Virus record (IMG/VR): IMGVR_UViG_3300009506_000027
Location: 1 to 62,689 of that record
Reading direction: 5' to 3' (one strand)
Length of the DNA: 62,689 nt
Source of the DNA: a virus
Part shown: piece by piece, positions 1 to 62,689 of the stretch
Layout of the letters: every line of letters begins with the position of its first letter
Numbering within the stretch: position 1 is the first letter of the stretch
Notes under the pieces: model-generated
Databases searched by the model: none
Told to the model about the DNA's origin: nothing
The model's input: the letters and a program-made list of their open reading frames with translations, nothing else
Translations under genes and position numbers: made by a program

Positions 1-917
1 TTGCCCTTCACGATATCCACCGGCCCCTTCCCGTCCCCCGCTTCCGGCTCCCGGTACACGAGCCCCACGACCGCCCCGCCAGTCTGCGGGAGCACCACCT
101 TTGATTGGTCGTAAGCACCCCCGAACCTGAAACAGCAGGTTTCCCCGTACTCACCCAGACGGAGGAACGAAGACGGAGCGCACGAGAACACCACCCGCCA
201 CCGATGCCGGAAAGACGACCAACGCTGACCCATGGCCTCGCAGAAGAGAGCCCCGGCCCGCTGGAGATTCGCCCCATCCTCCCCCACCAAACGCTTCCCC
301 AACTTCCCCAAGGCCCGGAGGAACACCCTGGACGGCTTTCCACCTTCCTCGCACCGGAACACCACAGCATCCCGCGCCCCGTCCATGACTTCAGAATAGG
401 CGAGCAAATCCTGAAACTCCCCCTTGAGCCTATCCCGCCCCAACTCCCCAGACGCCGGAATTTCTACCCGGAAATAGTCGGGCCCCGAATCCATGAACCC
501 CACATCACCCCCCGCTTCCATGGTCCTGCGCCTGAACACCTCGAAAGACGGCTGAACCTCCACGAGCCCGAAATGGTGCGCCTTGATATGCTGGGGCTGA
601 AACACCCGAACGCTTCCCACCCCTTGGACCCCCGCCGCCATGCACGAGTCCGTCCATTCCCTGGAGACATCCCCGGCAGACACCGACCCTTCAACGGCCC
701 CGACCCACGACCAACGCCAACCGCCCCCGAACAACCCACGGAGCCTTGCCGTACGGTCCCAGATGGAAGCCACCCACCCGTATAGATCCCCCCGGAACAA
801 CGCGCCACCCTTTTCCAACACAGCCTCGCACCGTGCCACTTCCTTTCCGACTTCCTCTTCCTTGGATCCCGGAGCATACACCCAGGAGGAACCGGAACAA
901 CCTTCAGTCTCACACAT
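1..917 (-). CDS. Hypothetical protein, 3' end beyond the window edge
   Basis: An uninterrupted leftward frame of 305 codons starts at the ATG at 917 and runs off the left edge without a stop. The + strand here is strongly C-rich, as expected if the minus strand codes. The start overlaps the stop of the small gene upstream (TGATG). The product begins MCETEGCSGSS, has an acidic stretch near residues 20-30, and around residues 105-150 reads like a folded domain (for example KAHHFGLVEVQPSFEVF). Further Cys residues lie in FSCAPSS and GETCCFRFG. I do not recognise the family. The frame is the best of the minus-strand frames here because it alone gives ordinary residue composition. Confidence 0.65.
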   Translation of the reverse strand, partial: MCETEGCSGSSWVYAPGSKEEEVGKEVARCEAVLEKGGALFRGDLYGWVASIWDRTARLRGLFGGGWRWSWVGAVEGSVSAGDVSREWTDSCMAAGVQGVGSVRVFQPQHIKAHHFGLVEVQPSFEVFRRRTMEAGGDVGFMDSGPDYFRVEIPASGELGRDRLKGEFQDLLAYSEVMDGARDAVVFRCEEGGKPSRVFLRALGKLGKRLVGEDGANLQRAGALFCEAMGQRWSSFRHRWRVVFSCAPSSFLRLGEYGETCCFRFGGAYDQSKVVLPQTGGAVVGLVYREPEAGDGKGPVDIVKG

Positions 918-991
918 CACTTTTCCCCTTCCATGATGAGGAACACGAGCACCACCAGGAACACGAGAAACCCCAGTCCAGCTTGAAGCAC
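917..991 (-). CDS. Small single-span membrane peptide (24 aa)
   Basis: A GTG-started frame encodes 24 residues. Nearly all of it is one hydrophobic segment (GLGFLVFLVVLVFLIM) followed by the charged tail EGEK. Its start overlaps the upstream stop codon (TAGTG) and its own stop overlaps the next ATG (TGATG), so it sits exactly between two coupled genes. No family is recognised. The tight overlaps and the membrane-like composition are the only support. Confidence 0.45.
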   Translation of the reverse strand: MLQAGLGFLVFLVVLVFLIMEGEK

Positions 992-1227
992 TAGACCCCC
1001 TTCCCCCTGGACGGACACCCCCGGCACCTCCCGCCGCACTTACAGACACCCGCCCGGATCCGGCCCCGAACCAATGGCCCCAGGAGATCCGGGCCCACCA
1101 AACGGGCCTGAGCCACTAGGTCTTCCTGGCACGGATCCGACCCGACCGAACCAAAAAGATCCAACTGCCCCAACGCCAACGCCCGGAGGAAGACCTCCCC
1201 ACCGTCCGAGCCTACCACCGGTTCCAC
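991..1227 (-). CDS. Hypothetical protein with Cys-rich C-terminus
   Basis: 78 codons from a GTG at 1227 that overlaps the end of the upstream membrane-protein gene by 16 bp. The N-terminal half is acidic and leucine-rich. The C-terminus has four Cys in CKCGGRCRGC, which could bind a metal. Function unknown. Support comes from the frame, the coupled overlaps on both sides and the G-rich coding strand. Confidence 0.5.
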   Translation of the reverse strand: MEPVVGSDGGEVFLRALALGQLDLFGSVGSDPCQEDLVAQARLVGPDLLGPLVRGRIRAGVCKCGGRCRGCPSRGKGV

Positions 1228-1580
1228 CCCCGCCCCGTATCACTTCCCCCCCCCACGCCCCCGGCCCTGGACCGCCACGGAGCCCCCTTCCCGTCGATTG
1301 CCCGTCCCGTCCCTTCCCACCGTGCCACCGTGCCCACCTCAGAGAGCATGAGCCCCAAGACCTCCCCCAGCGACCACGACCCCCGGAGCCCGTACCCATT
1401 GCCGCCCCACTTGCCCTTGATGGACTGGACCGACCGGCACCGCACCGGCACCAGATACCGCAGAGCCCGCTTGACCCTCTTCCGCAGAGCCCGCCGCCGC
1501 ACACTGGCCCGCACCACGTCACCGAACGACCACAAGAACACCAGCACCAGCACCGAAACACCCAGCACCTGAACCAACAT
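1212..1580 (-). CDS. Hypothetical membrane protein
   Basis: 122 residues. I place the start at the ATG at 1580 because AGGGGG lies about 6 nt before it; a GTG at 1625 is possible but has no such site. Residues 1-22 form one transmembrane segment (MLVQVLGVSVLVLVFLW), followed by a strongly basic stretch (RRRALRKRVKR), so the bulk is probably cytoplasmic. It is the first gene of the leftward cluster at the left end. No family recognised. Confidence 0.55.
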   Translation of the reverse strand: MLVQVLGVSVLVLVFLWSFGDVVRASVRRRALRKRVKRALRYLVPVRCRSVQSIKGKWGGNGYGLRGSWSLGEVLGLMLSEVGTVARWEGTGRAIDGKGAPWRSRAGGVGGGSDTGRGWNRW

Positions 1581-1992
1581 GGAACCCCCTAGCTGAAACG
1601 TGAAAGAACCCCGCAACCTCCCCACCCACTAGCCGGAACTTGCCCCGGCCCTCGCACGTTACAGTCTGAAGGAGCGACCCACCAAACTGTCAACTGTAAG
1701 ACTTTCGTAAACTGGGGGCGCTGAGGCGTACTCTGGATGGGACAGTCGGAAGAATCCCACATACTGACCCCCGAACCCATAGCACCCCCGAAATATCCAG
1801 AATCCAGAAAAATGGAATGGACCGGATCGACCCCCACTTGCAAAATGCCACACTAGCCAAACCCGCAGACCCGGCACCGGACCGGGCCCCTGGGGTTTCT
1901 GGGGTCCTGGAGGCGGAACGGGTACCCCCTCACATATTTGGCGCAGTTGTTATAGCGGCCTCGAAAAAAGGGGGTGGCTCATTTCAGCCATT
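1581..1992. other. Intergenic control region, no convincing gene
   Basis: About 410 bp between the leftward cluster and the palindromes. Short frames exist on both strands but none has a good ribosome site or convincing composition. A TTGACA hexamer on the minus strand near 1685-1690 lies upstream of the 1580 start, but no good -10 follows at 17 bp. A half copy of the GTTATA-type operator occurs at 1949-1957. Confidence 0.4.
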
Positions 1993-2045
1993 TTTAGGCT
2001 CGCCTAAATCTACCGTGCAAATTCATGCACGGTTTATGTCATAAA
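1993..2045. promoter_or_regulatory. Cluster of three adjacent palindromes (operator or attachment-like)
   Basis: Three perfect dyads lie in 53 bp: 1993-2008 (TTTAGGC-TC-GCCTAAA), 2012-2033 (ACCGTGCA, 6 bp, TGCACGGT) and 2033-2045 (TTTATG-T-CATAAA). They end about 30 bp before the -35 hexamer of the rightward promoter. The first occurs again at the stop codon of the integrase gene (54161-54176). Placement suggests operators for an early-region switch; host-regulator binding or a recombination role are alternatives. Confidence 0.6.
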
Positions 2046-2076
2046 GGGCTTTCTTTTTTCAGGTGCCGCGACAGCC

Positions 2077-2105
2077 TTGACAGCCCTTGTAACCTGTTGT
2101 AGTAT
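2077..2105 (+). promoter_or_regulatory. Rightward early promoter, sigma-70 type
   Basis: Perfect -35 TTGACA at 2077-2082, exactly 17 bp spacer, -10 TAGTAT at 2100-2105 (five of six consensus bases). It points into the rightward early genes and lies just after the palindrome cluster. Start of transcription would be about 2112. Confidence 0.75.
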
Positions 2106-2280
2106 GCCATTACTTAGTCTCCGTGCGAGACTGAGCCCCTAGCGAAAGGCGAGGCCCAGGAATCCCTATCCTCGTGGAAAGCCCAAGCAGCAGAGTCTAG
2201 CTCTGAAGTACAAGAGGGCGGGTGAACTGGGCCGGACCTTTATACGACGCGGAAAGAACCGAAAGGAGCGGAAAGAACCC
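2106..2280 (+). other. Untranslated leader of the early transcript
   Basis: About 170 nt without a gene between the predicted transcription start and the first ATG. Small hairpins are visible: AGTCTC/GAGACT near 2118-2134 and CAGAG/CTCTG near 2191-2205. The last 35 bases repeat GGAAAGAACC-like units next to AAAGGAG, which probably serves as ribosome site. I do not recognise a known riboswitch or leader family. Confidence 0.4.
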
Positions 2281-2526
2281 ATGGCGTATTCCTACCTATC
2301 GCAGTTCCCCTATATCGTCATCGAAGACTGTCAGGATCCGGATAATCCCGTCCTCTGTTCCGACTTGGCCGAAGTAGCCAAGGCTGCGGAGGGTATCCTT
2401 CGTGCCCACCGTAACAGCGCAGTTCTCTGTTTCCGAATCACCCCTACGAACCGATTCACGGCTCGCACCTCGTTTGAGGTGGTCGAGGAAGTGATCGAAC
2501 CCAACGCAGACGCGGAAAGGAAGTAA
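2281..2526 (+). CDS. Hypothetical early protein (81 aa)
   Basis: First gene after the early promoter and leader. It is a small mixed alpha/beta protein beginning MAYSYLSQFPYIVIEDC with an acidic end. The ATG follows the purine-rich GGAAAGAACC stretch; AAAGGAG lies 13-14 nt upstream, which is rather far. No family recognised. As the promoter-proximal gene it is a candidate for a host-takeover function, but only its position suggests that. Confidence 0.7.
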   Translation: MAYSYLSQFPYIVIEDCQDPDNPVLCSDLAEVAKAAEGILRAHRNSAVLCFRITPTNRFTARTSFEVVEEVIEPNADAERK

Positions 2527-2529
2527 CGT

Positions 2530-2796
2530 ATGGCAAAGATGACTCGCTTCAGTATCCTCAGCATCCCCACCGACAAGATCACCGAGTTCTACAAGTACAT
2601 GGCGATGCTGGTCAAGACTCCGGGTGTCATGGTCCTGGAGTTTGAGCACAGGGAGGAGTGTCCGCTGGGCGATGGTTGCAGCGACCTCGACCTCTGTACC
2701 TGTGGTGAGATCCCGCAGTGCAACATCTACGCGAAGGATGGTTCCGAGTTTGAGGTGGAGGACGCCTTCCTGGAGTTCATAAAATCGGAGGGCTAA
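2530..2796 (+). CDS. Hypothetical Cys-rich early protein (88 aa)
   Basis: Starts 3 bp after the previous stop, with GGAAAGGAAG before the ATG. Contains a Cys cluster in the middle (CPLGDGCSDLDLCTCGE) that could bind zinc, with a predicted helix before it (TDKITEFYKYMAMLV) and another at the end. Function unknown; co-transcribed with its neighbours. Confidence 0.7.
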   Translation: MAKMTRFSILSIPTDKITEFYKYMAMLVKTPGVMVLEFEHREECPLGDGCSDLDLCTCGEIPQCNIYAKDGSEFEVEDAFLEFIKSEG

Positions 2797-2799
2797 GCC

Positions 2800-3006
2800 A
2801 TGAAATCCGTGGAGTTTTCATTCTCAGCCGACTACGGCGTCGGCATCACTCGTTTCCCGAACCGGAAGCGGTGGTGTCTGTTCGTGAGGGACGGCGCAAA
2901 ACACTTTCCGCTGGCCTATTTCCTCACCGAAACGGATGCGGAAATGGCCGTAGCGGCGCTCGACCAACTGGCCCGAGCAGCCCGGGGGGACCATGGGACC
3001 GATTAA
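2800..3006 (+). CDS. Hypothetical early protein (68 aa)
   Basis: Starts 3 bp after the previous stop codon. The sequence alternates short strands and a C-terminal helix (TDAEMAVAALDQLARAAR). The last 14 bp overlap the next gene, an overlap length that recurs several times in this operon. No recognised family. Confidence 0.65.
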   Translation: MKSVEFSFSADYGVGITRFPNRKRWCLFVRDGAKHFPLAYFLTETDAEMAVAALDQLARAARGDHGTD

Positions 3007-3253
3007 CTGGCCGTGGCTCTGTTTCGGGCTCGTGTGTGGGGCCTCCCTGGGCCTGTTCATGTTGGCGCTCTCGCTGTTGGGGAGGGGTTCACCTGGGCGC
3101 ATAGTCGTGGCCTGGCGAGTCCTGTACCGCTGGGAAGGGAAGCAGGATTGGCTGGTCACGAAGTACGACGGCTTCTTCAAGGAACGGGTGCCGGGAGTGA
3201 GGGTGGTGCAGCCCCTCTACCTGAGCCCCGAGGAGGAGTGGCGGTATGAGTGA
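2993..3253 (+). CDS. Hypothetical membrane protein (86 aa)
   Basis: The ATG is preceded by GGGGGGA inside the end of the upstream gene. Residues 8-30 form a transmembrane segment (LCFGLVCGASLGLFMLALSL). The remaining 50 residues are soluble, basic then acidic, ending EEEWRYE. It overlaps the next gene by 8 bp. Function unknown. Confidence 0.65.
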   Translation: MGPINWPWLCFGLVCGASLGLFMLALSLLGRGSPGRIVVAWRVLYRWEGKQDWLVTKYDGFFKERVPGVRVVQPLYLSPEEEWRYE

Positions 3254-3761
3254 GCTTCAGATTGAGAAGGTGGAGTGGCTGCTTCAGCCGAACGGTATGG
3301 CCGGGAGCGTGGAGGTAGACCACCATGGCGATCCAGAGTACCAGCACTTCATCGCCCAGGTGGGGCCGTTTGAGGAGGGCGCGAACGTGGTGATCCTGAG
3401 CCCAGAACAGGCCACTGAACTCCTCGACCTGCTGAGGTCCGATGGGGAGCCGTTGAACACCCTCGCCGCCGAAATCAACGAGATCAACGTTGGGAACGGC
3501 TGGAAGGTGGCTACGCCTGAATCATGGGACGATGAAAGGCATATCCCCACCCTCCTCTGTCTGATTCATTCGGAGGTTAGTGAGGCCCTGGAGGGGTTTC
3601 GCCACGGCGACCGCGAGAATGTAGCCGAGGAATTGGCCGATACGCTCATCCGGGTTCTCGACCTTGCCGGTGGCCTGGGCATCGACATGGACGGCGAAGT
3701 CACTTCAAAGCTCGCCAAGAATCGAGAAAGGGGGTTCCGTCATGGAGGAAAAGCGATCTAA
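3246..3761 (+). CDS. MazG-like nucleotide pyrophosphohydrolase domain protein
   Basis: 171 residues. The C-terminal half (about 95-165) carries the MazG-like all-alpha NTP-PPase pattern: acidic helix LIHSEVSEALEGFRHGD, then ENVAEELADTLIRVLDLAG, giving the metal-binding ExxE...ExxD arrangement, and a conserved end KNRERGFRHGGKAI. The first 75 residues are a separate part I cannot assign. The family hydrolyses NTPs to NMP and pyrophosphate; in phages it may tune (p)ppGpp or dNTP pools. The assignment to the superfamily is firm, the substrate is not. Confidence 0.8.
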   Translation: MSELQIEKVEWLLQPNGMAGSVEVDHHGDPEYQHFIAQVGPFEEGANVVILSPEQATELLDLLRSDGEPLNTLAAEINEINVGNGWKVATPESWDDERHIPTLLCLIHSEVSEALEGFRHGDRENVAEELADTLIRVLDLAGGLGIDMDGEVTSKLAKNRERGFRHGGKAI

Positions 3762-4281
3762 GGCTCAGCCCGAGGGGGAGCCGGTGGCGGAACGTCCCAT
3801 TGGCTACATCACGCCCTTGGATATGGCGCGGGTTTCGTCCATGGAGCCGAGCGTACCTTCCGTGAACATCTGGGCTGAACCCGATGATGGCGACCTCCCC
3901 CTCTACCTCCATCCCAAGCCGAGCCGGGAGCAAGGGGAGATGTGTGGGCCGCATGGAGTGTGTGAGTTCGCTGTTGTGGGTGCCGCGAACCACCCGCAAG
4001 CGTCTTTGGGCGATCTGGCACTCGACCGGGATGATGCACCCAAGGGTTCGGTAGTTGAGTATCAGATCAAATGTCAGGTCTGCCACCGAGACGGATTTCT
4101 TTTGCTCAATCAAGCACCACCGAGCCGGGAGCGGGAGGCGGCCCTAAGCATTGTCGCCCAAGCGATCATGGCGGCTTACACGAGTCACCACTTGCCCGAC
4201 GAGTTCAAGTCACTCGGAAAACGCGCCAGCGAAGCACTAGCCATCCTCGCCGGGAAGGAGGCCGACGATGGCAAAGAATGA
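3742..4281 (+). CDS. Hypothetical protein with zinc-binding CxxC motif
   Basis: 179 residues. I use the ATG at 3742 (MEEKRSKAQPEGEPV) because GAAAGGGGG precedes it; the open frame reaches 3664 but that part is inside the MazG-like gene. Contains IKCQVCHRDGF and an upstream CGPHGVC, which together could form a zinc site. The C-terminus is helical and ends with GKEADDGKE, a tail encoded by the ribosome-site cassette of the next gene. Function unknown. Confidence 0.65.
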   Translation: MEEKRSKAQPEGEPVAERPIGYITPLDMARVSSMEPSVPSVNIWAEPDDGDLPLYLHPKPSREQGEMCGPHGVCEFAVVGAANHPQASLGDLALDRDDAPKGSVVEYQIKCQVCHRDGFLLLNQAPPSREREAALSIVAQAIMAAYTSHHLPDEFKSLGKRASEALAILAGKEADDGKE

Positions 4282-4522
4282 TGGAGGACCGGCGTTTCCG
4301 TGCGGAGAATACACGGAGGGGCACCGTGAAGACAGCACCCCGATCAAACAGCCTAGGCACCACGGCATGACCCTGCGCCAGTGGTATGCGGGGTTGGCGA
4401 TGCAGGGGATGTTGGCAAATCCCACACTGTCAAAGAATTTTCTACTAGATGAACTGGCGCAGGATGCACTTGACATGGCCAACGCCATGCTGAAAGAGGA
4501 GGCCGACGATGGCGAAGTATGA
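4268..4522 (+). CDS. Conserved phage protein (GGPAFP/GMTLR type)
   Basis: 84 residues. It shows the pattern common in small phage proteins of unknown role: N-terminal GGPAFPCGEYTEG, a HHGMTLRQWYAGLAMQGML segment, then a C-terminal helix. Starts inside the upstream gene with a 14-bp overlap and GGAGG 8 nt before the ATG. Ends EEADDGEV, again encoding the next gene's ribosome site. Confidence 0.75.
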   Translation: MAKNDGGPAFPCGEYTEGHREDSTPIKQPRHHGMTLRQWYAGLAMQGMLANPTLSKNFLLDELAQDALDMANAMLKEEADDGEV

Positions 4523-4853
4523 GTTTACGCCCGAAATGGGTGAGATCAGCGGGTTCGGGGGCGGCTACGAAGAGTGCTGTCGAAACATGGTGAAAGCCGG
4601 AATGGAATGGCTGGACGCACACCCGGAGGCCGATCCAAGGTTTCACGGCTTCAAAGGAATCTACGGGGTCATCGACGAAGACAACGATGACGCCAGGGGT
4701 CTGACGGAGGCCGTGATTGCTGGTGCCAATGGGGACGCTACGGGAGCCATGCACCAAGCCACAATCTCTCATTGCCTGTTCATCAGGAAGAACAGGTGGG
4801 AGAAGTATGTCGAAGAAATGAGCAAGCCGGAGGCCGACGATGAACAGCCGTGA
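4509..4853 (+). CDS. Hypothetical protein (114 aa)
   Basis: Overlaps its upstream neighbour by 14 bp and begins at the same GGAGGCCGACGATG cassette. Acidic; contains a paired Cys (YEECCRNMVKAGMEWLDAHP) in a helix. The C-terminus ends SKPEADDEQP. No recognised family. Confidence 0.65.
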   Translation: MAKYEFTPEMGEISGFGGGYEECCRNMVKAGMEWLDAHPEADPRFHGFKGIYGVIDEDNDDARGLTEAVIAGANGDATGAMHQATISHCLFIRKNRWEKYVEEMSKPEADDEQP

Positions 4854-5091
4854 GGTTTTGGAACGGATGGCGAAGGCTGGAACGGAAGCTATGCCTGGGT
4901 CCATGGAAGGGGATTGGGACATCTTGACGGAATCCTATCGAACCCATTCCCGCGCCTTCATCCAAGCCGCCCTCGCTGAGTTGGTGGAGATCACCGGAGC
5001 CGTTGATGAAGATGGGTTCCTGACACCGGACGTAGCCGAGGACCTTGGCTATCTCATCATCAAGATGGTGGAGTTGAAAGATGGACAGTGA
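4840..5091 (+). CDS. Hypothetical acidic protein (83 aa)
   Basis: Third gene in a row to start at the GGAGGCCGACGATG cassette, with a 14-bp overlap. Mostly helical and acidic (ALAELVEITGAVDEDGFL). Overlaps the next gene by 11 bp. Function unknown. Confidence 0.65.
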   Translation: MNSREVLERMAKAGTEAMPGSMEGDWDILTESYRTHSRAFIQAALAELVEITGAVDEDGFLTPDVAEDLGYLIIKMVELKDGQ

Positions 5092-5407
5092 CCCGAAGCG
5101 GGTGGTGATTCATGGGCGCGTTCGGACAAAGGACGTGAAGCCCTATGAACACGGTGGGTATCGGCCACCGCATCCGATAGTTGTTCACCCACCGGAAGGC
5201 CGTGGCGGGTCCGTCCCGGTGTCCATCCTCCAGCACCACGAGAACGGCGTGGGTCCGGTGGAGAAGTGGATGGTGGAGTTTGCCAAGGGCACATTACTCC
5301 ATCAGCCAGAAGAACTCGCCCACATAGATCCCGGTGGGTGGCGTATCGTAGCCGCTGGTAAGATCGCCGCCGCCCTGCAAAAGATCCTAGGAGCCGATCA
5401 TGAGTGA
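5081..5407 (+). CDS. Hypothetical protein (108 aa)
   Basis: Starts within the upstream gene. Basic N-terminus (MDSDPKRVVIHGRVRTKD), His/Pro-rich middle, helical C-terminus (KIAAALQKILG). Overlaps the next gene by 8 bp. No recognised family. Confidence 0.6.
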   Translation: MDSDPKRVVIHGRVRTKDVKPYEHGGYRPPHPIVVHPPEGRGGSVPVSILQHHENGVGPVEKWMVEFAKGTLLHQPEELAHIDPGGWRIVAAGKIAAALQKILGADHE

Positions 5408-5681
5408 CCCCATCGAAGAGATCCGGAAGCGGGTGACGAAGGAAAACACCATTCGGCTCGTTTACGGCCCCCAAGGGAGAAAAGATGTCACCGCCCTCTT
5501 GGCCGAGATCGACAGGCTGCGGGAAGTGGTAGTCAACCTATGGAAACAGGCCGACCCACCGAAGGATTGGGCCTGTCCAAGATGTCGGCCAGAAAGCGAT
5601 ATGCTGGTCGAGGGGTTCGTTTGTGCATACCACAAAGCGGAAGACATCGCCACCGAAGCCCTGAAGGGAGGTTCGGAATGA
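5400..5681 (+). CDS. Hypothetical coiled-coil protein with CPRC motif, tandem paralogue 1
   Basis: 93 residues. A short coiled-coil (LLAEIDRLREVVVNLWKQ) precedes a CPRC plus later Cys and His that could bind zinc. The end, EDIATEALKGGSE, is encoded by a 30-bp segment (5643-5672) repeated exactly at 5954-5983 in the next gene, and the coiled-coil is also shared. The two genes are therefore probably a tandem duplication. Function unknown. Confidence 0.65.
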   Translation: MSDPIEEIRKRVTKENTIRLVYGPQGRKDVTALLAEIDRLREVVVNLWKQADPPKDWACPRCRPESDMLVEGFVCAYHKAEDIATEALKGGSE

Positions 5682-5989
5682 GTTGTTCTGTCTGCGGTCG
5701 CGGAAACTGCATTGCTTCTTTTCATTCAACCGCAGAGCAAGAAAGGGTGGAGAAATTACGAGAAAGCGACCCGACCAATCTCTATCTGCCCGAAGAGGTT
5801 GGGCGGTTGGAAGATGAGCTCGACAGGCTGCGGGGGGCGCTGAACATGACCGCCGACGCTCTTAGGCGAGCACGCTTAGAAATGACAAACGACTATTACA
5901 ACAAGCCCCGAAGAGGGATGGAGGAATCCTGCGCTTTGGTTGACAACGCCATTGACATCGCCACCGAAGCCCTGAAGGGAGGTGGATGA
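5678..5989 (+). CDS. Hypothetical coiled-coil protein, tandem paralogue 2
   Basis: 103 residues from the ATG at 5678 (MSCSVCGRGNC), which overlaps the previous stop (ATGA) and has GGGAGG in front. CxxC-x3-C at the N-terminus could bind zinc. Coiled-coil in the middle (RLEDELDRLRGALN) resembles the upstream gene. Ends DIATEALKGGG, encoded by the second copy of the exact 30-bp repeat. Function unknown. Confidence 0.65.
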   Translation: MSCSVCGRGNCIASFHSTAEQERVEKLRESDPTNLYLPEEVGRLEDELDRLRGALNMTADALRRARLEMTNDYYNKPRRGMEESCALVDNAIDIATEALKGGG

Positions 5990-6909
5990 TGGACGAGCCG
6001 GTGGACCCTATTGAGTTCTGGAGATCGGCGGCACACGCTCACCGGCTGAAGGCGTGGGAAATGGATGTTCGCCTTCAAGCCTTGGAGGAGCGGGTGGGTT
6101 GGATTACCCAAATCATCAAAGACAACGGTTATATCGAAACTGCCCAAGCACGTTCACTGAAAGGAGATGAGGCCGATGCCGGGGTTGGAGCCGACGTGGA
6201 ATCCAGAAACCACGACGTAGCGGAGCCCCGGAGTGTTGAGGAATGCAACTGCTTTGATGTGTTGGGGCATAGGCTGACCGAAAGTATTGGGTATGCCTAT
6301 TTCCCACCCTGCCCCATCCACGGCACTCCGGGGCCATCCGATTCTCAACCCGACAATACTATTGTTGGCGATACAATAGATCAGCCGATAAGCGGCTTAA
6401 CACCCGATAGATCAGACGATACCCAAGATGGGTTGGATCGTACCCAAAGCTGGCTTGAGCAAGCCTACAGGCGCGGTAGGGCCCGCTGCGAGTATTCTGA
6501 TGAAAAGGGTTCCGCCCACCGCTTCGATTACAGGCCGACACCAGAGCAGGCGGCTCATACGCACGGCATGGCGGCTGCTTCGGAGCTTCTGGTGGCGCGA
6601 ACCCTTGGCAGAGAATGGCTGGCATCCGGACTGGACGCCGACGACGGCGTTGACGTCGCCGGAAGCGTGAGCGTGAGGTGGACGCCCCTCCCGAAGGGCT
6701 CTCTGATTCTCCATCCGGGAGACATGGCGCGATACTCGGTCCTGGTGACGGGGAATCGGCTGGATAAATTGGAGATCGTGGGGTACATCGTGACCTCCAG
6801 GGGCCAGGTTTCGGACTATTGGCGGGACGATGTGCGGCACGCGGCCTTTTTCGTGCCCCAGGAGGCACTTTCACCCATCGAAAACCTGATGGAGGGAGGA
6901 TGTGGCTGA
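5986..6909 (+). CDS. Hypothetical multi-part protein (307 aa)
   Basis: Starts at the ATGATG after GGGAGGTGG. Four parts can be seen: an N-terminal helical segment (to about 55), a Cys-containing segment (about 80-120: CNCFDVLGHRL and PPCPIHG), a helical segment (about 150-215), and a C-terminal beta-rich segment (about 225-300). Residues LKGDEADAG near 60 and DADDGVD near 212 resemble the C-terminal tails of the neighbouring small genes, as if separate genes had fused. Function unknown. Confidence 0.65.
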   Translation: MMDEPVDPIEFWRSAAHAHRLKAWEMDVRLQALEERVGWITQIIKDNGYIETAQARSLKGDEADAGVGADVESRNHDVAEPRSVEECNCFDVLGHRLTESIGYAYFPPCPIHGTPGPSDSQPDNTIVGDTIDQPISGLTPDRSDDTQDGLDRTQSWLEQAYRRGRARCEYSDEKGSAHRFDYRPTPEQAAHTHGMAAASELLVARTLGREWLASGLDADDGVDVAGSVSVRWTPLPKGSLILHPGDMARYSVLVTGNRLDKLEIVGYIVTSRGQVSDYWRDDVRHAAFFVPQEALSPIENLMEGGCG

Positions 6910-7325
6910 TGTTTGCGCTGCTGGCGATGGTTCTGTTCCTTAATCTTCAATCTCAGATGAAGATTCACTCATTCACCACAGAAGGCTCTGGCGTCAAGTC
7001 GGAACAGGTGAGCTATGACGGCCACAATTTCGTCACAGAGCGAAGGGCTTACCTGGATCTGGTGGTCAATGCGACCGCTGACGCCGTGATTGTGACCATT
7101 ACGGACGATCTGGGGGGATTCCCGGAGGCTGATGATCCTCTGGAGTATTTCGGATGGACGGATGAGGGCGGTTTCGCACCCTTCACCTTCCTGATTGACA
7201 CTGACGGGTCCAGGATCCCGGATGAGGCGAGTGAGTGGACCGTTCACTTCATGCTCACACCATTTTCCGACGTCGAGGGACGCGGTGAGTCGGTGATGGG
7301 CAAGTACACCTTTCACCTGGAGTAA
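6900..7325 (+). CDS. Hypothetical membrane-anchored or exported protein
   Basis: 141 residues from the ATG at 6900, after GGAGGGAGG. The N-terminal hydrophobic segment (MWLMFALLAMVLFLNL) acts as signal peptide or anchor; no clear cleavage site. The rest is beta-rich and acidic. It stands just before ssb. Function unknown. Confidence 0.65.
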   Translation: MWLMFALLAMVLFLNLQSQMKIHSFTTEGSGVKSEQVSYDGHNFVTERRAYLDLVVNATADAVIVTITDDLGGFPEADDPLEYFGWTDEGGFAPFTFLIDTDGSRIPDEASEWTVHFMLTPFSDVEGRGESVMGKYTFHLE

Positions 7326-7327
7326 CG

Positions 7328-7783
7328 ATGGCAAGCTATGTGAACGAAGTGCGCCTCCTCGGCTACGCAGGCATCGACCCAGAGGTCCATGTCTTCGATG
7401 GGGGTGGTCAGGTCACGAACATCAACCTGGCGACGACTCGCTACTACCGGAAGGGCGGGTCAGAGGACTGGAATGAGGAAACGACCTGGCATCGGCTCGT
7501 TTTCTATGGAAAATCGGCTGAACAGGCTGCGGAATGGTTCCACAAGGGCTCTCGCATCTACGTGGAGGGCTACATTCGCACCCGCAAGGTCGAGGAAAAG
7601 TATTTTACGGACGTCGTCGTGGATCGCTTCATCAACCTCGACCCCAGGGAAGACAGTGACAGCCATCAGGGCTCCAGTAGGAGCTATTCTCAACCCAAGA
7701 AGACTACGCCGTCCGACCTGAGGGGTGAAACGACCGATCCCCTGGGTCCGCTGGACGACGTAGACGACGATCTTCCATTCTAA
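7328..7783 (+). CDS. ssb: Single-stranded DNA-binding protein
   Basis: 151 residues with the bacterial SSB plan: OB-fold in residues 1-105 (NEVRLLGYAGIDPEV, TTWHRLVFYGKSAEQAAEW, GSRIYVEGYIRTRK), then a low-complexity linker, then an acidic tip ending DDVDDDLPF. That DDxPF tip is the known docking peptide for host replication and repair proteins. It would coat phage ssDNA during replication and recombination. Confidence 0.95.
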   Translation: MASYVNEVRLLGYAGIDPEVHVFDGGGQVTNINLATTRYYRKGGSEDWNEETTWHRLVFYGKSAEQAAEWFHKGSRIYVEGYIRTRKVEEKYFTDVVVDRFINLDPREDSDSHQGSSRSYSQPKKTTPSDLRGETTDPLGPLDDVDDDLPF

Positions 7784-7798
7784 CAGGAGGCACTGACA

Positions 7799-7870
7799 AT
7801 GACTTCGGTTCTGACTCTCTCGCTGGCCTGGGTGGTGTCCTGCCTGTGGCCTCGCATCTTCCTTCCGTAG
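7799..7870 (+). CDS. Small hydrophobic peptide (23 aa)
   Basis: Begins at an ATG with a perfect AGGAGG 9-10 nt before it, 15 bp after ssb. The product is nearly all hydrophobic (VLTLSLAWVVSCLWP), suggesting one membrane span. The strong ribosome site is the main argument. Function unknown. Confidence 0.45.
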   Translation: MTSVLTLSLAWVVSCLWPRIFLP

Positions 7871-7878
7871 GGGGTGAC

Positions 7879-7998
7879 ATGAGCATGATCCTCTTCGGTC
7901 ATTTCTTCGCGTTCAACCTGATCTGGATTCCGACATTCTTCGTCACCTGTATTGGGCTGAACCCTTTCGTGAACAAGATCATCACCTTCGTACCGTGA
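7879..7998 (+). CDS. Small hydrophobic peptide (39 aa)
   Basis: Begins MSMILFGHFFAFNL after GGGGGTGAC, 8 bp after the previous small gene. Rich in Phe, Ile and Val, probably membrane-inserted. Its stop overlaps the GTG start of the following SLOG-family gene (GTGA). Function unknown. Confidence 0.5.
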   Translation: MSMILFGHFFAFNLIWIPTFFVTCIGLNPFVNKIITFVP

Positions 7999-8411
7999 TC
8001 GTCTGTATCGCGGGTTCTCGGGGGATCAACGACTACGACGCCCTCGTGAAGGCGATTGACGGGGCTCGTTTCCGAATCAACCTCATCCTCACCGGGGGTG
8101 CGAAGGGCGTAGACCAGTTGGCTACCCGGTATGCGAGACATACCCGGACCCAGTACGCCGTCTTCCCCCCGATGTGGGATGAGTTGGGCAAGAAGGCTGG
8201 TTTCGTCCGCTCCGACCACATGATCCAGGTCGCGGACGGCCTGATCGCCCTCTGGGACGGTCATTCCCGTGGCACACTCGGGACGATCCGTTTCGCGGTC
8301 AAGCGGAACTGTCATATCTTCGTAGCAGACGAACACGGAGACATGATGTGGCGGCGATCGGATGACGGAACCGAGGAAGAGAACCGGCCTGTGCCGTGGG
8401 TGCTGGGATGA
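7995..8411 (+). CDS. SLOG-superfamily protein (DUF2493-like)
   Basis: 138 residues from a GTG coupled to the previous stop. The N-terminal IVCIAGSRGINDYDALVKAI and the central ILTGGAKGVDQLATRYA are the two nucleotide-binding signatures of the DUF2493/YspA branch of SLOG proteins; then a conserved region with RSDHMIQVADGLIALWDG. The family is thought to bind nucleotide-derived ligands and is common in phages, but its role there is not established. Confidence 0.85.
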   Translation: MIVCIAGSRGINDYDALVKAIDGARFRINLILTGGAKGVDQLATRYARHTRTQYAVFPPMWDELGKKAGFVRSDHMIQVADGLIALWDGHSRGTLGTIRFAVKRNCHIFVADEHGDMMWRRSDDGTEEENRPVPWVLG

Positions 8412-8619
8412 CTTCGCAAGGGAAGGTCCTGGATGCCGTCGTTATGCTCGCTCACGGGCAGTACGAAGGTACCTGCTCGCATGGGAGGCTGACCCGAACC
8501 TGGAAGCCTCCTACGAGCAGGTGGACGTGTTGGACTGCTGGGCTGCTCCTGGGAGGGTTGGTGTCTTTCACGATCTTCCGTTTTTCGTCAAACCTCAACC
8601 GAAAGAATTTGAAAAATGA
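8362..8619 (+). CDS. Hypothetical protein (85 aa), frame uncertain
   Basis: This frame gives a plausible protein (LLAWEADPNLEASYEQVDVLDC, and CRGCWDDF near the start), but it overlaps the previous gene by 50 bp and has a weak ribosome site. A rival frame starts at 8408 with an ATGA overlap and runs to 8644, but its composition is poorer (many Thr, Trp and Arg). I prefer this one, with reserve. Confidence 0.45.
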   Translation: MTEPRKRTGLCRGCWDDFAREGPGCRRYARSRAVRRYLLAWEADPNLEASYEQVDVLDCWAAPGRVGVFHDLPFFVKPQPKEFEK

Positions 8620-8637
8620 CCCCTTTTCAGCCGATTT

Positions 8638-8650
8638 GTTATAGCGATAA
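8638..8650. promoter_or_regulatory. GTTATAGCGATAA operator-like site
   Basis: Matches the GTTATAACGATAAC dyad of the integrase promoter (55348) except at two of 14 positions. It begins the gap between rightward genes at 8620-8901 and lies about 110 bp before the TATAAT at 8756. It may be a repressor site. Confidence 0.45.
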
Positions 8651-8652
8651 AA

Positions 8653-8776
8653 AAGGTACAGCGCGAAGGTACGGCAACGCGGGTCAGCAAGTTCTTTCGC
8701 CACAACGACTTACAGCGCAGTTGCCTTTTGAAAGGTACAGCGTCGAGGGACACAATATAATAAGAATATATAAAAG
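8653..8776. other. Iteron-like repeats and AT-rich stretch: candidate origin or control region
   Basis: AAGGTACAGCG occurs at 8653-8663 and 8732-8742, a close copy (AAGGTACGGC) at 8666-8675, and a partial copy (TACAGCG) at 8711-8717. Directly after them 8754-8776 is almost pure A/T in a GC-rich genome and includes TATAAT at 8756-8761. The same element in inverse orientation stands twice before the replication gene at 51877. Together this looks like initiator-binding sites beside an unwinding region, or a promoter with a special -35 site. Confidence 0.4.
8756..8761 (+). promoter_or_regulatory. TATAAT -10 element without consensus -35
   Basis: A perfect TATAAT for the genes starting at 8902. 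The -35 position (8733-8738) falls inside one AAGGTACAGCG repeat rather than a TTGACA, so this promoter could depend on a protein bound to that repeat. Confidence 0.4.
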
Positions 8777-8901
8777 CCAAGAAAAGAGTGAATCATGGGG
8801 GGACCAAATTTCGCCGCCGATTCGTGAAGAATTGGGTTTGGTGGAGTGTCCCCCGCCTCGCTCGCTGGATTCATCGCTCGACTTCACAGAGGGGGAATGA
8901 A

Positions 8902-9237
8902 ATGGCAGAGATCAGGGAAGCGGTTGTACCTGGGGGGACGTTGGATGCGGAGGCCCGCGTCTGGTCGGAAGCGGAGGTGTTGGACTTGGGCCTCCAGTTG
9001 ACCGCCGTGGTGATGACGTCGGTTTACGGCGGGACGATGGAGGAAGCCTGGAAGACCTACGAGGAGGAGAAAGACGGGAAGGCTCCTTGTGAGGAGTTCC
9101 GGGACTTCGCCCTGATGGGGATTCACCTGGCCGAGCTTTTGACGTTGAAGGTCGGCCTGAGGGACGTCCTGGGGCTGGATGTGGATGCGATTCTGGCCCC
9201 ACACCAAAAGGAGGCTGAAAATGGGGAAGATGAGTAA
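8902..9237 (+). CDS. Hypothetical acidic protein (111 aa)
   Basis: Starts at the ATG at 8902 after GAGGGGGAATGAA (MAEIREAVVPGG); the frame upstream is open but overlaps the control region. Largely helical and acidic (GTMEEAWKTYEEEKDG, MGIHLAELLTLKVGL). Overlaps the next gene by 17 bp. Function unknown. Confidence 0.65.
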   Translation: MAEIREAVVPGGTLDAEARVWSEAEVLDLGLQLTAVVMTSVYGGTMEEAWKTYEEEKDGKAPCEEFRDFALMGIHLAELLTLKVGLRDVLGLDVDAILAPHQKEAENGEDE

Positions 9238-9610
9238 AGATTGGATGGTCGCCTGGGCCGTCTGGTGGCTGGTGTTCCTGGCTGACCTGTTTTTCTGGCA
9301 CCACGTCTGGTTCACCCGAGGCATCCTGATTGCCTTCCTGGTGCTGGAGGTTTGGGGGGCGGCGTTCAGGAAGCGGGGCGGCGATACCCTGAGCGAGTTC
9401 CAGCAGTGGATTTCGGCCCACGCCGGGGAGGACGCGAGGTGGTGGCAGTCGTGGAACGCACTCGTGACCGGCCTCGCCCTACTGGTGTCAGTGCAGGCCG
9501 GGTACGTAGTCATGGATCTCTGGGGCCGTTGGGACCTGTCGGTCATCGCCATCCTGACTGTGTTCCTGTGGAATCTTTTCCACTGGACGGAAAGCGAAAG
9601 GTACGGTTAG
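9221..9610 (+). CDS. Hypothetical polytopic membrane protein
   Basis: 129 residues from the ATG at 9221, with AAGGAGG 7 nt before it. Three or four membrane segments: about 8-25 (WAVWWLVFLADLFFW), 28-45 (GILIAFLVLEVWG), 85-105 (ALVTGLALLVSVQAGYVV) and 110-125. Its stop overlaps the next GTG (TAGTG). Function unknown. Confidence 0.65.
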   Translation: MGKMSKDWMVAWAVWWLVFLADLFFWHHVWFTRGILIAFLVLEVWGAAFRKRGGDTLSEFQQWISAHAGEDARWWQSWNALVTGLALLVSVQAGYVVMDLWGRWDLSVIAILTVFLWNLFHWTESERYG

Positions 9611-9957
9611 TGAGGCCCTGGATCGGAGTTGACCTCGACGGAACGCTGGCCGTCTACGACAAGTGGGAGGGGCCGACCATCATCGGCCCCCCTGTCCCCA
9701 GGATGGTGGAGCGGGTGTTGGCGTGGCGGGAGGAGGGGTGGCAGGTGAAGATTTTCACTGCCCGTGTGGCTGACGCGAAGGAGCGCCACGAGGCCCACCC
9801 CGCCATCGAAGCCTGGTGTAGGGAACACCTGGGGGAAGTTCTGCCCATCACCTGCGAGAAGGACATGGGGATGGTGGAGCTTTGGGACGACCGCTGCGTG
9901 CAGGTGCGGAAGAACACTGGCGAACCCATAGGGAGGAGCACTCGTGGCCTTAGTTGA
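9610..9957 (+). CDS. HAD-superfamily hydrolase
   Basis: 115 residues from a GTG overlapping the previous stop. Motif I is GVDLDGTLAVYDKW (nucleophile and acid/base Asp in DxDGT), motif II the Thr in VKIFTARVAD, motif III/IV the Lys and Asp in CEKDMGMVELWDDRC. It is short, like the small phage HAD proteins, with a minimal cap. It probably removes a phosphate from a small metabolite or nucleotide; the substrate cannot be told. Confidence 0.85.
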   Translation: MRPWIGVDLDGTLAVYDKWEGPTIIGPPVPRMVERVLAWREEGWQVKIFTARVADAKERHEAHPAIEAWCREHLGEVLPITCEKDMGMVELWDDRCVQVRKNTGEPIGRSTRGLS

Positions 9958-10318
9958 TGAGCAGTGGGGTGAAAGACTCCTAGACGTAGCTAGGGATATT
10001 ATGAAGGTCGTTGTATCCACGAGCAAGAATGTGGACGCCCTGGCGGCGCGGGTCAGTAATCTGGAGGAGCGGACCCTGCCGCCAGCCGACCGCTGGGGGG
10101 ACGAAGACGAGAAGGAGGCGTCCGGTGTCCTCGTCCCCATCGAGGAACTAACCGAAGCGTTGGCCGTCCTCGACCGAGCCCGTGCCTGTATCATCGCCAC
10201 GGCTGAGATCCCGATGCGCCTGGAGACAGTGCGCTTCCCCAAGACACTGAAGGCGATTGATCGCCTCTTTCATAAGGTGGGGTACGATGGAGCGGGTGCG
10301 CATCAAGAAGTGGGGTAA
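9944..10318 (+). CDS. Hypothetical protein (124 aa)
   Basis: GTG start with GGGAGGAG before it and a 14-bp overlap with the HAD gene. Helical, with a possible coiled-coil (NVDALAARVSNLEER) and a C-terminal helical part. Function unknown. Overlaps the next gene by 32 bp. Confidence 0.6.
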   Translation: MALVDEQWGERLLDVARDIMKVVVSTSKNVDALAARVSNLEERTLPPADRWGDEDEKEASGVLVPIEELTEALAVLDRARACIIATAEIPMRLETVRFPKTLKAIDRLFHKVGYDGAGAHQEVG

Positions 10319-10481
10319 AGACCACTACGAGGATCCACAGAAGCCGGGGTTCACGCTCTGTGGGTTTATGGTCCCATGGAAGCGCCGGGAGCCGCAGTAC
10401 AAAAAGCTCTGCGTGGAGTGCCGCAAGGTCTACCAGATGCGTTTCGAGGACCTGGTGAAGGAAATGCAGCATACCCCTTGA
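10287..10481 (+). CDS. Hypothetical small zinc-ribbon-like protein
   Basis: 64 residues from the ATG at 10287 (MERVRIKKWGKDHYEDP). One Cys in FTLCGF and a CVEC pair further on could form a treble-clef-like site. Basic. Its end overlaps the -35 hexamer of the promoter for the large RNA. Function unknown. Confidence 0.55.
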   Translation: MERVRIKKWGKDHYEDPQKPGFTLCGFMVPWKRREPQYKKLCVECRKVYQMRFEDLVKEMQHTP

Positions 10482-10505
10482 CACCACATTACAGGACGTT
10501 ATCTT
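10478..10505 (+). promoter_or_regulatory. Promoter of the large structured RNA
   Basis: Perfect -35 TTGACA (10478-10483), 16-bp spacer, -10 TATCTT (10500-10505, four of six). Transcription would start near 10512, in front of the structured RNA and without a gene start following. Confidence 0.65.
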
Positions 10506-10953
10506 CCAGGTCGCTGATTGAAAACTGGAATACAGGCCGCATGGGGTCTGTGAGGATATGCCGGGGCGACCCGGCGAAAGGGGATCGGTTTCCTGCGACC
10601 CCCCGCCTACGGGTCCAGCCATGTAAGCTCGCGCTGGTTGGCGTGGACACTTCCACGACTGACGCTTCCGCGAACCGGGAGATAAGCCCGAAGGAGGACC
10701 ACCCCGAGCAGTGGGCAACGCTGGCTGCGAAGGGTGGGGGAACGAGGGCCGACAGTGAACGAGTAGCGTGAGAGTTTGAGTCCCGATCAAGGACGAAGGC
10801 GATTACGAAGAACCGCACGGGCAAGGGTTGGGACACCCGATGGTCGTGTGGCCCGAGGAGTAGCGGCGACGTGAAACTCAGAGGGAGAGTGGCATTGACT
10901 GACTCAAAAGGTCAGGCACCCACCGGACGGGCTCTTTCTCGCAGGTTAACCAA

Positions 10954-11029
10954 GTGTGATTAGCTCAGTGGTAAGAGCAAAGCGGCGATAACGCTTAGGT
11001 CGCGGGTTCGACCCCCGCATCATACACCA
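10954..11029 (+). tRNA. tRNA-Ile(GAU) inside the large RNA
   Basis: 76 nt, all arms intact: acceptor GTGTGAT/ATCATAC (one G-U pair), D stem GCTC/GAGC with GG in the loop, anticodon stem AAGCG/CGCTT, T stem GCGGG/CCCGC with loop TTCGACC, discriminator A and encoded CCA. Anticodon GAT at positions 34-36. Odd: position 33 is C, not the near-universal T, and 32 is G. It sits in the apical loop of a 15-bp helix of the surrounding RNA. Confidence 0.9.
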
Positions 11030-11331
11030 AAAACGGAAAGACCCGTCCGGCACTGGAGACAAAAGTGGCTTAATCCCACGCCCTCCGGGGAACGTGGGGT
11101 GGGACAGACTCCCAAGGTCAGTCCTACTTGGTCGGAAGACGGAGGTAGCTCCTTAGCGGGAGCCCGCAGGCCGCAAGCCTGGCCCGAGTGTGAAGACCGA
11201 GTACATCCGGTGCGACAAGCCTAACGCCTGGCTTTCAAAACGGCAGTCATGGCCCATACCAGCCTCGCTGGTGGACAACGCGGGAACCCTACGGGTGGAG
11301 CCGGGGGATAATCCGACAAAAGGGGGACCAG

Positions 11332-11360
11332 AAAACGCCCATAGTCTCAGGGCGTTTTTT
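11332..11360 (+). terminator. Intrinsic terminator of the large RNA
   Basis: AAAACGCCC (11332-11340) pairs with GGGCGTTTT (11350-11358) around a 9-nt loop, and six T follow the GC stem (11355-11360). It ends the structured RNA. Confidence 0.85.
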
Positions 11361-11372
11361 CATATCTATACC

Positions 11373-11401
11373 TTGTGTTTCGGGCCGTCACTGGCTATTC
11401 T
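11373..11401 (+). promoter_or_regulatory. Candidate promoter for the packaging/structural genes
   Basis: TTGTGT (11373-11378), exactly 17 bp, TATTCT (11396-11401). It lies just after the RNA terminator and 24 bp before the next gene, where a new promoter would be needed. Confidence 0.4.
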
Positions 11402-11424
11402 GTTCTGTGAAGGGAGGTAATATC

Positions 11425-11637
11425 GTGACAGCAATTCCACCGGAAGGCTACAAGAAGTATCCCTGGGCCCTCGGCCCGATGAAGCTGCCCTGCGACTTCT
11501 TTTTCGAGGGTGACGACGCGGACAGAGCGGCGAGTGCCGCCAGGGTATGGGCGTCACGTAACAAGCATCACGGGATCCGCGTGGCGACCAGGAAAGAGCC
11601 TGGCGGCGTGCGAATCTACTTCCAGCAGGAGAACTAG
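11425..11637 (+). CDS. Hypothetical protein (70 aa)
   Basis: I choose the GTG at 11425 because AGGGAGGT stands 7 nt before it; an in-frame GTG at 11407 has no such site. The product (MTAIPPEGYKKYPW...) is small, with a helix (ADRAASAARVWASR) and strands at the end (GGVRIYF). Function unknown. First gene after the RNA terminator. Confidence 0.6.
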   Translation: MTAIPPEGYKKYPWALGPMKLPCDFFFEGDDADRAASAARVWASRNKHHGIRVATRKEPGGVRIYFQQEN

Positions 11638-11638
11638 C

Positions 11639-11860
11639 ATGGCGAGGCAGAAGCTCTTTGAGTACGCAGCCATCTTCCACCCAAGGGCCACCAAAGCCCA
11701 GAAGGACGCCGGGGAGGACCCGAAGTCCGAAATCATCATCTTCCCCGAGGTCGTTCTCGCCTACGACGAACGTGAAGTGGCGATGCGCGTCGCCAAGCAA
11801 CTCCCCGACTCCTACATGGACAAACTGTCTCAGGTCGAAATCATCATCCGGGGTTTTTAG
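11639..11860 (+). CDS. Conserved hypothetical protein, zero-frame product (73 aa)
   Basis: 73 residues from MARQKLFEYAAIFHP. It has a beta-alpha pattern (KLFEYAAIFHP, SEIIIFPEVVLAYDEREVAMRVAK, DKLSQVEIIIRGF). The shape resembles a small phage protein family of unknown role, but I cannot name it. The stop TAG directly follows a canonical slippery heptamer, so a longer -1 product is likely (next entry). Confidence 0.7.
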   Translation: MARQKLFEYAAIFHPRATKAQKDAGEDPKSEIIIFPEVVLAYDEREVAMRVAKQLPDSYMDKLSQVEIIIRGF

Positions 11861-12087
11861 CCGGTCCTCCCCGCCAGGAGCAGCCCGAAAGCGAGGCTGC
11901 GGGGCAGGACGTCACGTTGGTTCCTGGGTGGCGGTCCGAACCCGTGTGGTGGGCCGAGCAGCCTGGATACAACACAAACGGATTCGTTGACAACGCCCAC
12001 ACAATCTCCGACAATGCTGGAGGCGTGCTTTACACCTACACAGCAACCGACGCCTCTTCGTATATGGCCTCAGAGGTGGTCCCGTAA
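11857..12087 (+). CDS. Likely -1 frameshift extension of the 11639 gene (76 aa)
   Basis: The -1 frame stays open from the slippery site to a TAA at 12085 and has protein-like composition (WWAEQPGYNTNGFVDNAH, GGVLYTYTATDASSYMA), yet has no ATG and no good ribosome site. The heptamer G GGT TTT (11851-11857) is in phase. Six nt later a stem-loop follows: 11864-11873 pairs with 11900-11910 with one bulge, and inner CAGCC with GGCTG. The full product would have 149 residues. Its TAA overlaps the next ATG (TAATG). A TTG start is the alternative. Confidence 0.6.
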   Translation, partial: LAGPPRQEQPESEAAGQDVTLVPGWRSEPVWWAEQPGYNTNGFVDNAHTISDNAGGVLYTYTATDASSYMASEVVP

Positions 12088-12488
12088 TGGAACATCCCCG
12101 ACGACTGCCGATCCCCCACCGAGGGGGAATGTTGTCGGGGAAGAATTACACCAAGCCGACGTCGTGGTCTGCCGCGTTGCGGAGGGACTTGAAATACATC
12201 CTTGAATGGATGATGGCGCTACGGGTGGAGGGTGCCGACAGCCTTCTCAAGCTCGTGCCCAAGGTCGATAGCGCGATCGTCGGCTTCAGGGTTGGGAGCA
12301 AGGCACTAAGGATGATGGCCGGAATAGACTGCCGCTGCGACGCCCTCCCCCATAAGCCCTACTGCACGATCTGGAAACGCTTGAAATTTGGCGAACACTT
12401 CTGGTCAGAGTACGGGATGACGCCGAGCACGGATGAGCCGCCAGTCGGCTATGGTGAGGATGTGATCCAATTTCCGAAGGTGGTTTGA
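12087..12488 (+). CDS. Hypothetical protein (133 aa)
   Basis: ATG overlaps the stop of the frameshift extension (TAATG), with GAGGTGG upstream. Basic N-terminus, central helices, then a Cys/His group (IDCRCDALPHKPYCTIW) that could bind zinc. Function unknown. Confidence 0.6.
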   Translation: MEHPRRLPIPHRGGMLSGKNYTKPTSWSAALRRDLKYILEWMMALRVEGADSLLKLVPKVDSAIVGFRVGSKALRMMAGIDCRCDALPHKPYCTIWKRLKFGEHFWSEYGMTPSTDEPPVGYGEDVIQFPKVV

Positions 12489-12489
12489 C

Positions 12490-12756
12490 ATGGAGAGCAA
12501 GGTCGCAGTGCGCGGGGTTCAGTTCGTCTGGTACGTTCTGCGGGTCCGCGAGTGGTGGTTCGGCTTCCATCGTTTGAACTGGAGTACCGACCTTCGCTAC
12601 ATTTACCGATGGTTCCTTGGACTAGGTCCGCTGACGATTCGGCGGTGGGAACCACGTCCTTTCGAGGAGTTGAAGAGTGAGCGCGACGCCTATCATCAAA
12701 AGTGGGGAGGACTCCCCGGACCCCCAGCCTCCCCGCCTTGGTCAAGAGTTGGCTAA
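12490..12756 (+). CDS. Hypothetical aromatic-rich protein (88 aa)
   Basis: Starts 1 bp after the previous stop. The first 60 residues are unusually rich in Trp, Arg and Phe (WYVLRVREWWFGFHRLNW). Pro-rich C-terminus. It overlaps the next gene by 80 bp, so its last third may be under constraint from the other frame. Function unknown. Confidence 0.5.
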   Translation: MESKVAVRGVQFVWYVLRVREWWFGFHRLNWSTDLRYIYRWFLGLGPLTIRRWEPRPFEELKSERDAYHQKWGGLPGPPASPPWSRVG

Positions 12757-12958
12757 GCAAGCGATTGAAATGTACCAAGACTTCCGTACCGAGGGGTTTA
12801 GCGGCAAGGAAGCCTTTGAGCTTCTGAAGATGTTCGTCGGCCCGCACTACGCTATGGTGGTGCAGGGCATCCACCGGGCCGGGGTGGCGAGGGAGGCGGC
12901 GGCTGCGGCCCGCAACAAAGGCCCTGACATTCTCATTCCGCGACCTCAGTTGAGGTAG
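12677..12958 (+). CDS. Hypothetical protein (93 aa)
   Basis: GTG start with GAGGAG 9 nt before it, within the upstream gene. Pro-rich start, then a helical domain (LAKQAIEMYQDFRTEGFSGKEAFELLKMF). A TTG at 12749 would avoid most of the overlap but lacks a ribosome site. Function unknown. Confidence 0.55.
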   Translation: MSATPIIKSGEDSPDPQPPRLGQELAKQAIEMYQDFRTEGFSGKEAFELLKMFVGPHYAMVVQGIHRAGVAREAAAAARNKGPDILIPRPQLR

Positions 12959-12960
12959 GT

Positions 12961-13806
12961 ATGGCCGACCCCAAGGTCACGCCCACCGCCGCGATTGGTG
13001 CCGCTGGGCTGAGGAGCCCTGCGGAAACCAACGATCATCGTATCGAGGTCGGCCTAGCGCCAGTACCCCCAATGCTCGCCCCCGACCCCACGGGTGAGGA
13101 TGACATTTTCCTCGCCACCGGGGTCATGCCGTTTGAGTCACCCCTGGAGGACATTTACAACTACGTCGAGTCCAGGGCGATGCAGATGGGCTCGCACATT
13201 CGCCGCAGTCGCGGCCTCCCTCCCGGAGCCAAGGAAGAGAATATGCTCTCCGTGGAGGAGAAGGCTCTGGTGATCCTGGGGCGTGCTATCGGCGTGACCT
13301 GGCGGGGGATCAAGGCCAGGATCATTGAGGAGCGCATCAAGCGGGATGAGGTGCCACCCGACCGGGAGAGCGGGAGCTACCACGCCTCCGTGATCGTCCC
13401 CCACCGCCCCATCGTCGATGCCATCCACGCCGATATGCTGGACGCGCTGGAGGTGTTCTCGCCCCTGGTCGGTGGGTCGCAGCGCATCATCTGGCGGGCG
13501 AAGATGATTGAGTTCTACCGCCAGCGGATCTTCACCGTTGCGCGGTCACGCCTGAAGGCGAAGGAAAAGGAGGCTAGGATTATCGCCATGGACAAGGCGA
13601 TGGAGCGGCACATCCGGTTCTTCGATGGCCTGATGAAGGAGGAGGACATTGCCTCACTCCTCGCTTCCCCGTCCGAGCGGGTGGCCTCGCAGTCGAAGAC
13701 GAAAGCAGAGCAGGAGATCCAGAAGCTCTTTGATGAGGGTGAGATCACGGACCAGGAGCGGATTGACCAACTGAGGGAATTGAGACATGGCGACCTTCGA
13801 CGCTGA
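12961..13806 (+). CDS. Putative small terminase subunit
   Basis: 281 residues, starting 2 bp after the previous stop. Residues about 95-125 (EEKALVILGRAIGVTWRGIKARI) could be a helix-turn-helix and the C-terminal half is long, charged and helical (RSRLKAKEKEARIIAMDKAMERHI). Position two genes before the large terminase and the DNA-binding-like segment fit a small terminase, which recognises the packaging site. Sequence identity alone would not prove it. It overlaps the next gene by 20 bp. Confidence 0.4.
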   Translation: MADPKVTPTAAIGAAGLRSPAETNDHRIEVGLAPVPPMLAPDPTGEDDIFLATGVMPFESPLEDIYNYVESRAMQMGSHIRRSRGLPPGAKEENMLSVEEKALVILGRAIGVTWRGIKARIIEERIKRDEVPPDRESGSYHASVIVPHRPIVDAIHADMLDALEVFSPLVGGSQRIIWRAKMIEFYRQRIFTVARSRLKAKEKEARIIAMDKAMERHIRFFDGLMKEEDIASLLASPSERVASQSKTKAEQEIQKLFDEGEITDQERIDQLRELRHGDLRR

Positions 13807-14164
13807 CGCATCACCCAGGGAGCGCCTGGAGGCCCTCCTTCAGGTCCCCCCCATCGAACAAGTTCACGAGAACGTTCGGAGGATGTGGCACATGGGGGAG
13901 CGGTTCCCTGTCCCCAAGTTTATCCCATCTTGTCCGTGCTGCTCCTCCGTAGACGTGATCCTGCGCTACTTCAGGTTCTTCAAGCGCGGCGGGCACGCCA
14001 CCTATCCGTTCCGTTGTGACGTCCACATGAAATGTGCGACGTGCAGTGTGGTGTGGGCCTACGGGGTTGTGATCCCGGAGGAAATGTTCATCAGGAACCA
14101 GAAATACGGGATGGTTCACAGGAAGATCATCCTCCAAAGATTGGAGAGCAAAGAGGGTGTCTGA
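13787..14164 (+). CDS. Zinc-ribbon protein
   Basis: 125 residues. Two Cys groups, CPCCSS (about 49-54) and CATC (about 83-86), with strands between them, form a likely zinc ribbon. It stands directly before the large terminase and overlaps it by 8 bp. A role in packaging or late transcription is conceivable; nothing in the sequence decides. Confidence 0.65.
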   Translation: MATFDADASPRERLEALLQVPPIEQVHENVRRMWHMGERFPVPKFIPSCPCCSSVDVILRYFRFFKRGGHATYPFRCDVHMKCATCSVVWAYGVVIPEEMFIRNQKYGMVHRKIILQRLESKEGV

Positions 14165-15875
14165 GCCCGTATCCTTTCACGAATGGCTTTTCGCCGTTTG
14201 CGATTGGAAGATTTCTTCTGGGATGATGCGGGGCAGGCCATTCACCTTCGACGCCTTCCCCTGCCAGATTGACATCTGCCGCGATCGGGCCAGGCGTCAG
14301 GTGGTGATGAAGTCAGCCCAGATGGCGGTGTCCGAACTCTTCACCCTCGCCCGTCCGTTCTGGGCTGTGGCAAACCTCGGCACAAACTGGGGGATCCTTT
14401 TCCCGACCCAACAGGCGATGCGGAACTTCTTCCGAACCCGCATCAAGGGTGCGCTCGCCACCAACCCCTACCTTCGCCGGATGACCACCGCAGAGAACGA
14501 GGGCAACGTCACGGCGTTCGGTCACGAAATCTACCTCCGGTATACGACAACCGAGACAGCTATCGCCACCTTCGATGCTGATGGGGTGACGGTTGATGAA
14601 CACGATATGCACAACCAGGAGTCTCTGTTTGGTGCAGAAACCTCCCGTACTCAGGGGGCCATGGGCGAGACTTACTGGTTTGAGGTGTCCACGCCGTCCT
14701 TCCCCGCGTTCGGGATCCACCGCTCATTCCTGGTATCCGACCAGAAGGTGTGGTTGATTAAGTGCCCGCACTGCGGCAGCGAGAACAACTTGACCGAAAA
14801 GCTGGGCCCATACGACATGGCCGATGCGACGGAGTTCTTCCTGGATTTCCTGGGGGAGGAGAACTTCGCGCACTGGAAGAGCTATTTCATCCCCTGCTCG
14901 AAATGCGGTAAGCCGCTGGACCCCGTTGCCCCATTTGATCCATCTAATCCCTCTTTCGGCGGGGGCAGGTGGGTGGCCACCTACCCCGATAGGGACCTTT
15001 CCGGGTACCACCTGCAAATCTTCCAGCGTCTCTATGAGGGCGGCACCCCAGCCGTGCTGCGAAGACTGCGCGAGAACCTGATTAAGGCCAGCGATCCCGT
15101 TCATGTTCGGCGGTGGTGGAACTACTCTCTCGGGATGCCCTACCTGTCGAGGGAGGGGAGGCTGACCGACAAGGACCTGGAAGCGGTCACGACGAACTAT
15201 TACGACGACCTGTGGGCTCAGGACTTCGTCTATCGGAACGTCTACAACATCCAGACCATGAAGGGGGACTGGATCGGCGTGGACGTTCGGACGGGCCAGT
15301 ATCACATCATCGAAATGAAGCGGATCAGCGATCACGAGAAACTGCTGGTCGGCGTGGGATGGGTGAAGGACACGACGGAGCTTCTGGAGTATTGGAGGCG
15401 GCGTGGGAAGCCCGTCCTGATTATCGACTCCATGCCCGACACCAACGAAACCAGGACCCTCGTTCGTGCCATCGGGCGGCGGGCACGGAGAGCGACGTTC
15501 TCTCGCAGCACCAGGATCCTCTGGCAACCGAGCGGGGACAAGGATCACATCATCGTGAACCGCCCCGTTTCGATGGAGGGCCTGAAGTCCATGATAGAGA
15601 GCCGGTCCCTGATCGTGCCGAGGCTGGCGTGGGAGGTGGGCGCTGGGATCGTCAAGGAGGTGGGGACGGCGCGTATAGAGGAGACTCTGAGGGCCCACTT
15701 CAAGGCCCCGGTGATGGTACGCTCTTATTCCAACGACCTGGCGAACGAGGTGTACGATTTCCCCAAGGATGCTATGGGCGGGATCGACCCCCACTTTTTC
15801 ATGGCGGGGTCGTTGGCTTATATTGGCTCCCAGGTTCAGGGCGCACCGGCTTTTGCACTAAGGATCCCGCGATAG
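14157..15875 (+). CDS. terL: Terminase large subunit (GpA-like)
   Basis: 572 residues from a GTG. ATPase: Walker-A variant RRQVVMKSAQMAVSEL (about 42-57) and Walker B ATFDADGVTVDEHDMH (about 138-153). A two-knuckle zinc insertion with CPHCG (about 203) and CSKCG (about 248) is typical of the GpA-like group. Nuclease: Asp in GVDVRTGQ (about 376), Asp in VLIIDSMPDT (about 422), Asp in GGIDPHFFMAG (about 543). It cuts the concatemer and drives DNA into the prohead. Confidence 0.9.
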   Translation: MSEPVSFHEWLFAVCDWKISSGMMRGRPFTFDAFPCQIDICRDRARRQVVMKSAQMAVSELFTLARPFWAVANLGTNWGILFPTQQAMRNFFRTRIKGALATNPYLRRMTTAENEGNVTAFGHEIYLRYTTTETAIATFDADGVTVDEHDMHNQESLFGAETSRTQGAMGETYWFEVSTPSFPAFGIHRSFLVSDQKVWLIKCPHCGSENNLTEKLGPYDMADATEFFLDFLGEENFAHWKSYFIPCSKCGKPLDPVAPFDPSNPSFGGGRWVATYPDRDLSGYHLQIFQRLYEGGTPAVLRRLRENLIKASDPVHVRRWWNYSLGMPYLSREGRLTDKDLEAVTTNYYDDLWAQDFVYRNVYNIQTMKGDWIGVDVRTGQYHIIEMKRISDHEKLLVGVGWVKDTTELLEYWRRRGKPVLIIDSMPDTNETRTLVRAIGRRARRATFSRSTRILWQPSGDKDHIIVNRPVSMEGLKSMIESRSLIVPRLAWEVGAGIVKEVGTARIEETLRAHFKAPVMVRSYSNDLANEVYDFPKDAMGGIDPHFFMAGSLAYIGSQVQGAPAFALRIPR

Positions 15876-15923
15876 GGAGGAGGACGGCCATGACAGATTA
15901 GCACACTCCACTAGGAGGCTGTC

Positions 15924-16076
15924 ATGGCAGAGAAAGGGTCCAATACCCGAGAGCGGGGGAAGAGGGCTGGCCGCAGCGCGAAGCCCACCCCCTGCCATCG
16001 TCTTCGCTGGCCGCAGGCATTGAAGGAACGCCTGGAGCGGGCGGGGATCAACACTTCACCGAGGAAGTGTTCGTGA
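15924..16076 (+). CDS. Small basic protein (50 aa)
   Basis: ATG with AGGAGG 8 nt before it. Very basic (TRERGKRAGRSAKP, RWPQALKERLERAG), so possibly nucleic-acid-binding. Its end overlaps the start of the next gene. Function unknown. Confidence 0.5.
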   Translation: MAEKGSNTRERGKRAGRSAKPTPCHRLRWPQALKERLERAGINTSPRKCS

Positions 16077-16312
16077 GGTACCAAGTCACAACGGTTCGGC
16101 TGGACGCGACGAAAAACAAGATGCACGGGAACAACATCCAGGGCATCGCCAGCGTATCCAGCCTGCTCGCCCACGGGTGGGAGTTCGCCGGAACCCTGCG
16201 CGTGGGCGACGACGTTGTGGTGTTCCTACGCCACCGACGTTGGCACTGGCGTTTCTGGAAGAAGGAAGAAACCCCACCTGGAAAGAAAGCCTTTGCAGTC
16301 TACCGCCACTAA
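16073..16312 (+). CDS. Hypothetical protein (79 aa)
   Basis: I choose the GTG at 16073, 6 nt after GAGGAA; a GTG at 16067 would be too close to it. Product MRYQVTTVRLDATK..., beta-rich with a basic Trp-rich C-terminus (RHRRWHWRFWKKEE). Followed by 107 bp without a gene before the portal gene, in which I see only a weak promoter-like pattern (TTGCAG, 17 bp, TAGAGT, 16346-16374). Confidence 0.55.
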   Translation: MRYQVTTVRLDATKNKMHGNNIQGIASVSSLLAHGWEFAGTLRVGDDVVVFLRHRRWHWRFWKKEETPPGKKAFAVYRH

Positions 16313-16419
16313 TTCCCTGTCACTGAAAAAGGACACTTTCTCTTGCAGTGCGCAGGTTGAATAATTAGAGTGTGGAGTGCGGTAGTGGCGAACTGGCTAG
16401 GAGACATTGTGAGTCAAGC

Positions 16420-18084
16420 ATGGAAAATTGGATTTCCAAGACTCTCGAAATAGCTCGTAATGTCTTTGGTGCCGTAAGGACTTCAGAAACCGATCCTGAA
16501 GGATCTGCCTTCAAGGTAGTCGAACAGGCGTTCAACGATTACAGTGACTACCGTGAGGAAATCCAGAAGCTCCGCGACTTCTATAACGGCGACCAGATCC
16601 AAGGCACGGGACTGAACTCGGGGGACTACTACATCCCCGACTGGCCCGACGAGGAAGAGGACGAGAAGACGACGCGGGCAGACAGGATGGCCGAACTCGC
16701 CTGGAACCGCGTCCGCGATGGTGTCCTCACCCACGCCGATGCCCTGTATGCGTCAGGGGTCGGCGTTTCTGTGCATCGTAGGATCGAATGGCGGGAGTGG
16801 GCGACGGCGACCCCGGAGCAGCAGAAGTGGCTGGAGGAATACTTCGCCCATCGGTTCTGGGAGACTAATGAGATCGCCCATTTCATGTGGGACACCTGGA
16901 GGGTGGTCGGTGGTGAGCGCAGCGCCGTCGTGATGAACCAGTGGGTGGACACGAGGGCGCGGAGGCTCAGGAAGTTCGCCAAGACCGACAACCAGCGCCA
17001 ACTTCACAAGGACTATGGGTGTGTCTGGATGGAGAGACTGGACAACCTTCAGGTGATCCCCGTGCCGCACCCGAACACCCCACGCGAGTTGGGCGGCATC
17101 ATCCGGTGGTACAAACGGCCCATCAGCGAAGACGTCCCCTACACCGTTATGTCCGACTGCTACCCCGGTGAGCGGGACACGATTACTGAACTTATCACGG
17201 ATGATAAGTGGTATCGGTGGATGGGCACGAAGCTGGAGCAGCACCAGTGGGGGACCGACAACCTTTACGGCGACGTCCGCACCATCTTCACATGGTTCAG
17301 GAACGCCGCCGACATTGCCGACTCCGAAGACAGTATGGCCGCGCAGCTTCTTCTGCTGGAGAACATCTACACGGGTGCGGAGATCGCACGGAGTCACGCC
17401 TTCCCCGAGACACTGTACGCTGGTTTCGAGCCACCGATGCGGGAGGATACGGCTACGGGCAGGCAGATTCTCGAAAAGGGGCCGAACGTAGCCTACGTCG
17501 CTCAGGATCCGAACGCGGAGATCAAAAAGGTAGCGGCCCCGGCACAACTCAGCGATGTTGGCCTCAACGACACCCGAATCCATTCGATGCTAGATGAAGC
17601 CCTCGGACTCTCTCAGATTGAGCGAAATCAGGCGGGGGGCTCTGGCGGGCTGGGCCAGCTACGGTCGGCTCCTGCGCTGGGTCGCCTCCAGGGTCGGAGC
17701 GAAAGGCGGCGGCGGCGTAAGATCCTCGCCGCAGACAAGGCAGAAAGGGATCTCTTCCGGTCGGTGAGGGACATGACCGTGTTCCACGCCTTCCCGGAGC
17801 CAGAGCGTCAAGCCTTCGCGGATTCCCGTGTGGTTGTGACCTGGCCCCCAGAAGGCTTCGGGCTGGATATGTATACCGAGGCCCAGAAGGATCAGATCGA
17901 AACCCAGGCTGGACTTGAAACGCGAATGGAACAGCTTCGTAAGAGGCACCCGGAGGCGTCGGAGGCCGACCTTGAGGCGATGCAGACCGAGATTGAGAAA
18001 GAACTGGAGTCGCAGAAGTCTCCAGATCGTAAGCCGGAACCCAACGCGACGTTGCGGTCCAACGCCCAACCCGAGAGTACATAG
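16420..18084 (+). CDS. Portal protein
   Basis: 554 residues if started at MENWISKTLEIARN (16420); an in-frame GTG at 16372 would add 16. Position between terminase and scaffold, size, and content fit a portal: N-terminal helix, EEIQKLRDFYNGDQI, long central beta-rich part, an Arg-rich segment (SERRRRRK) and a charged helical C-terminus. The portal ring is the DNA entry pore and the docking site of the terminase. Confidence 0.8.
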   Translation: MENWISKTLEIARNVFGAVRTSETDPEGSAFKVVEQAFNDYSDYREEIQKLRDFYNGDQIQGTGLNSGDYYIPDWPDEEEDEKTTRADRMAELAWNRVRDGVLTHADALYASGVGVSVHRRIEWREWATATPEQQKWLEEYFAHRFWETNEIAHFMWDTWRVVGGERSAVVMNQWVDTRARRLRKFAKTDNQRQLHKDYGCVWMERLDNLQVIPVPHPNTPRELGGIIRWYKRPISEDVPYTVMSDCYPGERDTITELITDDKWYRWMGTKLEQHQWGTDNLYGDVRTIFTWFRNAADIADSEDSMAAQLLLLENIYTGAEIARSHAFPETLYAGFEPPMREDTATGRQILEKGPNVAYVAQDPNAEIKKVAAPAQLSDVGLNDTRIHSMLDEALGLSQIERNQAGGSGGLGQLRSAPALGRLQGRSERRRRRKILAADKAERDLFRSVRDMTVFHAFPEPERQAFADSRVVVTWPPEGFGLDMYTEAQKDQIETQAGLETRMEQLRKRHPEASEADLEAMQTEIEKELESQKSPDRKPEPNATLRSNAQPEST

Positions 18085-18092
18085 CGGAGGCC

Positions 18093-18773
18093 ATGATGGC
18101 TGAGGAAGTGAATGAAGGGGGCAACAAGCCCACGGGTGACAACTCGGATGAGGAAACCCAGAACGCTGGCTCCAGCGACGGCGGCGACGGCAAGGACAAG
18201 TCGAAGCAAAAGAAGCTGGAAGAATCTTCGACGGAGGAGCTAATCACCTACATCAAAGAACTCAGGAATGAGTCCAAGGGTAGGCGAGAGAAGATTTCGG
18301 AACTGGAAACCCTCCTTGAAGGCGTCCCGGATCTGAAGAAGAAGCTGAAGGATCTGGAGGACAAGGACAAAACCGAGGAGGAGCGGCGGGGTGAGCGGTT
18401 GAAGGAGTTGGAGGAAGCCGCAGGCCAGGTTCCCGAACTTCAGAAGGCTCAGGAGTACGTCAAGAAGGTTCTCGGGGAACGGATGAAAGTGGTGGAGGAC
18501 ATGGATGAGGAGACAAAGGCTCCCGTCCTTTCTCTGCTGGAGGATCTACCCAAGAAGGATTACTTGGGTCGGCTGAAAGTGATTGACGCCGTCCTCGCCG
18601 TTTCTGGGGTGAAGAAGAAGGACGTTGGGGATATGTCGGCTGAGGAAACCGGCAACCCAGCGGAAACAGGGGATGGAGAAACTGGTCGCACGATGGCGCA
18701 GGACCTTTCCTGGAGCCCGATGGGGCAGCAGGAGGCCGAGTGGGCTGGTTTAATCAAGAAATCATCCGAGTAG
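18093..18773 (+). CDS. Head scaffolding protein
   Basis: 226 residues, highly charged and almost entirely coiled-coil (ISELETLLEGVPDLKKKLKDL, KTEEERRGERLKELEE) between a disordered N-terminus and a conserved-looking end DLSWSPMGQQEAEW. That composition and the place between portal and capsid genes are typical of a scaffold that templates prohead assembly. No protease motif is visible. Confidence 0.75.
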   Translation: MMAEEVNEGGNKPTGDNSDEETQNAGSSDGGDGKDKSKQKKLEESSTEELITYIKELRNESKGRREKISELETLLEGVPDLKKKLKDLEDKDKTEEERRGERLKELEEAAGQVPELQKAQEYVKKVLGERMKVVEDMDEETKAPVLSLLEDLPKKDYLGRLKVIDAVLAVSGVKKKDVGDMSAEETGNPAETGDGETGRTMAQDLSWSPMGQQEAEWAGLIKKSSE

Positions 18774-18785
18774 GAGTGCTGACCT

Positions 18786-19214
18786 ATGGCTGATGTAACC
18801 AAGGTGACGGCTGCTATCCGAGCGGTTGAGGGTGCGGCCCATCAGGTTTACACGGCTGATGCCGCATCCGGCTACACTCCTGTCGTGGGCGACCTCGTTG
18901 CCATCGCTGGCAACGACACAGTGGATGAATGTGATGCCACGGACGCCAACGGGCTCGTTGAGCCCATTGGGGTCGTGGAATCCTTCAAGGCTGTGCGCAC
19001 CACGGCTGGAGCCGCTGGGTACCGTGTGACCGCAAGGTTCGGCGGCATCCTGGAGGGCTTCACCGGCCTCACGGCTGGGACCGTCCTCTACAATTCTACG
19101 ACTGCGGGAGCGATTGCCGACGCAGATCCCACCGCAAGCGGAGTCACGGGAATCCCGATTGGTGTTGCTATCAACGCCACTCAGGTTCTCTTGGCCCTGC
19201 CACGCCTCGTCTAA
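18786..19214 (+). CDS. Head decoration protein (putative)
   Basis: 142 residues, rich in Ala, Gly, Thr and Val, predicted beta-sandwich (GYTPVVGDLVAIAGNDTVDE, GGILEGFTGLTAGTVLY). Located immediately before the major capsid gene, where head-stabilising proteins of this size lie. The family is inferred from place and composition. Confidence 0.6.
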   Translation: MADVTKVTAAIRAVEGAAHQVYTADAASGYTPVVGDLVAIAGNDTVDECDATDANGLVEPIGVVESFKAVRTTAGAAGYRVTARFGGILEGFTGLTAGTVLYNSTTAGAIADADPTASGVTGIPIGVAINATQVLLALPRLV

Positions 19215-19235
19215 CGGGGAGAAAGGTAGACTACC

Positions 19236-20342
19236 ATGGCTGATACGACCTATGGCATCCACCTGTCTCCCGACCTGTATGGTGGCACCGTACAGGGAAT
19301 GGACATTGAGAAACTTTCTCGGGAACGTATCCGGGAAATGCTTGATGCGAGACAGGAAGCAAGAAACGCTGCTGCCGACCTGATCCTCGGTGGGCTCGCC
19401 ATTACCACGACCGAGCGTGCGACCCTGATCGGGCAGCACAATGCTCTCGGGGAGTGGGAAAAGGGCACCGAGACTGGGCGTCCCAAGCGGCGTCGGGTGT
19501 CTGGCCTCACGGGGCTGGGCTTCCCCCTCTACAAGTTTGAGACTCGTTCCGGCTGGAGCTACGATTTCCTGGCGAAGGCCAAGAACATCGAACTCCTCGC
19601 CACTTTCGAGGAGATCATGGGTGGACACTTGCAGGCGCTCTACAAGGACGCCCTGCGTGCCCTGTTCTCCAACACCGCCTACACCTGGAATGACGAACTC
19701 TTCCCGGAGGACGGTGACATTGCGGTGAAGCCCCTGGTCGGTGCGGATTCCGACTATACTCCCCCGCCCTGGAACGGGAATGAGTTCGATGGGACTCACG
19801 ACCATTACCTCGCCATCGGAGCCACCTTCGATGAGGCTGACATGACCACGGCTTGCGACGAAGTCCGCGAGCATGGTTACGCCATGCCGAGGTCCATCGG
19901 CGGGTTCGGTGGACACATGGAACTCTGGATTCCAGAGAACATGAAGGCGACGGTGATCGCGTTCACGAATCACGTTGAGGCCAACGATTCCATGGTGGCC
20001 GACGTCAACAAGATTTGGGCGCGTGTGGACGGTGATCGGTACGAAGGATACAACAGCGCGGCCAAGTGCTGGATTCGGGTCGTGCCGTGGCTCCCGGATT
20101 CCTACTACATCGCTTTCGCCAACACCATCACCGCCCCTGGGCAGAGGAACGCTTTCGCGCCTCTGCGTCGGCGTGTGCCGCAACAGGCTGCGCTGCGCGG
20201 GATCAAGCGGTTTGACGACCGCGAGTTCCCCCTCCAGGACGCCTACTGGGTTGACTGGTTCGGGTACGGTGTCTACGACCGCGTTTCTGCGGCCTGTGGG
20301 TACCTCCATGCCGACACCTACACGGTGCCGACCATCAGCTAG
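19236..20342 (+). CDS. Major capsid protein
   Basis: 368 residues, good ribosome site (GGGGAGAAAGG). N-terminal helix (KLSRERIREMLDARQEARNAAADLIL) then a mixed alpha/beta body. Size and position between decoration and connector genes make it the capsid subunit; I cannot demonstrate the HK97 fold from motifs alone. Confidence 0.8.
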   Translation: MADTTYGIHLSPDLYGGTVQGMDIEKLSRERIREMLDARQEARNAAADLILGGLAITTTERATLIGQHNALGEWEKGTETGRPKRRRVSGLTGLGFPLYKFETRSGWSYDFLAKAKNIELLATFEEIMGGHLQALYKDALRALFSNTAYTWNDELFPEDGDIAVKPLVGADSDYTPPPWNGNEFDGTHDHYLAIGATFDEADMTTACDEVREHGYAMPRSIGGFGGHMELWIPENMKATVIAFTNHVEANDSMVADVNKIWARVDGDRYEGYNSAAKCWIRVVPWLPDSYYIAFANTITAPGQRNAFAPLRRRVPQQAALRGIKRFDDREFPLQDAYWVDWFGYGVYDRVSAACGYLHADTYTVPTIS

Positions 20343-20398
20343 GCCGGATAGGGCGGGGGATGAGCCCCCGCCCGTTTCCACAACTACGAGGTAGACCG

Positions 20399-20668
20399 AT
20401 GGCGAAGTTGACCTTCATCGAACGGTACAGGACGGACACGCGGTTCAAGGAACGCGCAGACGGGCTCTTGATGGAGTCCATTTTCGCTATGGCTGGGATT
20501 GACGCGCAGAACCTCTGCCGACTCTGGGAAACTGGGGATCGCATCCTCAAATTGGAGGACGTGGCGACCAGGCTCGTGCAGGTGGACGATGCGGAGAAAT
20601 CCAAGCCCAAGGCAACGACCAGGCGTTCAACCAAAAAGGCTGACGCCACAACGGGCGACGACGGATAA
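20399..20668 (+). CDS. Hypothetical small protein in the connector cluster
   Basis: 89 residues from MAKLTFIERYRTD (20399), with ACGAGGTAG before it. Helical N-terminal two thirds, then a Lys/Thr-rich tail (KSKPKATTRRSTKKAD). Stands between capsid and connector genes. Its role in the head is unknown. Confidence 0.6.
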   Translation: MAKLTFIERYRTDTRFKERADGLLMESIFAMAGIDAQNLCRLWETGDRILKLEDVATRLVQVDDAEKSKPKATTRRSTKKADATTGDDG

Positions 20669-21081
20669 TGACTTTCGTAGCATACGCGACCGTCACGGAC
20701 ATTCGGGCGTATATGCCGACAGGGGTTGACGACCTCTGGGAGCACGACGAAGACAATGCCGCTGACTCTCTTCGGAGGGCCGCAAGGAAGATCAACGAGC
20801 GCTTCGCTGCCATGGAGCGCTTCACGGTTATCCCCATCGAAGCTGAAGATGACGGGGACTACGCCGAGGTCCTTGTGGAACTCAACGTCTATGAAGCTCT
20901 CTGGGATCGCGTCCGGGGGCTTTACGCAGGTGAGGCGTTTGAGGAACAATGGGCGTGGATTCGGATTCGTCTGAATACCATGTGGACCGGGATTGAGAAC
21001 GGACAGTTCTCTTTCGGCTCCGAACCGGAGGCTGCTGCAAGCGGTGGGGTTGCTGTCCACACACGCAGAAGCTCTCCGTAG
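20668..21081 (+). CDS. Head-tail connector protein (putative)
   Basis: 137 residues, start overlapping the previous stop (TAATG). Mainly helical with VAYATVTDIRAYMPTGVDDL at the start, a pattern seen in head-completion adaptor proteins, and placed where they occur. It would sit beneath the portal ring. Confidence 0.6.
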   Translation: MTFVAYATVTDIRAYMPTGVDDLWEHDEDNAADSLRRAARKINERFAAMERFTVIPIEAEDDGDYAEVLVELNVYEALWDRVRGLYAGEAFEEQWAWIRIRLNTMWTGIENGQFSFGSEPEAAASGGVAVHTRRSSP

Positions 21082-21090
21082 GGAGGGACC

Positions 21091-21564
21091 ATGCCGCAGA
21101 GCGACGTGAGACTCCACGAGTTCATGGAGGCGATCAGGGACCAGATCGTGTCCGAGGTGAGCTATCTGGACGGTTACGTTGACGTCGTGGACGCAGACGC
21201 GGACACTGCGCCAGAAGTGCTGCGAAAAGCCATTGGCACTGGGCGATACGGTGTGAGGATCATGCCCGCCGAGCCCGCCATGGAGGGCGAACCTGGGATG
21301 GGCCAGACAACGCTTTGGACCTTCAACGTTTTAGTCGTTACCCTCTTCAGGAAGATGGGTGCGATGGGACGTAGGCCCAAAGACGACCAGGGTAGCGACA
21401 TCACGATCACCACGAAAGAGGTGATGAGTGCCCTTATGGGGCAACGTTTATCGCTGCTCAACCAAGGTGGAGTTCACTGCGGGCCCGTGCGCTACACCAC
21501 GGACGGCAGTGCCCTTCAAGTTATGACCTTCACAGCGAGCGGTAGCTCCAGGGAAGCGAGGTAA
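21091..21564 (+). CDS. Tail terminator protein (putative)
   Basis: 157 residues. N-terminal helix (RLHEFMEAIRDQIVSEV) followed by beta strands in the order seen in minor tail U-like proteins (TTLWTFNVLVVTLF). It lies directly before the tail tube gene, the usual place for the protein that caps the tail. Confidence 0.6.
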   Translation: MPQSDVRLHEFMEAIRDQIVSEVSYLDGYVDVVDADADTAPEVLRKAIGTGRYGVRIMPAEPAMEGEPGMGQTTLWTFNVLVVTLFRKMGAMGRRPKDDQGSDITITTKEVMSALMGQRLSLLNQGGVHCGPVRYTTDGSALQVMTFTASGSSREAR

Positions 21565-21566
21565 CA

Positions 21567-22775
21567 ATGCCCGGTGGATATGAGTCGGGCCTGAGATTGG
21601 TTGAGCATTACAGTGGCCGGGACAACGCGAACAAACAGACTCGTGGCATTTTCCCGACTCTGTCGTCAGCGCCGGAAATCAATGTCGGCAGGGCAATTCG
21701 CAACGCCGAGAACCGGATCACTGGGACTGCCGCTCAGGCTGCACACACCATCAGTGTTCATGGGACGTTCCCGACAGCGTCCGTAACCATGGATGCAAGG
21801 CCGGAGGATGTGATTCTTCCCCTGATGGCCTTCTTCCACAACCGAGACTACACGGTGATTACCCCAGGGGCCACGGGCACCGGGGGCGAGTATACGTCAC
21901 CCTACACCGAGGTAGGGACCTTCCAGTTCGGGATGCTGGATGCGAAGCCGGATTACAACGGTGCCGTCATCGGCACCTATGACGGTGCGGCTGCGACCTA
22001 CAACGAAGTCGTGACCATGTCGGATGTGTACTCCATCGGGTTGGAGTACCTGTACGGTCACGGCGACCTCGGTGATTCCGACAACGCTGCGTTCATCGAA
22101 AACTTCGTCGCCAACATGATTCGGTTTGAGACTGCACGCGGCATTGACAACTACCTTCTGTTCACCTTTTCCGGCTTCGGTAGGAGTGGGGACGAGGTCG
22201 CTGATGTGACCGAGGCCGCGTGGGGTCCTGGCGTGAACGGTTCGTTCTCCAGCCAGTCTGTCCTGACGCCCGAGGACCTGACCCTAACGCTGATGGAACT
22301 CAACGATGTTGACGTCGCGGCCAAGTTCGCGCCGTGGCTCGACTCGCTCACGATCGAAATGACCAATGGCATTGATGGGCGGGATGCCCTCGGTTACGAC
22401 GAATACAACGCGCTTGCTACTGCTGGCCGTCCTTCGGTGACGGGGACGATCGGCATGGGCCATGTTGACGGCGATTTCCTGGATGCCCTGAAGAACGGGT
22501 ACAAGTTTGAGTTGACCGTCACGTTCTCCAGCGGGACCAACGAGAACATCAAGATCACGCTGCCCTACTGCAAGCTCCACGAGAACTTCAACCCCACGTC
22601 AGGCGATGTGGGAGCCGACGTTACCCTGGAAGTCCCGTTCCGTGCGGTTATCGACCCGGACGTGGCGAAGTCGCTGGTGGAGGTCGAAGTCGATACCGTC
22701 TTCGACGTCCGTACCAACAGCTTCTTCAACGCGACCACGCTGGCTGAAGCCACGACCTACACGGACATGACGTAG
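21567..22775 (+). CDS. Major tail (tube) protein
   Basis: 402 residues, starting 2 bp after the previous stop. Beta-rich with repeated Gly/Thr turns; the middle (TSPYTEVGTFQFGMLDAKPD) and end (LEVPFRAVIDPDV) fit a tube subunit. It is longer than a minimal tube protein, so an added surface domain is likely. Position before the chaperone and tape-measure genes supports the call. Confidence 0.75.
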   Translation: MPGGYESGLRLVEHYSGRDNANKQTRGIFPTLSSAPEINVGRAIRNAENRITGTAAQAAHTISVHGTFPTASVTMDARPEDVILPLMAFFHNRDYTVITPGATGTGGEYTSPYTEVGTFQFGMLDAKPDYNGAVIGTYDGAAATYNEVVTMSDVYSIGLEYLYGHGDLGDSDNAAFIENFVANMIRFETARGIDNYLLFTFSGFGRSGDEVADVTEAAWGPGVNGSFSSQSVLTPEDLTLTLMELNDVDVAAKFAPWLDSLTIEMTNGIDGRDALGYDEYNALATAGRPSVTGTIGMGHVDGDFLDALKNGYKFELTVTFSSGTNENIKITLPYCKLHENFNPTSGDVGADVTLEVPFRAVIDPDVAKSLVEVEVDTVFDVRTNSFFNATTLAEATTYTDMT

Positions 22776-22783
22776 GGGGTACC

Positions 22784-23071
22784 ATGAAGATTCGACCAGA
22801 GGCTTTGGTCGAAACCTGGGCTCTGCGTCCTGATGCGTTCGCTCTGGAACCTGAACACATCAGGGCGCAGTTCGCCTCCCAGGTGGAGGCCAGGATGAAG
22901 GAACTGGAGGCTGGCGATGCCCTACCGGAGCGTGAAACAGAGGAACTACCTGCACTGGAAGAAGCCGTCAGTGGCGAAGAAGCGGGACAAGAAGTATGGG
23001 ACGAGGATCCAGAAGAAGAAGACGCGCCCGAAGCGCAAGTAGAAACCAGGGTTGAACCCGAGGAGGACTAG
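22784..23071 (+). CDS. Hypothetical acidic protein (95 aa)
   Basis: N-terminal 45 residues may fold (ALVETWALRPDAFALEPEHI); the rest is a run of Glu and Asp (PEEEDAPEAQVETRVEPEED). Its stop directly abuts the tail chaperone start. Function unknown; co-expressed with tail genes. Confidence 0.6.
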   Translation: MKIRPEALVETWALRPDAFALEPEHIRAQFASQVEARMKELEAGDALPERETEELPALEEAVSGEEAGQEVWDEDPEEEDAPEAQVETRVEPEED

Positions 23072-23470
23072 GTGTCCATCAAGATTGATCTGACGCAGGA
23101 CGGTCTGAGGCCCATGACCATCAAGGGCACGGACGGGGACGGGGACGAATTTGAGGCCAGGTTCGTCTTCAAGAGGCGGCTGAACCGCCAGCAGGCCATG
23201 ACCATGACCAAGACGGTCGGCAAAGGGAAGAAGGCGAAGGAGGTTCCCGACCTGGTACGCCTCTACACCACGACCATCGCGTCTATCCACCTGAAGAAGG
23301 GTTTCGAGGGCGTCTTCGCTGACGGCTCTCCCATCCCGACCGACCATCCGATTGAGGACGACGGGCAGATCGTCGCCATTATGAACTTCCTGCCCTCCGA
23401 CATTACAGAGCCCGTGGATTCCCATATCCTCGGCGCTGCTGAACTGGAGGTGGAGGAAAAAAACTCCTAA
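23072..23470 (+). CDS. Tail assembly chaperone, short form (gpG-like)
   Basis: 132 residues, GTG start. It lies between the tube and tape-measure genes. The end reads GAA AAA AAC TCC TAA, with the classical slippery heptamer A AAA AAC at 23458-23464 in phase. Slippage of -1 gives the long form (next entry). In lambda-like phages both forms coat the tape measure protein during assembly and are absent from virions. Confidence 0.85.
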   Translation: MSIKIDLTQDGLRPMTIKGTDGDGDEFEARFVFKRRLNRQQAMTMTKTVGKGKKAKEVPDLVRLYTTTIASIHLKKGFEGVFADGSPIPTDHPIEDDGQIVAIMNFLPSDITEPVDSHILGAAELEVEEKNS

Positions 23471-24018
23471 AGTGGGCGGCTACCGCGCACTACCTCGCGG
23501 CCAGTGAGGAGGGGAAGTGCGATGGCTGTCCACTCGACGGTTTTCCATCATCGGGCCGCGTCTGTCTCTTGGATCCAGACACCTACCCCGTCACCCTTGC
23601 GGACGGCGGGGTTGAGGTGCAAATTGAGTCCAAGGCAGAGATGCTTCCACGTCTGACGGAGTTCACCGAAAAGGTGTTCACCGAACTCAATCGCCCTGGG
23701 GTGGCTGTTCATCCCAGGGCGTTTTTAAGAGTGAAACAGGGGAGGAAGCGGGTTCCCATCTGTCCAGCATCGTTGCCGGTTCCCCGATGGGCCAGGGCGG
23801 TGGTCGAACAGATTTCGATGGACATTTCGGGGATGCAGCCCCGCTTCTTTTACAACGACAGGCCGTGGTTGGAGCAGCCAGCGATCTACTGCGTCTGCTA
23901 CATCGCTGTTACGGAAGCGAAGCAGGTCGTGGACGATTGGCTGGAGGAGCGGAGGAAGAAGCGGGAGCCCAATGAGCAGCGCAGACCCATTCGTCGTCAA
24001 GGTAATCAACCTCGCTAA
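23464..24018 (+). CDS. Tail assembly chaperone, -1 frameshift extension (gpT-like)
   Basis: Read from 23464 after slippage, the -1 frame adds 184 residues to 131 of the short form, for a 315-residue protein. The extension has CDGCPLDG (about 20 residues in) and an aromatic-rich middle (FFYNDRPWLEQPAIYCVC) and ends very basic. An internal TTG at 23569 is open but has no ribosome site, so frameshifting is the better reading. The end overlaps the next gene. Confidence 0.8.
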   Translation, partial: LLKWAATAHYLAASEEGKCDGCPLDGFPSSGRVCLLDPDTYPVTLADGGVEVQIESKAEMLPRLTEFTEKVFTELNRPGVAVHPRAFLRVKQGRKRVPICPASLPVPRWARAVVEQISMDISGMQPRFFYNDRPWLEQPAIYCVCYIAVTEAKQVVDDWLEERRKKREPNEQRRPIRRQGNQPR

Positions 24019-24535
24019 GATCATGCGGAACACGCGGGAGTGGTTGCGCCTGTCTGGCAACCGTATCGCCAAAAGGATGATTAAGAACATTGACAAGGGG
24101 GTGAACGCCTACCCCTTCGTGGCGAAGGGCGCTCCCCTGATCGCTGGCACTATGAGGCCCCTCGCCACCCCCACCATCAACATTCGCCAAGAGAACGGCC
24201 ACTCCAGCACCAAGCCCTATTTCGAGACAGGGTACACCCGTGACCATATCGGGCCGCATGATCTCACCGATACATCCGTTTTGGTGGGCGGTACGGACGT
24301 AAAGGCGCAGCGGTGTATCCTCCTGAACTATGGTACGGACTGGGTCGAACCCGGACCCATGAAGATCATCCGGCAGAGACTCCATTCCAGGATGCCCAGC
24401 ACCGACATCCCCGCCAGGAATCCTATCGGCTACACCCAGGAGGATGCCAACGCGGTCTTCGCGTTCTGGCACAAGGCGTTTATGACGGGTGACACCACGA
24501 GCAGCCGGATGGTTATGACCATCCCGTCCATCTAG
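23972..24535 (+). CDS. Minor tail protein (putative)
   Basis: 187 residues, beginning inside the frameshift extension. Basic helical N-terminus (REWLRLSGNRIAKRMIKNI), then a beta-rich part with many Gly, Pro and Thr. It stands between chaperone and tape measure. Its role in the tail cannot be derived from motifs. Confidence 0.5.
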   Translation: MSSADPFVVKVINLAKIMRNTREWLRLSGNRIAKRMIKNIDKGVNAYPFVAKGAPLIAGTMRPLATPTINIRQENGHSSTKPYFETGYTRDHIGPHDLTDTSVLVGGTDVKAQRCILLNYGTDWVEPGPMKIIRQRLHSRMPSTDIPARNPIGYTQEDANAVFAFWHKAFMTGDTTSSRMVMTIPSI

Positions 24536-24543
24536 GAGCAGCC

Positions 24544-27360
24544 ATGCCAAGCACCGACATTGTCATCAACTTGGGAGGGTCCAAGGCGGCGACCATCAGG
24601 GACCGTGCGGCTGCTCTTGAACAACTTGCTATGGCGGTGGGTGCGATCAAGACGGCGTTCTCAAACGCGCCGTTCACCCAGGCCACGGGTGGGATGAAAA
24701 ACTTCAACACGGAGATCCGCAAGGCCACTACCAGTACCAAGAAGTACGGGACCGCAGCCCAGAACGCTGGCGAGCGTACTGACCGATTCGGCACCAAGCT
24801 CGGGAACGCGAGGAACGCCCTGGACAGGTTCCGGCTCCTCTTCATGCGTATGGTGCGGATTATGACGGCCTTCTTCATTATCAGCACTGTCACCCGCCTG
24901 GTGAGGGACTTCGTTGAAACGATCACCAAGGCCCCGATGCAGATGGAGCTTTGGAACAAACAGCTTGTGGTCCTGAGCGGGAACGCCACGCTCGCCGCCC
25001 AGCGCCTTGAATTGCTGAAGAAGGTTGCCATCGAAACTCCGCTGGAGCTTCCCGACCTCTTCCAGGGGCTCACCACGTTGCAGGCGTTCAACGTGGAGAT
25101 TTCCGACAAGACGCTCCCCCTCCTCACCGACCTGGCTGCTGTGTCCGGTCGGACCTTCCAGGAGGTTGCTGAGGTGGTGGGCAAGGTGATCGCTGGGTCG
25201 CCCACAGCCATCACACGGTCGCTGCCGACCCTCGCCATCAACCCGATGGAGTTCAAGGCGCTCGCTGCGGAGCTTGGCTCTCGTTCCGAGGCTCTATTCC
25301 AGATCATCCGAGAAAAGTTTGAGGGCTTCGCCAAGGAGTCCGCGACCACCGTGATCGGCGTGATCTCCAACATCAAGGACGCCTACTTCGTCATCATGGC
25401 CGACATTGGGGACGCGCTGATGGCTCCCCTGCGCGAATCCACCAACGCCATCATGGCATGGCTTCAGGAGATCCGCACCAGCCCAGCGAAGCTCCGTGAG
25501 TTGCAGGACAAGGTGATGCTGGTGGGGGACGAAATCTTCCGCTTCGTGAAACACGTCTGGGACGCGGTGATGGCTATGAAGGAGTTTGCTGATAAGATCG
25601 GCGGCGTCACTACTGCCATCAACGTGTTCCTTGGGTTCCTGGTCGGGAGGGCGATCGCGGCTAAGCTAGTCGCCCTCGCCTCGGCTGCGAGGGAGGCGGG
25701 GACGGCTATGGCCTTCCTCCAGGGCGCGATCAACCCGTACCTCCTGATTGGTGGGATCGTGGTAGCCGGGATTGCCTACTGGATCTCCAAGATCAACGAG
25801 CAGAAGGACGCGCTGCGGCTCCTCACCCTGCGCCAGTACGAATATGCCAACGAGCTTCAGCGCACCAACAATATGCTGGCGAAGAACATCCAGATGGTGG
25901 ACGCGCAGAAGCGTGCCAACCAGGCCGGGACCATCTACAATATGGCAGACGAACTCGCTGCCGCAGCCACCGATGCTGAGAAACTGAAGACCCTGATCGG
26001 GGCTGGCGGTCGGGCGGTGGCGGCAGCGCTCCCCGGCCCGCTCGCGGATGAGGCTACCGAAGCCATCAACCGGCTGATCGCCAACGAGGTGCGCCTCAAC
26101 GAACTCCAACAGAGGATGCAGAAAAATCCGGCGACGGCCCTGCTCCACGAGGGGACCTATAACTCCCTGCTGGAGCGTCGCGGGGAACTGATTGGAGAGT
26201 TGGTAGAAAAGTATCGGCTGGCCGGGGACGTGATGATCGCGGACGCCTTCCAGATCATGGCGGCGATGGAGCCCCCGATCCCGTCCATGGGTGAGGGGAC
26301 GGGGGACGATACCGACAAGATTGATAAGCTGAAGGAGTTCCTGAACTTCTGGAAGGACGGGCTCGTGGATCCCATGTCCACCCAGTTCGATATTCTGCAA
26401 TCGAAGTTCGATGCGGGCCTCATCACCAGCGAGGCTGCGCGTGAACAGACGGCGCGGCTGCGGGGGCTCGCTGAGTTCTGGAGGAAATTCTTCCTCGACC
26501 AGCAGAATCCCCTTGTCCAGCAAGTTGGGGTAACGCTCACCCCGTTGATTGGGAACATGGATCAGTTCACAGAATCGCTGGATGATGAAATCACGGGTGC
26601 CTTCCAGGAGCGCTTCACCGACATCAAGCTCCAGATCGAGTTGGGCTTGGAGCCCGAGGCGGCTACGGCTGCTCTCACGGCGCTGAAGGAAGAGATCGTA
26701 GCCAAGATGGAGGGCCTTGGCGACGATCTCACTCCTGAAATGCAGAAGGCGTTCAACACCATCATCACGGGGATCAACAACGCGATTGATAGCCTGAAAC
26801 CCGAGGACCTGAGCCAGGCGTTTGAGCAGACCCTTCGGATGGTAATTAAGCAGGGCGCGGACGTCATGGCCGAAGCTCTCGGCTCCCTGATTGCAGGGGA
26901 CGCTGGTACGGGGCTGACGCAGGCGATGGGCAAGATGTTCGCTGGGGCCCTGAACATCATGGGCGACGCGATGATCCAGATTGGTACGGGAGCCCTGCTG
27001 ATCCAGAAGCTCTTTGAAAACATCACCAGCCCCGCCGCTGCCGCAGCCCTGATTGCTGGCGGTATCCTGCTGAAGGCGTTCGCCAATGCTATTGGGTCGA
27101 AGATGGGCGACGCGATGAAGAACGGTGGCTCTAGCGCTGGGTCGGCTGGGTCGGTCGGGCCGCTCAACTACCCAGAGTTCAGTGCGGGTGCTTACGGTGA
27201 CAAGCGGTCCTGGTACGTGGAGATCCACGCGATTGATGCGCAGAGCTTTGAGCAGGCGCTCGCCAACAACCGCGCAGCGTTTGGTCGGCAGATCGCGCAG
27301 GTAGCCCGTGACGACAGGTCTACGGGCGGTCAGGCTTACGGTGCCTTCCAGCCAGCATAG
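24544..27360 (+). CDS. Tape measure protein
   Basis: 938 residues, the longest helical protein of the window. Hydrophobic segments lie at about 95-125 (MRMVRIMTAFFIISTVTRLV), 360-410 (INVFLGFLVGRAI, YLLIGGIVVAGIAYW) and 840-860 (AAAAALIAGGILLKAF); the rest is helical with Gln/Glu-rich coils. This layout and the place after the chaperone gene identify it. Its length sets the tail length and it may help DNA cross the inner membrane. Confidence 0.9.
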   Translation: MPSTDIVINLGGSKAATIRDRAAALEQLAMAVGAIKTAFSNAPFTQATGGMKNFNTEIRKATTSTKKYGTAAQNAGERTDRFGTKLGNARNALDRFRLLFMRMVRIMTAFFIISTVTRLVRDFVETITKAPMQMELWNKQLVVLSGNATLAAQRLELLKKVAIETPLELPDLFQGLTTLQAFNVEISDKTLPLLTDLAAVSGRTFQEVAEVVGKVIAGSPTAITRSLPTLAINPMEFKALAAELGSRSEALFQIIREKFEGFAKESATTVIGVISNIKDAYFVIMADIGDALMAPLRESTNAIMAWLQEIRTSPAKLRELQDKVMLVGDEIFRFVKHVWDAVMAMKEFADKIGGVTTAINVFLGFLVGRAIAAKLVALASAAREAGTAMAFLQGAINPYLLIGGIVVAGIAYWISKINEQKDALRLLTLRQYEYANELQRTNNMLAKNIQMVDAQKRANQAGTIYNMADELAAAATDAEKLKTLIGAGGRAVAAALPGPLADEATEAINRLIANEVRLNELQQRMQKNPATALLHEGTYNSLLERRGELIGELVEKYRLAGDVMIADAFQIMAAMEPPIPSMGEGTGDDTDKIDKLKEFLNFWKDGLVDPMSTQFDILQSKFDAGLITSEAAREQTARLRGLAEFWRKFFLDQQNPLVQQVGVTLTPLIGNMDQFTESLDDEITGAFQERFTDIKLQIELGLEPEAATAALTALKEEIVAKMEGLGDDLTPEMQKAFNTIITGINNAIDSLKPEDLSQAFEQTLRMVIKQGADVMAEALGSLIAGDAGTGLTQAMGKMFAGALNIMGDAMIQIGTGALLIQKLFENITSPAAAAALIAGGILLKAFANAIGSKMGDAMKNGGSSAGSAGSVGPLNYPEFSAGAYGDKRSWYVEIHAIDAQSFEQALANNRAAFGRQIAQVARDDRSTGGQAYGAFQPA

Positions 27361-27369
27361 GAGGGATAG

Positions 27370-27789
27370 ATGGCGGTAGACTATAATCCGGGGACCAACC
27401 CCTTCGACCCCCAGGACGATTTTCCGTCCACAGCCACCGGGGTCGTGCTTCCTGGTGGGGTAGACGCCGTGGAGGCCGACTACTCCTACATCGGAAGTGT
27501 GGACTTCAAAACAATCATCAACGAGTCGTGGGGTGGGAAGGAAAAAAGGACGGCCCAGGTCCCGGCGAGGCTTCGTTTCAAGATCATCTACGACCAGCTT
27601 ACGCCGACCGACGCCAACACTCTCTGGAACCATTACCTGGCGCAGGAGGGCCAGCTTTACGCCTTCAGCTATTTCGAGTATCTGAGCGAGGAGGAGTTCT
27701 CCGTCCGGTACAATATGCCGTCCATGGACAGGGAAACCTTCCTCTATGAGGCCGAGAAAACCGGCATCGAACTCATCCAGGTGTTGTAA
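27370..27789 (+). CDS. Minor tail protein
   Basis: 139 residues, AGGAGG before the start. Beta-rich with an acidic, Tyr-rich character (YNPGTNPFDPQDDFPS, YAFSYFEYLSEEEF). It precedes the tail-tip gene directly (TAATG overlap), where distal tail proteins lie. The exact homologue is not determined. Confidence 0.6.
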   Translation: MAVDYNPGTNPFDPQDDFPSTATGVVLPGGVDAVEADYSYIGSVDFKTIINESWGGKEKRTAQVPARLRFKIIYDQLTPTDANTLWNHYLAQEGQLYAFSYFEYLSEEEFSVRYNMPSMDRETFLYEAEKTGIELIQVL

Positions 27790-30700
27790 TGCGAAGCCTC
27801 AGTAGCGCGATCCAGGCCATTCTCGCTGCGGACCAGCAGCGTCCGGTCACGACCGTCAAGATCACCTTGCGTGACGTGGGGGCGACGGAGATTTACGCGG
27901 CGACCCATGAGGTCACAATCTCCTCCCAGCCCTACACGGGAGATATGCTTGGGCTCCCCAGGATCGTGGTGAGCGAGGAATCCGGGATTGACCATATCGT
28001 TGTCCAACTCGCCAACGCAGACTGGTCGTACTCCTCATACCACAACCAGAACGACTTCGACGGCGCGACCGCAGAGGTCAACCAGTATTTTGCCACGGAC
28101 GCCGGATACACCACGTTTGAGGGTCCGGTCCTACTCTTTTCGGGTACGATCTTCCGGCCCGAGGTCAATGCTCAGGTATTGACGCTCAACGTTATGGCCG
28201 ATGCCCGGATGGCAAGGGGCGGGAGCCTCGGGCGCACGATCACAAACCACTGCGGGTGGTTGTTCGGGAGCACGGACTCCAACTGCGGCTACACCTACTC
28301 CGCGCAGGTGGCCTCCGGTGGATCCTACAATGTCGGTGACTGGGTGCCCCTTTCCGGATCGCCCGCTACGGACCAGGATGGTGTGGCGCTGACCGCCGAC
28401 ACCATGGCGAACGTACCAGCGAACTACATCAAGATCATGCGCGGAAGTCCAACGGGCACAGAGATTTACACGAATCTCTACATCGCGTCGTCCGATCTGG
28501 ATAACTCGCAGATCAAGTTGGGCTACAATTTGGAGGATGGCCCGCTTCCCCCTTGGTCGCTCTCTGCCGGGGACTATATCGTCTACGTTGGTTGCCCACG
28601 CGACACAATCCGCGAGTGTGCGCGGCGTTGGCAGTTCGGGTCAGCGACCCGCCAGCAGGATAAGTTCGGCGGCTTCGACTACAACCGAGACAAGATCCTC
28701 CCCTACGCCAACCCGAAGCAGGGTGTGGTGGCGCAGATGAGCGGGGTGATGGGGGAGATCGTCCCCATCCCCTACGGATCCCGGTGGACGACCCCCATGA
28801 TCCTCGGCCTCCACCACCGCGCACATGGAGGGAACGGGGCCTGGGCTGCGTGGAACTCCACCAGGGACGGCCCGTTCGTGGTCTGCATCATCGGTGAGGG
28901 CCCCCTGGATACTGGCATTGAAACGATTGAGGACGACATCATGCTGGACGGTGCGCTGATCCGCGCCACCCAGTATTACGTCAACCAGGACTGGGAGGAT
29001 AAGTTCGATGTGCAGACGGGGACCACCACACAGGCCCCCTCGGACTTCTTCCCCATGTGGGACACCGACCACAACCTGCCTGGGTTCTCCGCTCTCAGGA
29101 ACATCGGCTATTTCATCCAGGAGCTTCCCGAGAGCTACGACGTCCAGCCCCACATGACCAACGAGTTGTGGGATCACTTCAATCCACCGATCGGCAGCAC
29201 GGATTGGGGATCCCTGAAGCCAGCGTCCTCCTACTTCACCCGCACGCGGTATTGGTCGGTCGCCACCCCCGACATACAATGCAAATACAAGGGGAAGAAG
29301 GTTCAGAAGTACGTGTACTCCGGTGGCGTACCCACGACCGATGCTTACGAATACTCCCGCAACCCCGTCTGGCAGATCCTCGACGTCCTGACGGCGAGCT
29401 ACCGCACGGACGACAGCGATCAGTGGTCGGCTGGCCTTGCTACCAGTGAAGTAGACCTCGGCTCCTTTATCGACTGGGCCGACTACTGCGAGGAGCAGAT
29501 TGACGTCTACGACTACGACGGTAGCAGCATCACGGTTGACCGTTATGTGTCGGACTTCTACGTCAAGTCCAGCAAGAGGGGCGAGGTCCTGGAAGCCCTC
29601 CTCCTCGCCTGCCGTGGTGCCCTGGTGGCGCGGGACGGCAAGGTGGGGATCGTGCTGGACGCGCCGCTCGGCGGTACGGGCACCGTAACGGGCGCTACAA
29701 GCACTTCGATCACCGAAAGCACCCGTGACGGCCTGACGGACGCCTCGTGGCCCACAGGGGGCGTCAGCGGCCTTCTGACGGGCCGGTACCTGAAGATGCT
29801 TACTGGTGCTGCGGCTGGTGATGTTCGCACCATCACCTCCAACACCGGGACGACGATCAATGTCTCCGCGTCTTTCAGCACAACGCCCAGCCCCGGTGAC
29901 ACCTACGCCGTCTACGCCGTCGAACTGAATACGGACAACGTGGGTCCGATCCGGGTGGGACACAAGAAGCCCCTCTACGAACTCACGAATCAGGTGATCG
30001 CCAGCTACGAGTCCACCAAGGACCAGGGCAGGCAGGCCACCATCCCGATTCCAGACACCTACGAGGACGACCAGGGCGACTACCACTTCGACAAGTTCGG
30101 CCTGAACGAACGGAAGATTCAGATGGACGCCACGACGGAGTGGCAGCAGGCCGTTCGGAACGGATGGTATGAGCTTCGGAGGGAACTGGATCAGAACTTT
30201 GAGTTCATCATCGAAGGTCTGAATATCGAAGGGCTGGCGGTGGAGGTGGGGGACGTGGCCCTCATCAACCACGACATTAGCGGGATCACCAACGAAACGG
30301 TTCGGGTTACGAGGGTCGAGGACAACGGCAACGCCACCTACTCCCTGGTCTGCGAGCTTTTCCGGGACCATGTCTACCTGGATTTCCCCACCGACGATTT
30401 CGATTCGGTGGACATTTCCTCCAACCTGATCCCGCCCCACGGCGTTCCTTCCCATGTGACCGGCGTGACCATTGACCACTACGTCGAAATGGACAACGAG
30501 GCTCCTTGGGTCGTGGTAGAATGGGAGCAGCCTGGCTGGCCGTATCGCAACTGGTCTGTCGTGATTGAGTCCCGTTTCCAGAACCCGCTGACGGAGGTGT
30601 GGGGAGACTGGGAGGAGATCGGCACATCCATCACGACGAAGTTCACCTTCCGCTCCGCTCGCCTCGGCATGATTGAGGTACGTCCCACCTTGATGAGCGC

Positions 30701-33700
30701 GGTGGGCGTGAAGGCGAACGACCCCCTGGAGAACGGGACCTCCTCGGGCGGGAACACCTCTACCACGTTGAACGACACTACTCGTGCCTGGGACATCAAC
30801 GCCTGGGACGGGTGCTATGTGAGGATCACGAGCGGGACCGGGGACGCCAACGACCCGAAGGAGATCGTCAGCAACACAGCAACAGAACTGACGATCAACG
30901 GCACCTACCCGTGGAGCCCCACCCCTGACGGAACATCCGTTTACGAAATCTACGTGCCCTCGCCCGAGGTACAGGAACAGATCACCGCTGGGATTGGTTA
31001 CGGCTTCCCCTTCCTGGACGAAGACGATGGCGACCTTTTCCTGCATCCAGGATGGCAGCTTGGCCTTGCCTGCAAGTACCTGGACTCTGACACCGCTCCT
31101 ACGCTGAACGACGTAATCACGACAGGAACGATCCTCACGGCTGATGGAGCACCAGAGGACGGCACAAACGTCCACACGTTCACCACAGACGGGGAGATCC
31201 GGTACGTCGGTATCGTTTACTACCTGGACGAAGCCTGCACCCAGGGCGAGAGCGGCCTGACTGTCCTCCGGTATACCTACCACGAGGCAGACAACAACCC
31301 CAAGGTGGTGTGGTTCCCCTACATCCCGGACACTGTTGGATACGAGGGCGCACGGTTCGTCGCTACCGACGACAGCAGCCAGGTCAACTTCGGGTACGAC
31401 ATTATCACCGAGGGCGACCCGGATCCGACGTGGCCTGGCGACTACACCATGTCCGGGTTGGTTGCCGACCCCTATGTGGAGGACATTGAGGTACCCAAGC
31501 CCGCCGAGGGCGCGACCCGCAAGGTAATCCTGTTCAACTGCGTGGATGCTGACGGCAGAACCTTCCGGCCAACGGACGATCCTGGGCGCGTTTACATTGA
31601 CGGGAACTCGCGGCCCAGCGGCTACTGCACCTACGACATTGAGCCTGATTATACGCCCGTCATTACACCGCAGGCGATTGAAACGGATACGCAGTCCTGG
31701 CGCTTCCGGGTAAAGAAGACGAACATCGGCTCCGAAGCGTGGGACGCGATCTCCTGGGACGATCTGACCACCGGGGAATACTCGGGGAACACTTTCGAGC
31801 CCCAGTACATGACCTCCTACGTCCTCACCGAGACTGAATGTCTCAACGTGGAGGTCGTCTTCTTGAGAACGTCGGCAACGGACGACACCACCCAGTCGCT
31901 CTCCATGAAATCCGAGGCGATGCGGTTCACGGTCTACCCGTTCTTCGACACAGTTGTACCAACCGTACAAGCGTACCCAGGACAGGTCGGCTCCGTGGGG
32001 AACCTCTACCTGGTCATCAACGACCCCAAGGGGTTCACGGTCGAGACTGCGTTCAAGGCGGTAGAGGATTGGGACGGCGAGGACTTTGACGACCCGACCG
32101 ATGGAAGCTGGAACCGCGACACCATCGTACCCTACAACCTGACCGAGACAGTCAACCTGGGCGAGGACCACAACAGCCTGATCGCCTGGGCGGTGGGGTA
32201 TGACCTTGGCGACGGGAACGGCACCGTTTACATCCAGGGCTCCAACATCTTCGACCTCGACAAGATCCCGGTCGTGTTCGGTGCCCTGCACGTCAATGCT
32301 AATGGTGACGTCTACCTGTCCGCGAACGGCAGGGAGGACCTGAAGTCCATCCAGTATCTCACCTCCACCACCTCCATGCCTGGGGACGTGTCCGGTGGTA
32401 CGGTGGTGAATGGGCGGTCCACCAACACCCTGGTCTACTCTGGCCTCACGGATGGCTCTACGCTGTATATCCGTGTGCGTGGCTACAACCTCGTGGGTGG
32501 GGCTGTCGGTGGTGGTGATGAGTCAACCGAAGACTGGCTGGGCCAGGTCACGAATATGCACTCATCCCAGATTCCTGGGGTGAAGGTATACAAGTCGCAG
32601 AGCGGTTCTACCGGCACGCTGAACATCCTGGTGGACGACCCGGACGGGGTGCAGGTGGCGAGTTCGTTCCAGGACCAGTCTGGCGGCGGGGATTTCAGCC
32701 TTTCGTCCGACCCGACGACATGGTCCGGGTACGACAACTCCTCGCCCTATGACACCAGCGACACCGTGACCCTGGTGGACAAGCACACCAGCTTCATCGC
32801 CTGGGCCGTTGGGTACGACCTTGGTGGCGGGACTGAGTGGATCACCGGCACGGAAACATTTGATATTGATGAGAACCCGTCCGGGACCGGGACCGCTGTT
32901 GTGTACTCCAACGGCAACGCCTCCTGCGACCTGTTCGGTGATGAAGACACGGCGTCGTGGAAGGTGGCGGCATCCGTGACCTCCTTCCCCACCGCGACAA
33001 CGGTGAGGGCGCAGACCGCCGACGATGGGCAGAGCCTCACCGCGTCGGACATTGGCACGCTGGTATCGGCATCAAACGGTGACACCATCTACTACTCGGC
33101 CTTCCCGTACTCCTCCACCGGAGGCGGCGGGACCGAGGGTGCGATGGTGAATTTCATCGGGAACTACTTCGACACCGACACGCTGCCGACCGATCCGGTT
33201 GCCCCGAAGGCGTTCGTGGTACCCAGCGTATCGGGCTCCACCGGCACCTTGGATCTGACGGTGCGGGACGAATACCTGTCCGTTACGGCTATCGAAAAGC
33301 GAACGAAGCAGGGCAGCGGCGCGTGGAGTTCGTGGAGCAGCCTGACCGGGGGCACGGGGACCATCGGTGTAGACGAAGACCTCACACGCTCACAGACCGT
33401 CACGATTGAGGAGAAACACAACTCTGAAATCGGTATCAGGATCGCCTGGACCGATGAACTCAGCGCCACGCGGTACACCTACTTCAGCCAGACCTATGAC
33501 CTGAACGTCATCCCCTCCGTGGTTTGCGGACTTTCCCTGACGCTGTCGAAGGTGTACCTCGCGTGGATCGGTGACGATGACCTGGCCTCCATCACCTACA
33601 AGACGTCCACCTCTGCCATGCCCGTGGACGTATCTGGCGGGACGACGGTGGACGGGCGCACGGGGGACGAGCAAGACCTCGGCACCCTGAACCGTGGCGA

Positions 33701-35705
33701 AATCATGTACGTCCGGGTGCGCGGCTACTCTGCCGTTAGCGGTGGGGGCACGGCGTCTGCTGAAGACTGGACGGGGATGATCCGGCGCGACTTCACGCTC
33801 ATCCCGACCGTGCAGGTGGTGGCGTCGCAGTCCGGTACCACCGGGACGGTAACTTTGAATATCGAGGACCCGGATTCAAAGATGAACGCCACATCTTTTG
33901 AAACCGGGATTTCTCCAGACGCCAATCCAGCCAACTGGTCCGGGTACGATAACTCCGATCCCTATGGCACCACCCAGAACATCACGATTGAGGAAAAGCA
34001 CCCCACGGTGATCCACTGGGGGGTCCGCTACGACCTCGGCCTCGGTGATGGGAACGTCTGGATTACGGGCTCCCATACCTTCGACATTGACACGATCCCG
34101 AGTGTCACGGCAGAGCTTCAGCAGGTGGGGAACTATCTCTACCTGTCGTGGAACGGCGACGAAGACGTCGGCTCCATCAAGTACCTGGGGAGCACCGGGA
34201 GTATGCCTACCGAGGCAAACCTCGACGCATCAGGTACTTATAACAATAACAGGGCGGGCCGCATCACGCTCTACACGGGTACGTTCTACGAGGGTAAGGA
34301 GTATTACGTTCGCCTGCGGGCCTACTCCGGTGCGAGCGGGGCCGGGGACCAGTCGGCGGAAGACGTTCAGGTTTCTGCGGCGCACTCCATTTCCGGCCCA
34401 CCTCTGGTCAAGGTCATCGCCACCCAGAGCGGCACCACGGGGACGCTGACCATCACCGTGGACGACCCGCTCCTGCGGGTGAACGCCACCGCTTTCGAGC
34501 CCATCGCTGGGGGCGGGGCCTTCAGCCCGAACTCGGACCCAGCAAGCTGGAGCAACTACGACAACTCCTCGCCATATACCTACTCGGACACGGTAGACAT
34601 TAATCCGAAGCACGGGAGCGTGATCTGGTGGGGGGTCAGGTGGGGGCCGACCAACGACTCGACCTACAAGTGGATTACGGGATCCCACACCTTCGACGCT
34701 GACCTCCAGGCAGAGATCAACTCCATGTCCCTGGATGTGGACGAGAACGGATACGCGGACGTGTCCGTCATCGGTGACGAAGACTGCGACAATATTTACG
34801 TGCGCGTGGGGGTCGGGTCGGCACCGACAGACCCCACGAATGGATCCTATCACGGCACCTTCTCCGGCAACAACGGGGTCGCCACAACTTCTGTGGCGGT
34901 GTCTGCTGGCGATCAAATCTACATCAAGGCCAGGGGCTACAACGGGTCTGACCCAGGGCCAGTGAAGCAACTGGTTGTTAAGTGGGTGGCTACTCCCATC
35001 GTGTCAGTCGAAGTCACTTTTGACGATGACGGGTACGCGATCGTTTCTGCCACGGCTGGCGACGACGCGACCTACATCTACTACAACGCGGACATTGGCT
35101 CTGACCCAGGAACCCCCACGAGTTCGGTCTATGACGGCTCAATCTCCGGTAGCTCTGGGAGCCACACCAGCACCACGATCCAGGCCGACATGGGTGAGGA
35201 GGTCTGGGTCAACATTCGGGCCTACGCTGGTACGGTCGCTGGCCCCGTGTTCGGGATCATCAAGGCCCGTCGCGGCGTGGGGACGGTATCGAAGACGCAG
35301 TATTTCCAGGCTACTGGGATCATCGGGCAAAGCTCGGGTGTGGTGGAGACTGACGGCTACCTCGCCGCCACAAGCACATCCTCTACGGAGGTGAAGGGCG
35401 GCATCACGATCCCGCAGGGCGTAGTGATTACCGACTTCGGTGCCAGGTTGTACCGGGGAGGAGCCTCGGACGCCGCCAGCGCCTCCCTCCTGGCCGGTCC
35501 CTATGGTGCGCTTTGGTATGTGATTGCCGCCGCCACCGCCACCGGAACCGGGTGGACAACGCCGTATGACACCGCCAACTATACTGTGACCTCTGCGGCG
35601 ATTTCATTGAAGCTAGTGTTTGACGCGAACACCAGTGGCGACGATGTAAGGTGTGACTACATCTGGATCACCTACGACGCATCGGACGTGGACAAGACCC
35701 TCTAG
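27789..35705 (+). CDS. Giant tail-tip/host-specificity protein (2638 aa)
   Basis: A composite protein. Residues about 1-250 resemble the DUF2163/BR0599 tail module, including its Cys signature CGWLFGSTDSNCGYT near 154. Residues about 330-980 are J-like; NPVWQILDVLTASYR near 524 and SFIDWADYCEEQI are typical tip-protein stretches. Two copies of a beta module (TGRYLKMLTGAAAGDVRTI near 650; CYVRITSGTGDANDPKEI near 1000) are inserted. From about 1390 on come five repeats of about 205 residues, starting near 1390, 1595, 1804, 2004 and 2203, each with a QSGSTGTL-like start and a DNSSPY-like centre, then degenerate Fn3-like units. It would form the tail tip and contact the receptor. Confidence 0.85.
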   Translation: MRSLSSAIQAILAADQQRPVTTVKITLRDVGATEIYAATHEVTISSQPYTGDMLGLPRIVVSEESGIDHIVVQLANADWSYSSYHNQNDFDGATAEVNQYFATDAGYTTFEGPVLLFSGTIFRPEVNAQVLTLNVMADARMARGGSLGRTITNHCGWLFGSTDSNCGYTYSAQVASGGSYNVGDWVPLSGSPATDQDGVALTADTMANVPANYIKIMRGSPTGTEIYTNLYIASSDLDNSQIKLGYNLEDGPLPPWSLSAGDYIVYVGCPRDTIRECARRWQFGSATRQQDKFGGFDYNRDKILPYANPKQGVVAQMSGVMGEIVPIPYGSRWTTPMILGLHHRAHGGNGAWAAWNSTRDGPFVVCIIGEGPLDTGIETIEDDIMLDGALIRATQYYVNQDWEDKFDVQTGTTTQAPSDFFPMWDTDHNLPGFSALRNIGYFIQELPESYDVQPHMTNELWDHFNPPIGSTDWGSLKPASSYFTRTRYWSVATPDIQCKYKGKKVQKYVYSGGVPTTDAYEYSRNPVWQILDVLTASYRTDDSDQWSAGLATSEVDLGSFIDWADYCEEQIDVYDYDGSSITVDRYVSDFYVKSSKRGEVLEALLLACRGALVARDGKVGIVLDAPLGGTGTVTGATSTSITESTRDGLTDASWPTGGVSGLLTGRYLKMLTGAAAGDVRTITSNTGTTINVSASFSTTPSPGDTYAVYAVELNTDNVGPIRVGHKKPLYELTNQVIASYESTKDQGRQATIPIPDTYEDDQGDYHFDKFGLNERKIQMDATTEWQQAVRNGWYELRRELDQNFEFIIEGLNIEGLAVEVGDVALINHDISGITNETVRVTRVEDNGNATYSLVCELFRDHVYLDFPTDDFDSVDISSNLIPPHGVPSHVTGVTIDHYVEMDNEAPWVVVEWEQPGWPYRNWSVVIESRFQNPLTEVWGDWEEIGTSITTKFTFRSARLGMIEVRPTLMSAVGVKANDPLENGTSSGGNTSTTLNDTTRAWDINAWDGCYVRITSGTGDANDPKEIVSNTATELTINGTYPWSPTPDGTSVYEIYVPSPEVQEQITAGIGYGFPFLDEDDGDLFLHPGWQLGLACKYLDSDTAPTLNDVITTGTILTADGAPEDGTNVHTFTTDGEIRYVGIVYYLDEACTQGESGLTVLRYTYHEADNNPKVVWFPYIPDTVGYEGARFVATDDSSQVNFGYDIITEGDPDPTWPGDYTMSGLVADPYVEDIEVPKPAEGATRKVILFNCVDADGRTFRPTDDPGRVYIDGNSRPSGYCTYDIEPDYTPVITPQAIETDTQSWRFRVKKTNIGSEAWDAISWDDLTTGEYSGNTFEPQYMTSYVLTETECLNVEVVFLRTSATDDTTQSLSMKSEAMRFTVYPFFDTVVPTVQAYPGQVGSVGNLYLVINDPKGFTVETAFKAVEDWDGEDFDDPTDGSWNRDTIVPYNLTETVNLGEDHNSLIAWAVGYDLGDGNGTVYIQGSNIFDLDKIPVVFGALHVNANGDVYLSANGREDLKSIQYLTSTTSMPGDVSGGTVVNGRSTNTLVYSGLTDGSTLYIRVRGYNLVGGAVGGGDESTEDWLGQVTNMHSSQIPGVKVYKSQSGSTGTLNILVDDPDGVQVASSFQDQSGGGDFSLSSDPTTWSGYDNSSPYDTSDTVTLVDKHTSFIAWAVGYDLGGGTEWITGTETFDIDENPSGTGTAVVYSNGNASCDLFGDEDTASWKVAASVTSFPTATTVRAQTADDGQSLTASDIGTLVSASNGDTIYYSAFPYSSTGGGGTEGAMVNFIGNYFDTDTLPTDPVAPKAFVVPSVSGSTGTLDLTVRDEYLSVTAIEKRTKQGSGAWSSWSSLTGGTGTIGVDEDLTRSQTVTIEEKHNSEIGIRIAWTDELSATRYTYFSQTYDLNVIPSVVCGLSLTLSKVYLAWIGDDDLASITYKTSTSAMPVDVSGGTTVDGRTGDEQDLGTLNRGEIMYVRVRGYSAVSGGGTASAEDWTGMIRRDFTLIPTVQVVASQSGTTGTVTLNIEDPDSKMNATSFETGISPDANPANWSGYDNSDPYGTTQNITIEEKHPTVIHWGVRYDLGLGDGNVWITGSHTFDIDTIPSVTAELQQVGNYLYLSWNGDEDVGSIKYLGSTGSMPTEANLDASGTYNNNRAGRITLYTGTFYEGKEYYVRLRAYSGASGAGDQSAEDVQVSAAHSISGPPLVKVIATQSGTTGTLTITVDDPLLRVNATAFEPIAGGGAFSPNSDPASWSNYDNSSPYTYSDTVDINPKHGSVIWWGVRWGPTNDSTYKWITGSHTFDADLQAEINSMSLDVDENGYADVSVIGDEDCDNIYVRVGVGSAPTDPTNGSYHGTFSGNNGVATTSVAVSAGDQIYIKARGYNGSDPGPVKQLVVKWVATPIVSVEVTFDDDGYAIVSATAGDDATYIYYNADIGSDPGTPTSSVYDGSISGSSGSHTSTTIQADMGEEVWVNIRAYAGTVAGPVFGIIKARRGVGTVSKTQYFQATGIIGQSSGVVETDGYLAATSTSSTEVKGGITIPQGVVITDFGARLYRGGASDAASASLLAGPYGALWYVIAAATATGTGWTTPYDTANYTVTSAAISLKLVFDANTSGDDVRCDYIWITYDASDVDKTL

Positions 35706-35714
35706 GAGAGCACA

Positions 35715-36080
35715 ATGCCGGGGAAATACGAGGAAACGCAGGCGATGGTGGATCTAGTCAAGGCTGGAGCACGCACCGTTGCAAGTGAGGATTTCAAGGA
35801 AAAGAGGAAGGCGTTCATGCCGTCCCTCCAAACCCTGGAGGACAAGTTCCGTGAGGAGCTTCGCGCCGTAGAGGCTGCGGAGGCTTATGAAGACGGCGTG
35901 GAGATCCAGCATCGTTGGGAGCGGATTCGTGGCAAGTACCAGGTGGGGATCAAGTGCATTGATGAGATTCAGGCACAGGTCCGCAGACTTCACAAGGTTA
36001 TTGATGAAATGGGTCCGCTGGTTGATGAGCAGGTGCAGAGGGCCATCGAATACGGTGGCTACGACGATCCTACCGCGTAA
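35715..36080 (+). CDS. Hypothetical helical protein (121 aa)
   Basis: AGGAGAG before the ATG. All-helical, charged (EDKFREELRAVEAAEAYEDG, QAQVRRLHKVIDEMG). It opens the group of small genes after the tail tip. Function unknown. Confidence 0.65.
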   Translation: MPGKYEETQAMVDLVKAGARTVASEDFKEKRKAFMPSLQTLEDKFREELRAVEAAEAYEDGVEIQHRWERIRGKYQVGIKCIDEIQAQVRRLHKVIDEMGPLVDEQVQRAIEYGGYDDPTA

Positions 36081-36098
36081 GAGTCAGGAGGGGCAACC

Positions 36099-36230
36099 AT
36101 GACGGCGACGCAGATTGTACTTGGTGTAGTGATCCTCGCCGTTCTTGGCGTGGTAATCGCGGCCATGTTCAAGGGCATGAAGGCCGACAGTGTGGTGGTG
36201 GACGAGGTGGGGGAGGAAGAGGATGGCTAA
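36099..36230 (+). CDS. Small membrane protein (43 aa)
   Basis: ATG after CAGGAGGGG. One membrane segment at the N-terminus (IVLGVVILAVLGVVIAAM), then a short charged acidic tail. Its end overlaps the next gene start by 8 bp. Could be part of a holin set; no proof. Confidence 0.6.
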   Translation: MTATQIVLGVVILAVLGVVIAAMFKGMKADSVVVDEVGEEEDG

Positions 36231-36567
36231 CGAAAACGGGGGCGGCAGCGTGCGCGGGATTACCATTAGCGGTACGACGCTCACGAAAGTCCTTGCGAGC
36301 CTCAACGGCATCCTTCTAGCCGTATCACTCTACTTCCTTTCTTCCTTCGGTGGAGCGCAGGCGAAGAACACGGAGCGGCTGAACACCGTGGAGCGCAACG
36401 TGGCGGTGATTCAGGGCAACCGATTCACTGCTGGGGACGCCATCGCGCTCCAGCATGACGTGAGCGCAGACATTACGGCGCAGGTGCAGGCCCTCCGGTT
36501 GGAAATGAACGCCCGCTTCGACAGGTTGGAGGACAGGATCAATCGCATCGGCGGGGGAGAACAATAA
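36223..36567 (+). CDS. Membrane protein with coiled-coil (holin-accessory type)
   Basis: 114 residues from MANENGGG (36223), with GGAGGAAGAGG before it. One membrane segment at about 22-42 (VLASLNGILLAVSLYFLSS) followed by a coiled-coil (LRLEMNARFDRLEDRINRI). This layout is reminiscent of hemolysin XhlA-type phage proteins that work with holins. Neighbouring genes also encode membrane proteins. Confidence 0.6.
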   Translation: MANENGGGSVRGITISGTTLTKVLASLNGILLAVSLYFLSSFGGAQAKNTERLNTVERNVAVIQGNRFTAGDAIALQHDVSADITAQVQALRLEMNARFDRLEDRINRIGGGEQ

Positions 36568-36851
36568 TGCTCAGAGGACTGAAGGAGATCGGCGGAAGAG
36601 GGTTTAGCATCGTAATCTGGTGCAGCGGGATCCTCCTGATCGTGGAGCTTCTGTTGTTCTGGGCCCTCTTCGACGCCAAGATAACATCAGAAGATTTTGC
36701 TGGGCTGACGCAACTTTTCATCTTGATGATCGGTGCCATGGGTGGTGTCTATCAGGGGCAGAACCTCATCAACGCCATGCCAGGAACCAGGAAGTGGGAA
36801 GGAAATCCCAACTCTGGAGATTCGACCATCACATCGGATCCCAACAAGTAG
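36567..36851 (+). CDS. Putative holin (two membrane segments)
   Basis: 94 residues, coupled to the previous gene (TAATG). Two membrane segments, about 13-35 (FSIVIWCSGILLIVELLLFW) and 47-68 (TQLFILMIGAMGGVYQG), with a short polar C-terminus. Size and topology fit a class II holin that opens the inner membrane at lysis. The endolysin gene is 9.5 kb downstream, so the call rests on topology. Confidence 0.5.
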   Translation: MLRGLKEIGGRGFSIVIWCSGILLIVELLLFWALFDAKITSEDFAGLTQLFILMIGAMGGVYQGQNLINAMPGTRKWEGNPNSGDSTITSDPNK

Positions 36852-36853
36852 CA

Positions 36854-36897
36854 CGAGAAGCCTGTCACCTGGAGGGGACGGTTTCTCTTTTGTTCAC
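36854..36897 (+). terminator. Weak intrinsic terminator candidate
   Basis: GAGAAGCCTGTC (about 36855-36866) pairs imperfectly with GGACGGTTTCTC (about 36877-36888), with TTTTGTTC following. It lies in the 108-bp gap after the holin-like gene. Confidence 0.35.
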
Positions 36898-36959
36898 CAA
36901 GGCGTGAGTGTAGATTGGAGTGACCCTGCGGAGGGTCCGAGAAACCCAGGAGAAATACC

Positions 36960-37355
36960 ATGACCGTGAGAGTTGACACCGACGTTGTGAACGGACTTGC
37001 CGACGCCTTCGCCGCCTACTTCGATAGCGGCGTTCTGGAGGTCAGGGACGGGACACAGCCCACTGATGCAGACGACGCCGCAGTCGGGAACGTACTCGCC
37101 AGCATCACCCTGCCTGCCACCGCCTTCGGCGCTGCCTCCGGTGGAGTGGTTTCCAAGAACGGGACGTGGCAAGACGGGTCCGCGAACCAGTCCGGCACCG
37201 CCACTTGGTTCAGGATGAGGGATTCGGGTGACACCTACCGCCTGGACGGCTCCTGCGGCCAGGGCTCCGGGGACTTGAGCTTCGATGATTCATCCATCGT
37301 GGCCGGTGGTGTCGTGACCATCACTGCGTTCAGCGTGACGATGCCCGAGTCCTAA
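36960..37355 (+). CDS. Hypothetical virion-like protein (131 aa)
   Basis: Beta-rich, Gly/Ala/Ser/Asp-rich (LEVRDGTQPTDADDAAVGNV, GGVVSKNGTWQDGSANQSG). CAGGAGAAATACC before the ATG. The composition is that of a virion surface or fibre-associated protein. It is followed by a strong terminator. Function unknown. Confidence 0.6.
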   Translation: MTVRVDTDVVNGLADAFAAYFDSGVLEVRDGTQPTDADDAAVGNVLASITLPATAFGAASGGVVSKNGTWQDGSANQSGTATWFRMRDSGDTYRLDGSCGQGSGDLSFDDSSIVAGGVVTITAFSVTMPES

Positions 37356-37401
37356 GCCGAATCGACAGCTTCGGATGTTGAAAAACACACCTTTCGACGC
37401 G

Positions 37402-37439
37402 AGGGACAGACGGCTAGGGGTCGTCTGTCCCTAATTTTT
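37402..37439 (+). terminator. Strong intrinsic terminator
   Basis: AGGGACAGACG (37402-37412) pairs perfectly with CGTCTGTCCCT (37422-37432) around a 9-nt loop, followed by AATTTTT. It separates the structural operon from the fibre genes, though the next gene begins only 15 bp later, so some readthrough or RNA processing must serve those genes. Confidence 0.85.
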
Positions 37440-37453
37440 GAACGGAGAGTGAA

Positions 37454-37843
37454 ATGCCTGATGCAATTCTGGGGCTGAAGAAAGAGGTGAGGGGCGAAGA
37501 CAGCGACGTCTTTATCGTCGTTCTGTTGATGTACGACATTCCCCCCGCCCAGCTTCAGACCGACGTGAACGGCGATCCCATCGTTCTCTCGCCCTCCGCT
37601 GGCCTGCCCGCCGAGTCCGCACTCGGCCCGGAGCCGGTCACGCAGGCAGAGAAGGATGAGTTCGATGCAGGAACATCTGTTTGGGCCATACACAGCTTCC
37701 TCCTTCGCCCGACCATGGACAATGCGGACATGATCGCGGAGGCGAGGAAGGGGTGGGCTGCGAGGAGACTGGAGCTTATTGCCGAGTACGAGGCGCTGGC
37801 CGGTTCTTGGGAGAACACGGGCGTCCGTATCTCCCCGACATAA
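37454..37843 (+). CDS. Hypothetical protein (129 aa)
   Basis: Begins just after the terminator with CGGAGAG before the ATG. N-terminal alpha/beta part (DVFIVVLLMYDIPPAQL), Pro-rich middle, then helices (MIAEARKGWAARRLELIAEYEAL). May be a fibre-assembly or virion protein by position. Function unknown. Confidence 0.6.
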   Translation: MPDAILGLKKEVRGEDSDVFIVVLLMYDIPPAQLQTDVNGDPIVLSPSAGLPAESALGPEPVTQAEKDEFDAGTSVWAIHSFLLRPTMDNADMIAEARKGWAARRLELIAEYEALAGSWENTGVRISPT

Positions 37844-37854
37844 GGAGTTGGATC

Positions 37855-38217
37855 ATGGCTTGGGAAGCATCACCGGGAACCCAGATTTCGACCAGTGCGT
37901 CGGTGAACGGCACGACCTACGGTGACAGTTCCAGCACGGTGAACCTGAATCCAGGCGAGTCCTGTCTGGTGACGGTCGATTCCGACACGAACGGGACGAC
38001 CGACGACCTGATTGTGGGGGTGTTCTACTCAAACGACGGCACGAACTGGGATGACGATCCGAACCGTTCGTTCCTGATCGACAAAAACACCGATCCCCAC
38101 CAGAAGTCGATCATCGTGAGTGGCCCGCCACACTTCAAGCTGATGTATAAGGGCACCGGCTCGACCGACACGTTCACCGTTCAAGCCTACGCTCGTAAGG
38201 ACGGGGTGAGCGCCTGA
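37855..38217 (+). CDS. Hypothetical beta-sandwich virion protein
   Basis: 120 residues from MAWEASPGTQISTSAS (37855), with AAGGAG before it. Thr/Ser/Asp-rich strands (ESCLVTVDSDTNGTTDDLIV), as in small carbohydrate-binding or fibre-associated proteins. It precedes three adhesin-like genes. Function unknown. Confidence 0.6.
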   Translation: MAWEASPGTQISTSASVNGTTYGDSSSTVNLNPGESCLVTVDSDTNGTTDDLIVGVFYSNDGTNWDDDPNRSFLIDKNTDPHQKSIIVSGPPHFKLMYKGTGSTDTFTVQAYARKDGVSA

Positions 38218-38243
38218 TCCTCTAGCCTGGAAGGAGGGTCAGG

Positions 38244-39122
38244 ATGGCAGACTATGGGACGACCCGGAGGTTGTACTACCCCCAGGACAGGGTGAAGCCA
38301 CAGTCGTGGCTGGTCGATCCTGCCCAGATTGCTACGGAGTATAGGAAGCTCCTGGCCGACACCGTTCTCGCGGTGCCCTTTTGGGAGACGCAGGCCGGTG
38401 ACGGGCACCCATTTGACGATGTGAGCCCGTACCACCGCTCCCTTGTAGCGGTTAACGGAAACTCAGTGATTGTACCTTCGGTGGGGGCGTGTGGCCCCAT
38501 GTTTGAGTTCACTGGGAACGCCACAGCGGACAGGATAAACATCGGGAGCATATTGACGACAGATCCGCTCTGCATGTGCAATTCCGAAGAAATGACCTTC
38601 TTGTTCTTCGGCGTCCTTCAGGGCAGGCCATGGAATAGCAGTAATCCTAGAATTTTTGATAAGTCGGATGGAGGCTCCTGCGCGAACGGCTGGGCTGTAA
38701 GCTTGGCGGACGCGACGAGCGTTTCCGACATGACATTCTGGAGGACCAGCTCCTATTCCTCCTGGCGGTACGACAACAAGCTTGCTGATGGCAAGGAGCA
38801 CAGTGTCATGTTCCGCGTCATCAGTAACAGCGTGCATTGCTTCTTCGATGGAGTAGACCAGGGAAGCCGACGAACTGGGTCCGGTACGCCGACATTCCCA
38901 GCACCGTCCGTGGCTACCAACGCCGCCATCGGAAACTGGAACCATACCACCGACCGAGAATTTTATGGGCACATCAGCATGGTGGCGATCTGGGACCGGG
39001 CTCTGACCAATGACGAGATAGCCCTACTCGCAAGCGACCCCTGGGGACTGATCCGTCCAGGGCAATCCGTGCCTACCCCACGCAGGCCATCTTCCAGTAC
39101 AGCGGTTTGGTTGCGACGATGA
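38244..39122 (+). CDS. LamG-like (concanavalin-type) adhesin or fibre protein
   Basis: 292 residues, AAGGAGG before the ATG. The central 190 residues are a beta-sandwich of the LamG/concanavalin A type: EFTGNATADRINIGS, EEMTFLFFGVLQGRPW, HSVMFRVISNSVHCFFDGV, ending in IWDRALTNDEIALLASDPWGLIRP, an ending common in metagenomic phage fibres. It probably binds sugars on the host surface. Confidence 0.75.
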   Translation: MADYGTTRRLYYPQDRVKPQSWLVDPAQIATEYRKLLADTVLAVPFWETQAGDGHPFDDVSPYHRSLVAVNGNSVIVPSVGACGPMFEFTGNATADRINIGSILTTDPLCMCNSEEMTFLFFGVLQGRPWNSSNPRIFDKSDGGSCANGWAVSLADATSVSDMTFWRTSSYSSWRYDNKLADGKEHSVMFRVISNSVHCFFDGVDQGSRRTGSGTPTFPAPSVATNAAIGNWNHTTDREFYGHISMVAIWDRALTNDEIALLASDPWGLIRPGQSVPTPRRPSSSTAVWLRR

Positions 39123-41029
39123 GCAGCAACGTAAAGCCTGCTGAATGGGGATGGACTCCAGACGGGTTGGTATCCGACTGGAAGCCGTTTGCCGAGGGGT
39201 TACGCGTCCTCGTTCCCGGTTGGGGGAAAAGATCGCCGCTGTATCTGGACGGTGTGCCTACTGCTCCGACATGGAACGGCACCGCATCTGAGGCTGTTGG
39301 CGCGTTTGGGCCGCAGTTGGATCACGATGCTAACGGGTGCCTGAATCTCGGCAACAACGACGCGACGAAGGGACCGACCAACGAGATCACGGTCGTCTAC
39401 ATCACGCAGGCGTCCACGCTGACGCAAACGAACAATTACACGGGGCTGAACAAGGGGAACGGATACCGGATTGCGACGAACAGTAGTTCGTCCGTCTGGA
39501 ATTTTGAAGTGAGCGGCACGAACGCGAACTCCGTTTCGATCACTGATTCGGCTGACAGAACGCTCCCGTTGATTCTCGTAGGAAGATGGGCGTCCAATAC
39601 GCTGGAGTCGATGCGGGCATACCGCCTGTGGGACGGTGCGCTGATTGCCAGTGACGAGGATGGTACCCCGGTTACGGGTCCGATTGACTACTCCGACGCC
39701 ACGAGTCTGTACGTAGGTGCGAACCATTACGGGTCAGCGAATTGCTACGACGGAGATAGTCTGTTCGTTGCCGTCTGGGATCGTGTGCTCACGGATAGCG
39801 AGGTCGAACAGTTTGTCAACGACCCGTGGGGGTTGATTCGCCCTGCACGCATTGTCCCAGTCCAGATCAAGACACCGACGATCATCCGGCAAAGCCTAGA
39901 AGATGGCGTCAAGCCTGCGCACTGGAACTGGAGGCCGGAGCACCTCGCTGACCCGTATCGTACGATTGCCGAGGGACTCGTGTCGGTGATGCCCTGTTGG
40001 TTGGAGCCGAGTGGGTCGGCAGACATTCACGGATACGATTTAGTGACGGGCAAGGCCCTGGACGGTTCCGGCTCCTACCCCATGAGCCTTTATCCTTCCC
40101 GTTATGGCCATTGCCTCGCAAGGTACGATAGCCAAAGCACCTACATTGCCAGCCCACTTGTGGGGGCCGTTCCGGGTGGGATCACCTTCATTGTCGGTAG
40201 AAAAGACACGAGGACCGGGGACTATGGCGGAGTGTTTTGTGTTGGGGCTGTGAGTGGTAGCCAATGCGTCCGGCTTGGCACCACCCTCGCCTATGTGAAC
40301 CAACTGGATTTTTCCAGCATCACCGGGCCGGGGTACACTGATGGGGTGCAGATAGACGATTCCTCTTATGGCCGAAACGATTACCACGTTTTCGCCGGTC
40401 AGGCTGGCTTCGGGAAGCTCCGACTGTGGATAGATGGCAAAAATCACATTGACACAACGCTCACGAGCACGCACAAAGGCTTGTATCCATATGCGAATCA
40501 GCGATACACACCTGGTCAGTGGGCGTGGGGTATCAACGGGTTCGGTGAGATCCATTTTGCCTACGTGTGGGACAGGGAACTGACCGAAGAAGAGATCCAG
40601 CTTGTAACGGCTGATCCCTGGGGGATGATCCGGCCAGTGCGGTTGCTGTCGATTCCGCCTGTCACGACGGACGACGGTGCGCGTAACGCTACGGCCACAC
40701 TGGACCTCCCGGCCCTCACGGCTTCCGGCACGGCGACTCATGTGGGGCCGGTTGCGCGTAACGCGACGGCGGCGCTGGACCTGCCCGCCCTGACCGCATC
40801 TGGTACCGCTACCCACGTAGCCCCGTCCGCGTCCATATACCATTTCCGCTGGAGGGATGACGACAACAATGAAGCGAGTGCGACCTGGCTTCAGACCGAA
40901 GACTCCAACTACTCGGTCCAACAGGACGCAGAAATCCGCCTGCGTATCCAACTACGGGCTCCTCCATCCGGTGCTGCGCAGGTAGAGTGCGCGGAGGACG
41001 GCACCGAAGACTGGTTCACCCTGGAGTAG
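39119..41029 (+). CDS. Double LamG-like adhesin with two A-T-A-L repeats
   Basis: 636 residues from the ATG at 39119, overlapping the previous stop (ATGA); a TTG at 39107 is also in frame. Two LamG-like domains, about 10-245 and 260-515, each ending in a Trp-Asp-Arg...DPWG(L/M)IRP motif. Then two copies of the 24-residue repeat (NATAALDLPALTASGTATH) and a C-terminal domain (FRWRDDDNNEASATWL ... CAEDGTEDWF) also found at the end of the next protein. Virion surface, host binding. Confidence 0.75.
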   Translation: MSSNVKPAEWGWTPDGLVSDWKPFAEGLRVLVPGWGKRSPLYLDGVPTAPTWNGTASEAVGAFGPQLDHDANGCLNLGNNDATKGPTNEITVVYITQASTLTQTNNYTGLNKGNGYRIATNSSSSVWNFEVSGTNANSVSITDSADRTLPLILVGRWASNTLESMRAYRLWDGALIASDEDGTPVTGPIDYSDATSLYVGANHYGSANCYDGDSLFVAVWDRVLTDSEVEQFVNDPWGLIRPARIVPVQIKTPTIIRQSLEDGVKPAHWNWRPEHLADPYRTIAEGLVSVMPCWLEPSGSADIHGYDLVTGKALDGSGSYPMSLYPSRYGHCLARYDSQSTYIASPLVGAVPGGITFIVGRKDTRTGDYGGVFCVGAVSGSQCVRLGTTLAYVNQLDFSSITGPGYTDGVQIDDSSYGRNDYHVFAGQAGFGKLRLWIDGKNHIDTTLTSTHKGLYPYANQRYTPGQWAWGINGFGEIHFAYVWDRELTEEEIQLVTADPWGMIRPVRLLSIPPVTTDDGARNATATLDLPALTASGTATHVGPVARNATAALDLPALTASGTATHVAPSASIYHFRWRDDDNNEASATWLQTEDSNYSVQQDAEIRLRIQLRAPPSGAAQVECAEDGTEDWFTLE

Positions 41030-41033
41030 CGCT

Positions 41034-43139
41034 ATGGCGAATCCAAATGGTGGACTGCATACTTGGAGGTTCTACCAGAACAATAACTCGGACCCGGATA
41101 GCTGCACCGCTATCGGAGCCGAGGGAAGCACCACCGAGAATATCACCCTCGACGTCCCCTTCATGGTCAGGATCGGGTCCTACAATGACTCGACCGCCAA
41201 TTTCAACACCACCGTTCAGCTTCGGTACAGGGTGGACGGTGGGGGGTGGAACAACGTCAGCGCGAGTTCGTCCAACGTCCGTATTTATGACGGCCAGCCT
41301 ACCGATGCTACGACCTGTGATACCCAGAACCTAAGCTCATACAGCACATTTACTTGGGAGTCGGACGGGTATTACGACGATGGCGACGGGCTGACCACCT
41401 CCATCGCTCACGCCAAAAACACCTTCTGGGAGGACCAGTGGTGCGTCGTTCTCCGCAGCGCGGAGTTGAGCGGCGGGGAGGCGATTGAGTTTGACGTGGT
41501 GTTCACTGGCGGGACGATGGATACGCCAGCGGATTACCCAGAGGTGCAGGCCGTCGCCGCGTCCTCTGATAGGAACGCCACCGGGGCTGTATCTCTGCCA
41601 TCCCTCACCGCTAGTGGGTCGGCAACCCATTCTCCACCCACCTTCAACGCCTCTGCCGCCCTGAGCCTACCGTCCCTGACGGCCTCGGGTGTGGCCGACT
41701 TCGGCCCGCCATTCTTTGCCACCGCCGCCCTGGCCCTCGCCGCGCTCACGGCTACTGGGACGGCAACGTTTTCTGCTGGGGCCAACGATGCGACCGCGTC
41801 CCTCAGTCTACCCGCTATCACGGCCTCCGGGACGGCAACGAACGCCGACCCGATCAAGCTATTTGATTCAACGTGGATTCCATCGGGCGGCGCAGATACA
41901 ACCAGACAGCTTACGATCCCGCCCGGACTGAGTGGTGCAGACTTCGTTGCTGGTAGAATTGAGGACACCGACAACCCCGCTGATGCGATCACGGGCGGCG
42001 AGGGTAAGTTCACGGAGTTTGAGTGGGCGATCACGCCCACGGCGGCTGCGGTAGGGAAGACGTGGAAGTTCCGTATCACCTTTGGCGGCACACCCGTCGA
42101 GTTCACCGTCACGCCGAAGCTGAGTGTCACGGCTGGGGTCAACCGGAACGCCACCGCTGCGCTCTCGCTGCCGCCACTGACTGCGTCGGGCACCGCGACC
42201 CACGCCCCACCCGAGTTCCAGGCCACGGCAGCGCTGGGCCTACCGGCACTTGCGGCTGCGGGAACGGCGACCCACGCGCCACCGGCAATGCAAGCGACGG
42301 CGGCGCTTTCGCTCCCATCGCTTACTGCGTCGGGTACAGCTACCCATGCCCCGCCTGAGTCCCAGGCCACTGCGAGCCTCACGCTTCCGGCCCTCGCTGC
42401 CTCGGGCACGGCCACACACGCTGCGCCCGAGTCCCAGGGGACGGCAAGCCTCACCCTCCCGGCCCTGGCCTCATCCGGGACGGCGACGTTTACCAAACCG
42501 ACCTTCGATGCCACGGCTGCGTTGTCGCTCCCCGCGCTTACCGCATCGGGTACGGCGACGCACGCCATTTCGCCCAGCGACGGGACCGCTGCCCTCACCT
42601 TGCCTGCGCTCACGGCGAGCGGGACGGCGACGCACGCTATCGCGGAACGCTCTGCGACGGCGGCGCTCACACTCCCAGCACTCACCGCATCTGGCACGGC
42701 GACGCACGCTATCTCCCCAAGCAACGCCACGGCGGCGCTCACACTCCCAGCACTGACGGCCACCGGCACGGCTACCCATACGCCGCCAGAGTTTCAGGCG
42801 ACTGCGGCCCTGTCCCTGCCAGCCGTCACGGCGTCCGGTGCCGCTACTCACACGCCACCAGAGTTCCAAGCTACGGCGACGCTCTCCCTGCCAGCGTTGA
42901 CGGCGAGTGGCACCGCCCTGTTCGATGTGCAGGAGCTTGAGGGATTCAGGTGGCGCGACGATGACAACAATGAAGCGAGCGCCACCTGGCTGGAATTGCA
43001 GGACGTCATTCATTCGTGCAGCCCGGACACGGAGCTTCGCCTGCGGCTATTGATCCAGATTCCTGCTGGCGGTGTGGTTCAGATTGAGTGCGCGGAGGAT
43101 GGAACGGAGGACTGGTTTGTTCTGGAGGGCCCGCCATGA
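41034..43139 (+). CDS. Repeat-rich fibre/adhesin protein A
   Basis: 701 residues. N-terminal domain about 1-175 (TWRFYQNNNSDPDSC ... FWEDQWCVVLRSAEL) is paralogous to that of the 43465 gene. Then four copies of a 24-residue repeat, an inserted domain (about 277-365, LFDSTWIPSGGADTT), eleven more repeats in tandem at 72-bp spacing, and the C-terminal domain of the previous gene (FRWRDDDNNEASATWL, CAEDGTEDW). Repeats would form a rigid beta rod. Confidence 0.7.
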   Translation: MANPNGGLHTWRFYQNNNSDPDSCTAIGAEGSTTENITLDVPFMVRIGSYNDSTANFNTTVQLRYRVDGGGWNNVSASSSNVRIYDGQPTDATTCDTQNLSSYSTFTWESDGYYDDGDGLTTSIAHAKNTFWEDQWCVVLRSAELSGGEAIEFDVVFTGGTMDTPADYPEVQAVAASSDRNATGAVSLPSLTASGSATHSPPTFNASAALSLPSLTASGVADFGPPFFATAALALAALTATGTATFSAGANDATASLSLPAITASGTATNADPIKLFDSTWIPSGGADTTRQLTIPPGLSGADFVAGRIEDTDNPADAITGGEGKFTEFEWAITPTAAAVGKTWKFRITFGGTPVEFTVTPKLSVTAGVNRNATAALSLPPLTASGTATHAPPEFQATAALGLPALAAAGTATHAPPAMQATAALSLPSLTASGTATHAPPESQATASLTLPALAASGTATHAAPESQGTASLTLPALASSGTATFTKPTFDATAALSLPALTASGTATHAISPSDGTAALTLPALTASGTATHAIAERSATAALTLPALTASGTATHAISPSNATAALTLPALTATGTATHTPPEFQATAALSLPAVTASGAATHTPPEFQATATLSLPALTASGTALFDVQELEGFRWRDDDNNEASATWLELQDVIHSCSPDTELRLRLLIQIPAGGVVQIECAEDGTEDWFVLEGPP

Positions 43140-43465
43140 GCGCCGTAACCTGGGCCTGGAAGATCGTCTATGAGATTCAAGATCCGGTCACGTCACACGA
43201 CTGTAAGCCGGAAGAAACCCCGGCGTGGGAGGTCCTGGCTATTGGACAGCCTGGTGTAGACTACCGCGACCTCGTACACAACGAGCGCTACTACATCTAC
43301 CGTGAGGACAAGGGGTTCTGGACGGGCCATGACTTTATTGGCCTGATTGACCAGTTGGTACACTTCGCCCATTTGGTCAGGGCGGTGCGTGTCGGGAGGG
43401 ACACGCTGAACAGCACGATGAAGAAGACGGTGGAAGACCTCGGCGTGGAAATGCGAGGTAAATAA
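43136..43465 (+). CDS. Hypothetical protein between the repeat adhesins (109 aa)
   Basis: From MSAVTWAWKIVYEIQDP (43136), coupled by ATGA to the upstream gene and by TAATG to the next. Aromatic-rich with a helical C-terminus (DTLNSTMKKTVEDLGVEMR). No repeats. It could be a fibre chaperone or a structural partner of the adhesins; position is the only hint. Confidence 0.6.
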   Translation: MSAVTWAWKIVYEIQDPVTSHDCKPEETPAWEVLAIGQPGVDYRDLVHNERYYIYREDKGFWTGHDFIGLIDQLVHFAHLVRAVRVGRDTLNSTMKKTVEDLGVEMRGK

Positions 43466-46035
43466 TGGCTACTCCGAATACTGGTCAGCACACATGGAGG
43501 TTCCAGGAGAACGACAATGCGTCGGTGAACTCCTGTTCATTCCGTGGTGCCGAGGGCAGTACAACGGAAACAGCCATACTCGACACGCCATTCATCATCC
43601 GGATAGCCCGATGGAATGACACCAGCGCCAACTATTCGGGCACCCACAAGCTCCAATATCGGAAGAACGGTGGTACGTGGACTGACGTGACTGGAAGTAG
43701 TTCCAACGTCCGCGTCTACGACGGCTCTCCTACGGATACGGAAGCGTGTTCTCAACTGCTGTCCAGCTATTCAACCTACTCCTTCGATTCGGACGGCAGC
43801 TACGACGACGGCGACGGGGTTGTGACCTCGGTGTCCCACCCCAAGACCAATTTCTGGGAGGACGCCTGGTGCGTAACGTTGCGCTCTGCTGAAATGAGCG
43901 CCAGCGATTATGTAGAGTTCAGGTCCGTACCCGACAACGGAACCACCACCACTGAAAGCTCCTTCGCCAAGATCACGGCGACAGCGGCCAGCATTGACAG
44001 CAACGGGACGGCAGCGCTGAGCCTGCCATCCCTGACGGCCAGTGGTACCGCCACCCATTCACCGCCTACGTTCAACGCATCGGCGGCGCTGAGCCTGCCA
44101 GCCCTCGCGGCCAGCGGCACCGCAACCTTCCAGTCAGTACACAACGCTACGGCGTCCCTTTCGCTGTCGGCGCTGTCGGCTTCAGGCGCAGCGACTCATA
44201 CCCCGCCAGAGTTCCAGGCCACCGCTGCGCTCTCGCTGCCGTCGCTCACCGCGTCTGGCGCTGCGTCCAAGGGTGGATATTTCGCGGTGGCGGCACTCGC
44301 GCTCGCGGCGCTGACTGCCAGCGGGACAGCTACCAGCGCCCCTCCGGGGAATAACGCCACCGCCAACCTGTCTCTCCCTGCCCTGACAGCATCGGGCACG
44401 GCCTCCAGGGAGGGCGGGTACAACGCCACCGCCGCGATCAGCCTCCCCGCGCTTACTGCTGGTGGAACGGCTACCTTCGCAACGGTCCAGGCGTTCAACG
44501 CCTCGGCATCCATTTCCCTGGCAGCGCTTACCGCCAGCGGCACCTCCACCGAACTCGACCCGATCAGGCTGTTTGATTCCACATGGATTCCCTCCGGGGG
44601 CGCTGATACCACGGCGCAGTTAACGCCACCGGAGGGAATGGACACTGGGGATTTCAGCGCAGGCCGGATTGAGGATCTGGACAACCCCTCCGACTCTATC
44701 GCGTCAAGCGTCGGCTATACGGAAATGGAGTGGGCGGTCAGGGCCGAGACTCCATCTGCCGGGAAGACGTGGAAGTTCCGGGTGAGGGTCAACGGCGTGA
44801 TCGTGCCACTGGCGGTCACGCCAAAGCTCGCAGTCGGTGAGGGCTTCAGCGGCACCGCATCACTGAGCCTACCGTCACTCGCTGCATCCGGTACCGCCAC
44901 GTTCGTCAAGCCCGAGGTGCAGGCTACCGCCGCGCTCTCACTCCCGGCGCTGACGGCGTCCGGGACTGCGACCCACGCACCACCGGCATCCAACGCAACC
45001 GCCGCGCTCTCACTCCCGGCGCTGACGGTAAGCGGGACGGCGACGTTTGAGTCCGGTGAGATTACAGCTACCGCTGCCCTGACGCTCCCGGCCCTGACCG
45101 CGAGCGGGACAGCGACGTTCGTTAAGCCAGAGGTACAAGCGACGGCAGCGCTCTCGCTCCCGGCGCTGACGGTGTCGGGGACAGCCACCCATACACCGCC
45201 CGAGTTCAGCGCCACTGCCACTATCACGCTTCCGGCGCTGGCGGTGAGTGGAACCGCGACGTTCGTAAAGCCAGAGGTGCAGGCGACGGCGTCCCTGGAT
45301 CTCCCGGCCCTGACGGCGTCGGGTACCGCGACACATATCGTTGCCGACAACGTAGGTACGGCAGACATTCGCCTCCCGGCCCTGACCGCGTCGGGGACCG
45401 CGACCTTCCCCCACCAGCGGGGCAGTGCGGCTGTGGCGCTACCGGCTCTCTCAGCTACGGGCGCTGCAACATTCGTCAAACCGGAAATTACCGGGACCGC
45501 CGCAGTCAGCCTGCCCGCACTGGTCGCTTCGGGTACGGCAAGGAAGTTCCAAGCTACTGGTAGCGTCACGCTTCCGGCACTAACGGCCACCGGAACCGCC
45601 ACTTCCACACCGCCTGAGTTCAACGCCACAGGAAATGTGGCGCTACCTTCCCTCACCGCCTCCGGTACGGCGCAAAGGCCCTACCTGGGGTCTGCCGCCC
45701 TCGCCCTACCAGCCCTCACGGCTGCGGGTACGGCAACCTATTCTTCGGGGACGAACAACGCGACGGCAGAGATCACCCTGCCAGCCATCGCGGCCTCGGG
45801 GACGGTTTCCACCGACCACTCCGCTGGCAGACCCCTGGACGTGGACGCGGAGATCCGGCACGATTTGGACGTGTCGGCTGGGGTTCAGCATGACCTGGAT
45901 GTAGACGTTACCGGAACCATCAGACACGACCTGAAGGTTGACGCTTCAATTATTCAGGACCTAACTGTGGATCTTACCATCAAGCATGACCTAGATTTAA
46001 CGGGAGAACTGAGGAGCCAGGACGATGACAGCTAA
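43465..46035 (+). CDS. Repeat-rich fibre/adhesin protein B
   Basis: 856 residues, paralogue of the 41034 gene: same N-terminal domain (TWRFQENDNASVNSC), eight 24-residue repeats, the same inserted domain (LFDSTWIPSGGADTT), then fourteen repeats. The C-terminus differs: short repeats of the type IRHDLDV / VQHDLDV / IKHDLDL (about 790-845) end it instead of the FRWRDDDNN domain. Virion surface function is inferred from the repeats and the neighbourhood. Confidence 0.7.
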   Translation: MATPNTGQHTWRFQENDNASVNSCSFRGAEGSTTETAILDTPFIIRIARWNDTSANYSGTHKLQYRKNGGTWTDVTGSSSNVRVYDGSPTDTEACSQLLSSYSTYSFDSDGSYDDGDGVVTSVSHPKTNFWEDAWCVTLRSAEMSASDYVEFRSVPDNGTTTTESSFAKITATAASIDSNGTAALSLPSLTASGTATHSPPTFNASAALSLPALAASGTATFQSVHNATASLSLSALSASGAATHTPPEFQATAALSLPSLTASGAASKGGYFAVAALALAALTASGTATSAPPGNNATANLSLPALTASGTASREGGYNATAAISLPALTAGGTATFATVQAFNASASISLAALTASGTSTELDPIRLFDSTWIPSGGADTTAQLTPPEGMDTGDFSAGRIEDLDNPSDSIASSVGYTEMEWAVRAETPSAGKTWKFRVRVNGVIVPLAVTPKLAVGEGFSGTASLSLPSLAASGTATFVKPEVQATAALSLPALTASGTATHAPPASNATAALSLPALTVSGTATFESGEITATAALTLPALTASGTATFVKPEVQATAALSLPALTVSGTATHTPPEFSATATITLPALAVSGTATFVKPEVQATASLDLPALTASGTATHIVADNVGTADIRLPALTASGTATFPHQRGSAAVALPALSATGAATFVKPEITGTAAVSLPALVASGTARKFQATGSVTLPALTATGTATSTPPEFNATGNVALPSLTASGTAQRPYLGSAALALPALTAAGTATYSSGTNNATAEITLPAIAASGTVSTDHSAGRPLDVDAEIRHDLDVSAGVQHDLDVDVTGTIRHDLKVDASIIQDLTVDLTIKHDLDLTGELRSQDDDS

Positions 46036-46342
46036 CCCATTGACGCTGAAATACAAGTCGGACGGCACGTTGGTCCTGACTGCTAAGTATCTGGACGGGA
46101 GCGAGGTATGGCAGAACCTCCTTGGGGCGACCATCAATGTGACCCTCGTGGAGCAGGGTGTTGAGATTCAAGCAGCAGCAGCGGCGACGGAGATCGGGGA
46201 CGGGGTGTACGAACTGGACCTTCCCTATGATCTGAACGTTGAGCCAGACGCCGTCGTGACGGCGCAGGTGGAGGTGATCGCAGCCGGTGGGTCGCGCACC
46301 TACGCTGAGATCAAGCTGAAGATCACCACGGACAAGGATTAG
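46025..46342 (+). CDS. Hypothetical beta-rich virion protein (105 aa)
   Basis: Starts in the last codons of the adhesin gene. A compact beta protein (GTLVLTAKYLDGSEVWQNLLG, IEVIAAGGSRTYAEIKLKI-like pattern), resembling small baseplate or fibre-support proteins with an Ig-like fold. It ends the fibre group. Confidence 0.6.
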   Translation: MTANPLTLKYKSDGTLVLTAKYLDGSEVWQNLLGATINVTLVEQGVEIQAAAAATEIGDGVYELDLPYDLNVEPDAVVTAQVEVIAAGGSRTYAEIKLKITTDKD

Positions 46343-46344
46343 TC

Positions 46345-46824
46345 ATGCCACAATTTGGCACGGCGTCCAAGGGCAAGCTCATTACTTGCCACCCGCTCCT
46401 CCGTGAGATCGCCTACCTCGGGATCCGCTACTGGGACTACACCATTGTCCATGGGTTCCGGGGCGAGGAGCTTCAGAACGAACTCCTGGCGCAGGGTATG
46501 ACAACCAAAGCCTGGCCCGAGAGCCTGCACAATCATCTATCGGATCAGGACGACGTGGACGGGGGGTACGCCAGCGACCTGGGTGTACCCCTTTCTCTTG
46601 CCTTCGATTTCGCACCGTGGTACCCCGTGGTGCCGCACATCCGGTGGAGGAACTCGGATGAGTTCTACCACATGGCTGGACTGATTATCGGAATGTCGGA
46701 AGACTACCTGAACGAGCGCGGGTTCTGGCTGCGCTATGGCGGGGATTGGGACGACGACCAGGACCTCCACGACCAAACCTTCCTGGACCTCGGCCACCTT
46801 GAATTGAGGCGCATCGGTACATGA
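46345..46824 (+). CDS. Endolysin, M15-family peptidase
   Basis: 159 residues. Zinc ligands of an M15 (VanY/L-alanyl-D-glutamate) peptidase: His62 in PESLHNH, Asp88 in LAFDFAPW, His151 in DLGHLEL, with catalytic Glu153 near. Unlike usual SxHxxGxAxD spacing, about 25 residues separate His62 and Asp88, an insertion rich in Asp and Gly. No signal peptide, so a holin is needed. It cleaves peptide cross-bridges of peptidoglycan. Confidence 0.85.
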   Translation: MPQFGTASKGKLITCHPLLREIAYLGIRYWDYTIVHGFRGEELQNELLAQGMTTKAWPESLHNHLSDQDDVDGGYASDLGVPLSLAFDFAPWYPVVPHIRWRNSDEFYHMAGLIIGMSEDYLNERGFWLRYGGDWDDDQDLHDQTFLDLGHLELRRIGT

Positions 46825-47519
46825 ACTGGATGAAGATGTTGGAAGTGCTGAAACGACCAGTGCTTCCGGGCGGCAAGCCTGTGATCGTGGCGGTGGTTGC
46901 TGCCATGCTCGTCCTCACGTCGTTCGTCGGGTATCTCTTCGGGAAAAATAGGGTGCCCAACACAGTGGAGCGGGTGGTGGTGAGGGAAGTGACCAGCAGG
47001 GAAATGCAGCAGGAGTTGGAGGGCCTTCGCCTGAAAAACGAGGGCCTGTTGGCACGTATCAGGGGGATGGTGGAGGTAGGGCCGGAAGAGATCCTGAACC
47101 AAGATGAGCCCGTCGTGGGGTGCCCGGAGCAGGCGATTACGGAAGTGCGCATCGCCCCGTTCCGGTTCGCAACCTACGGGCGCATGACGATGTTGGACAC
47201 GGACTCTGCCACCCTGCAACCCACTTATCAGCTATCCCTCCTGAAGAACGTGGACGTGAGCCGTTGCACGGAGTTCTACTTCAACGGCGAGGAGTTCATC
47301 TGTGACACCCCGCGTCTTGGTGTCCTGGACCTCTTCTTCTATGGGCACGCGGTCTATGATCCAGCCCACGCCCCATCCGACCAGCGCTTCTTGGACGCTG
47401 GCGTCGGGATCCGGTGGCAAAGGTGGCCCGCCTCGCGGTGGAAGATTGAGGCGGCGTATGACGTCAACGGATGGTTCACCCTGGGACTCAGGAGGGAGTT
47501 CAGGATTCTCGGCAAATGA
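46821..47519 (+). CDS. Membrane-anchored protein with coiled-coil (spanin-like position)
   Basis: 232 residues, coupled to the endolysin by ATGA. Membrane segment at about 20-40 (VIVAVVAAMLVLTSFVGYLF), coiled-coil about 50-85 (SREMQQELEGLRLKNEGLLARI), then a C-terminal beta-rich domain of 140 residues ending WFTLGLRREFRILGK. An i-spanin has this N-terminal layout and gene position, but not so large a C-terminal domain. The role in lysis is inferred. Confidence 0.55.
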   Translation: MNWMKMLEVLKRPVLPGGKPVIVAVVAAMLVLTSFVGYLFGKNRVPNTVERVVVREVTSREMQQELEGLRLKNEGLLARIRGMVEVGPEEILNQDEPVVGCPEQAITEVRIAPFRFATYGRMTMLDTDSATLQPTYQLSLLKNVDVSRCTEFYFNGEEFICDTPRLGVLDLFFYGHAVYDPAHAPSDQRFLDAGVGIRWQRWPASRWKIEAAYDVNGWFTLGLRREFRILGK

Positions 47520-47531
47520 CCTGGAGGGGCG

Positions 47532-48779
47532 ATGCCGAAAATCTACAATAGGAAATGTGACTTTTGCGGCACGAAATACAAAAACGCGAGCGAGCATTTT
47601 TGCAGTAGGGAGTGCTATAATGCCTACCGCGCCGCACAAGCCAGAGGGAACACTGGAAAGAATCTCTACCCGTTCCCGGAACCAGAGGTAGAGATTGATA
47701 TTCTCGGGGACCGTGGGACACTCAGGATAGAGGGATCGGTCAGGATCAACACCCCGGAGGCGCTGTGGGCCAAGGCAGACCTGGATCCGCAGGAGTGGGA
47801 GTTCGTTGACGGTTTCTACAAGAGCTATGAGGGGTTCCTGAAGGACAGTGACGGGAATCCGGTAGTCGTCCCGATGTTCAGCGTGACCGTCAAGTTCAGG
47901 AGGAGGCTCCTCAACTTCTTCGACCTGAAGCCGAACATCCTGAAGATCGTGAGGCCCAAGTTACCGAAGTCATTCCCCGACCACTACACCAGCGTCCACT
48001 ACTCCGACCTCCACTTTCCCTACCACTCTCCCCGAGCCCTCAACATACTCTATCAGATATTGGACCTCACCCAGCCGGAACTGGTGGTGGATCACGGCGA
48101 CACGATGGATTGTCACGCGATCTCCAAGTATGAAAAGGATCCAAACGCCAGGGTGACGATGGGCGAGGAGGTGAAGATGGCCTCCGCTCACCACGGTACG
48201 GTCCACGCCATCACCCCGACCGCCAAGCACGTTTGGCTCCTGGGCAACCACGAGGACAGGCTGCGCCGCCTCATCTGGAGCATCGCGGACAATCGCGCTG
48301 CCGGGGAGCTTCTGACCCTTGGGCCCGTCATCGAAGCCCTCCGATGGAGCAACCTGGTGGGCGTAGGGGACCTGGGGTGGGAGATCATTGAGTACCCGGA
48401 CCACAAGCTCATTCATAACCGCCTGATTCTGAAGCACGGCGACGTGGTACGGGCCGGAAGCGGGAAGACAGCCAAGGCCGAGTACGATAAGTACCGCAAG
48501 AGTGGAATGTCCGGCCACTCCCACAGGATAGGATACTTCGGTCAGCGTGATTACAACGGTACCCACGGGTGGTGGGAGATCGGTATGCTGGGGAGGATCG
48601 AACACCGATACGTTTCGTGGGCCGACTGGTTACAGGGCCTCGCCGTCGTCACCTGGACCCCAGACCATAAGAAGTTTGCTGTGGAACAGATCCACATTTT
48701 GGAAGGGAAGTGCTATTTCCGTGGGAACCGCCTGGAGGGGGACTCCACCTCCTTCGATGACCCCCTGGTAGGTGATTGA
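47532..48779 (+). CDS. Metallophosphoesterase with N-terminal zinc finger
   Basis: 415 residues. N-terminal zinc finger CDFCGTKYKNASEHFCSREC (8-27). Calcineurin-like core from about 155: SDLHFPYH, DHGDTMDCH, LLGNHEDRLRRL, LKHGDVV, SGHSHRIGYF, that is, the metal ligands D, H, D, N, H and H in order. Such phage proteins may act on nucleic acids or nucleotides. The finger suggests nucleic-acid binding. Confidence 0.85.
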   Translation: MPKIYNRKCDFCGTKYKNASEHFCSRECYNAYRAAQARGNTGKNLYPFPEPEVEIDILGDRGTLRIEGSVRINTPEALWAKADLDPQEWEFVDGFYKSYEGFLKDSDGNPVVVPMFSVTVKFRRRLLNFFDLKPNILKIVRPKLPKSFPDHYTSVHYSDLHFPYHSPRALNILYQILDLTQPELVVDHGDTMDCHAISKYEKDPNARVTMGEEVKMASAHHGTVHAITPTAKHVWLLGNHEDRLRRLIWSIADNRAAGELLTLGPVIEALRWSNLVGVGDLGWEIIEYPDHKLIHNRLILKHGDVVRAGSGKTAKAEYDKYRKSGMSGHSHRIGYFGQRDYNGTHGWWEIGMLGRIEHRYVSWADWLQGLAVVTWTPDHKKFAVEQIHILEGKCYFRGNRLEGDSTSFDDPLVGD

Positions 48780-48804
48780 CTTTCTCCCGTTAGCATGATA
48801 ACGT
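48776..48804 (+). promoter_or_regulatory. Promoter and operator of the HTH gene
   Basis: -35 TTGACT (48776-48781), 17 bp, -10 TAACGT (48799-48804). The dyad GTTAGCATGATAAC (48789-48802) overlaps the -10, matching the integrase-promoter operator in both half-sites. Start of transcription about 27 nt before the HTH gene. Autoregulation is likely. Confidence 0.6.
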
Positions 48805-48837
48805 AGTAGACACCATTAACCTTGGACGGGGGAGAGA

Positions 48838-49125
48838 ATGTCCGACTACTACGAACAGCAGGCCAAAACGATCCGTACCATTGAGAACTCCGTCCAGTCC
48901 GGGTTCACCCTGAGTGAGACAATCAGGATGCTACTCGGCATTTCTTTTTCGGAGTTCTCCAAGAACACGGGCCTCAAACAGGAAGAGATTTCCATGTGCC
49001 TGCTCGGCTACCCAGGACGGGAACTGCCGAAGGTGAGGAAGGCCCTGGCTCGAAAGCTGGGGCTGAAACTGGAACAGATGAACGACCTGATTTCCAGGTA
49101 CTCCAGAGAACCACAATTCGATTAG
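48838..49125 (+). CDS. HTH transcriptional regulator (Cro/CI-like)
   Basis: 95 residues. Helix-turn-helix of the XRE type at about 24-70: TLSETIRMLLGISFSEFSKNTGLKQEEISMCLLGYPGRELPKV in outline, with the recognition helix near QEEISMCLL. It has no dimerisation or cleavage domain, so it is Cro-like. It stands under a promoter with a GTTA-N6-TAAC operator and is the obvious candidate to bind the related sites at 55348, 62474 and 8638. Confidence 0.75.
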   Translation: MSDYYEQQAKTIRTIENSVQSGFTLSETIRMLLGISFSEFSKNTGLKQEEISMCLLGYPGRELPKVRKALARKLGLKLEQMNDLISRYSREPQFD

Positions 49126-49134
49126 GGGGAACCT

Positions 49135-49449
49135 ATGCGTAAGCTGATGCTTCGCATCAAGCGGTGGATTGTCTCCTGGCGTGACTACCTATTGCTCTCT
49201 TTCGCCTGGTGGGTAGCCCGCAGATACGACGGTACGATTGTGCGCTACCCGCACCTGAGCTACGCCACGGCCAAAACCATCGAACTTCAGGAATACGTCA
49301 GAGTCAGCGGCCACCTGAATACCGTGAGCGGGAGGAGGCCGAACGCAGTCAGAAGGCTGAACAAGGACCTCGAAAGCATCGCTGATACCCTGACACGATT
49401 CTTCCTCGTCCCTGGTGGTACAGACTGGGGGCTCCCCAGTGACGATTAG
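49135..49449 (+). CDS. Hypothetical basic protein (104 aa)
   Basis: GGGGGAACCT before the ATG. Basic, Trp-rich N-terminus (MRKLMLRIKRWIVSWRDYLLLSFAWWVARR; possibly membrane-associated) then a helical C-terminal part (RRLNKDLESIADTLTRFF). Overlaps the exonuclease gene slightly. Function unknown. Confidence 0.6.
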   Translation: MRKLMLRIKRWIVSWRDYLLLSFAWWVARRYDGTIVRYPHLSYATAKTIELQEYVRVSGHLNTVSGRRPNAVRRLNKDLESIADTLTRFFLVPGGTDWGLPSDD

Positions 49450-50566
49450 CATACCAGGCTGGCCTGCCGTGAAGGAGTTGACCAGCCGGATCGTGAAGGA
49501 CGCCAACGGCGACTCGGTGAACCCGATGGTGAACCGGGAGGCGTGGAAGGCGGCGAGGTTCCCGACCCTGGGGTCGTCCGATATGCCCGCTGTCGTTGGC
49601 CGCGACCCTTACCGGGAGTCGTGGGAAATCTGGGACCGCATCGTGCTGGGGGACTGGCCCGAGATTGATAACAGCGATATTCGCCGGGGGGTGAAGCAGG
49701 AAAAGGTGGCGCGGCAGACTTTCATGGAGCGCACCGGCCTGGACACCCTGGCCCTACCCATGGTGCGGCACCGGGACACGGCGAGGATCGTCACCGACAC
49801 GGACGGGCTCGTGCTGCCCCCGACAGACGGGAAGTGGCCGCAGCAGATCCTCGACTCCGAAGTCTGGTCGGCGGTGAAGGGGATGAAGGGGCCGGGGTGG
49901 CTGGAGATCAAGGTCCCGCGCATTGCTCGCTTCTACCAATTCAAGGAAGAGGGGATCCCCGTATCCCACGTCATCCAGGCGCAGAACCACGGCATGGTGA
50001 CGGGTCTGGATTGGGGCTTCTTCGTCTTCTACACAGCCGAATATGACGATCTGATCGCCTTCCCAGTCCTGACCGACTGGGACTTCTGCGGGTACCTCCT
50101 GCCCACCGCCCTCGGCTGGCTGGAGCAGTATGTGGATGCGGAGGTGAGGCCAGAGCGTCCGATGCCGCCGCCCGCCAAGTGGCCCGACCCGATCCCCGGC
50201 GAAGCAACGATCCGTACCGACCCTGCATGGATGGACGCCACTGACGTCCTCATCTACAAGCACTACGAAGCTGAGGAAGCGGAGCAGCATAGAGCGGAGG
50301 CCGAGTCCGACGTGATTGACCTCCTCGGTGAGGGCGAGCAACACGTCGCCGGGAACGGCGTCAAGGTGACGCGGAAGAGTACCACCAGTCAACGCAGGAC
50401 CGACTGGAAGAAGTTTCGTGCAGCGCTGAAGCTGGCCCAGAAGAACGGGGACGTGGACGCGCTGAAGGCCCTCGACCCTGATGGCGAGGAATGGAAATAC
50501 AACACCGCGACCAACGAGAAAGTGAAGGTCGAGGTGTTCGCATCCAACCCCATGGAGGGATTCTAA
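49439..50566 (+). CDS. YqaJ-type viral recombinase exonuclease
   Basis: 375 residues from the GTG at 49439; a GTG at 49415 is in frame but lacks a ribosome site. N-terminal GSSDMPAVVGRDPYRESWEIWDR is the YqaJ signature with the nuclease Glu/Asp following (NSDIRRGVKQEKVARQTF); the core ends in LEIKVPRIARFYQF with the catalytic E-x-K. Related enzymes (lambda exo, RecE) chew the 5' strand of dsDNA ends to prepare annealing. Next gene overlaps (TAATG). Confidence 0.85.
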   Translation: MTISIPGWPAVKELTSRIVKDANGDSVNPMVNREAWKAARFPTLGSSDMPAVVGRDPYRESWEIWDRIVLGDWPEIDNSDIRRGVKQEKVARQTFMERTGLDTLALPMVRHRDTARIVTDTDGLVLPPTDGKWPQQILDSEVWSAVKGMKGPGWLEIKVPRIARFYQFKEEGIPVSHVIQAQNHGMVTGLDWGFFVFYTAEYDDLIAFPVLTDWDFCGYLLPTALGWLEQYVDAEVRPERPMPPPAKWPDPIPGEATIRTDPAWMDATDVLIYKHYEAEEAEQHRAEAESDVIDLLGEGEQHVAGNGVKVTRKSTTSQRRTDWKKFRAALKLAQKNGDVDALKALDPDGEEWKYNTATNEKVKVEVFASNPMEGF

Positions 50567-51795
50567 TGGGACTCATTAGCAGGAAGATGCTGAAGCGTCG
50601 TCCGCAAGAGCTTGGGAAGATCAAGATTGGGGGGAAGGGTGCCGAGAAAGGCTCCTCCTCTGGCAAGACCTTCCGACAGCCGGTGAAGTATGACCACTTC
50701 GTCGTGACCAGCCGTGCCCGTGGTCAGGACGGCAACTTTGAACTGGATCGAACGATCCACGGGCACCCCGACGTCGGGTCACATCCGACCTCCTTGGCTG
50801 GGGTGCTGATGTACGAGACACCGGAGGAAAACTTCCACGCCGAAATGGCTCTCTACAGGGGGCGCACCCAGAAGGTGTCCACCTGTGACGGCGAGGAGCG
50901 GGTGTTGCTGGGGACCGGGGAGCGGACACGATGCGCGAAACTGGAGGGCAAGGAGTGTGACTGCAAGCCCTACGGTCGGCTCCACGTTCAGCTTTGGGCT
51001 TCCCCACACGTCCTGGGGTACCACACCTTCCGCACCACCTCCTGGGAGTCCGTGAACAACATCCAGACGGCGCTCCAGGAAATCTATGAGCGGTTCGGTA
51101 GCTGCTACCAGGCACCCATTCGGCTTGTCCTCTACCCAGCGGAGAAACAGTACCAGCAGGGCGGCGAAACGAGAGTCAGCACCTCCTATGTGGTGGGGCT
51201 GGTGCTCGCCATGTCCCTGGAGGAGGCGGCGAAGAGGATGGTGGAGACACGCCGCCAGCTTGACCTCACCAGGAACGAGCTTCGCCTCGTCGCCGGGGAG
51301 GTCGCTGCCGACCAGGACCGCATTGACCTGGAGGAGGCTGAGGATATTTCGGAGGAGTTCTTCCCGGACGAAAGCATCACCGCCTCGGTGCAGACGCAAG
51401 ACACCCTCAATGGGCTGAAGGCAGAGCTTGGCGTGGGCCTGGATGCCGATTTTCAGGTTGTCGGGGATTTTCGCAGTGGAGAAAAGTCGCCAGAACGGGA
51501 AAACGACGACACGTCCGAGGGACCTGTCGTCCAGGCAACCACATGGGAGGACGAGGCCGAGGCCACCTTCGCCGGGATTCAAGGCACGATCCAGGATAGG
51601 AATGAGGAGGAGGCCCTGGAGGTGGTGACGAAGTACCTCCGCAAGTATCTCTCCCGCGTGTCCCTGGAGACTCAGGATTTCGTGCGGTCCAGGTTCGGCG
51701 CGGGTGACTATACCCTGCGGAAGGCTACCAACGATTTGAAGAAGGTGATCTGGGAAGCCAAGGAGCTAGAACCACGGGCCAACGAGCCGTTCTAA
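50566..51795 (+). CDS. Gp3-like protein (recombination directionality factor-like family)
   Basis: 409 residues from MGLISRKMLKRRPQELGKIKIG (outlined), coupled to the exonuclease. The family pattern shows: N-terminal LGKIKIGGKG, the segment FVVTSRARGQDGNFELD, a Cys group (CDGEERVLLGTGERTRC ... CDC) that probably binds metal, then FGSCYQAPIRLVLYPAEK. The name comes from phiC31 gp3, but with a tyrosine integrase present here and an exonuclease as partner, a DNA-annealing or recombination helper role is equally possible. Confidence 0.55.
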   Translation: MGLISRKMLKRRPQELGKIKIGGKGAEKGSSSGKTFRQPVKYDHFVVTSRARGQDGNFELDRTIHGHPDVGSHPTSLAGVLMYETPEENFHAEMALYRGRTQKVSTCDGEERVLLGTGERTRCAKLEGKECDCKPYGRLHVQLWASPHVLGYHTFRTTSWESVNNIQTALQEIYERFGSCYQAPIRLVLYPAEKQYQQGGETRVSTSYVVGLVLAMSLEEAAKRMVETRRQLDLTRNELRLVAGEVAADQDRIDLEEAEDISEEFFPDESITASVQTQDTLNGLKAELGVGLDADFQVVGDFRSGEKSPERENDDTSEGPVVQATTWEDEAEATFAGIQGTIQDRNEEEALEVVTKYLRKYLSRVSLETQDFVRSRFGAGDYTLRKATNDLKKVIWEAKELEPRANEPF

Positions 51796-51809
51796 ATGGG
51801 CGGCGTCTG

Positions 51810-51869
51810 CGCTGTACCTTCGGGTCGTGAAAACGCAGTAAGTACCGATACGAACGCTGTACCTTCGGG
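51810..51869. repeat. Two direct copies of CGCTGTACCTTCGGG before the replication gene
   Basis: Exact 15-bp copies at 51810-51824 and 51855-51869, 45 bp apart, in the 81-bp gap before the replication organizer. Their core CGCTGTACCTT is the inverse complement of the AAGGTACAGCG repeats at 8653 and 8732. The second copy also supplies G-rich bases of the ribosome site. Probable protein-binding sites. Confidence 0.6.
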
Positions 51870-51876
51870 GGGATAA

Positions 51877-52242
51877 ATGGAGGACTTCGGCTTCATCAAA
51901 ATAAGCCGTAAGTTCTTCGCCAGCGAAATGTGGAAAGAAGGACGCTGCCTATCCAAGGCAGAGGCTTGGTTGGACCTTCTTTCCAGTGCAACCCACGAGT
52001 CCACGGTGCGCATGGTCGCTGGCTTCCCTGTCGAGCTTCGGCGCGGAGAATTGGTAGCCTCCGACTCATACCTGATGAGGCGGTGGCGCTGGAGCAGGAA
52101 CAAGGTTCGCTTGTTTCTTAAACATCTGGAGCTTGAAGAACGCATCCAGCTAATCGACCACAAGGACGCCAACCAGACGGGCAAGCTCATCTACATCATC
52201 AACTACAACCGATACCAGGGATGGGAGGGTGATATTGTTTGA
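51877..52242 (+). CDS. Replication organizer (winged-helix, DnaD/O-like N-terminus)
   Basis: 121 residues. It matches the common phage replication-protein pattern: GFIKISRKFFASEMWKEG, AEAWLDLLSSATH, RRGELVASDSYLMRRWRWS, then RNKVRLFLKHLELEERI, a winged helix. The usual helicase-loading C-terminus is missing, so the protein is short. It precedes the DnaB gene and overlaps it by 14 bp; it would mark the origin and help load the helicase. Confidence 0.75.
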   Translation: MEDFGFIKISRKFFASEMWKEGRCLSKAEAWLDLLSSATHESTVRMVAGFPVELRRGELVASDSYLMRRWRWSRNKVRLFLKHLELEERIQLIDHKDANQTGKLIYIINYNRYQGWEGDIV

Positions 52243-53572
52243 CCAACCACAGCACGAGGAGCGGGCCGAGTTCGTAGTCCTGGCCTCGGTGCTTCATGGA
52301 AGTGAGCCCCTGGGGGAGGCGATCGAACGGCTCAGTCCCCACGATTTCAACTGGAGACAGAACCGGCTGGTTTTCGAGGCCGTCCTGGGGTTGTTTGAAA
52401 AGAACCATCCGGTGGATCCGGTCAGCATCATGGAGGAGCTTCGGGCTCGCGGCACCCTGGAGGACGTGGGCGCGGACTACATCGGGGAATTGGTGGAGGG
52501 CGTCCCCCACACCGATCACATCGAACATCACTGTAAGCTCGTGCGGGATGCCTCGGCCAGAAGGAAACTGGCAGGTGTATGTCAGGCCACCTTGACCAAA
52601 CTCGGGGCGCACGGGGAAGGCACCACCGAGGAGATCCTGGAGGCAGCGGAGCGAGGGATCTTCGACATTTCCCACAACGTAGCCTCGGGTCAGCCGGAAC
52701 GCCTATCGGACATTCTCAACGCCACCATGGACGTAATCAGGAGGAGGAAGGCGTCAGGCGAGGAGACTTTCGGCATCCGATCCGGGTTTCCTCTACTAGA
52801 CCACACCACTGGGGGGTTCCACGACGGGGAGCTTTACATCCTTGCCGCCCGACCTTCGATGGGGAAGACGTCCCTCGCCATCAACTTCATTGACTACATC
52901 GGCGTGACGAAGGAGCTACCTACCCTGATGTTCTCGCTGGAAATGACCAAGCAGGACGTGGCCCTTCGCGTGACCTCCCTCCGTACTGGGGTTCCGATGC
53001 GAAACTTCAGGGCCACCAAGTTCCTGAACCCCGACGACCTCCTCAGTATCTCCCGACAGCAGCGTTTGATTGACACATCCCCCATCGTCATTGACGACCA
53101 GCCAGGTGCCTCCATCCTCGCCATGCGGGCGAAGGCCAGGAGACAGATGATCCGGGAGCCCTTCAAGGTCCTGGTGATTGACTACCTCCAGTTGATGAAC
53201 GGCGGCTCCGTGCGCCATGTCAACAGGAATGAGGAGATCAGCTATATCTCCCGCAACCTGAAGGACCTCGCCCGCGAGCTTGGCGTGCCGGTGATTGCCC
53301 TGAGCCAGTTGAGCAGGGCCCCGGAGCAGCGCCCCGACCGGAGGCCCATGCTTTCCGACCTCCGGGACTCGGGGTCCATCGAACAGGACGCGGACTGTGT
53401 GATGTTCCTCTACCGTCCGGAATACTACTTCGGTGAGGTGCATGAAGGCAGGAACATCGCCGGGAAAACTGAGGTGAACGTGGCGAAGAACCGGAATGGC
53501 CCCACGGCGACGGTCAACTTCACCTTCAGAAAAGAAACCATGAAGTTCTACGAGGAGGCGATGGAGAGATAA
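52229..53572 (+). CDS. dnaB: Replicative DNA helicase (DnaB-like)
   Basis: 447 residues from a GTG; a TTG at 52235, 6 nt after GGGAGG, is a possible start. N-terminal DnaB domain (about 5-110), linker, RecA-like domain with Walker A AARPSMGKTS (about 205-215), SLEMTKQDV, Walker B VLVIDYLQLMNG (about 315-326), H4 ISRNLKDLARELGVPVIALSQLSR and arginine-finger region NRNGPTATVNFTF. Unwinds DNA at the fork. Confidence 0.95.
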   Translation: MILFDQPQHEERAEFVVLASVLHGSEPLGEAIERLSPHDFNWRQNRLVFEAVLGLFEKNHPVDPVSIMEELRARGTLEDVGADYIGELVEGVPHTDHIEHHCKLVRDASARRKLAGVCQATLTKLGAHGEGTTEEILEAAERGIFDISHNVASGQPERLSDILNATMDVIRRRKASGEETFGIRSGFPLLDHTTGGFHDGELYILAARPSMGKTSLAINFIDYIGVTKELPTLMFSLEMTKQDVALRVTSLRTGVPMRNFRATKFLNPDDLLSISRQQRLIDTSPIVIDDQPGASILAMRAKARRQMIREPFKVLVIDYLQLMNGGSVRHVNRNEEISYISRNLKDLARELGVPVIALSQLSRAPEQRPDRRPMLSDLRDSGSIEQDADCVMFLYRPEYYFGEVHEGRNIAGKTEVNVAKNRNGPTATVNFTFRKETMKFYEEAMER

Positions 53573-54078
53573 TGGACCTTCGGATCTTTGGTCAGGACCT
53601 CGGGAAGTGCTGGGGGTGGGCCACCATCCTCCAGTCGGACAGCGACGCCATCCCGGAGATAGACTTCGGTGAGGAGGAGGCAGGAAACGATGCCCTTACT
53701 AACGCCAGCGCCGGGATGATCTACTATACGTATAGGAGGTGGCTCCAGGGGTTCCTGGAAGACGTCCACCCCACGCTGGCTGTGTATGAGTCCGTCCGGT
53801 TCACCCGTGGTATGTCTTACATCGAAGGACAGAAGGGGATCCTGCTCTCTGAGTTAGAGTTAAGGGGTATCCCTTACTATGGACTTCCCATAGGAACACT
53901 TAAGAAGTGGGCCACGGGCAGCGGGAAGGCCGACAAGAAGGAAGTCATGCGGGCCGTGAGGGACAGGTGGGGGCCGGGGTTTTCGCAGCTTGGCCCGTGG
54001 GATAACCGAAAGAAGCTCACCGACAACATGGCCGATGCCCTCTGGTGCGCCCATCACGGTTGGAGTACGGCCTCCTGA
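53572..54078 (+). CDS. RuvC-like Holliday junction resolvase
   Basis: 168 residues, coupled to dnaB (TAATG). RNase H-like fold with acidic residues: Asp9 in FGQDLGKCWGWA, Glu in LAVYESV (about 72), Asp pair in DNMADALWCAHHG (about 151-155), and a conserved PIGTLKKWATGSGKADKKEV stretch. It would resolve recombination branches before packaging. Confidence 0.8.
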   Translation: MDLRIFGQDLGKCWGWATILQSDSDAIPEIDFGEEEAGNDALTNASAGMIYYTYRRWLQGFLEDVHPTLAVYESVRFTRGMSYIEGQKGILLSELELRGIPYYGLPIGTLKKWATGSGKADKKEVMRAVRDRWGPGFSQLGPWDNRKKLTDNMADALWCAHHGWSTAS

Positions 54079-54087
54079 CAAAAGGGT

Positions 54088-54118
54088 GGCCCTGACGCTA
54101 GGGGGTGACGTCAGGGCC
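54088..54118. terminator. Hairpin between convergent genes
   Basis: GGCCCTGACG (54088-54097) pairs perfectly with CGTCAGGGCC (54109-54118). Read leftward, TTTT follows after about 5 nt, so it may end integrase transcription; read rightward there is no U-tract. Confidence 0.5.
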
Positions 54119-54160
54119 GGTCGGCTAGTGGGGACTCAGGGGGAAGGCCGACAGTTACAA

Positions 54161-54176
54161 TTTAGGCGAGCCTAAA
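54161..54176. repeat. Second copy of the 16-bp TTTAGGC palindrome, at the integrase stop
   Basis: TTTAGGC-GA-GCCTAAA, exactly the reverse complement of 1993-2008. It contains the integrase stop codon and encodes its last residues (FRLA-stop). Possible attachment-core or regulator site. Confidence 0.6.
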
Positions 54177-55322
54177 CTTTGCGTCAACGCTGGTGTCCTG
54201 GTACAATCGGGCCACCGCACGCTCCACTGCCCCGACCCTTTCGTCCTCTGCCTTCTTCCCGCGCCGATGAAACTTGCTGTCGATTACGTGGCCCGGAGTC
54301 ACGCCCAGGATGAGCGAGATCGTGAACGGATGCGCTCCGTTTTCTGCCATGTGGATCGCCCCCATCTGTCGTAGCACGGAGGGGTTGTACTCCAGGTCCT
54401 TGTAGATCCACGACAGCATCTTCTGGGACATGATCTTCCCAGGGAGCCCGCCCTCGTTGAAGCTGTGAAGTACCTCCCGTACTAGATCCATCGGTAGCGG
54501 CACCACCCGCTCGGTGTTCCTGGACATTCGCCTCGTGTAGGGTTCCCCGGCGACGTAGACGTGCCCGACGCCCGACTTCCCCCACTGAGCGATGGGGTGC
54601 GTTTCCTGCCAGGTACGCACGAACCAGGACTCATCCACCGCTGCGTAGATTTCGTGGCTGCTGGCCTCGGAGTGCCCCACAATCTCCATCGCCTGCTCCA
54701 GGGTGGCCCCGGTGTTCAGGAGCCAGGTGACGCAGGTGTGACGCAGCCCGTGGGCGCTGGCCTCGGGAGCCACGGCCTTGAGGTGCCGGTCAATCAGGTA
54801 CCGCACCCCCCTTTCGGACACAGCGCTGCCCGTGGGAGACTGGAAGAGGGGGCGACTGACGTGGCGCTTGCCCACCGTACTGGTCCGCTTCAGGTGGGAG
54901 CCCTCGCCAGCCGCAAGGCGCTCAACTCGTTCCTGGAGGGGCTGTGGAACATAGATTTCACGCCTGCCTCCCCCCTTCCCTTGAACGGAAATGAATAGCC
55001 GCCCATCGCGGGGGTGAATGTCACCCAGCCGGATCCTACGAAGCTCCACCTGCCTGAGCCCACAGACCAGCCCCATTTCAACCAACACCTGGTCACGCAG
55101 ATTCCCGGCAACGGCTACTGAGTCCAGCAGGGCCTTCGCCTGTTCGTAGGACAACCCCCTGCTGTCGGTTGTCCCAGGCAACTGCGGGGGTGTGGGACGC
55201 ACCGAGTCCCAGGCCAGCCTGTGGATCTCACCGGCCCCCAGACCGGCGTAGCTGAGAATGGACATGGCGCGACGCACGATGTTCGTGTCGCTGAAGATTT
55301 TCTCCTTGAGTGAGCCCCCCAT
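54162..55322 (-). CDS. int: Tyrosine recombinase (integrase) with C-terminal extension
   Basis: 386 residues, AGGGGGG before the ATG. Catalytic residues: Arg90 (CGLRQVEL), Lys116 (VQGKGGGRRE), His191 and Arg194 (HGLRHT), His217 (IVGHSEASS), Tyr226 (HEIYAAVD). The N-terminal core-binding part is short (about 45 residues). About 150 residues follow the catalytic Tyr, unusual for the family; their end (NPSVLRQMGAIHMAENGAHP) looks like a decayed HxxR region, as from a second catalytic core. Integrates and excises the phage. Confidence 0.85.
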   Translation of the reverse strand: MGGSLKEKIFSDTNIVRRAMSILSYAGLGAGEIHRLAWDSVRPTPPQLPGTTDSRGLSYEQAKALLDSVAVAGNLRDQVLVEMGLVCGLRQVELRRIRLGDIHPRDGRLFISVQGKGGGRREIYVPQPLQERVERLAAGEGSHLKRTSTVGKRHVSRPLFQSPTGSAVSERGVRYLIDRHLKAVAPEASAHGLRHTCVTWLLNTGATLEQAMEIVGHSEASSHEIYAAVDESWFVRTWQETHPIAQWGKSGVGHVYVAGEPYTRRMSRNTERVVPLPMDLVREVLHSFNEGGLPGKIMSQKMLSWIYKDLEYNPSVLRQMGAIHMAENGAHPFTISLILGVTPGHVIDSKFHRRGKKAEDERVGAVERAVARLYQDTSVDAKFRLA

Positions 55323-55347
55323 AAGTTTCCCCCCTGGTTAAGGTCGT

Positions 55348-55382
55348 GTTATAACGATAACTAAAGAGGGGGTGTGTGTCAA
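55348..55382 (-). promoter_or_regulatory. Integrase promoter with overlapping operator
   Basis: Leftward: -35 TTGACA (55382-55377), exactly 17 bp, -10 TATCGT (55359-55354). The dyad GTTATAACGATAAC (55348-55361) covers the -10. Start of transcription about 25 nt before the integrase ATG. Confidence 0.7.
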
Positions 55383-55723
55383 TCCCGCCTCCACGGGTCC
55401 GTACCGCCAGGTCCATGCACGGGACAATCCCTGGGAGGCTCCGACGCATCATGGTCGTCGGTGTAGATCCGACAGTCGGTCGGACAGGTACAGGCCATGC
55501 GTGCCCATTTCTCGTAGTCCTCGGAGGCACGCCACCGTTGGTAGTTCTTTGAATCCCTCGGCATATCCTTCGGGTGGACGTTGGTGGCCGTGCCCTTGGC
55601 CTTCAGCGCCTTCAGGCGTTGGTTATAGTCAGGTGCCAGCTTCCTCTTCGGCTGCTGTTCCTTCGCACGCTCCTCCCGGAGGCGCTGTTGCAGGCGCAGC
55701 ATCTTTCGTCTACGGCTTCCCAT
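55379..55723 (-). CDS. Hypothetical basic protein (114 aa)
   Basis: Very basic helical N-terminal half (MGSRRRKMLRLQQRLREERAK), then a C-terminal part with Cys in CTCPTDC and a later DCPVHGPG, which could bind zinc. Coupled to the sulfotransferase-like gene upstream (TAATG). Its 3' end contains the integrase -35 hexamer. Function unknown. Confidence 0.65.
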   Translation of the reverse strand: MGSRRRKMLRLQQRLREERAKEQQPKRKLAPDYNQRLKALKAKGTATNVHPKDMPRDSKNYQRWRASEDYEKWARMACTCPTDCRIYTDDHDASEPPRDCPVHGPGGTDPWRRD

Positions 55724-56322
55724 TAGGACAGGTCCCCCAGGCTGTATCCAAGTGCCTTCAACTCGTCGTCGTGGTAGCGATTGATCCAGTCAATCGCACC
55801 GGATGTGAAATAGGACGCCTTGTGTTCGGTCGGCTTCCCCGGCGTCACGTTTTTGCGCTGCATTTCCCCCTCCTGCAACGGCATGAGCCCCTGGGAGAAG
55901 AAGAATAGCGCGAGGTCATCCTCCAAGTTCTCATAGCGGAGGACTCTCTTCATCCCAGGGAGGCGTTCCCAGTAGAACCTGAACATCCTTCCCCGGTTGG
56001 GGAAATATTTGATCCCCCTGACCATGAAGTCGTTCAGGAACTCCACCGAAACCCGGTCGCCCCCGCCCTCGGTCCACTGCCACCAATGGGAAAGGATGGC
56101 GTCGAAAGGGTTTCGCACGGTGAAGACGTAGTAGAAGTCCTCCGGCCTAGAAATCCACCAACGCCTGTAATCATGGCTTTTGTAGGGCCTGAGAACCCAC
56201 GGGCTGTCGTGGTGGCCCCCCAGGGGGTCAAAGCCCCTCGCACGGAGTAGGGGTACGGTGGCGGTGGACCCAACGCACTGGTGGTGCAGGAATACGATGC
56301 GCTTGTCGAAGTGAATGTCCAT
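55723..56322 (-). CDS. Sulfotransferase-like protein 1
   Basis: 199 residues from MDIHFDKRIVFLHHQC (56322), coupled to the upstream stop (TAATG). P-loop-like PAPS site HHQCVGSTATVPLLRARGF (5'-phosphosulfate loop, about 13-31) and the 3'-phosphate segment VFTVRNPFDAILSHW (about 65-79), later LRYENLEDDLALFF, as in sulfotransferases. It would move sulfate from PAPS to a sugar or other acceptor, perhaps on the host surface. A homologue lies two genes upstream. Confidence 0.75.
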   Translation of the reverse strand: MDIHFDKRIVFLHHQCVGSTATVPLLRARGFDPLGGHHDSPWVLRPYKSHDYRRWWISRPEDFYYVFTVRNPFDAILSHWWQWTEGGGDRVSVEFLNDFMVRGIKYFPNRGRMFRFYWERLPGMKRVLRYENLEDDLALFFFSQGLMPLQEGEMQRKNVTPGKPTEHKASYFTSGAIDWINRYHDDELKALGYSLGDLS

Positions 56323-56531
56323 TACTCGCCGCGCTCCCTCCTCCACTGCCAGAGCTTCCGCTGGTGGTTCTTGAAGCGCTTGTACTCACGGACCCTCCCC
56401 AGCCACCGGAGGGCCATGCGGAAGTCTCGTTTCGCCTCACGGTCCATGGATGACTTGTCGGCGTGGTGTAGGGCCCGTTCGATAGCGCGGAGGACACGTT
56501 TACTGGTGTGTGGGCGTCGGATCTTTTCCAT
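56322..56531 (-). CDS. Small basic protein between the sulfotransferase-like genes
   Basis: 69 residues from MEKIRRPHTSKRVLRA (56531). All helical and strongly basic (YKRFKNHQRKLWQWRRERGE), with 2 bp separating it from the previous gene and a 1-bp overlap with the next. It may be a nucleic-acid-binding or partner protein of the cassette. Function unknown. Confidence 0.55.
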   Translation of the reverse strand: MEKIRRPHTSKRVLRAIERALHHADKSSMDREAKRDFRMALRWLGRVREYKRFKNHQRKLWQWRRERGE

Positions 56532-56533
56532 AG

Positions 56534-57136
56534 CTAGACCCTGTATCCCAACACCAGCATTTCGTGGCGGTAGCGTGAGGCCAGGAGGTCTAGGGCCTCG
56601 GGGGTATAGTGTTCCTTCCATGTGCCCGCAGGCTTCCCTACGGTCATGTGCTTCGGGTCGCGCTGAAGCTCCCCCATGGACGCGGGCTCCAGATCGAAGG
56701 TCTTCAGAAACTCCACCGTGTCCATCCTGAGCAATTCGTACCGGAGGGTGACGGCGTTCGGGCAGTCCCACACGAAACGCCACATTCTCCGGTTGCACGG
56801 GAACAGTCTGGTCTGATGCTTGGGAAACTCCTCCAGGAACACGGGGCAGACCTTTTCCTGATTGGCCTCGGGAAACTGATGCTTGTACTGAGCCCACCAG
56901 GTCAGCATGGCGTCCCCATGGTGCCGTACCATATAGGCGAAGGACCACTGGGAGGGGTCCGAGTCCCACCAGGCCCGCATCTGGGGGCTTTCGATGTAGG
57001 TGTGGAGATTGCGCGGCCCCTCGTGCCGGGAGCCGATCATCTTGAACCCACGCTTGAACAGCAGGTTCTCCCAGAAGCGCGACGCTGCTGTGGCGTGGAG
57101 GGGAAAGGCGATCTTCTTTTCGACGTGGATGAGCAT
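56534..57136 (-). CDS. Sulfotransferase-like protein 2
   Basis: 200 residues from MLIHVEKKIAFPLHAT (57136). Same layout as the 55723 gene: IAFPLHATAASRFWENLLFKRG in place of the PAPS loop, then WSFAYMVRHHGDAMLTWW in place of the 3'-phosphate segment, then TLRYELLRMDTVEFL. The loop lacks the typical GST, and the Arg-Asn-Pro is RHHGD, so activity may be altered or lost. Start overlaps the upstream stop (ATGA). Confidence 0.6.
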   Translation of the reverse strand: MLIHVEKKIAFPLHATAASRFWENLLFKRGFKMIGSRHEGPRNLHTYIESPQMRAWWDSDPSQWSFAYMVRHHGDAMLTWWAQYKHQFPEANQEKVCPVFLEEFPKHQTRLFPCNRRMWRFVWDCPNAVTLRYELLRMDTVEFLKTFDLEPASMGELQRDPKHMTVGKPAGTWKEHYTPEALDLLASRYRHEMLVLGYRV

Positions 57137-57351
57137 CAGGACTGGCCCCCCGCCCCACCGTCCTGAACCGTGACGGGAGGGCGGGAAGTCGCGGTGCCCT
57201 GTACCTTCAGGTTCATCAACATCAACTTGACGAAATTCTTGGTAAGCTCCAATTCGTAGCGGACGCCCAGGTTGTTGCAGGCGGGGCATCCAGCGCCATC
57301 GCACGCCTCACACTGTTTCGGCGTGACCTTCATATCTCCAGGAAGAAGCAT
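57136..57351 (-). CDS. Small DnaJ-type zinc-finger protein
   Basis: 71 residues; GGAG 7 nt before the ATG at 57351. One DnaJ-like cysteine module CEACDGAGCPACNNLG (about 14-29), then a helix (LTKNFVKLMLMNL) and a Gly/Pro-rich end. Possibly a chaperone-like partner of the genes downstream. The second start MKVTPKQC (57333) is possible. Confidence 0.65.
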   Translation of the reverse strand: MLLPGDMKVTPKQCEACDGAGCPACNNLGVRYELELTKNFVKLMLMNLKVQGTATSRPPVTVQDGGAGGQS

Positions 57352-57360
57352 CTTGCTCTC

Positions 57361-57645
57361 CTAAAGTGGTAGTGGAATCTGCTGCCAGCGTTCGCGCCAG
57401 CCGCGCCGTACTGTATCCCTCACAAGGTCCTCGACAGGAATCCACCTGGCGATGGGAACGACCTTGGTTACTGGGACCTTCGTGCCCCTGGCCTTCTCCT
57501 TGATCCAGTCGTTGAGGAGCTTGGAGTCCGCCCCCCGGCAGACCCCGATAGCAACCTCGCCATTCAATTTCCCAAGCGTGACGGCCCGGAAGGGGGTTTT
57601 CTTATCCCCCAGGAACACCTTATCCCCCTGCTTGATGTTCACCAT
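57361..57645 (-). CDS. Hypothetical basic protein (94 aa)
   Basis: N-terminal KOW/SH3-like strands (NIKQGDKVFLGDKKTPFRAV) and a basic, Trp/Arg-rich C-terminus (RRGWRERWQQI). Starts 8 bp after its upstream neighbour ends, with GGGGGATGG before it. Function unknown. Confidence 0.6.
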   Translation of the reverse strand: MVNIKQGDKVFLGDKKTPFRAVTLGKLNGEVAIGVCRGADSKLLNDWIKEKARGTKVPVTKVVPIARWIPVEDLVRDTVRRGWRERWQQIPLPL

Positions 57646-57653
57646 CCATCCCC

Positions 57654-58400
57654 CTATTGCATGGTCACGAATTGAACCGCGTGGAAATCCTTCCTCGGTA
57701 GCACCACATTCAGAAGCTCAGGGTGGTCGTTGAGCAGTGCCATCCTGGTCGCTGGGACGGCGGCTGGGTTCCACGGTGCCAGAATATCGGGCAGGATCCA
57801 GTTGACCTCAAACTCAGGTAGGGGCGTCCCCCCGAGGTCCGGGCATGGGGGGTCGTTGATGCTCTTGGCAGTAGCGTCCGTACCGTAGCCACCCTGGTAG
57901 GCGCAGAGGGCGAAGACCTCGTCCTCCAGAACGTTAATCATGGGCGGATATTCGTACTGGGGCCAAGCGGCGTCGGGCGCACGGTTGAATCCGTACCCCA
58001 TAATGAAGAGGATCGGGTTGGCCGTGACGTCCAGGTGCCAGTTGCCCTGCCGTAGTACCTGGATCTTCAGCGTGTCGGGCGAATAGACGCCAAGGGTGTC
58101 CATTACTGAGTGAACCACTACCGCCGAAATGCGGCTCTCGTCGCTTACCGTCACGGAAATCGAAGAGGGCGTGAAGCTACTGTCAGCAGCGATGGCCCAG
58201 ATCGGACAGGACACCTGCATCCCGACGTAGCCATCCATCCGGTATCCCCCGCCCTGCTCACGCATGGGACAGTTGTGCCCGATCCCGGCGATGGTTCCGT
58301 ATGCGGTACCGTTGATGGTGATGGTGGCCTGCTGACCCGGAAGGGGGTCGTGTACTAGAGCGAGCGCAGCGAAGACTGCCAGCCAGCGAAGGTGCTTCAT
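57654..58400 (-). CDS. Exported hypothetical protein
   Basis: 248 residues from MKHLRWLAVFAALALV (58400), AGGAGG before it. Signal peptide with a likely cut near PLPGQQ (about 23). The mature part is beta-rich with paired Cys (NCPMREQ, QVSCPIW, LCAYQGG, PPCPDLGG) that may form disulfides. An exported protein in a prophage-type accessory operon suggests a periplasmic or surface role in the lysogen. Confidence 0.65.
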   Translation of the reverse strand: MKHLRWLAVFAALALVHDPLPGQQATITINGTAYGTIAGIGHNCPMREQGGGYRMDGYVGMQVSCPIWAIAADSSFTPSSISVTVSDESRISAVVVHSVMDTLGVYSPDTLKIQVLRQGNWHLDVTANPILFIMGYGFNRAPDAAWPQYEYPPMINVLEDEVFALCAYQGGYGTDATAKSINDPPCPDLGGTPLPEFEVNWILPDILAPWNPAAVPATRMALLNDHPELLNVVLPRKDFHAVQFVTMQ

Positions 58401-58411
58401 GTGGTTTCCTC

Positions 58412-58717
58412 CTAGAGGGTGGGGATGATGGTGAGAAAGGCAAGGACGGCATAAACATGGCAGAGAACCGGCCCAGCCATGTCCCCTATGCCGTCCCGGA
58501 CGGCGCGACGCATGGGGTGTCCTTTGACCTTGTGCGTCTTCCAGTTGGATCCCTCGCGCACCCCGAACCCAAGCATCAGGGCCTCGGAAATGAACACTCC
58601 GGCCAGGGGGTGGACGTGGGTGCCAAGGTAGGTGAACGGGGCGCAGATCAGTAGGTGGGACAACCAAGATAGCGGGTCGTTCCTGCCAATTTGCTGCTGG
58701 ATTTCTGAGAGATTCAT
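58412..58717 (-). CDS. Hypothetical membrane protein (101 aa)
   Basis: Two or three hydrophobic segments: about 17-35 (LSHLLICAPFTYLG), 38-52 (PLAGVFISEALMLGFG) and 82-101 (GPVLCHVYAVLAFLTIIPTL). Polar loop between (KTHKVKGHPMRRAVRDG). Followed upstream by 78 bp without a visible gene. Function unknown. Confidence 0.6.
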   Translation of the reverse strand: MNLSEIQQQIGRNDPLSWLSHLLICAPFTYLGTHVHPLAGVFISEALMLGFGVREGSNWKTHKVKGHPMRRAVRDGIGDMAGPVLCHVYAVLAFLTIIPTL

Positions 58718-58795
58718 AGCCCCTGGTGTTGCTGAGTGTGCCCCAATGTTAGCAAAGATGGCCCCGTTTCATAGTGAAAGGCAAGAGTCTGTTCC

Positions 58796-59068
58796 CTACC
58801 CGCCGTTGACCATAGTATTCGCGGGCGTCTTGATGTAGCAGAGCGTCCGCAGGCTATCCATGTCCACCACCTGGATATGCAGCAAATTCGTGAGCGAATC
58901 TATCTGCCGGTTCTGCCGAACCAATAGCTGCCGCTGCACCGTCCACTCCCGCTCTAGCTCCTCGTGGTGGCGAATGTGGCTCACCATGGCGAACGCCGCC
59001 CAACCGTAGCCCGTGACGATAAAGAGCCAAGTGAGGATGGTCTTCGCCGCAAATAGCTTCTTTTTCAT
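58796..59068 (-). CDS. Membrane-anchored coiled-coil protein (90 aa)
   Basis: From MKKKLFAAKTILTWLF (59068), overlapping the upstream stop (ATGA). One membrane segment at about 10-28, then a coiled-coil with His/Glu (HIRHHEELEREWTVQRQLLVR). Resembles i-spanins in layout, but stands in the leftward accessory operon. Function unknown. Confidence 0.6.
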   Translation of the reverse strand: MKKKLFAAKTILTWLFIVTGYGWAAFAMVSHIRHHEELEREWTVQRQLLVRQNRQIDSLTNLLHIQVVDMDSLRTLCYIKTPANTMVNGG

Positions 59069-59280
59069 TTCACCAGTCGCTTTCTCAGGTATCCCCACGT
59101 CAGGGTTACAACCCCGTCGCCGTCCAGGATGATCTTTGCCCACTTCCATGAAATACCGCAGGCACGGACAAACTTCCGCGCCTCCTCCTCGGTCGTCGGA
59201 ATCCAGCGAGCGTTTTGGTGGCGTATCCTAATGTGGTCCTTGACCCGGAACGCCTGGCTTTTCGGAATCGTTTCGTACAC
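59065..59280 (-). CDS. Hypothetical basic protein (71 aa)
   Basis: GTG start with AGGAGG before it. Contains a helical part (TEEEARKFVRACGISWKWAK) and a basic C-terminus (WGYLRKRLVK). Overlaps its upstream neighbour by 53 bp. Function unknown. Confidence 0.55.
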   Translation of the reverse strand: MYETIPKSQAFRVKDHIRIRHQNARWIPTTEEEARKFVRACGISWKWAKIILDGDGVVTLTWGYLRKRLVK

Positions 59281-59395
59281 GGTTTGCCTCCTGTACCATC
59301 CGATTCAACCCCAGCATCAGCCAGGCGATGATGAAGGGTGTCACGACCCCAATAATCCACCCGAGAATCAGGGATGGTGCGTCAAGGTTTGCCAT
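59228..59395 (-). CDS. Small membrane protein (55 aa)
   Basis: Found below the usual length limit. ATG at 59395 overlaps the upstream stop (ATGG context within ATGA-like coupling). One membrane segment at about 9-30 (ILGWIIGVVTPFIIAWLML), then a polar tail. Overlaps the next gene. Function unknown. Confidence 0.5.
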   Translation of the reverse strand: MANLDAPSLILGWIIGVVTPFIIAWLMLGLNRMVQEANRVRNDSEKPGVPGQGPH

Positions 59396-59610
59396 CAATC
59401 GGGCTCCGCTTCCAAAAGGTCATTGGCTCTGACCCACCTCTTGCGGGTCACATAGCCCCAAACAATCACTTCTACTAGGACACGGTGGCCCTGCACTTTG
59501 ATAACCGTGCAGGGCGTCCCCATGCCCGTACCGCCCTCCCTGGGGTCGGGTTTCAGGATCAGGGTGTCCCCCACCTCGGGGGGTGGGGCTGGGGTTCCGC
59601 TCGCGGTCAT
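59395..59610 (-). CDS. Hypothetical protein (71 aa)
   Basis: Beta-rich small protein (GDTLILKPDPREGG, CTVIKVQGHRVLVEVIVWGYV), SH3/KOW-like in pattern. Coupled to both neighbours. Function unknown. Confidence 0.55.
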   Translation of the reverse strand: MTASGTPAPPPEVGDTLILKPDPREGGTGMGTPCTVIKVQGHRVLVEVIVWGYVTRKRWVRANDLLEAEPD

Positions 59611-59825
59611 TACGGCATTAGCTCCGCTCTGATGTTGGCCCTCACCCCGAAGTATTGCCTGAACCGTGCCAACGCCCGCTCCCTGGCCTCGGGGAAGGTC
59701 CCATCCGACGAATAAAGATAGCTCCCTTTCGCCGGATCGTCGGCAAGAATTTCCCAGAAGCCCTCACCCCTCGGCTCTGTCTTGTGGGCGCTCTTGTAGC
59801 GGTCGGTGCTGACTTCGATCGCCAT
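59610..59825 (-). CDS. Hypothetical protein (71 aa)
   Basis: From MAIEVSTDRYKSAHK (59825), with GGAGGCGTAGCC before it. Mixed strands and one helix (FPEARERALARFRQYFG). Function unknown; part of the coupled leftward operon. Confidence 0.55.
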   Translation of the reverse strand: MAIEVSTDRYKSAHKTEPRGEGFWEILADDPAKGSYLYSSDGTFPEARERALARFRQYFGVRANIRAELMP

Positions 59826-59827
59826 GG

Positions 59828-60214
59828 CTACGCCTCCTTCCAGTCGGGTGCCATGCAAACCTCTACGCCCCGTTCCTGGAGGAATTGCGCTGCCAGGGCC
59901 GCGCTCGCCACCTCCTTGTCGGAGAGAGTGGGGAGCCCCTGGATGTAGGCATAGAGCCTCACGGTGGGGACATGGGACAACACCCCCACCAGGAGGATCC
60001 GCCCCAGGAGGAGGTCCCTGGGTCCAGGCTCATCCGTGATGACGTGGACCCGCACCAGATCCTTGGTGTCCACAATCCTGTCACGGATCTCCCGTACTAG
60101 GGCGATCGTGGCCCTCCACCGCTCCCCTTCTTCAAACTTCCCCCGCACGTCCAGGCAGAAGACGTGCAGCCGCACTCCCCCGCCGCCATCGCAAACCGCG
60201 TCGTCATATTTCAT
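59828..60214 (-). CDS. Hypothetical alpha/beta protein (128 aa)
   Basis: Alternating strands and helices (VRLHVFCLDVRGKFEEG, ATIALVREIRDRIVD, VRVHVITDEPGPRDLLLG, TVRLYAYIQGL), which fits a Rossmann-like or vWA-like fold. The DxRGxF stretch near residue 23 could be functional. No firm family. Confidence 0.6.
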   Translation of the reverse strand: MKYDDAVCDGGGGVRLHVFCLDVRGKFEEGERWRATIALVREIRDRIVDTKDLVRVHVITDEPGPRDLLLGRILLVGVLSHVPTVRLYAYIQGLPTLSDKEVASAALAAQFLQERGVEVCMAPDWKEA

Positions 60215-60271
60215 CTAGTCGTGTTCTCCCAGAATGATGTAGAGAATTGCCAGGATCACCATGAGCTTCAC
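60215..60271 (-). CDS. Possible membrane mini-peptide (18 aa)
   Basis: GTG-started frame of 18 residues, hydrophobic (LMVILAILYIILG) with a charged end. It fills the gap between two genes of the operon. Too short to be certain. Confidence 0.25.
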   Translation of the reverse strand: MKLMVILAILYIILGEHD

Positions 60272-60278
60272 GGGCCCC

Positions 60279-60683
60279 CTACCGTTCCTGGCAGTCGCAA
60301 GACTGGCCGTAGGGCTGCGACCCCCAGTGGCTATACGAACCGAACGTGTCCCGGTGGGACCGCTCGAAATCAGTCTGCCCCCGGTAGTCTGCCATGGACG
60401 TTTTGATGCGAGCCCGACCGTTGATCCGGTAGCAGGCCCGCATGAACGCCCGATGCCCGTGCCAACATACGGCCCCAGGCACCCGCCTGTACTGACCGTC
60501 TTTGTTCTTCTGATGCCGGGACCGGCGACCCCACTTGACCGGCAAGCCGGTGGTGGTGGGGCCGTGGGTCCTGAGCGTGAACCGGAACGCCCGTCCATCC
60601 TTCACGGGCTCATCGGAAAGCCTCACGCCCGCACTGGCGGCGGCGTGCTGGATCTCTGCCGCCGTGAGTCCCCAGACTTTCAT
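60279..60683 (-). CDS. Hypothetical basic protein (134 aa)
   Basis: N-terminal helix (TAAEIQHAAASAGVRL), then a basic, Gly/Arg-rich part (VKWGRRSRHQKNKDGQYRR) with CWHGHRAFMRACYRING. Starts 1 bp from its upstream neighbour. RNA or DNA binding is conceivable. Function unknown. Confidence 0.6.
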   Translation of the reverse strand: MKVWGLTAAEIQHAAASAGVRLSDEPVKDGRAFRFTLRTHGPTTTGLPVKWGRRSRHQKNKDGQYRRVPGAVCWHGHRAFMRACYRINGRARIKTSMADYRGQTDFERSHRDTFGSYSHWGSQPYGQSCDCQER

Positions 60684-60968
60684 CTATTCTCCCCCTTCCC
60701 CACCCGCCATGGCCCCATGGACGCGCTCACAAGCCTCCTGAAGGGCTTTGACGTGCGACCTGACCACGTAGTCGGATCCGCAGTCCGGGACCGGCGTGCG
60801 GTATTCTAGGAGGGTTTCTGCGGCCTCCAGGAGTCCGGTCATACCCTCAAAGATGTTCGCCACGTACCGAAGCTCCGCAGCGTCTTCCGCTTCACCAAAC
60901 TCGGCGGTGTCGTCGGCGTAGTCCCGGAGCCGCACCGCACACAATACCAACCGTTCGTTGACCGTCAT
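60684..60968 (-). CDS. Hypothetical helical acidic protein (94 aa)
   Basis: Almost all helix (FGEAEDAAELRYVANIFEGM, LLEAAETLLEYR), acidic. ATG overlaps the upstream stop (TAATG). Function unknown. Confidence 0.6.
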   Translation of the reverse strand: MTVNERLVLCAVRLRDYADDTAEFGEAEDAAELRYVANIFEGMTGLLEAAETLLEYRTPVPDCGSDYVVRSHVKALQEACERVHGAMAGGEGGE

Positions 60969-61243
60969 TAGGACCCCCGGATTGCAGGATGATCCGGGCC
61001 GTACTTCTCCCGGAGGAAATCGGAGGTAATGGCGGTAAACTCCACGCCATCAATCCCCCGCAGAATGTCCGACGCCTCAACGTCCACCAGATCCCCCTTC
61101 GCATCCCACTTGGCCCAGAGCCGCCGCCCCGCCAGGGTGGAGCACGGCCAGGACGCCCCCGGCCTGGAAGCCCAGGCCAGGGTGTCGTTCTCGGTGAGCC
61201 AAAGCTGGGTGCAGCCGTCCGCTGCCTGCCATTGCGCCATCAT
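60968..61243 (-). CDS. Hypothetical protein (91 aa)
   Basis: Trp-rich N-terminal beta part (AQWQAADGCTQLWLTENDTLAW) and a polar C-terminus. Coupled to the DUF932 gene upstream. Function unknown. Confidence 0.6.
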   Translation of the reverse strand: MMAQWQAADGCTQLWLTENDTLAWASRPGASWPCSTLAGRRLWAKWDAKGDLVDVEASDILRGIDGVEFTAITSDFLREKYGPDHPAIRGS

Positions 61244-62115
61244 TAGACGGCCACCCTTTCCACCCTCACGGGCTCAACGTCGATGCCCGCCAGGGCACCG
61301 GCACCGTGGTTGATGGGGGCAGGGGGTAGCACGGCACGCCCCGCCATCAGGTCGTCCACCACCATCCGGCGCTCAGTGGCCTCCACCACCAGATCCAGGA
61401 GGCCGTGCAGCCGGGTGGTGCGCTTCGTCAGGTCCAGTTGGTTCGATCCCTTGAAGACCTCGGTATAGGCGTTCAGCAGGGACCAAAGGTTGCGGGGGAG
61501 GAAGTCGGCATGATCGGGCTCGCGCCACGCCTGAAGAACCTTGGTGATGGTGGCGTTCGCCATAACCTGATAGTCCACCGACCGAATCAGAATGTCGTGG
61601 GCCATCACGTCGGTAACGTCGGTCATCTTGTAGGCAGCGATCCGCCTGTCCTGGGATACCTTGGCCTCATGCAGCCGACCCAGGCCCTCAAACAGAAGCC
61701 GGTCCAGGTCCCGCATGATCCAACGAGTGTGCTTGCGGAAGACCACAATGTCTCCGCTGAAGGCCATGTTGTCGCAGACAAACACGCGGCTACCGCAAGC
61801 GAGCCCAGCACTGAACCGCTTGTTGTGAGCGTTGCGGATCCCCAGGATGACCTCATAGTCAGGCAGGACCATCCCGGAGGTGCCATTGCTCAGGGAAATG
61901 ACGCCGAACATCATTTCCCCTTCGTCGCCCCAGAGCCCATAGCTCTGGTCGTGGACCTGAAGGCCGATGCCTTCCAGGTTGCCCACCACGGCATCAATCA
62001 GGGCACCGTGGGGGATCGGGTAATGGGTGTCGGTGGGGGCTGGGGTTTCTACGGCGTAGACCTCCTCAACGGGAACACGGTTCGCGCCGCAGTGCAGACA
62101 CAGTGGGTTTCTCAT
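61243..62115 (-). CDS. DUF932-family protein
   Basis: 290 residues. N-terminal CxxC (CLHCGANRV). The core shows the DUF932 pattern of phage and plasmid proteins: GNLEGIGLQVHDQSYGL, then NAHNKRFSAGLACGSRVFVCDNMAFSGD, then RRIAAYKMTDVTDVMAHDIL and WSLLNAYTEVFKG. The family is widespread on mobile elements; its function is not established. It is the second gene of the right-end operon. Confidence 0.85.
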   Translation of the reverse strand: MRNPLCLHCGANRVPVEEVYAVETPAPTDTHYPIPHGALIDAVVGNLEGIGLQVHDQSYGLWGDEGEMMFGVISLSNGTSGMVLPDYEVILGIRNAHNKRFSAGLACGSRVFVCDNMAFSGDIVVFRKHTRWIMRDLDRLLFEGLGRLHEAKVSQDRRIAAYKMTDVTDVMAHDILIRSVDYQVMANATITKVLQAWREPDHADFLPRNLWSLLNAYTEVFKGSNQLDLTKRTTRLHGLLDLVVEATERRMVVDDLMAGRAVLPPAPINHGAGALAGIDVEPVRVERVAV

Positions 62116-62120
62116 TTCCG

Positions 62121-62426
62121 CTACTCGCTTTCTGCCCCTTGGGGGCTATGGGTCCTGGGGGTCCTCCCAATGGGGTAGGGGGATGTATAAGCCAGGACGA
62201 TAAATTCCTCCAGGTCGCTGCGCTCGCAGTCCTGGATCTCAAAATTCTCAAAAAGGAAGAAGTTGGTGATTAGCTCGCTCACCACGGGATCAGCAGCGGA
62301 GGGAATCTTGCGCCCCTTCTTGTTGCAGCAGTCCTTCACGGCGACCGGGGCACGGTTGAAGAACAGAACCTCAACGCGCCCCAGGTCCACCACCGCCGCA
62401 CTCTCTGTCAGTATGAAGAGTCTCAC
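62121..62426 (-). CDS. Hypothetical protein, first gene of the right-end operon
   Basis: 101 residues from a GTG, GGGAGG before it. Starts MRLFILTESAAVVDLGRVEVLFF; contains KDCCNKKGRK and an acidic helical part. About 45 nt after the predicted transcription start. Being first in a repressor-controlled operon it may be an early or antirepressor-type protein; nothing in the sequence shows it. Confidence 0.6.
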   Translation of the reverse strand: MRLFILTESAAVVDLGRVEVLFFNRAPVAVKDCCNKKGRKIPSAADPVVSELITNFFLFENFEIQDCERSDLEEFIVLAYTSPYPIGRTPRTHSPQGAESE

Positions 62427-62473
62427 TCGCTCGCCTCCCGTCCAGGGTTGACACTACAAAACAACTGGTTACA

Positions 62474-62508
62474 GTAATAACGATAACGAAACGTGAACAA
62501 GGCGTCAA
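62474..62508 (-). promoter_or_regulatory. Right-end leftward promoter with overlapping operator
   Basis: -35 TTGACG (62508-62503), exactly 17 bp, -10 TATCGT (62485-62480). The dyad GTAATAACGATAAC (62474-62487) differs at one position from the integrase operator and has the same place over the -10. Confidence 0.7.
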
Positions 62509-62538
62509 GTCGATAACGGGCCGACACTGTAAACGATT

Positions 62539-62689
62539 GCCCGTACTAGCTTTATGAATCGGTGAGGCTGTTTGAAAAATCGGAAACCGCGCCCGTACTG
62601 GAAACCCGTGGGAATCCGAGTCCAGGAATGTGAGCCCGTACTGTGAACGATCGCCCGTACTGACTGTGAACGATCGCCCGTACTGACTT
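62539..62689. repeat. Iteron-like GCCCGTACT repeats at the right edge
   Basis: GCCCGTACT occurs at 62539, 62591, 62634, 62653 and 62676. A 23-bp unit is repeated exactly in tandem at 62640-62662 and 62663-62685, a diverged copy lies at 62525-62547, and the window ends at the start of a further unit. Such repeats could be replication-initiator or partition-protein sites. Confidence 0.65.

Follow-up and report, generated by a model that had tools for sequence, protein, structure and literature searches.

GOLLD RNA (RF02032) was reportedly described by Weinberg et al. in 2009, and the GOLLD of Mycobacterium tRNA arrays is said to have been the subject of work by Morgado et al. in 2020. In cryo-EM, the GOLLD env-38 forms a hollow cage of 14 subunits, with the variable linker on the inside (PMC12286853). 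Phage tRNAs sometimes sit in this linker, and the same 2025 cryo-EM work, which covers 806 non-redundant GOLLDs, proposed that GOLLD cages could possibly hold phage tRNAs (PMC12286853). The presence of tRNAs in GOLLD linkers is already published (PMC12286853, PMC6582537); the linker tRNA in Mycobacterium was judged to be a pseudo-tRNA, for which no expression could be detected (PMC6582537). As quoted in a further paper, GOLLD accumulates in lytic growth, yet was dispensable in a Lactobacillus brevis prophage (PMC7567579).

The DNA analysed here (the window, a stretch of 62,689 nucleotides) is that of a tailed phage, with genes for terminase, major head protein, tail protein, helicase and integrase. 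It encodes an RNA of about 850 nt, compared with 833 nt for env-38 (PMC12286853); GOLLDs in general frequently exceed 800 nt. Like known GOLLDs, this RNA consists of a conserved 3' domain and a variable 5' domain, has a variable linker within the 3' domain, and is located in a phage. The first-pass annotation, made from the letters alone, had taken the region for a GOLLD-type RNA, or for a new class should the covariance model fail. The GOLLD assignment is correct: RF02032 aligns from end to end (model positions 1-416 of 416) with positions 10880-11355 (+), at 146.6 bits and an E-value of 9.4e-41, marking the conserved 3' domain, and this full-length match, which a later scan reproduced, excludes the fallback of a new class. 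The ROOL covariance model, run on the same region as the annotation had suggested, gave no match at E-values up to 10.

Rfam sets a gathering score of 150 bits for RF02032, and the window GOLLD falls short of it by 3.4 bits; this value is a curation threshold and not a biological feature. A default Rfam scan at this threshold reports the tRNA and misses the GOLLD, which appears only in a scan by E-value. The small shortfall is the one point in favour of reading the RNA as a ROOL or as a large phage RNA of some new class. Against it stand the E-value over the full model, the lack of a ROOL match, and homologues of the same architecture that are clearly GOLLDs and score above the cut-off. The comparison of the two models refutes this reading, to which we give a negligible probability; the RNA is a newly found GOLLD of the already known family.

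RF02032 covers only the 3' domain of GOLLD, and the 5' domain lies outside the model. In the window the latter spans 10512-10879 (+), about 370 nt of lineage-variable sequence, where the start is placed from the position of the putative promoter. It contains no ORF of substance. A short segment of it (10527-10582) has a limited resemblance to the 5' domain of another GOLLD in our set, L136 (56 nt at 73%, E 9e-4), and a fainter one to the 5' domain of L072, from Roseobacter phage DSS3P8 (E 0.045). An AGTAG motif common to many GOLLDs is found just upstream of the 3' domain.

The RNA lies between the end of a small gene of the phage (10257-10481) and a frame of 76 amino acids (11407-11637), in some 880 nt that hold no credible gene. 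Three ORFs cross the region, at 10191-10790 (-), 10489-10836 (-) and 10376-10771 (+); none has a Pfam match above the cut-off, and protein-coding alternatives were ruled out on this basis. A putative sigma-70-like promoter (TTGACA-16-TATCTT, 10478-10505, +) agrees with the consensus in 10 of 12 positions and overlaps the end of the upstream gene; one promoter-like site of such quality was found, where 0.3 would be expected. At the other end, the sequence and the end of the model match define a last hairpin and T-run (11332-11360, +). The GC-rich hairpin at 11332-11358 (AAAACGCCC / ATAGTCTCA / GGGCGTTTT), with a T-run to 11360, is also the final hairpin of the GOLLD, and would act as an intrinsic terminator. 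It was missed by the terminator scanner because its 9-nt loop exceeds the limit of the program. The promoter, the terminator and the absence of a credible gene had all been pointed out in the first-pass annotation, and the sequence agrees with each. From promoter to terminator the RNA measures the approximately 850 nt given above.

The folding energy of the whole RNA is low compared with shuffled sequences (z -4.2, 20 shuffles), with z values of -2.9 for the 5' domain and -2.1 for the 3' domain. Stretches of 375 nt sampled across the gene-dense part of the same phage range from +0.8 to -4.4. The single-domain values lie within this range, and energy by itself is therefore insufficient to establish the RNA; as stand-alone proof it was rejected. 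The RNA is established by the covariance model and by comparative evidence.

In the RF02032 alignment, the 3' domain opens with a consensus stem (10881-10940, +), in which 10881-10889 pairs with 10932-10940 in nine of nine positions, including two G-U pairs. This stem encloses an inner hairpin with a UCAAAAG loop, and an internal loop (10923-10931) that is unpaired in the Rfam consensus. The nine bases of the internal loop (CCGGACGGG, 10923-10931, +) are complementary to nine bases just after the linker (CCCGTCCGG, 11042-11050, +). Across 26 distinct pairs of internal-loop and post-linker segments, standard pairs occupy 216 of 234 cells. Double changes are seen in 69 cells, with 9 to 15 of these at each of helix positions 4-8. 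In 28 distinct contexts the best native helix has on average 8.29 of 9 pairs, against 6.41 when the partners are swapped; the maximum in 1000 swaps was 6.93. The 9-bp core is a real covarying helix of the pseudoknot type, which closes off the linker beneath the tRNA. The Rfam covariance model, which cannot hold pseudoknots, does not include it; the published GOLLD secondary structure has 27 stems, and this helix is probably among them.

The first-pass annotation had described here a 15-bp helix with one bulge, presenting an intact tRNA at its tip. The pairing is exactly as described (10923-10938 with 11036-11050, with one bulged C at 10932). As a family feature, only the 9-bp core stands (10923-10931 with 11042-11050), and the reading as a simple stem does not. 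The other six base pairs are present in the window but are not a feature of the family, and compete with the consensus stem: 10933-10938 can pair with 11036-11041 only by opening the stem 10881-10889/10932-10940. Minimum-energy folding favours this 6-bp extension over the consensus stem, and it is possible that the extension is an alternative fold in the window GOLLD.

The tRNA in the variable linker was called as tRNA-Ile(GAT) at 10954-11029 (+) by both ARAGORN and Rfam (60.7 bits), so that the earlier description of it as intact was sound. It has seven of seven acceptor pairs (one of them G-U), A73 and an encoded CCA. Its anticodon loop, GCGATAA, has a C at position 33, and lacks the uridine expected there of a decoding tRNA. 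Both programs find no other tRNA in the whole window, and no array surrounds it. An origin of the tRNA as an attachment site was considered and rejected, since the tRNA is complete and 43 kb separate it from the integrase gene (54162-55322). This tRNA is among the best preserved of its kind, and but for C33 its sequence would be compatible with a working tRNA.

Homologues were collected by pattern searches of viral contigs, with each match checked with RF02032, and from phage records. Including the window, the set comprises 58 GOLLD loci, of which 35 have a linker tRNA according to ARAGORN (30 distinct sequences). Linker tRNAs occur at the same place in the phiCbK-type Caulobacter phages, in L025 and in about 30 further phage contigs; GOLLDs without a linker tRNA are common (for example L145-L157). 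Many homologues were found through patterns that required an intact T arm, and conservation of the T arm is therefore not claimed from the present set; the patterns placed no demand on acceptor stem, anticodon loop or CCA. A BLAST search against phages and plasmids matched mainly the tRNA, but pointed to the Caulobacter phages. Other routes gave nothing: an exact 16-mer search of viral contigs returned 12 contigs, none with a GOLLD or tRNA (chance matches), and a pattern linking both strands of the helix across the linker found nothing. A scan of genome contigs returned three, none of them with a GOLLD match. RF02032 had no match in 398 Pseudomonadota genomes, in a scan that scored just three candidates per genome and detected no positive control.

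The tRNA-bearing GOLLDs score 126-226 bits with RF02032, against 275-332 bits for most tRNA-free ones. Those of the phiCbK-type Caulobacter phages reach 165-170 bits. Besides the window GOLLD, five tRNA-bearing homologues score under 150 bits (126.5-144.8 bits), since inserted bases cost score. The sub-threshold score of the window GOLLD is thus normal for such members. The cut-off misses part of the tRNA-bearing branch, and surveys that use it therefore undercount this branch.

For the 30 distinct linker tRNAs, the remaining 266 tRNAs of the fetched loci served as controls. The linker tRNAs carry anticodons of 13 or more kinds (Ile, Ser, Gly, Lys, Leu, Gln, Pro, His, Tyr, Arg, Asn, Cys and SeC, with some ambiguous), and the Ser and Leu members have no long variable arm. 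A complete acceptor stem is found in 4 of 30 linker tRNAs, against 209 of 266 controls (Fisher 2e-12); 5 of 30 encode a CCA, compared with 103 of 266. The anticodon loop often departs from the rules: U33 is present in 20 of 25 linker tRNAs and 253 of 261 controls, a purine at position 37 in 20 of 25 and 256 of 261, and a loop of other than 7 nt is seen in 5 of 30 and 5 of 266. These counts are not fully independent, since clustering at about 85% similarity reduces the 30 sequences to 22 groups, one of which accounts for four of the five loops of unusual size; counted by cluster, complete acceptor stems (4 of 22) still differ strongly from the control. Some linker tRNAs (L081 and L132/134/135) have both a complete acceptor stem and an encoded CCA. 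Two Caulobacter linker tRNAs (L014 1999-2072 and L015 1999-2072) have near-identical bodies with Gly or Lys anticodons, and the anticodon can therefore change recently while the body stays. Most linker tRNAs thus look poorly suited to decoding or charging, which argues for a role based on shape. Across the family, the linker tRNA may be kept for its shape more than for decoding, as a tethered mimic or cargo. In the papers covered we found no earlier account of such a systematic loss of decoding features in linker tRNAs, but it may have been noted before, for example in the original description of GOLLD or in the 2020 work on Mycobacterium.

Taking these observations together, we consider it likely that the window encodes a phage GOLLD of about 850 nt, running from its own promoter to its terminator and forming a cage like that of env-38, with the linker tRNA tethered inside and, less certainly, kept as a mimic or cargo. 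Transcription would start from the promoter at about 10505 and end at the terminator at 11360. By analogy with env-38, the RNA would form a cage, the lumen of which could carry up to 14 tethered tRNA-shaped modules, and the linker under each would be closed by the covarying helix. The tRNA shape may present or hide a ligand, for which the ribosome or a tRNA-binding enzyme are candidates only. The wider proposal, that linker tRNAs are a recurrent class of tethered, mostly non-decoding mimics, at most 14 in an RNA cage, whose fold is kept while acceptor stem, anticodon and loop rules decay, is offered tentatively, at somewhat less than even confidence.

Phage tRNA genes often recombine, and the tRNA could be a chance insertion into a tolerant loop, with no role at all. 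The many different anticodons, the frequency of tRNA-free GOLLDs and the lack of the GOLLD itself in a relative of the phage would all agree with this, but 22 clusters of tRNAs lie at the same linker, always on the sense strand, and the whole fold should have been lost if the tRNA were a free passenger. The D, anticodon and T arms remain paired despite sequence divergence, a point that is partly weakened by search patterns that asked for the T arm. On balance a chance insertion appears unlikely. A slightly lower probability is given to the GOLLD being a tRNA precursor, from which RNase P and 3' processing would free a working tRNA-Ile(GAU) to aid phage translation, with the frame as a mere carrier. 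Bacteria already possess tRNA-Ile(GAU), and cleavage would cut the GOLLD chain. The complete acceptor stem and encoded CCA of the window tRNA, shared by those of L081, L132 and L134, fit a precursor; C33 in place of the near-invariant U33 does not, nor do the linker tRNAs of the relatives, which mostly have incomplete acceptor stems and no CCA, nor does the undetected expression of the Mycobacterium pseudo-tRNA (PMC6582537).

The retention of the tRNA fold while acceptor stem and decoding features decay, in what are phage genes, is also what would be seen if the tethered tRNAs were decoys that soak up anticodon nucleases or other tRNA-attacking defence enzymes of the host. However, anticodon nucleases attack the anticodon loop, which is one of the less conserved parts of these tRNAs, and the published cage would hide the linker; we regard a decoy as the more doubtful for this, and improbable overall. 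A tethered mimic or cargo within the proposed cage is the reading that we prefer.

Two relatives of the phage were found through the terminase (76-78% identical), and the contig of neither has a match to RF02032. In one of them (L036), homologues of the genes before (56% amino acid identity) and after (59%) the GOLLD region are directly adjacent, with no GOLLD between them. The GOLLD and the 76-aa frame are therefore an optional cassette, which may have been gained in the window phage or lost in the relative. The 76-aa hypothetical protein (11407-11637, +) has no match in Pfam or PHROGs. Its homologue in L037 (51% amino acid identity) stands in a different gene context, and it is missing at the matching site of L036. 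Elsewhere in the window, a 2638-aa ORF downstream of the head genes (27789-35705) has no PHROGs match.

Several of the homologous loci have a tmRNA near the GOLLD. A permuted (two-piece) tmRNA lies beside the tRNA-bearing GOLLD in L014 (1016-1456), L015 (1017-1456) and L016 (906-1345, -), and another follows the GOLLD of Roseobacter phage DSS3P8 (2095-2516, +). Ordinary tmRNAs are found about 0.8-1.6 kb downstream of the tRNA-free GOLLDs L017, L018, L022-L024, L027 and L028, on the opposite strand. In L021, downstream of the GOLLD (8352-8942, -), a match to a group I intron (8352-8575) adjoins and overlaps a weak tmRNA match (8549-8942); a self-splicing intron may here interrupt a phage tmRNA.

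Among the described systems, env-38 has a linker of about 40 disordered nucleotides, whereas the linker of the window RNA holds a complete tRNA. ROOL is also a large phage RNA that forms a hollow cage with an inner linker, and its model is unmatched here. GOLLDs lie close to tRNA genes; in the window the tRNA-Ile is within the linker and there is no array. In Mycobacterium tRNA arrays the tRNA is inside the GOLLD gene, as in the window, but it was judged a pseudo-tRNA and belongs to a cluster of more than 30 tRNAs (PMC6582537). The Caulobacter phages phiCbK, CcrMagneto, CcrKarma and BL57 (L014-L016) have both a linker tRNA and the same closing helix (CUGGACCAG/CUGGUCCAG). Unlike that of the window, their linker tRNA, which is annotated in the phage records, has a Lys or Gly anticodon, five of seven acceptor pairs and no CCA, and their GOLLD adjoins a permuted tmRNA and other tRNAs.

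Follow-up and report, generated by a model that had tools for sequence, protein, structure and literature searches.

What happens at the end of a 73-aa phage gene whose stop codon directly follows a slippery heptamer, and is the open frame beyond it translated? The window analysed here is a whole IMG/VR phage record of 62,689 bases (IMGVR_UViG_3300009506_000027), and the features of the frameshift locus described in it lie on the + strand. Its 0-frame gene (11639-11860) begins with an ATG at 11639, preceded by an SD-like AGGAG (11627-11631), and ends in ...VEIIIRGF at the UAG of 11858-11860, giving the short product of 73 aa. The heptamer GGGTTTT (11851-11857), in 0-frame phase G_GGU_UUU, fits X_XXY_YYZ and adjoins this stop codon, an arrangement also found in the relatives described below. 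A first-pass annotation of this DNA had proposed a -1 slippery heptamer right at the stop, and both were verified at these positions. We consider it very likely, at roughly 0.9, that expression of the gene at 11639-12087 involves programmed -1 ribosomal frameshifting, a reading built on sequence comparison.

Starting from the TTA at 11857, the -1 frame of the window remains open for 76 codons (LAGPPRQEQ...YMASEVVP) up to a TAA at 12085-12087. It contains no ATG before codon 70 and its earliest GTG or TTG is codon 21 (TTG 11917), which agrees with the earlier description of an extension lacking a start of its own. That description had also called the frame protein-like, and indeed its codon usage resembles that of the phage's own genes: over the extension the -1 frame scores +0.17 bit/codon, while the remaining frames reach -0.30 and -0.71, compared with 0.36 +/- 0.14 for the true frame and -0.68 +/- 0.21 for wrong frames in reference windows. 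The ATG of the next gene (12087-12488) overlaps the TAA of the extension (TAATG), which is the layout expected if the -1 frame is translated.

A stem-loop that could act as frameshift stimulator occupies 11864-11910, 6 nt past the heptamer. In its outer stem GTCCTCCCC (11864-11872) pairs with GGGGCAGGAC (11901-11910) with one interruption, and its inner stem is formed by GCAGCC and GGCTGC (11880-11885/11895-11900). The structure had been described as canonical; a stem after a 6-nt spacer is present as claimed, but in this GC-rich stretch the hairpin taken alone is no better than shuffled sequences (z -1.2 over 60 nt and -0.5 over 83 nt), and the 83-nt fold favours a different structure. Site and hairpin of the window are on their own only suggestive, and it is the relatives that decide.

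Relatives were not found in viral contigs by single-sequence searches with the 0-frame protein or the extension, nor by a two-sequence profile; searches with the extension alone were empty because it is too variable. Among GenBank phages, tblastn returned one relative, an uncultured phage of 735 kb with the site C_CCT_TTT_TAA and an open -1 frame. About ten true relatives were recovered with a DNA pattern anchored on RPF-stop, and a protein-profile search free of any codon constraint yielded 41 loci. After addition of the 735-kb phage and removal of one spurious match and of duplicates, 36 distinct members from IMG/VR and the 735-kb phage remained, which form 26 clusters at 70% identity; the family profile matched the 0-frame gene of the window record at E 1.3e-27. 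Searches by N-terminal peptides alone gave the same set and one further locus (L111), with C_CCT_TTT_TAG and a 68-codon extension ending in ATYTNASSLTN. The contig that holds L111 was assigned to a Bacteroidia MAG and may derive from a prophage or be a phage contig. The slip-site arrangement recurs in dozens of very different uncultivated phages.

The codons of the slip site are strongly constrained across the family. Its proline codon is CCT in 35 of 36 members (31% in neighbouring ORFs and 22/111 in the rest of the gene), and the arginine codon before it is CGC in 29 of 36 against a background of 17%. This arginine codon is CGN in every member, with not a single AGA or AGG, which make up 42% of background arginine codons. 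Counted by cluster, with flanking ORFs as background and clusters taken without a tree, the probabilities are about 4e-12 for CCT, 3e-12 for CGC and 6e-7 for the constant CGN. The phenylalanine codon is TTT in 30 and TTC in five of the 36, and one member has TTG in its place. The heptamer of the relatives is mostly C_CCU_UUU or C_CCU_UUC, and it is followed by UAG (25), UAA (7) or UGA (4).

Conservation of heptamer and extension among homologues had been named as a check for the window's site: CCU followed by UUN stands right before the stop in 35/36, and the -1 frame spans at least 44 codons in 35/36 where it is readable to its end (median 63 codons, compared with 6 in the +1 control of the 36 members). 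Two deviants, L080 (A_CCC_TTT) and L077 (CCT TTG), have lost the exact heptamer, and in them the extension or its end motif is absent. No clear instance of the contrary pattern, a lost heptamer together with a downstream frame equipped with a separate ribosome site and start codon, was seen among the relatives. The window itself differs in that the proline of its relatives is replaced by glycine, though CGG GGT TTT still conforms to X_XXY_YYZ. A pattern search for other members with RGF or G_GGU found none, so this variant rests on a single sequence.

The hairpin gains weight at the level of the family. For stems starting 3-8 nt past the slip site the summed score is 482, compared with 256 +/- 33 in dinucleotide shuffles (z 6.9), and the signal peaks at just this offset. 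Stems of 9-11 bp with unrelated sequences are found in L041, L047 and L057, and the hairpin sequences generally differ among relatives despite the common offset; an individually significant simple hairpin was detected at only 12 of 33 tested sites. This excess is indirect evidence for a 3' stimulator. Together with the conserved slip codons and the open -1 frames it argues for the programmed -1 frameshift that the first-pass annotation had suggested, and the conservation of heptamer and extension favours its further suggestion of a new frameshift-controlled protein pair.

Tandem -1 slippage on X_XXY_YYZ with a hairpin stimulator is the best-supported mechanism. The sequences establish the site, an open and conserved -1 frame, selection at synonymous positions of the slip codons, suitably spaced hairpins across the family and a conserved extension end; slippage in cells, its efficiency and the function of the products are inferred. 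Most ribosomes would terminate at the UAG at 11858 and release a compact 73-aa domain. Others, held up by the 11864-11910 hairpin and perhaps also by the stop codon, would step back one base on G_GGU_UUU, re-pair with GGG UUU and read 76 more codons, producing a protein of about 149 aa.

The strongest competitor, which we consider rather unlikely as a replacement for the tandem slip, leads to the same product: while the A site holds the stop codon, only the P-site tRNA-Phe, paired with UUU (or UUC), would slip onto the overlapping UUU, the pause coming from the stop codon instead of, or besides, the hairpin. The stop adjoins the site in all members, with UAG the commonest (25/36), and re-pairing of U_UUU or U_UUC needs just the conserved last U of CCU. 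Moreover, the X position is not C in 7/36 members; in 6/36 it is T or G, which implies weaker P-site re-pairing in a tandem slip. The preference for C at X (CGC in 29/36 vs 17%) and the G_GGU of the window nevertheless point to selection for re-pairing of the P-site tRNA in a tandem slip. P-site slippage with the stop in the A site may contribute beside it.

It is far less probable that the extension forms a short gene of its own, which ribosomes would reach without any frameshift, through re-initiation or coupling once the 0-frame has ended. The arrangement is tight and some extensions do contain an early start, in one clade a GTG or ATG at codon 4 where re-initiation is conceivable, but most members, the window among them, have none within the first 10 extension codons, SD-like sites before the first start are rare, and both the synonymous-site conservation and the hairpins would be left unexplained. 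Transcriptional slippage on the T run, which would generate a second mRNA, is more improbable still: a run of five T exists in the window and in most relatives, but the known cases involve T runs longer than 8 (PMC3711429), and members with CCT TTC have just four T in the run. The window is a single metagenomic contig, but chance or a sequencing error as the origin of its -1 frame can be dismissed almost entirely, since 25 of 26 divergent clusters, drawn from many samples, are arranged alike and the -1 frame is under selection.

If the gene is read by tandem -1 slippage, its two products would share the 73-aa domain. AlphaFold2 predicts the 0-frame protein with a mean pLDDT of 95 (32-row alignment) as strand, short helix, strand, two helices and strand (beta-beta-alpha-alpha-beta), and the last predicted strand, VEIIIRGF, contains the slip site and ends at the stop codon. 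In Pfam, PHROGs, NCBIfam and PDB sequences no family was matched by more than one member, and the best matches were weak. Fold searches gave weak matches, among which PurS and the N-terminal fold of eL20 (L18a) are not prominent: the best Foldseek E was 0.09, and VIA-align gave Z up to 6.3 for PurS-/L18a-like arrangements (60 residues, 2.3 A), which is within the range of common arrangements. One carrier, the 159-kb phage G002, has three copies of the domain, of which the copy with the slip site lies at 56.9 kb. Two tandem paralogues were observed at about 320-988 of L112 (G002:C1:1-6000), one of them ending in RAL and devoid of a slip site. The other is a 147-aa in-frame fusion, which shows that a protein of domain plus extension is a viable form.

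The extensions comprise 44-98 codons in most members and 188 in the 735-kb phage, are rich in S, T, N, G and A, hypervariable and poorly alignable, and the window's extension has no match in Pfam. In the 735-kb phage (L002, 1700-2270) the -1 extension of 188 codons carries collagen-like Gly-rich repeats. In the closest informative pair (L064/L075) dN/dS of the extension is about 0.33. Most extensions end in a motif similar to (S/T)(Y/F)xx(A/S)(A/S)x(L/I), for instance YTSAASLV, YTSASTLK, FNAAQLLQR or TSYMANSIN; low motif scores were obtained for L044, L056, L067, the 735-kb phage and the L037 extension. The C-terminal peptide of the window, TDASSYMASEVVP (12046-12084), fits this motif (cf. TSATSYMANSIN in L064/L068), with a shuffle p of about 0.005 for the whole extension and 0.026 for the tail, and has the top score among the window ORF ends tested under the motif profile. 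No convincing case of the peptide on other proteins was found in six carrier genomes.

From this anatomy the short form would supply the bulk of the subunits and perhaps oligomerise. The long form, made in minor amounts, would carry a flexible tether with a short peptide at its tip for docking to a partner, and the rate of frameshifting would then set the share of tethered subunits. A bulk short form with a minor tethered docking form is the most economical interpretation of the anatomy and probably the most likely one; the tether-and-dock function as such is a tentative proposal that we would back at clearly less than even odds.

Several known recoding systems resemble this one in part. The phage tail assembly chaperones of the lambda G/GT type likewise make a C-terminally extended minor product through a -1 slip late in their first ORF. 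No sequence relation to them was found, and in contrast to G/GT the stop here immediately follows the slip site and the extension is hypervariable. The gene is also placed ahead of the terminase, at a distance of 16 kb from the longest window ORF (27789), the presumed tape measure, and the copies of other carriers are near replication and nucleotide genes. A role as tail assembly chaperone, which had also been denied from the start, was rejected: there is no PHROG or Pfam match, the locus precedes the terminase large subunit at 14157, and the neighbours of the relatives are genes of replication, of nucleotide metabolism and for chaperonins. The dnaX tau/gamma system resembles it in that the slip site is soon followed by a stop and by a 3' hairpin and that a longer and a shorter product result; the extra domains of its long form tether partners. 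Its protein is unrelated, however, and slippage in dnaX yields the short form. Gene 10A/10B of T7 and the Ig-like capsid extensions of the T3/A2 type share the -1 slip near the gene end and the extended minor form, and the T7 slip site is of the G/U type (G_GU...; PMC5009743). Here, unlike in the 10B type, the domain has 73 aa and is not a capsid protein, and the extension is without a Pfam match. A minor form of the capsid was ruled out, the major head protein being encoded at 19236-20342 (phrog_3990). Finally, the CCC_UGA and CUU_UGA shifts of Listeria phage tsh and prfB also abut a stop codon, but these are +1 shifts, whereas the shift proposed here is -1 on a tandem X_XXY_YYZ.

The mechanism itself is of an already known kind. 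A published description of this frameshift family was not found in the literature searched; as far as that literature shows, three things appear to be undescribed: the gene family, its stop-abutting C_CCU_UUY site conserved in unrelated phages, and an extension that is hypervariable except for its conserved end. Recoding in phages has been reported mainly in tail-assembly, capsid and tail genes (PMC5009743, PMC10885494, PMC3711429). We see about an even chance that these loci represent a widespread, undescribed frameshift-controlled phage family outside the virion genes, in which the domain would carry the slip site in its last strand and a minor form, with a fast-evolving tether and a conserved docking peptide, would attach a few subunits to a partner in replication or host takeover. 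If true, this would add a recoded family carried by unrelated phages, one genome of which also has an in-frame fusion paralogue. Since gene callers end the protein at the stop and miss the extension, the second product has probably been overlooked in many phage genomes. Its naturally occurring C_CCU_UUY-stop sites could moreover be used to study how an adjacent stop codon affects -1 frameshifting.

The genomic contexts of the relatives are varied: their neighbourhoods include genes for a clamp loader, an exonuclease, a Sak4-like protein, DNA polymerase, nucleotide metabolism and chaperonins. Tail chaperone and capsid frameshift genes have different surroundings. GroEL genes, in some cases together with GroES, were seen about 2-5 kb upstream in L041, L044, L064, L066, L068, L072, L075 and L076; conserved chaperonin neighbours occur in only 3/26 clusters. 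The terminase family of the window was absent from the 13 other carriers tested, whose contigs may be fragments, which suggests that these phages are not closely related. The window's copy of the gene has a tRNA-Ile/GOLLD-like RNA on one side and the terminase genes on the other. Such an RNA accompanies the frameshift gene in none of 19 other records. The GOLLD-like RNA of the window (RF02032; 10880-11355, + strand), in which the tRNA-Ile (10954-11029) is embedded, scores 146.6 bits (E 5e-41), slightly under the gathering score of 150, with a full-length match to the model and a terminator-like hairpin at its end.
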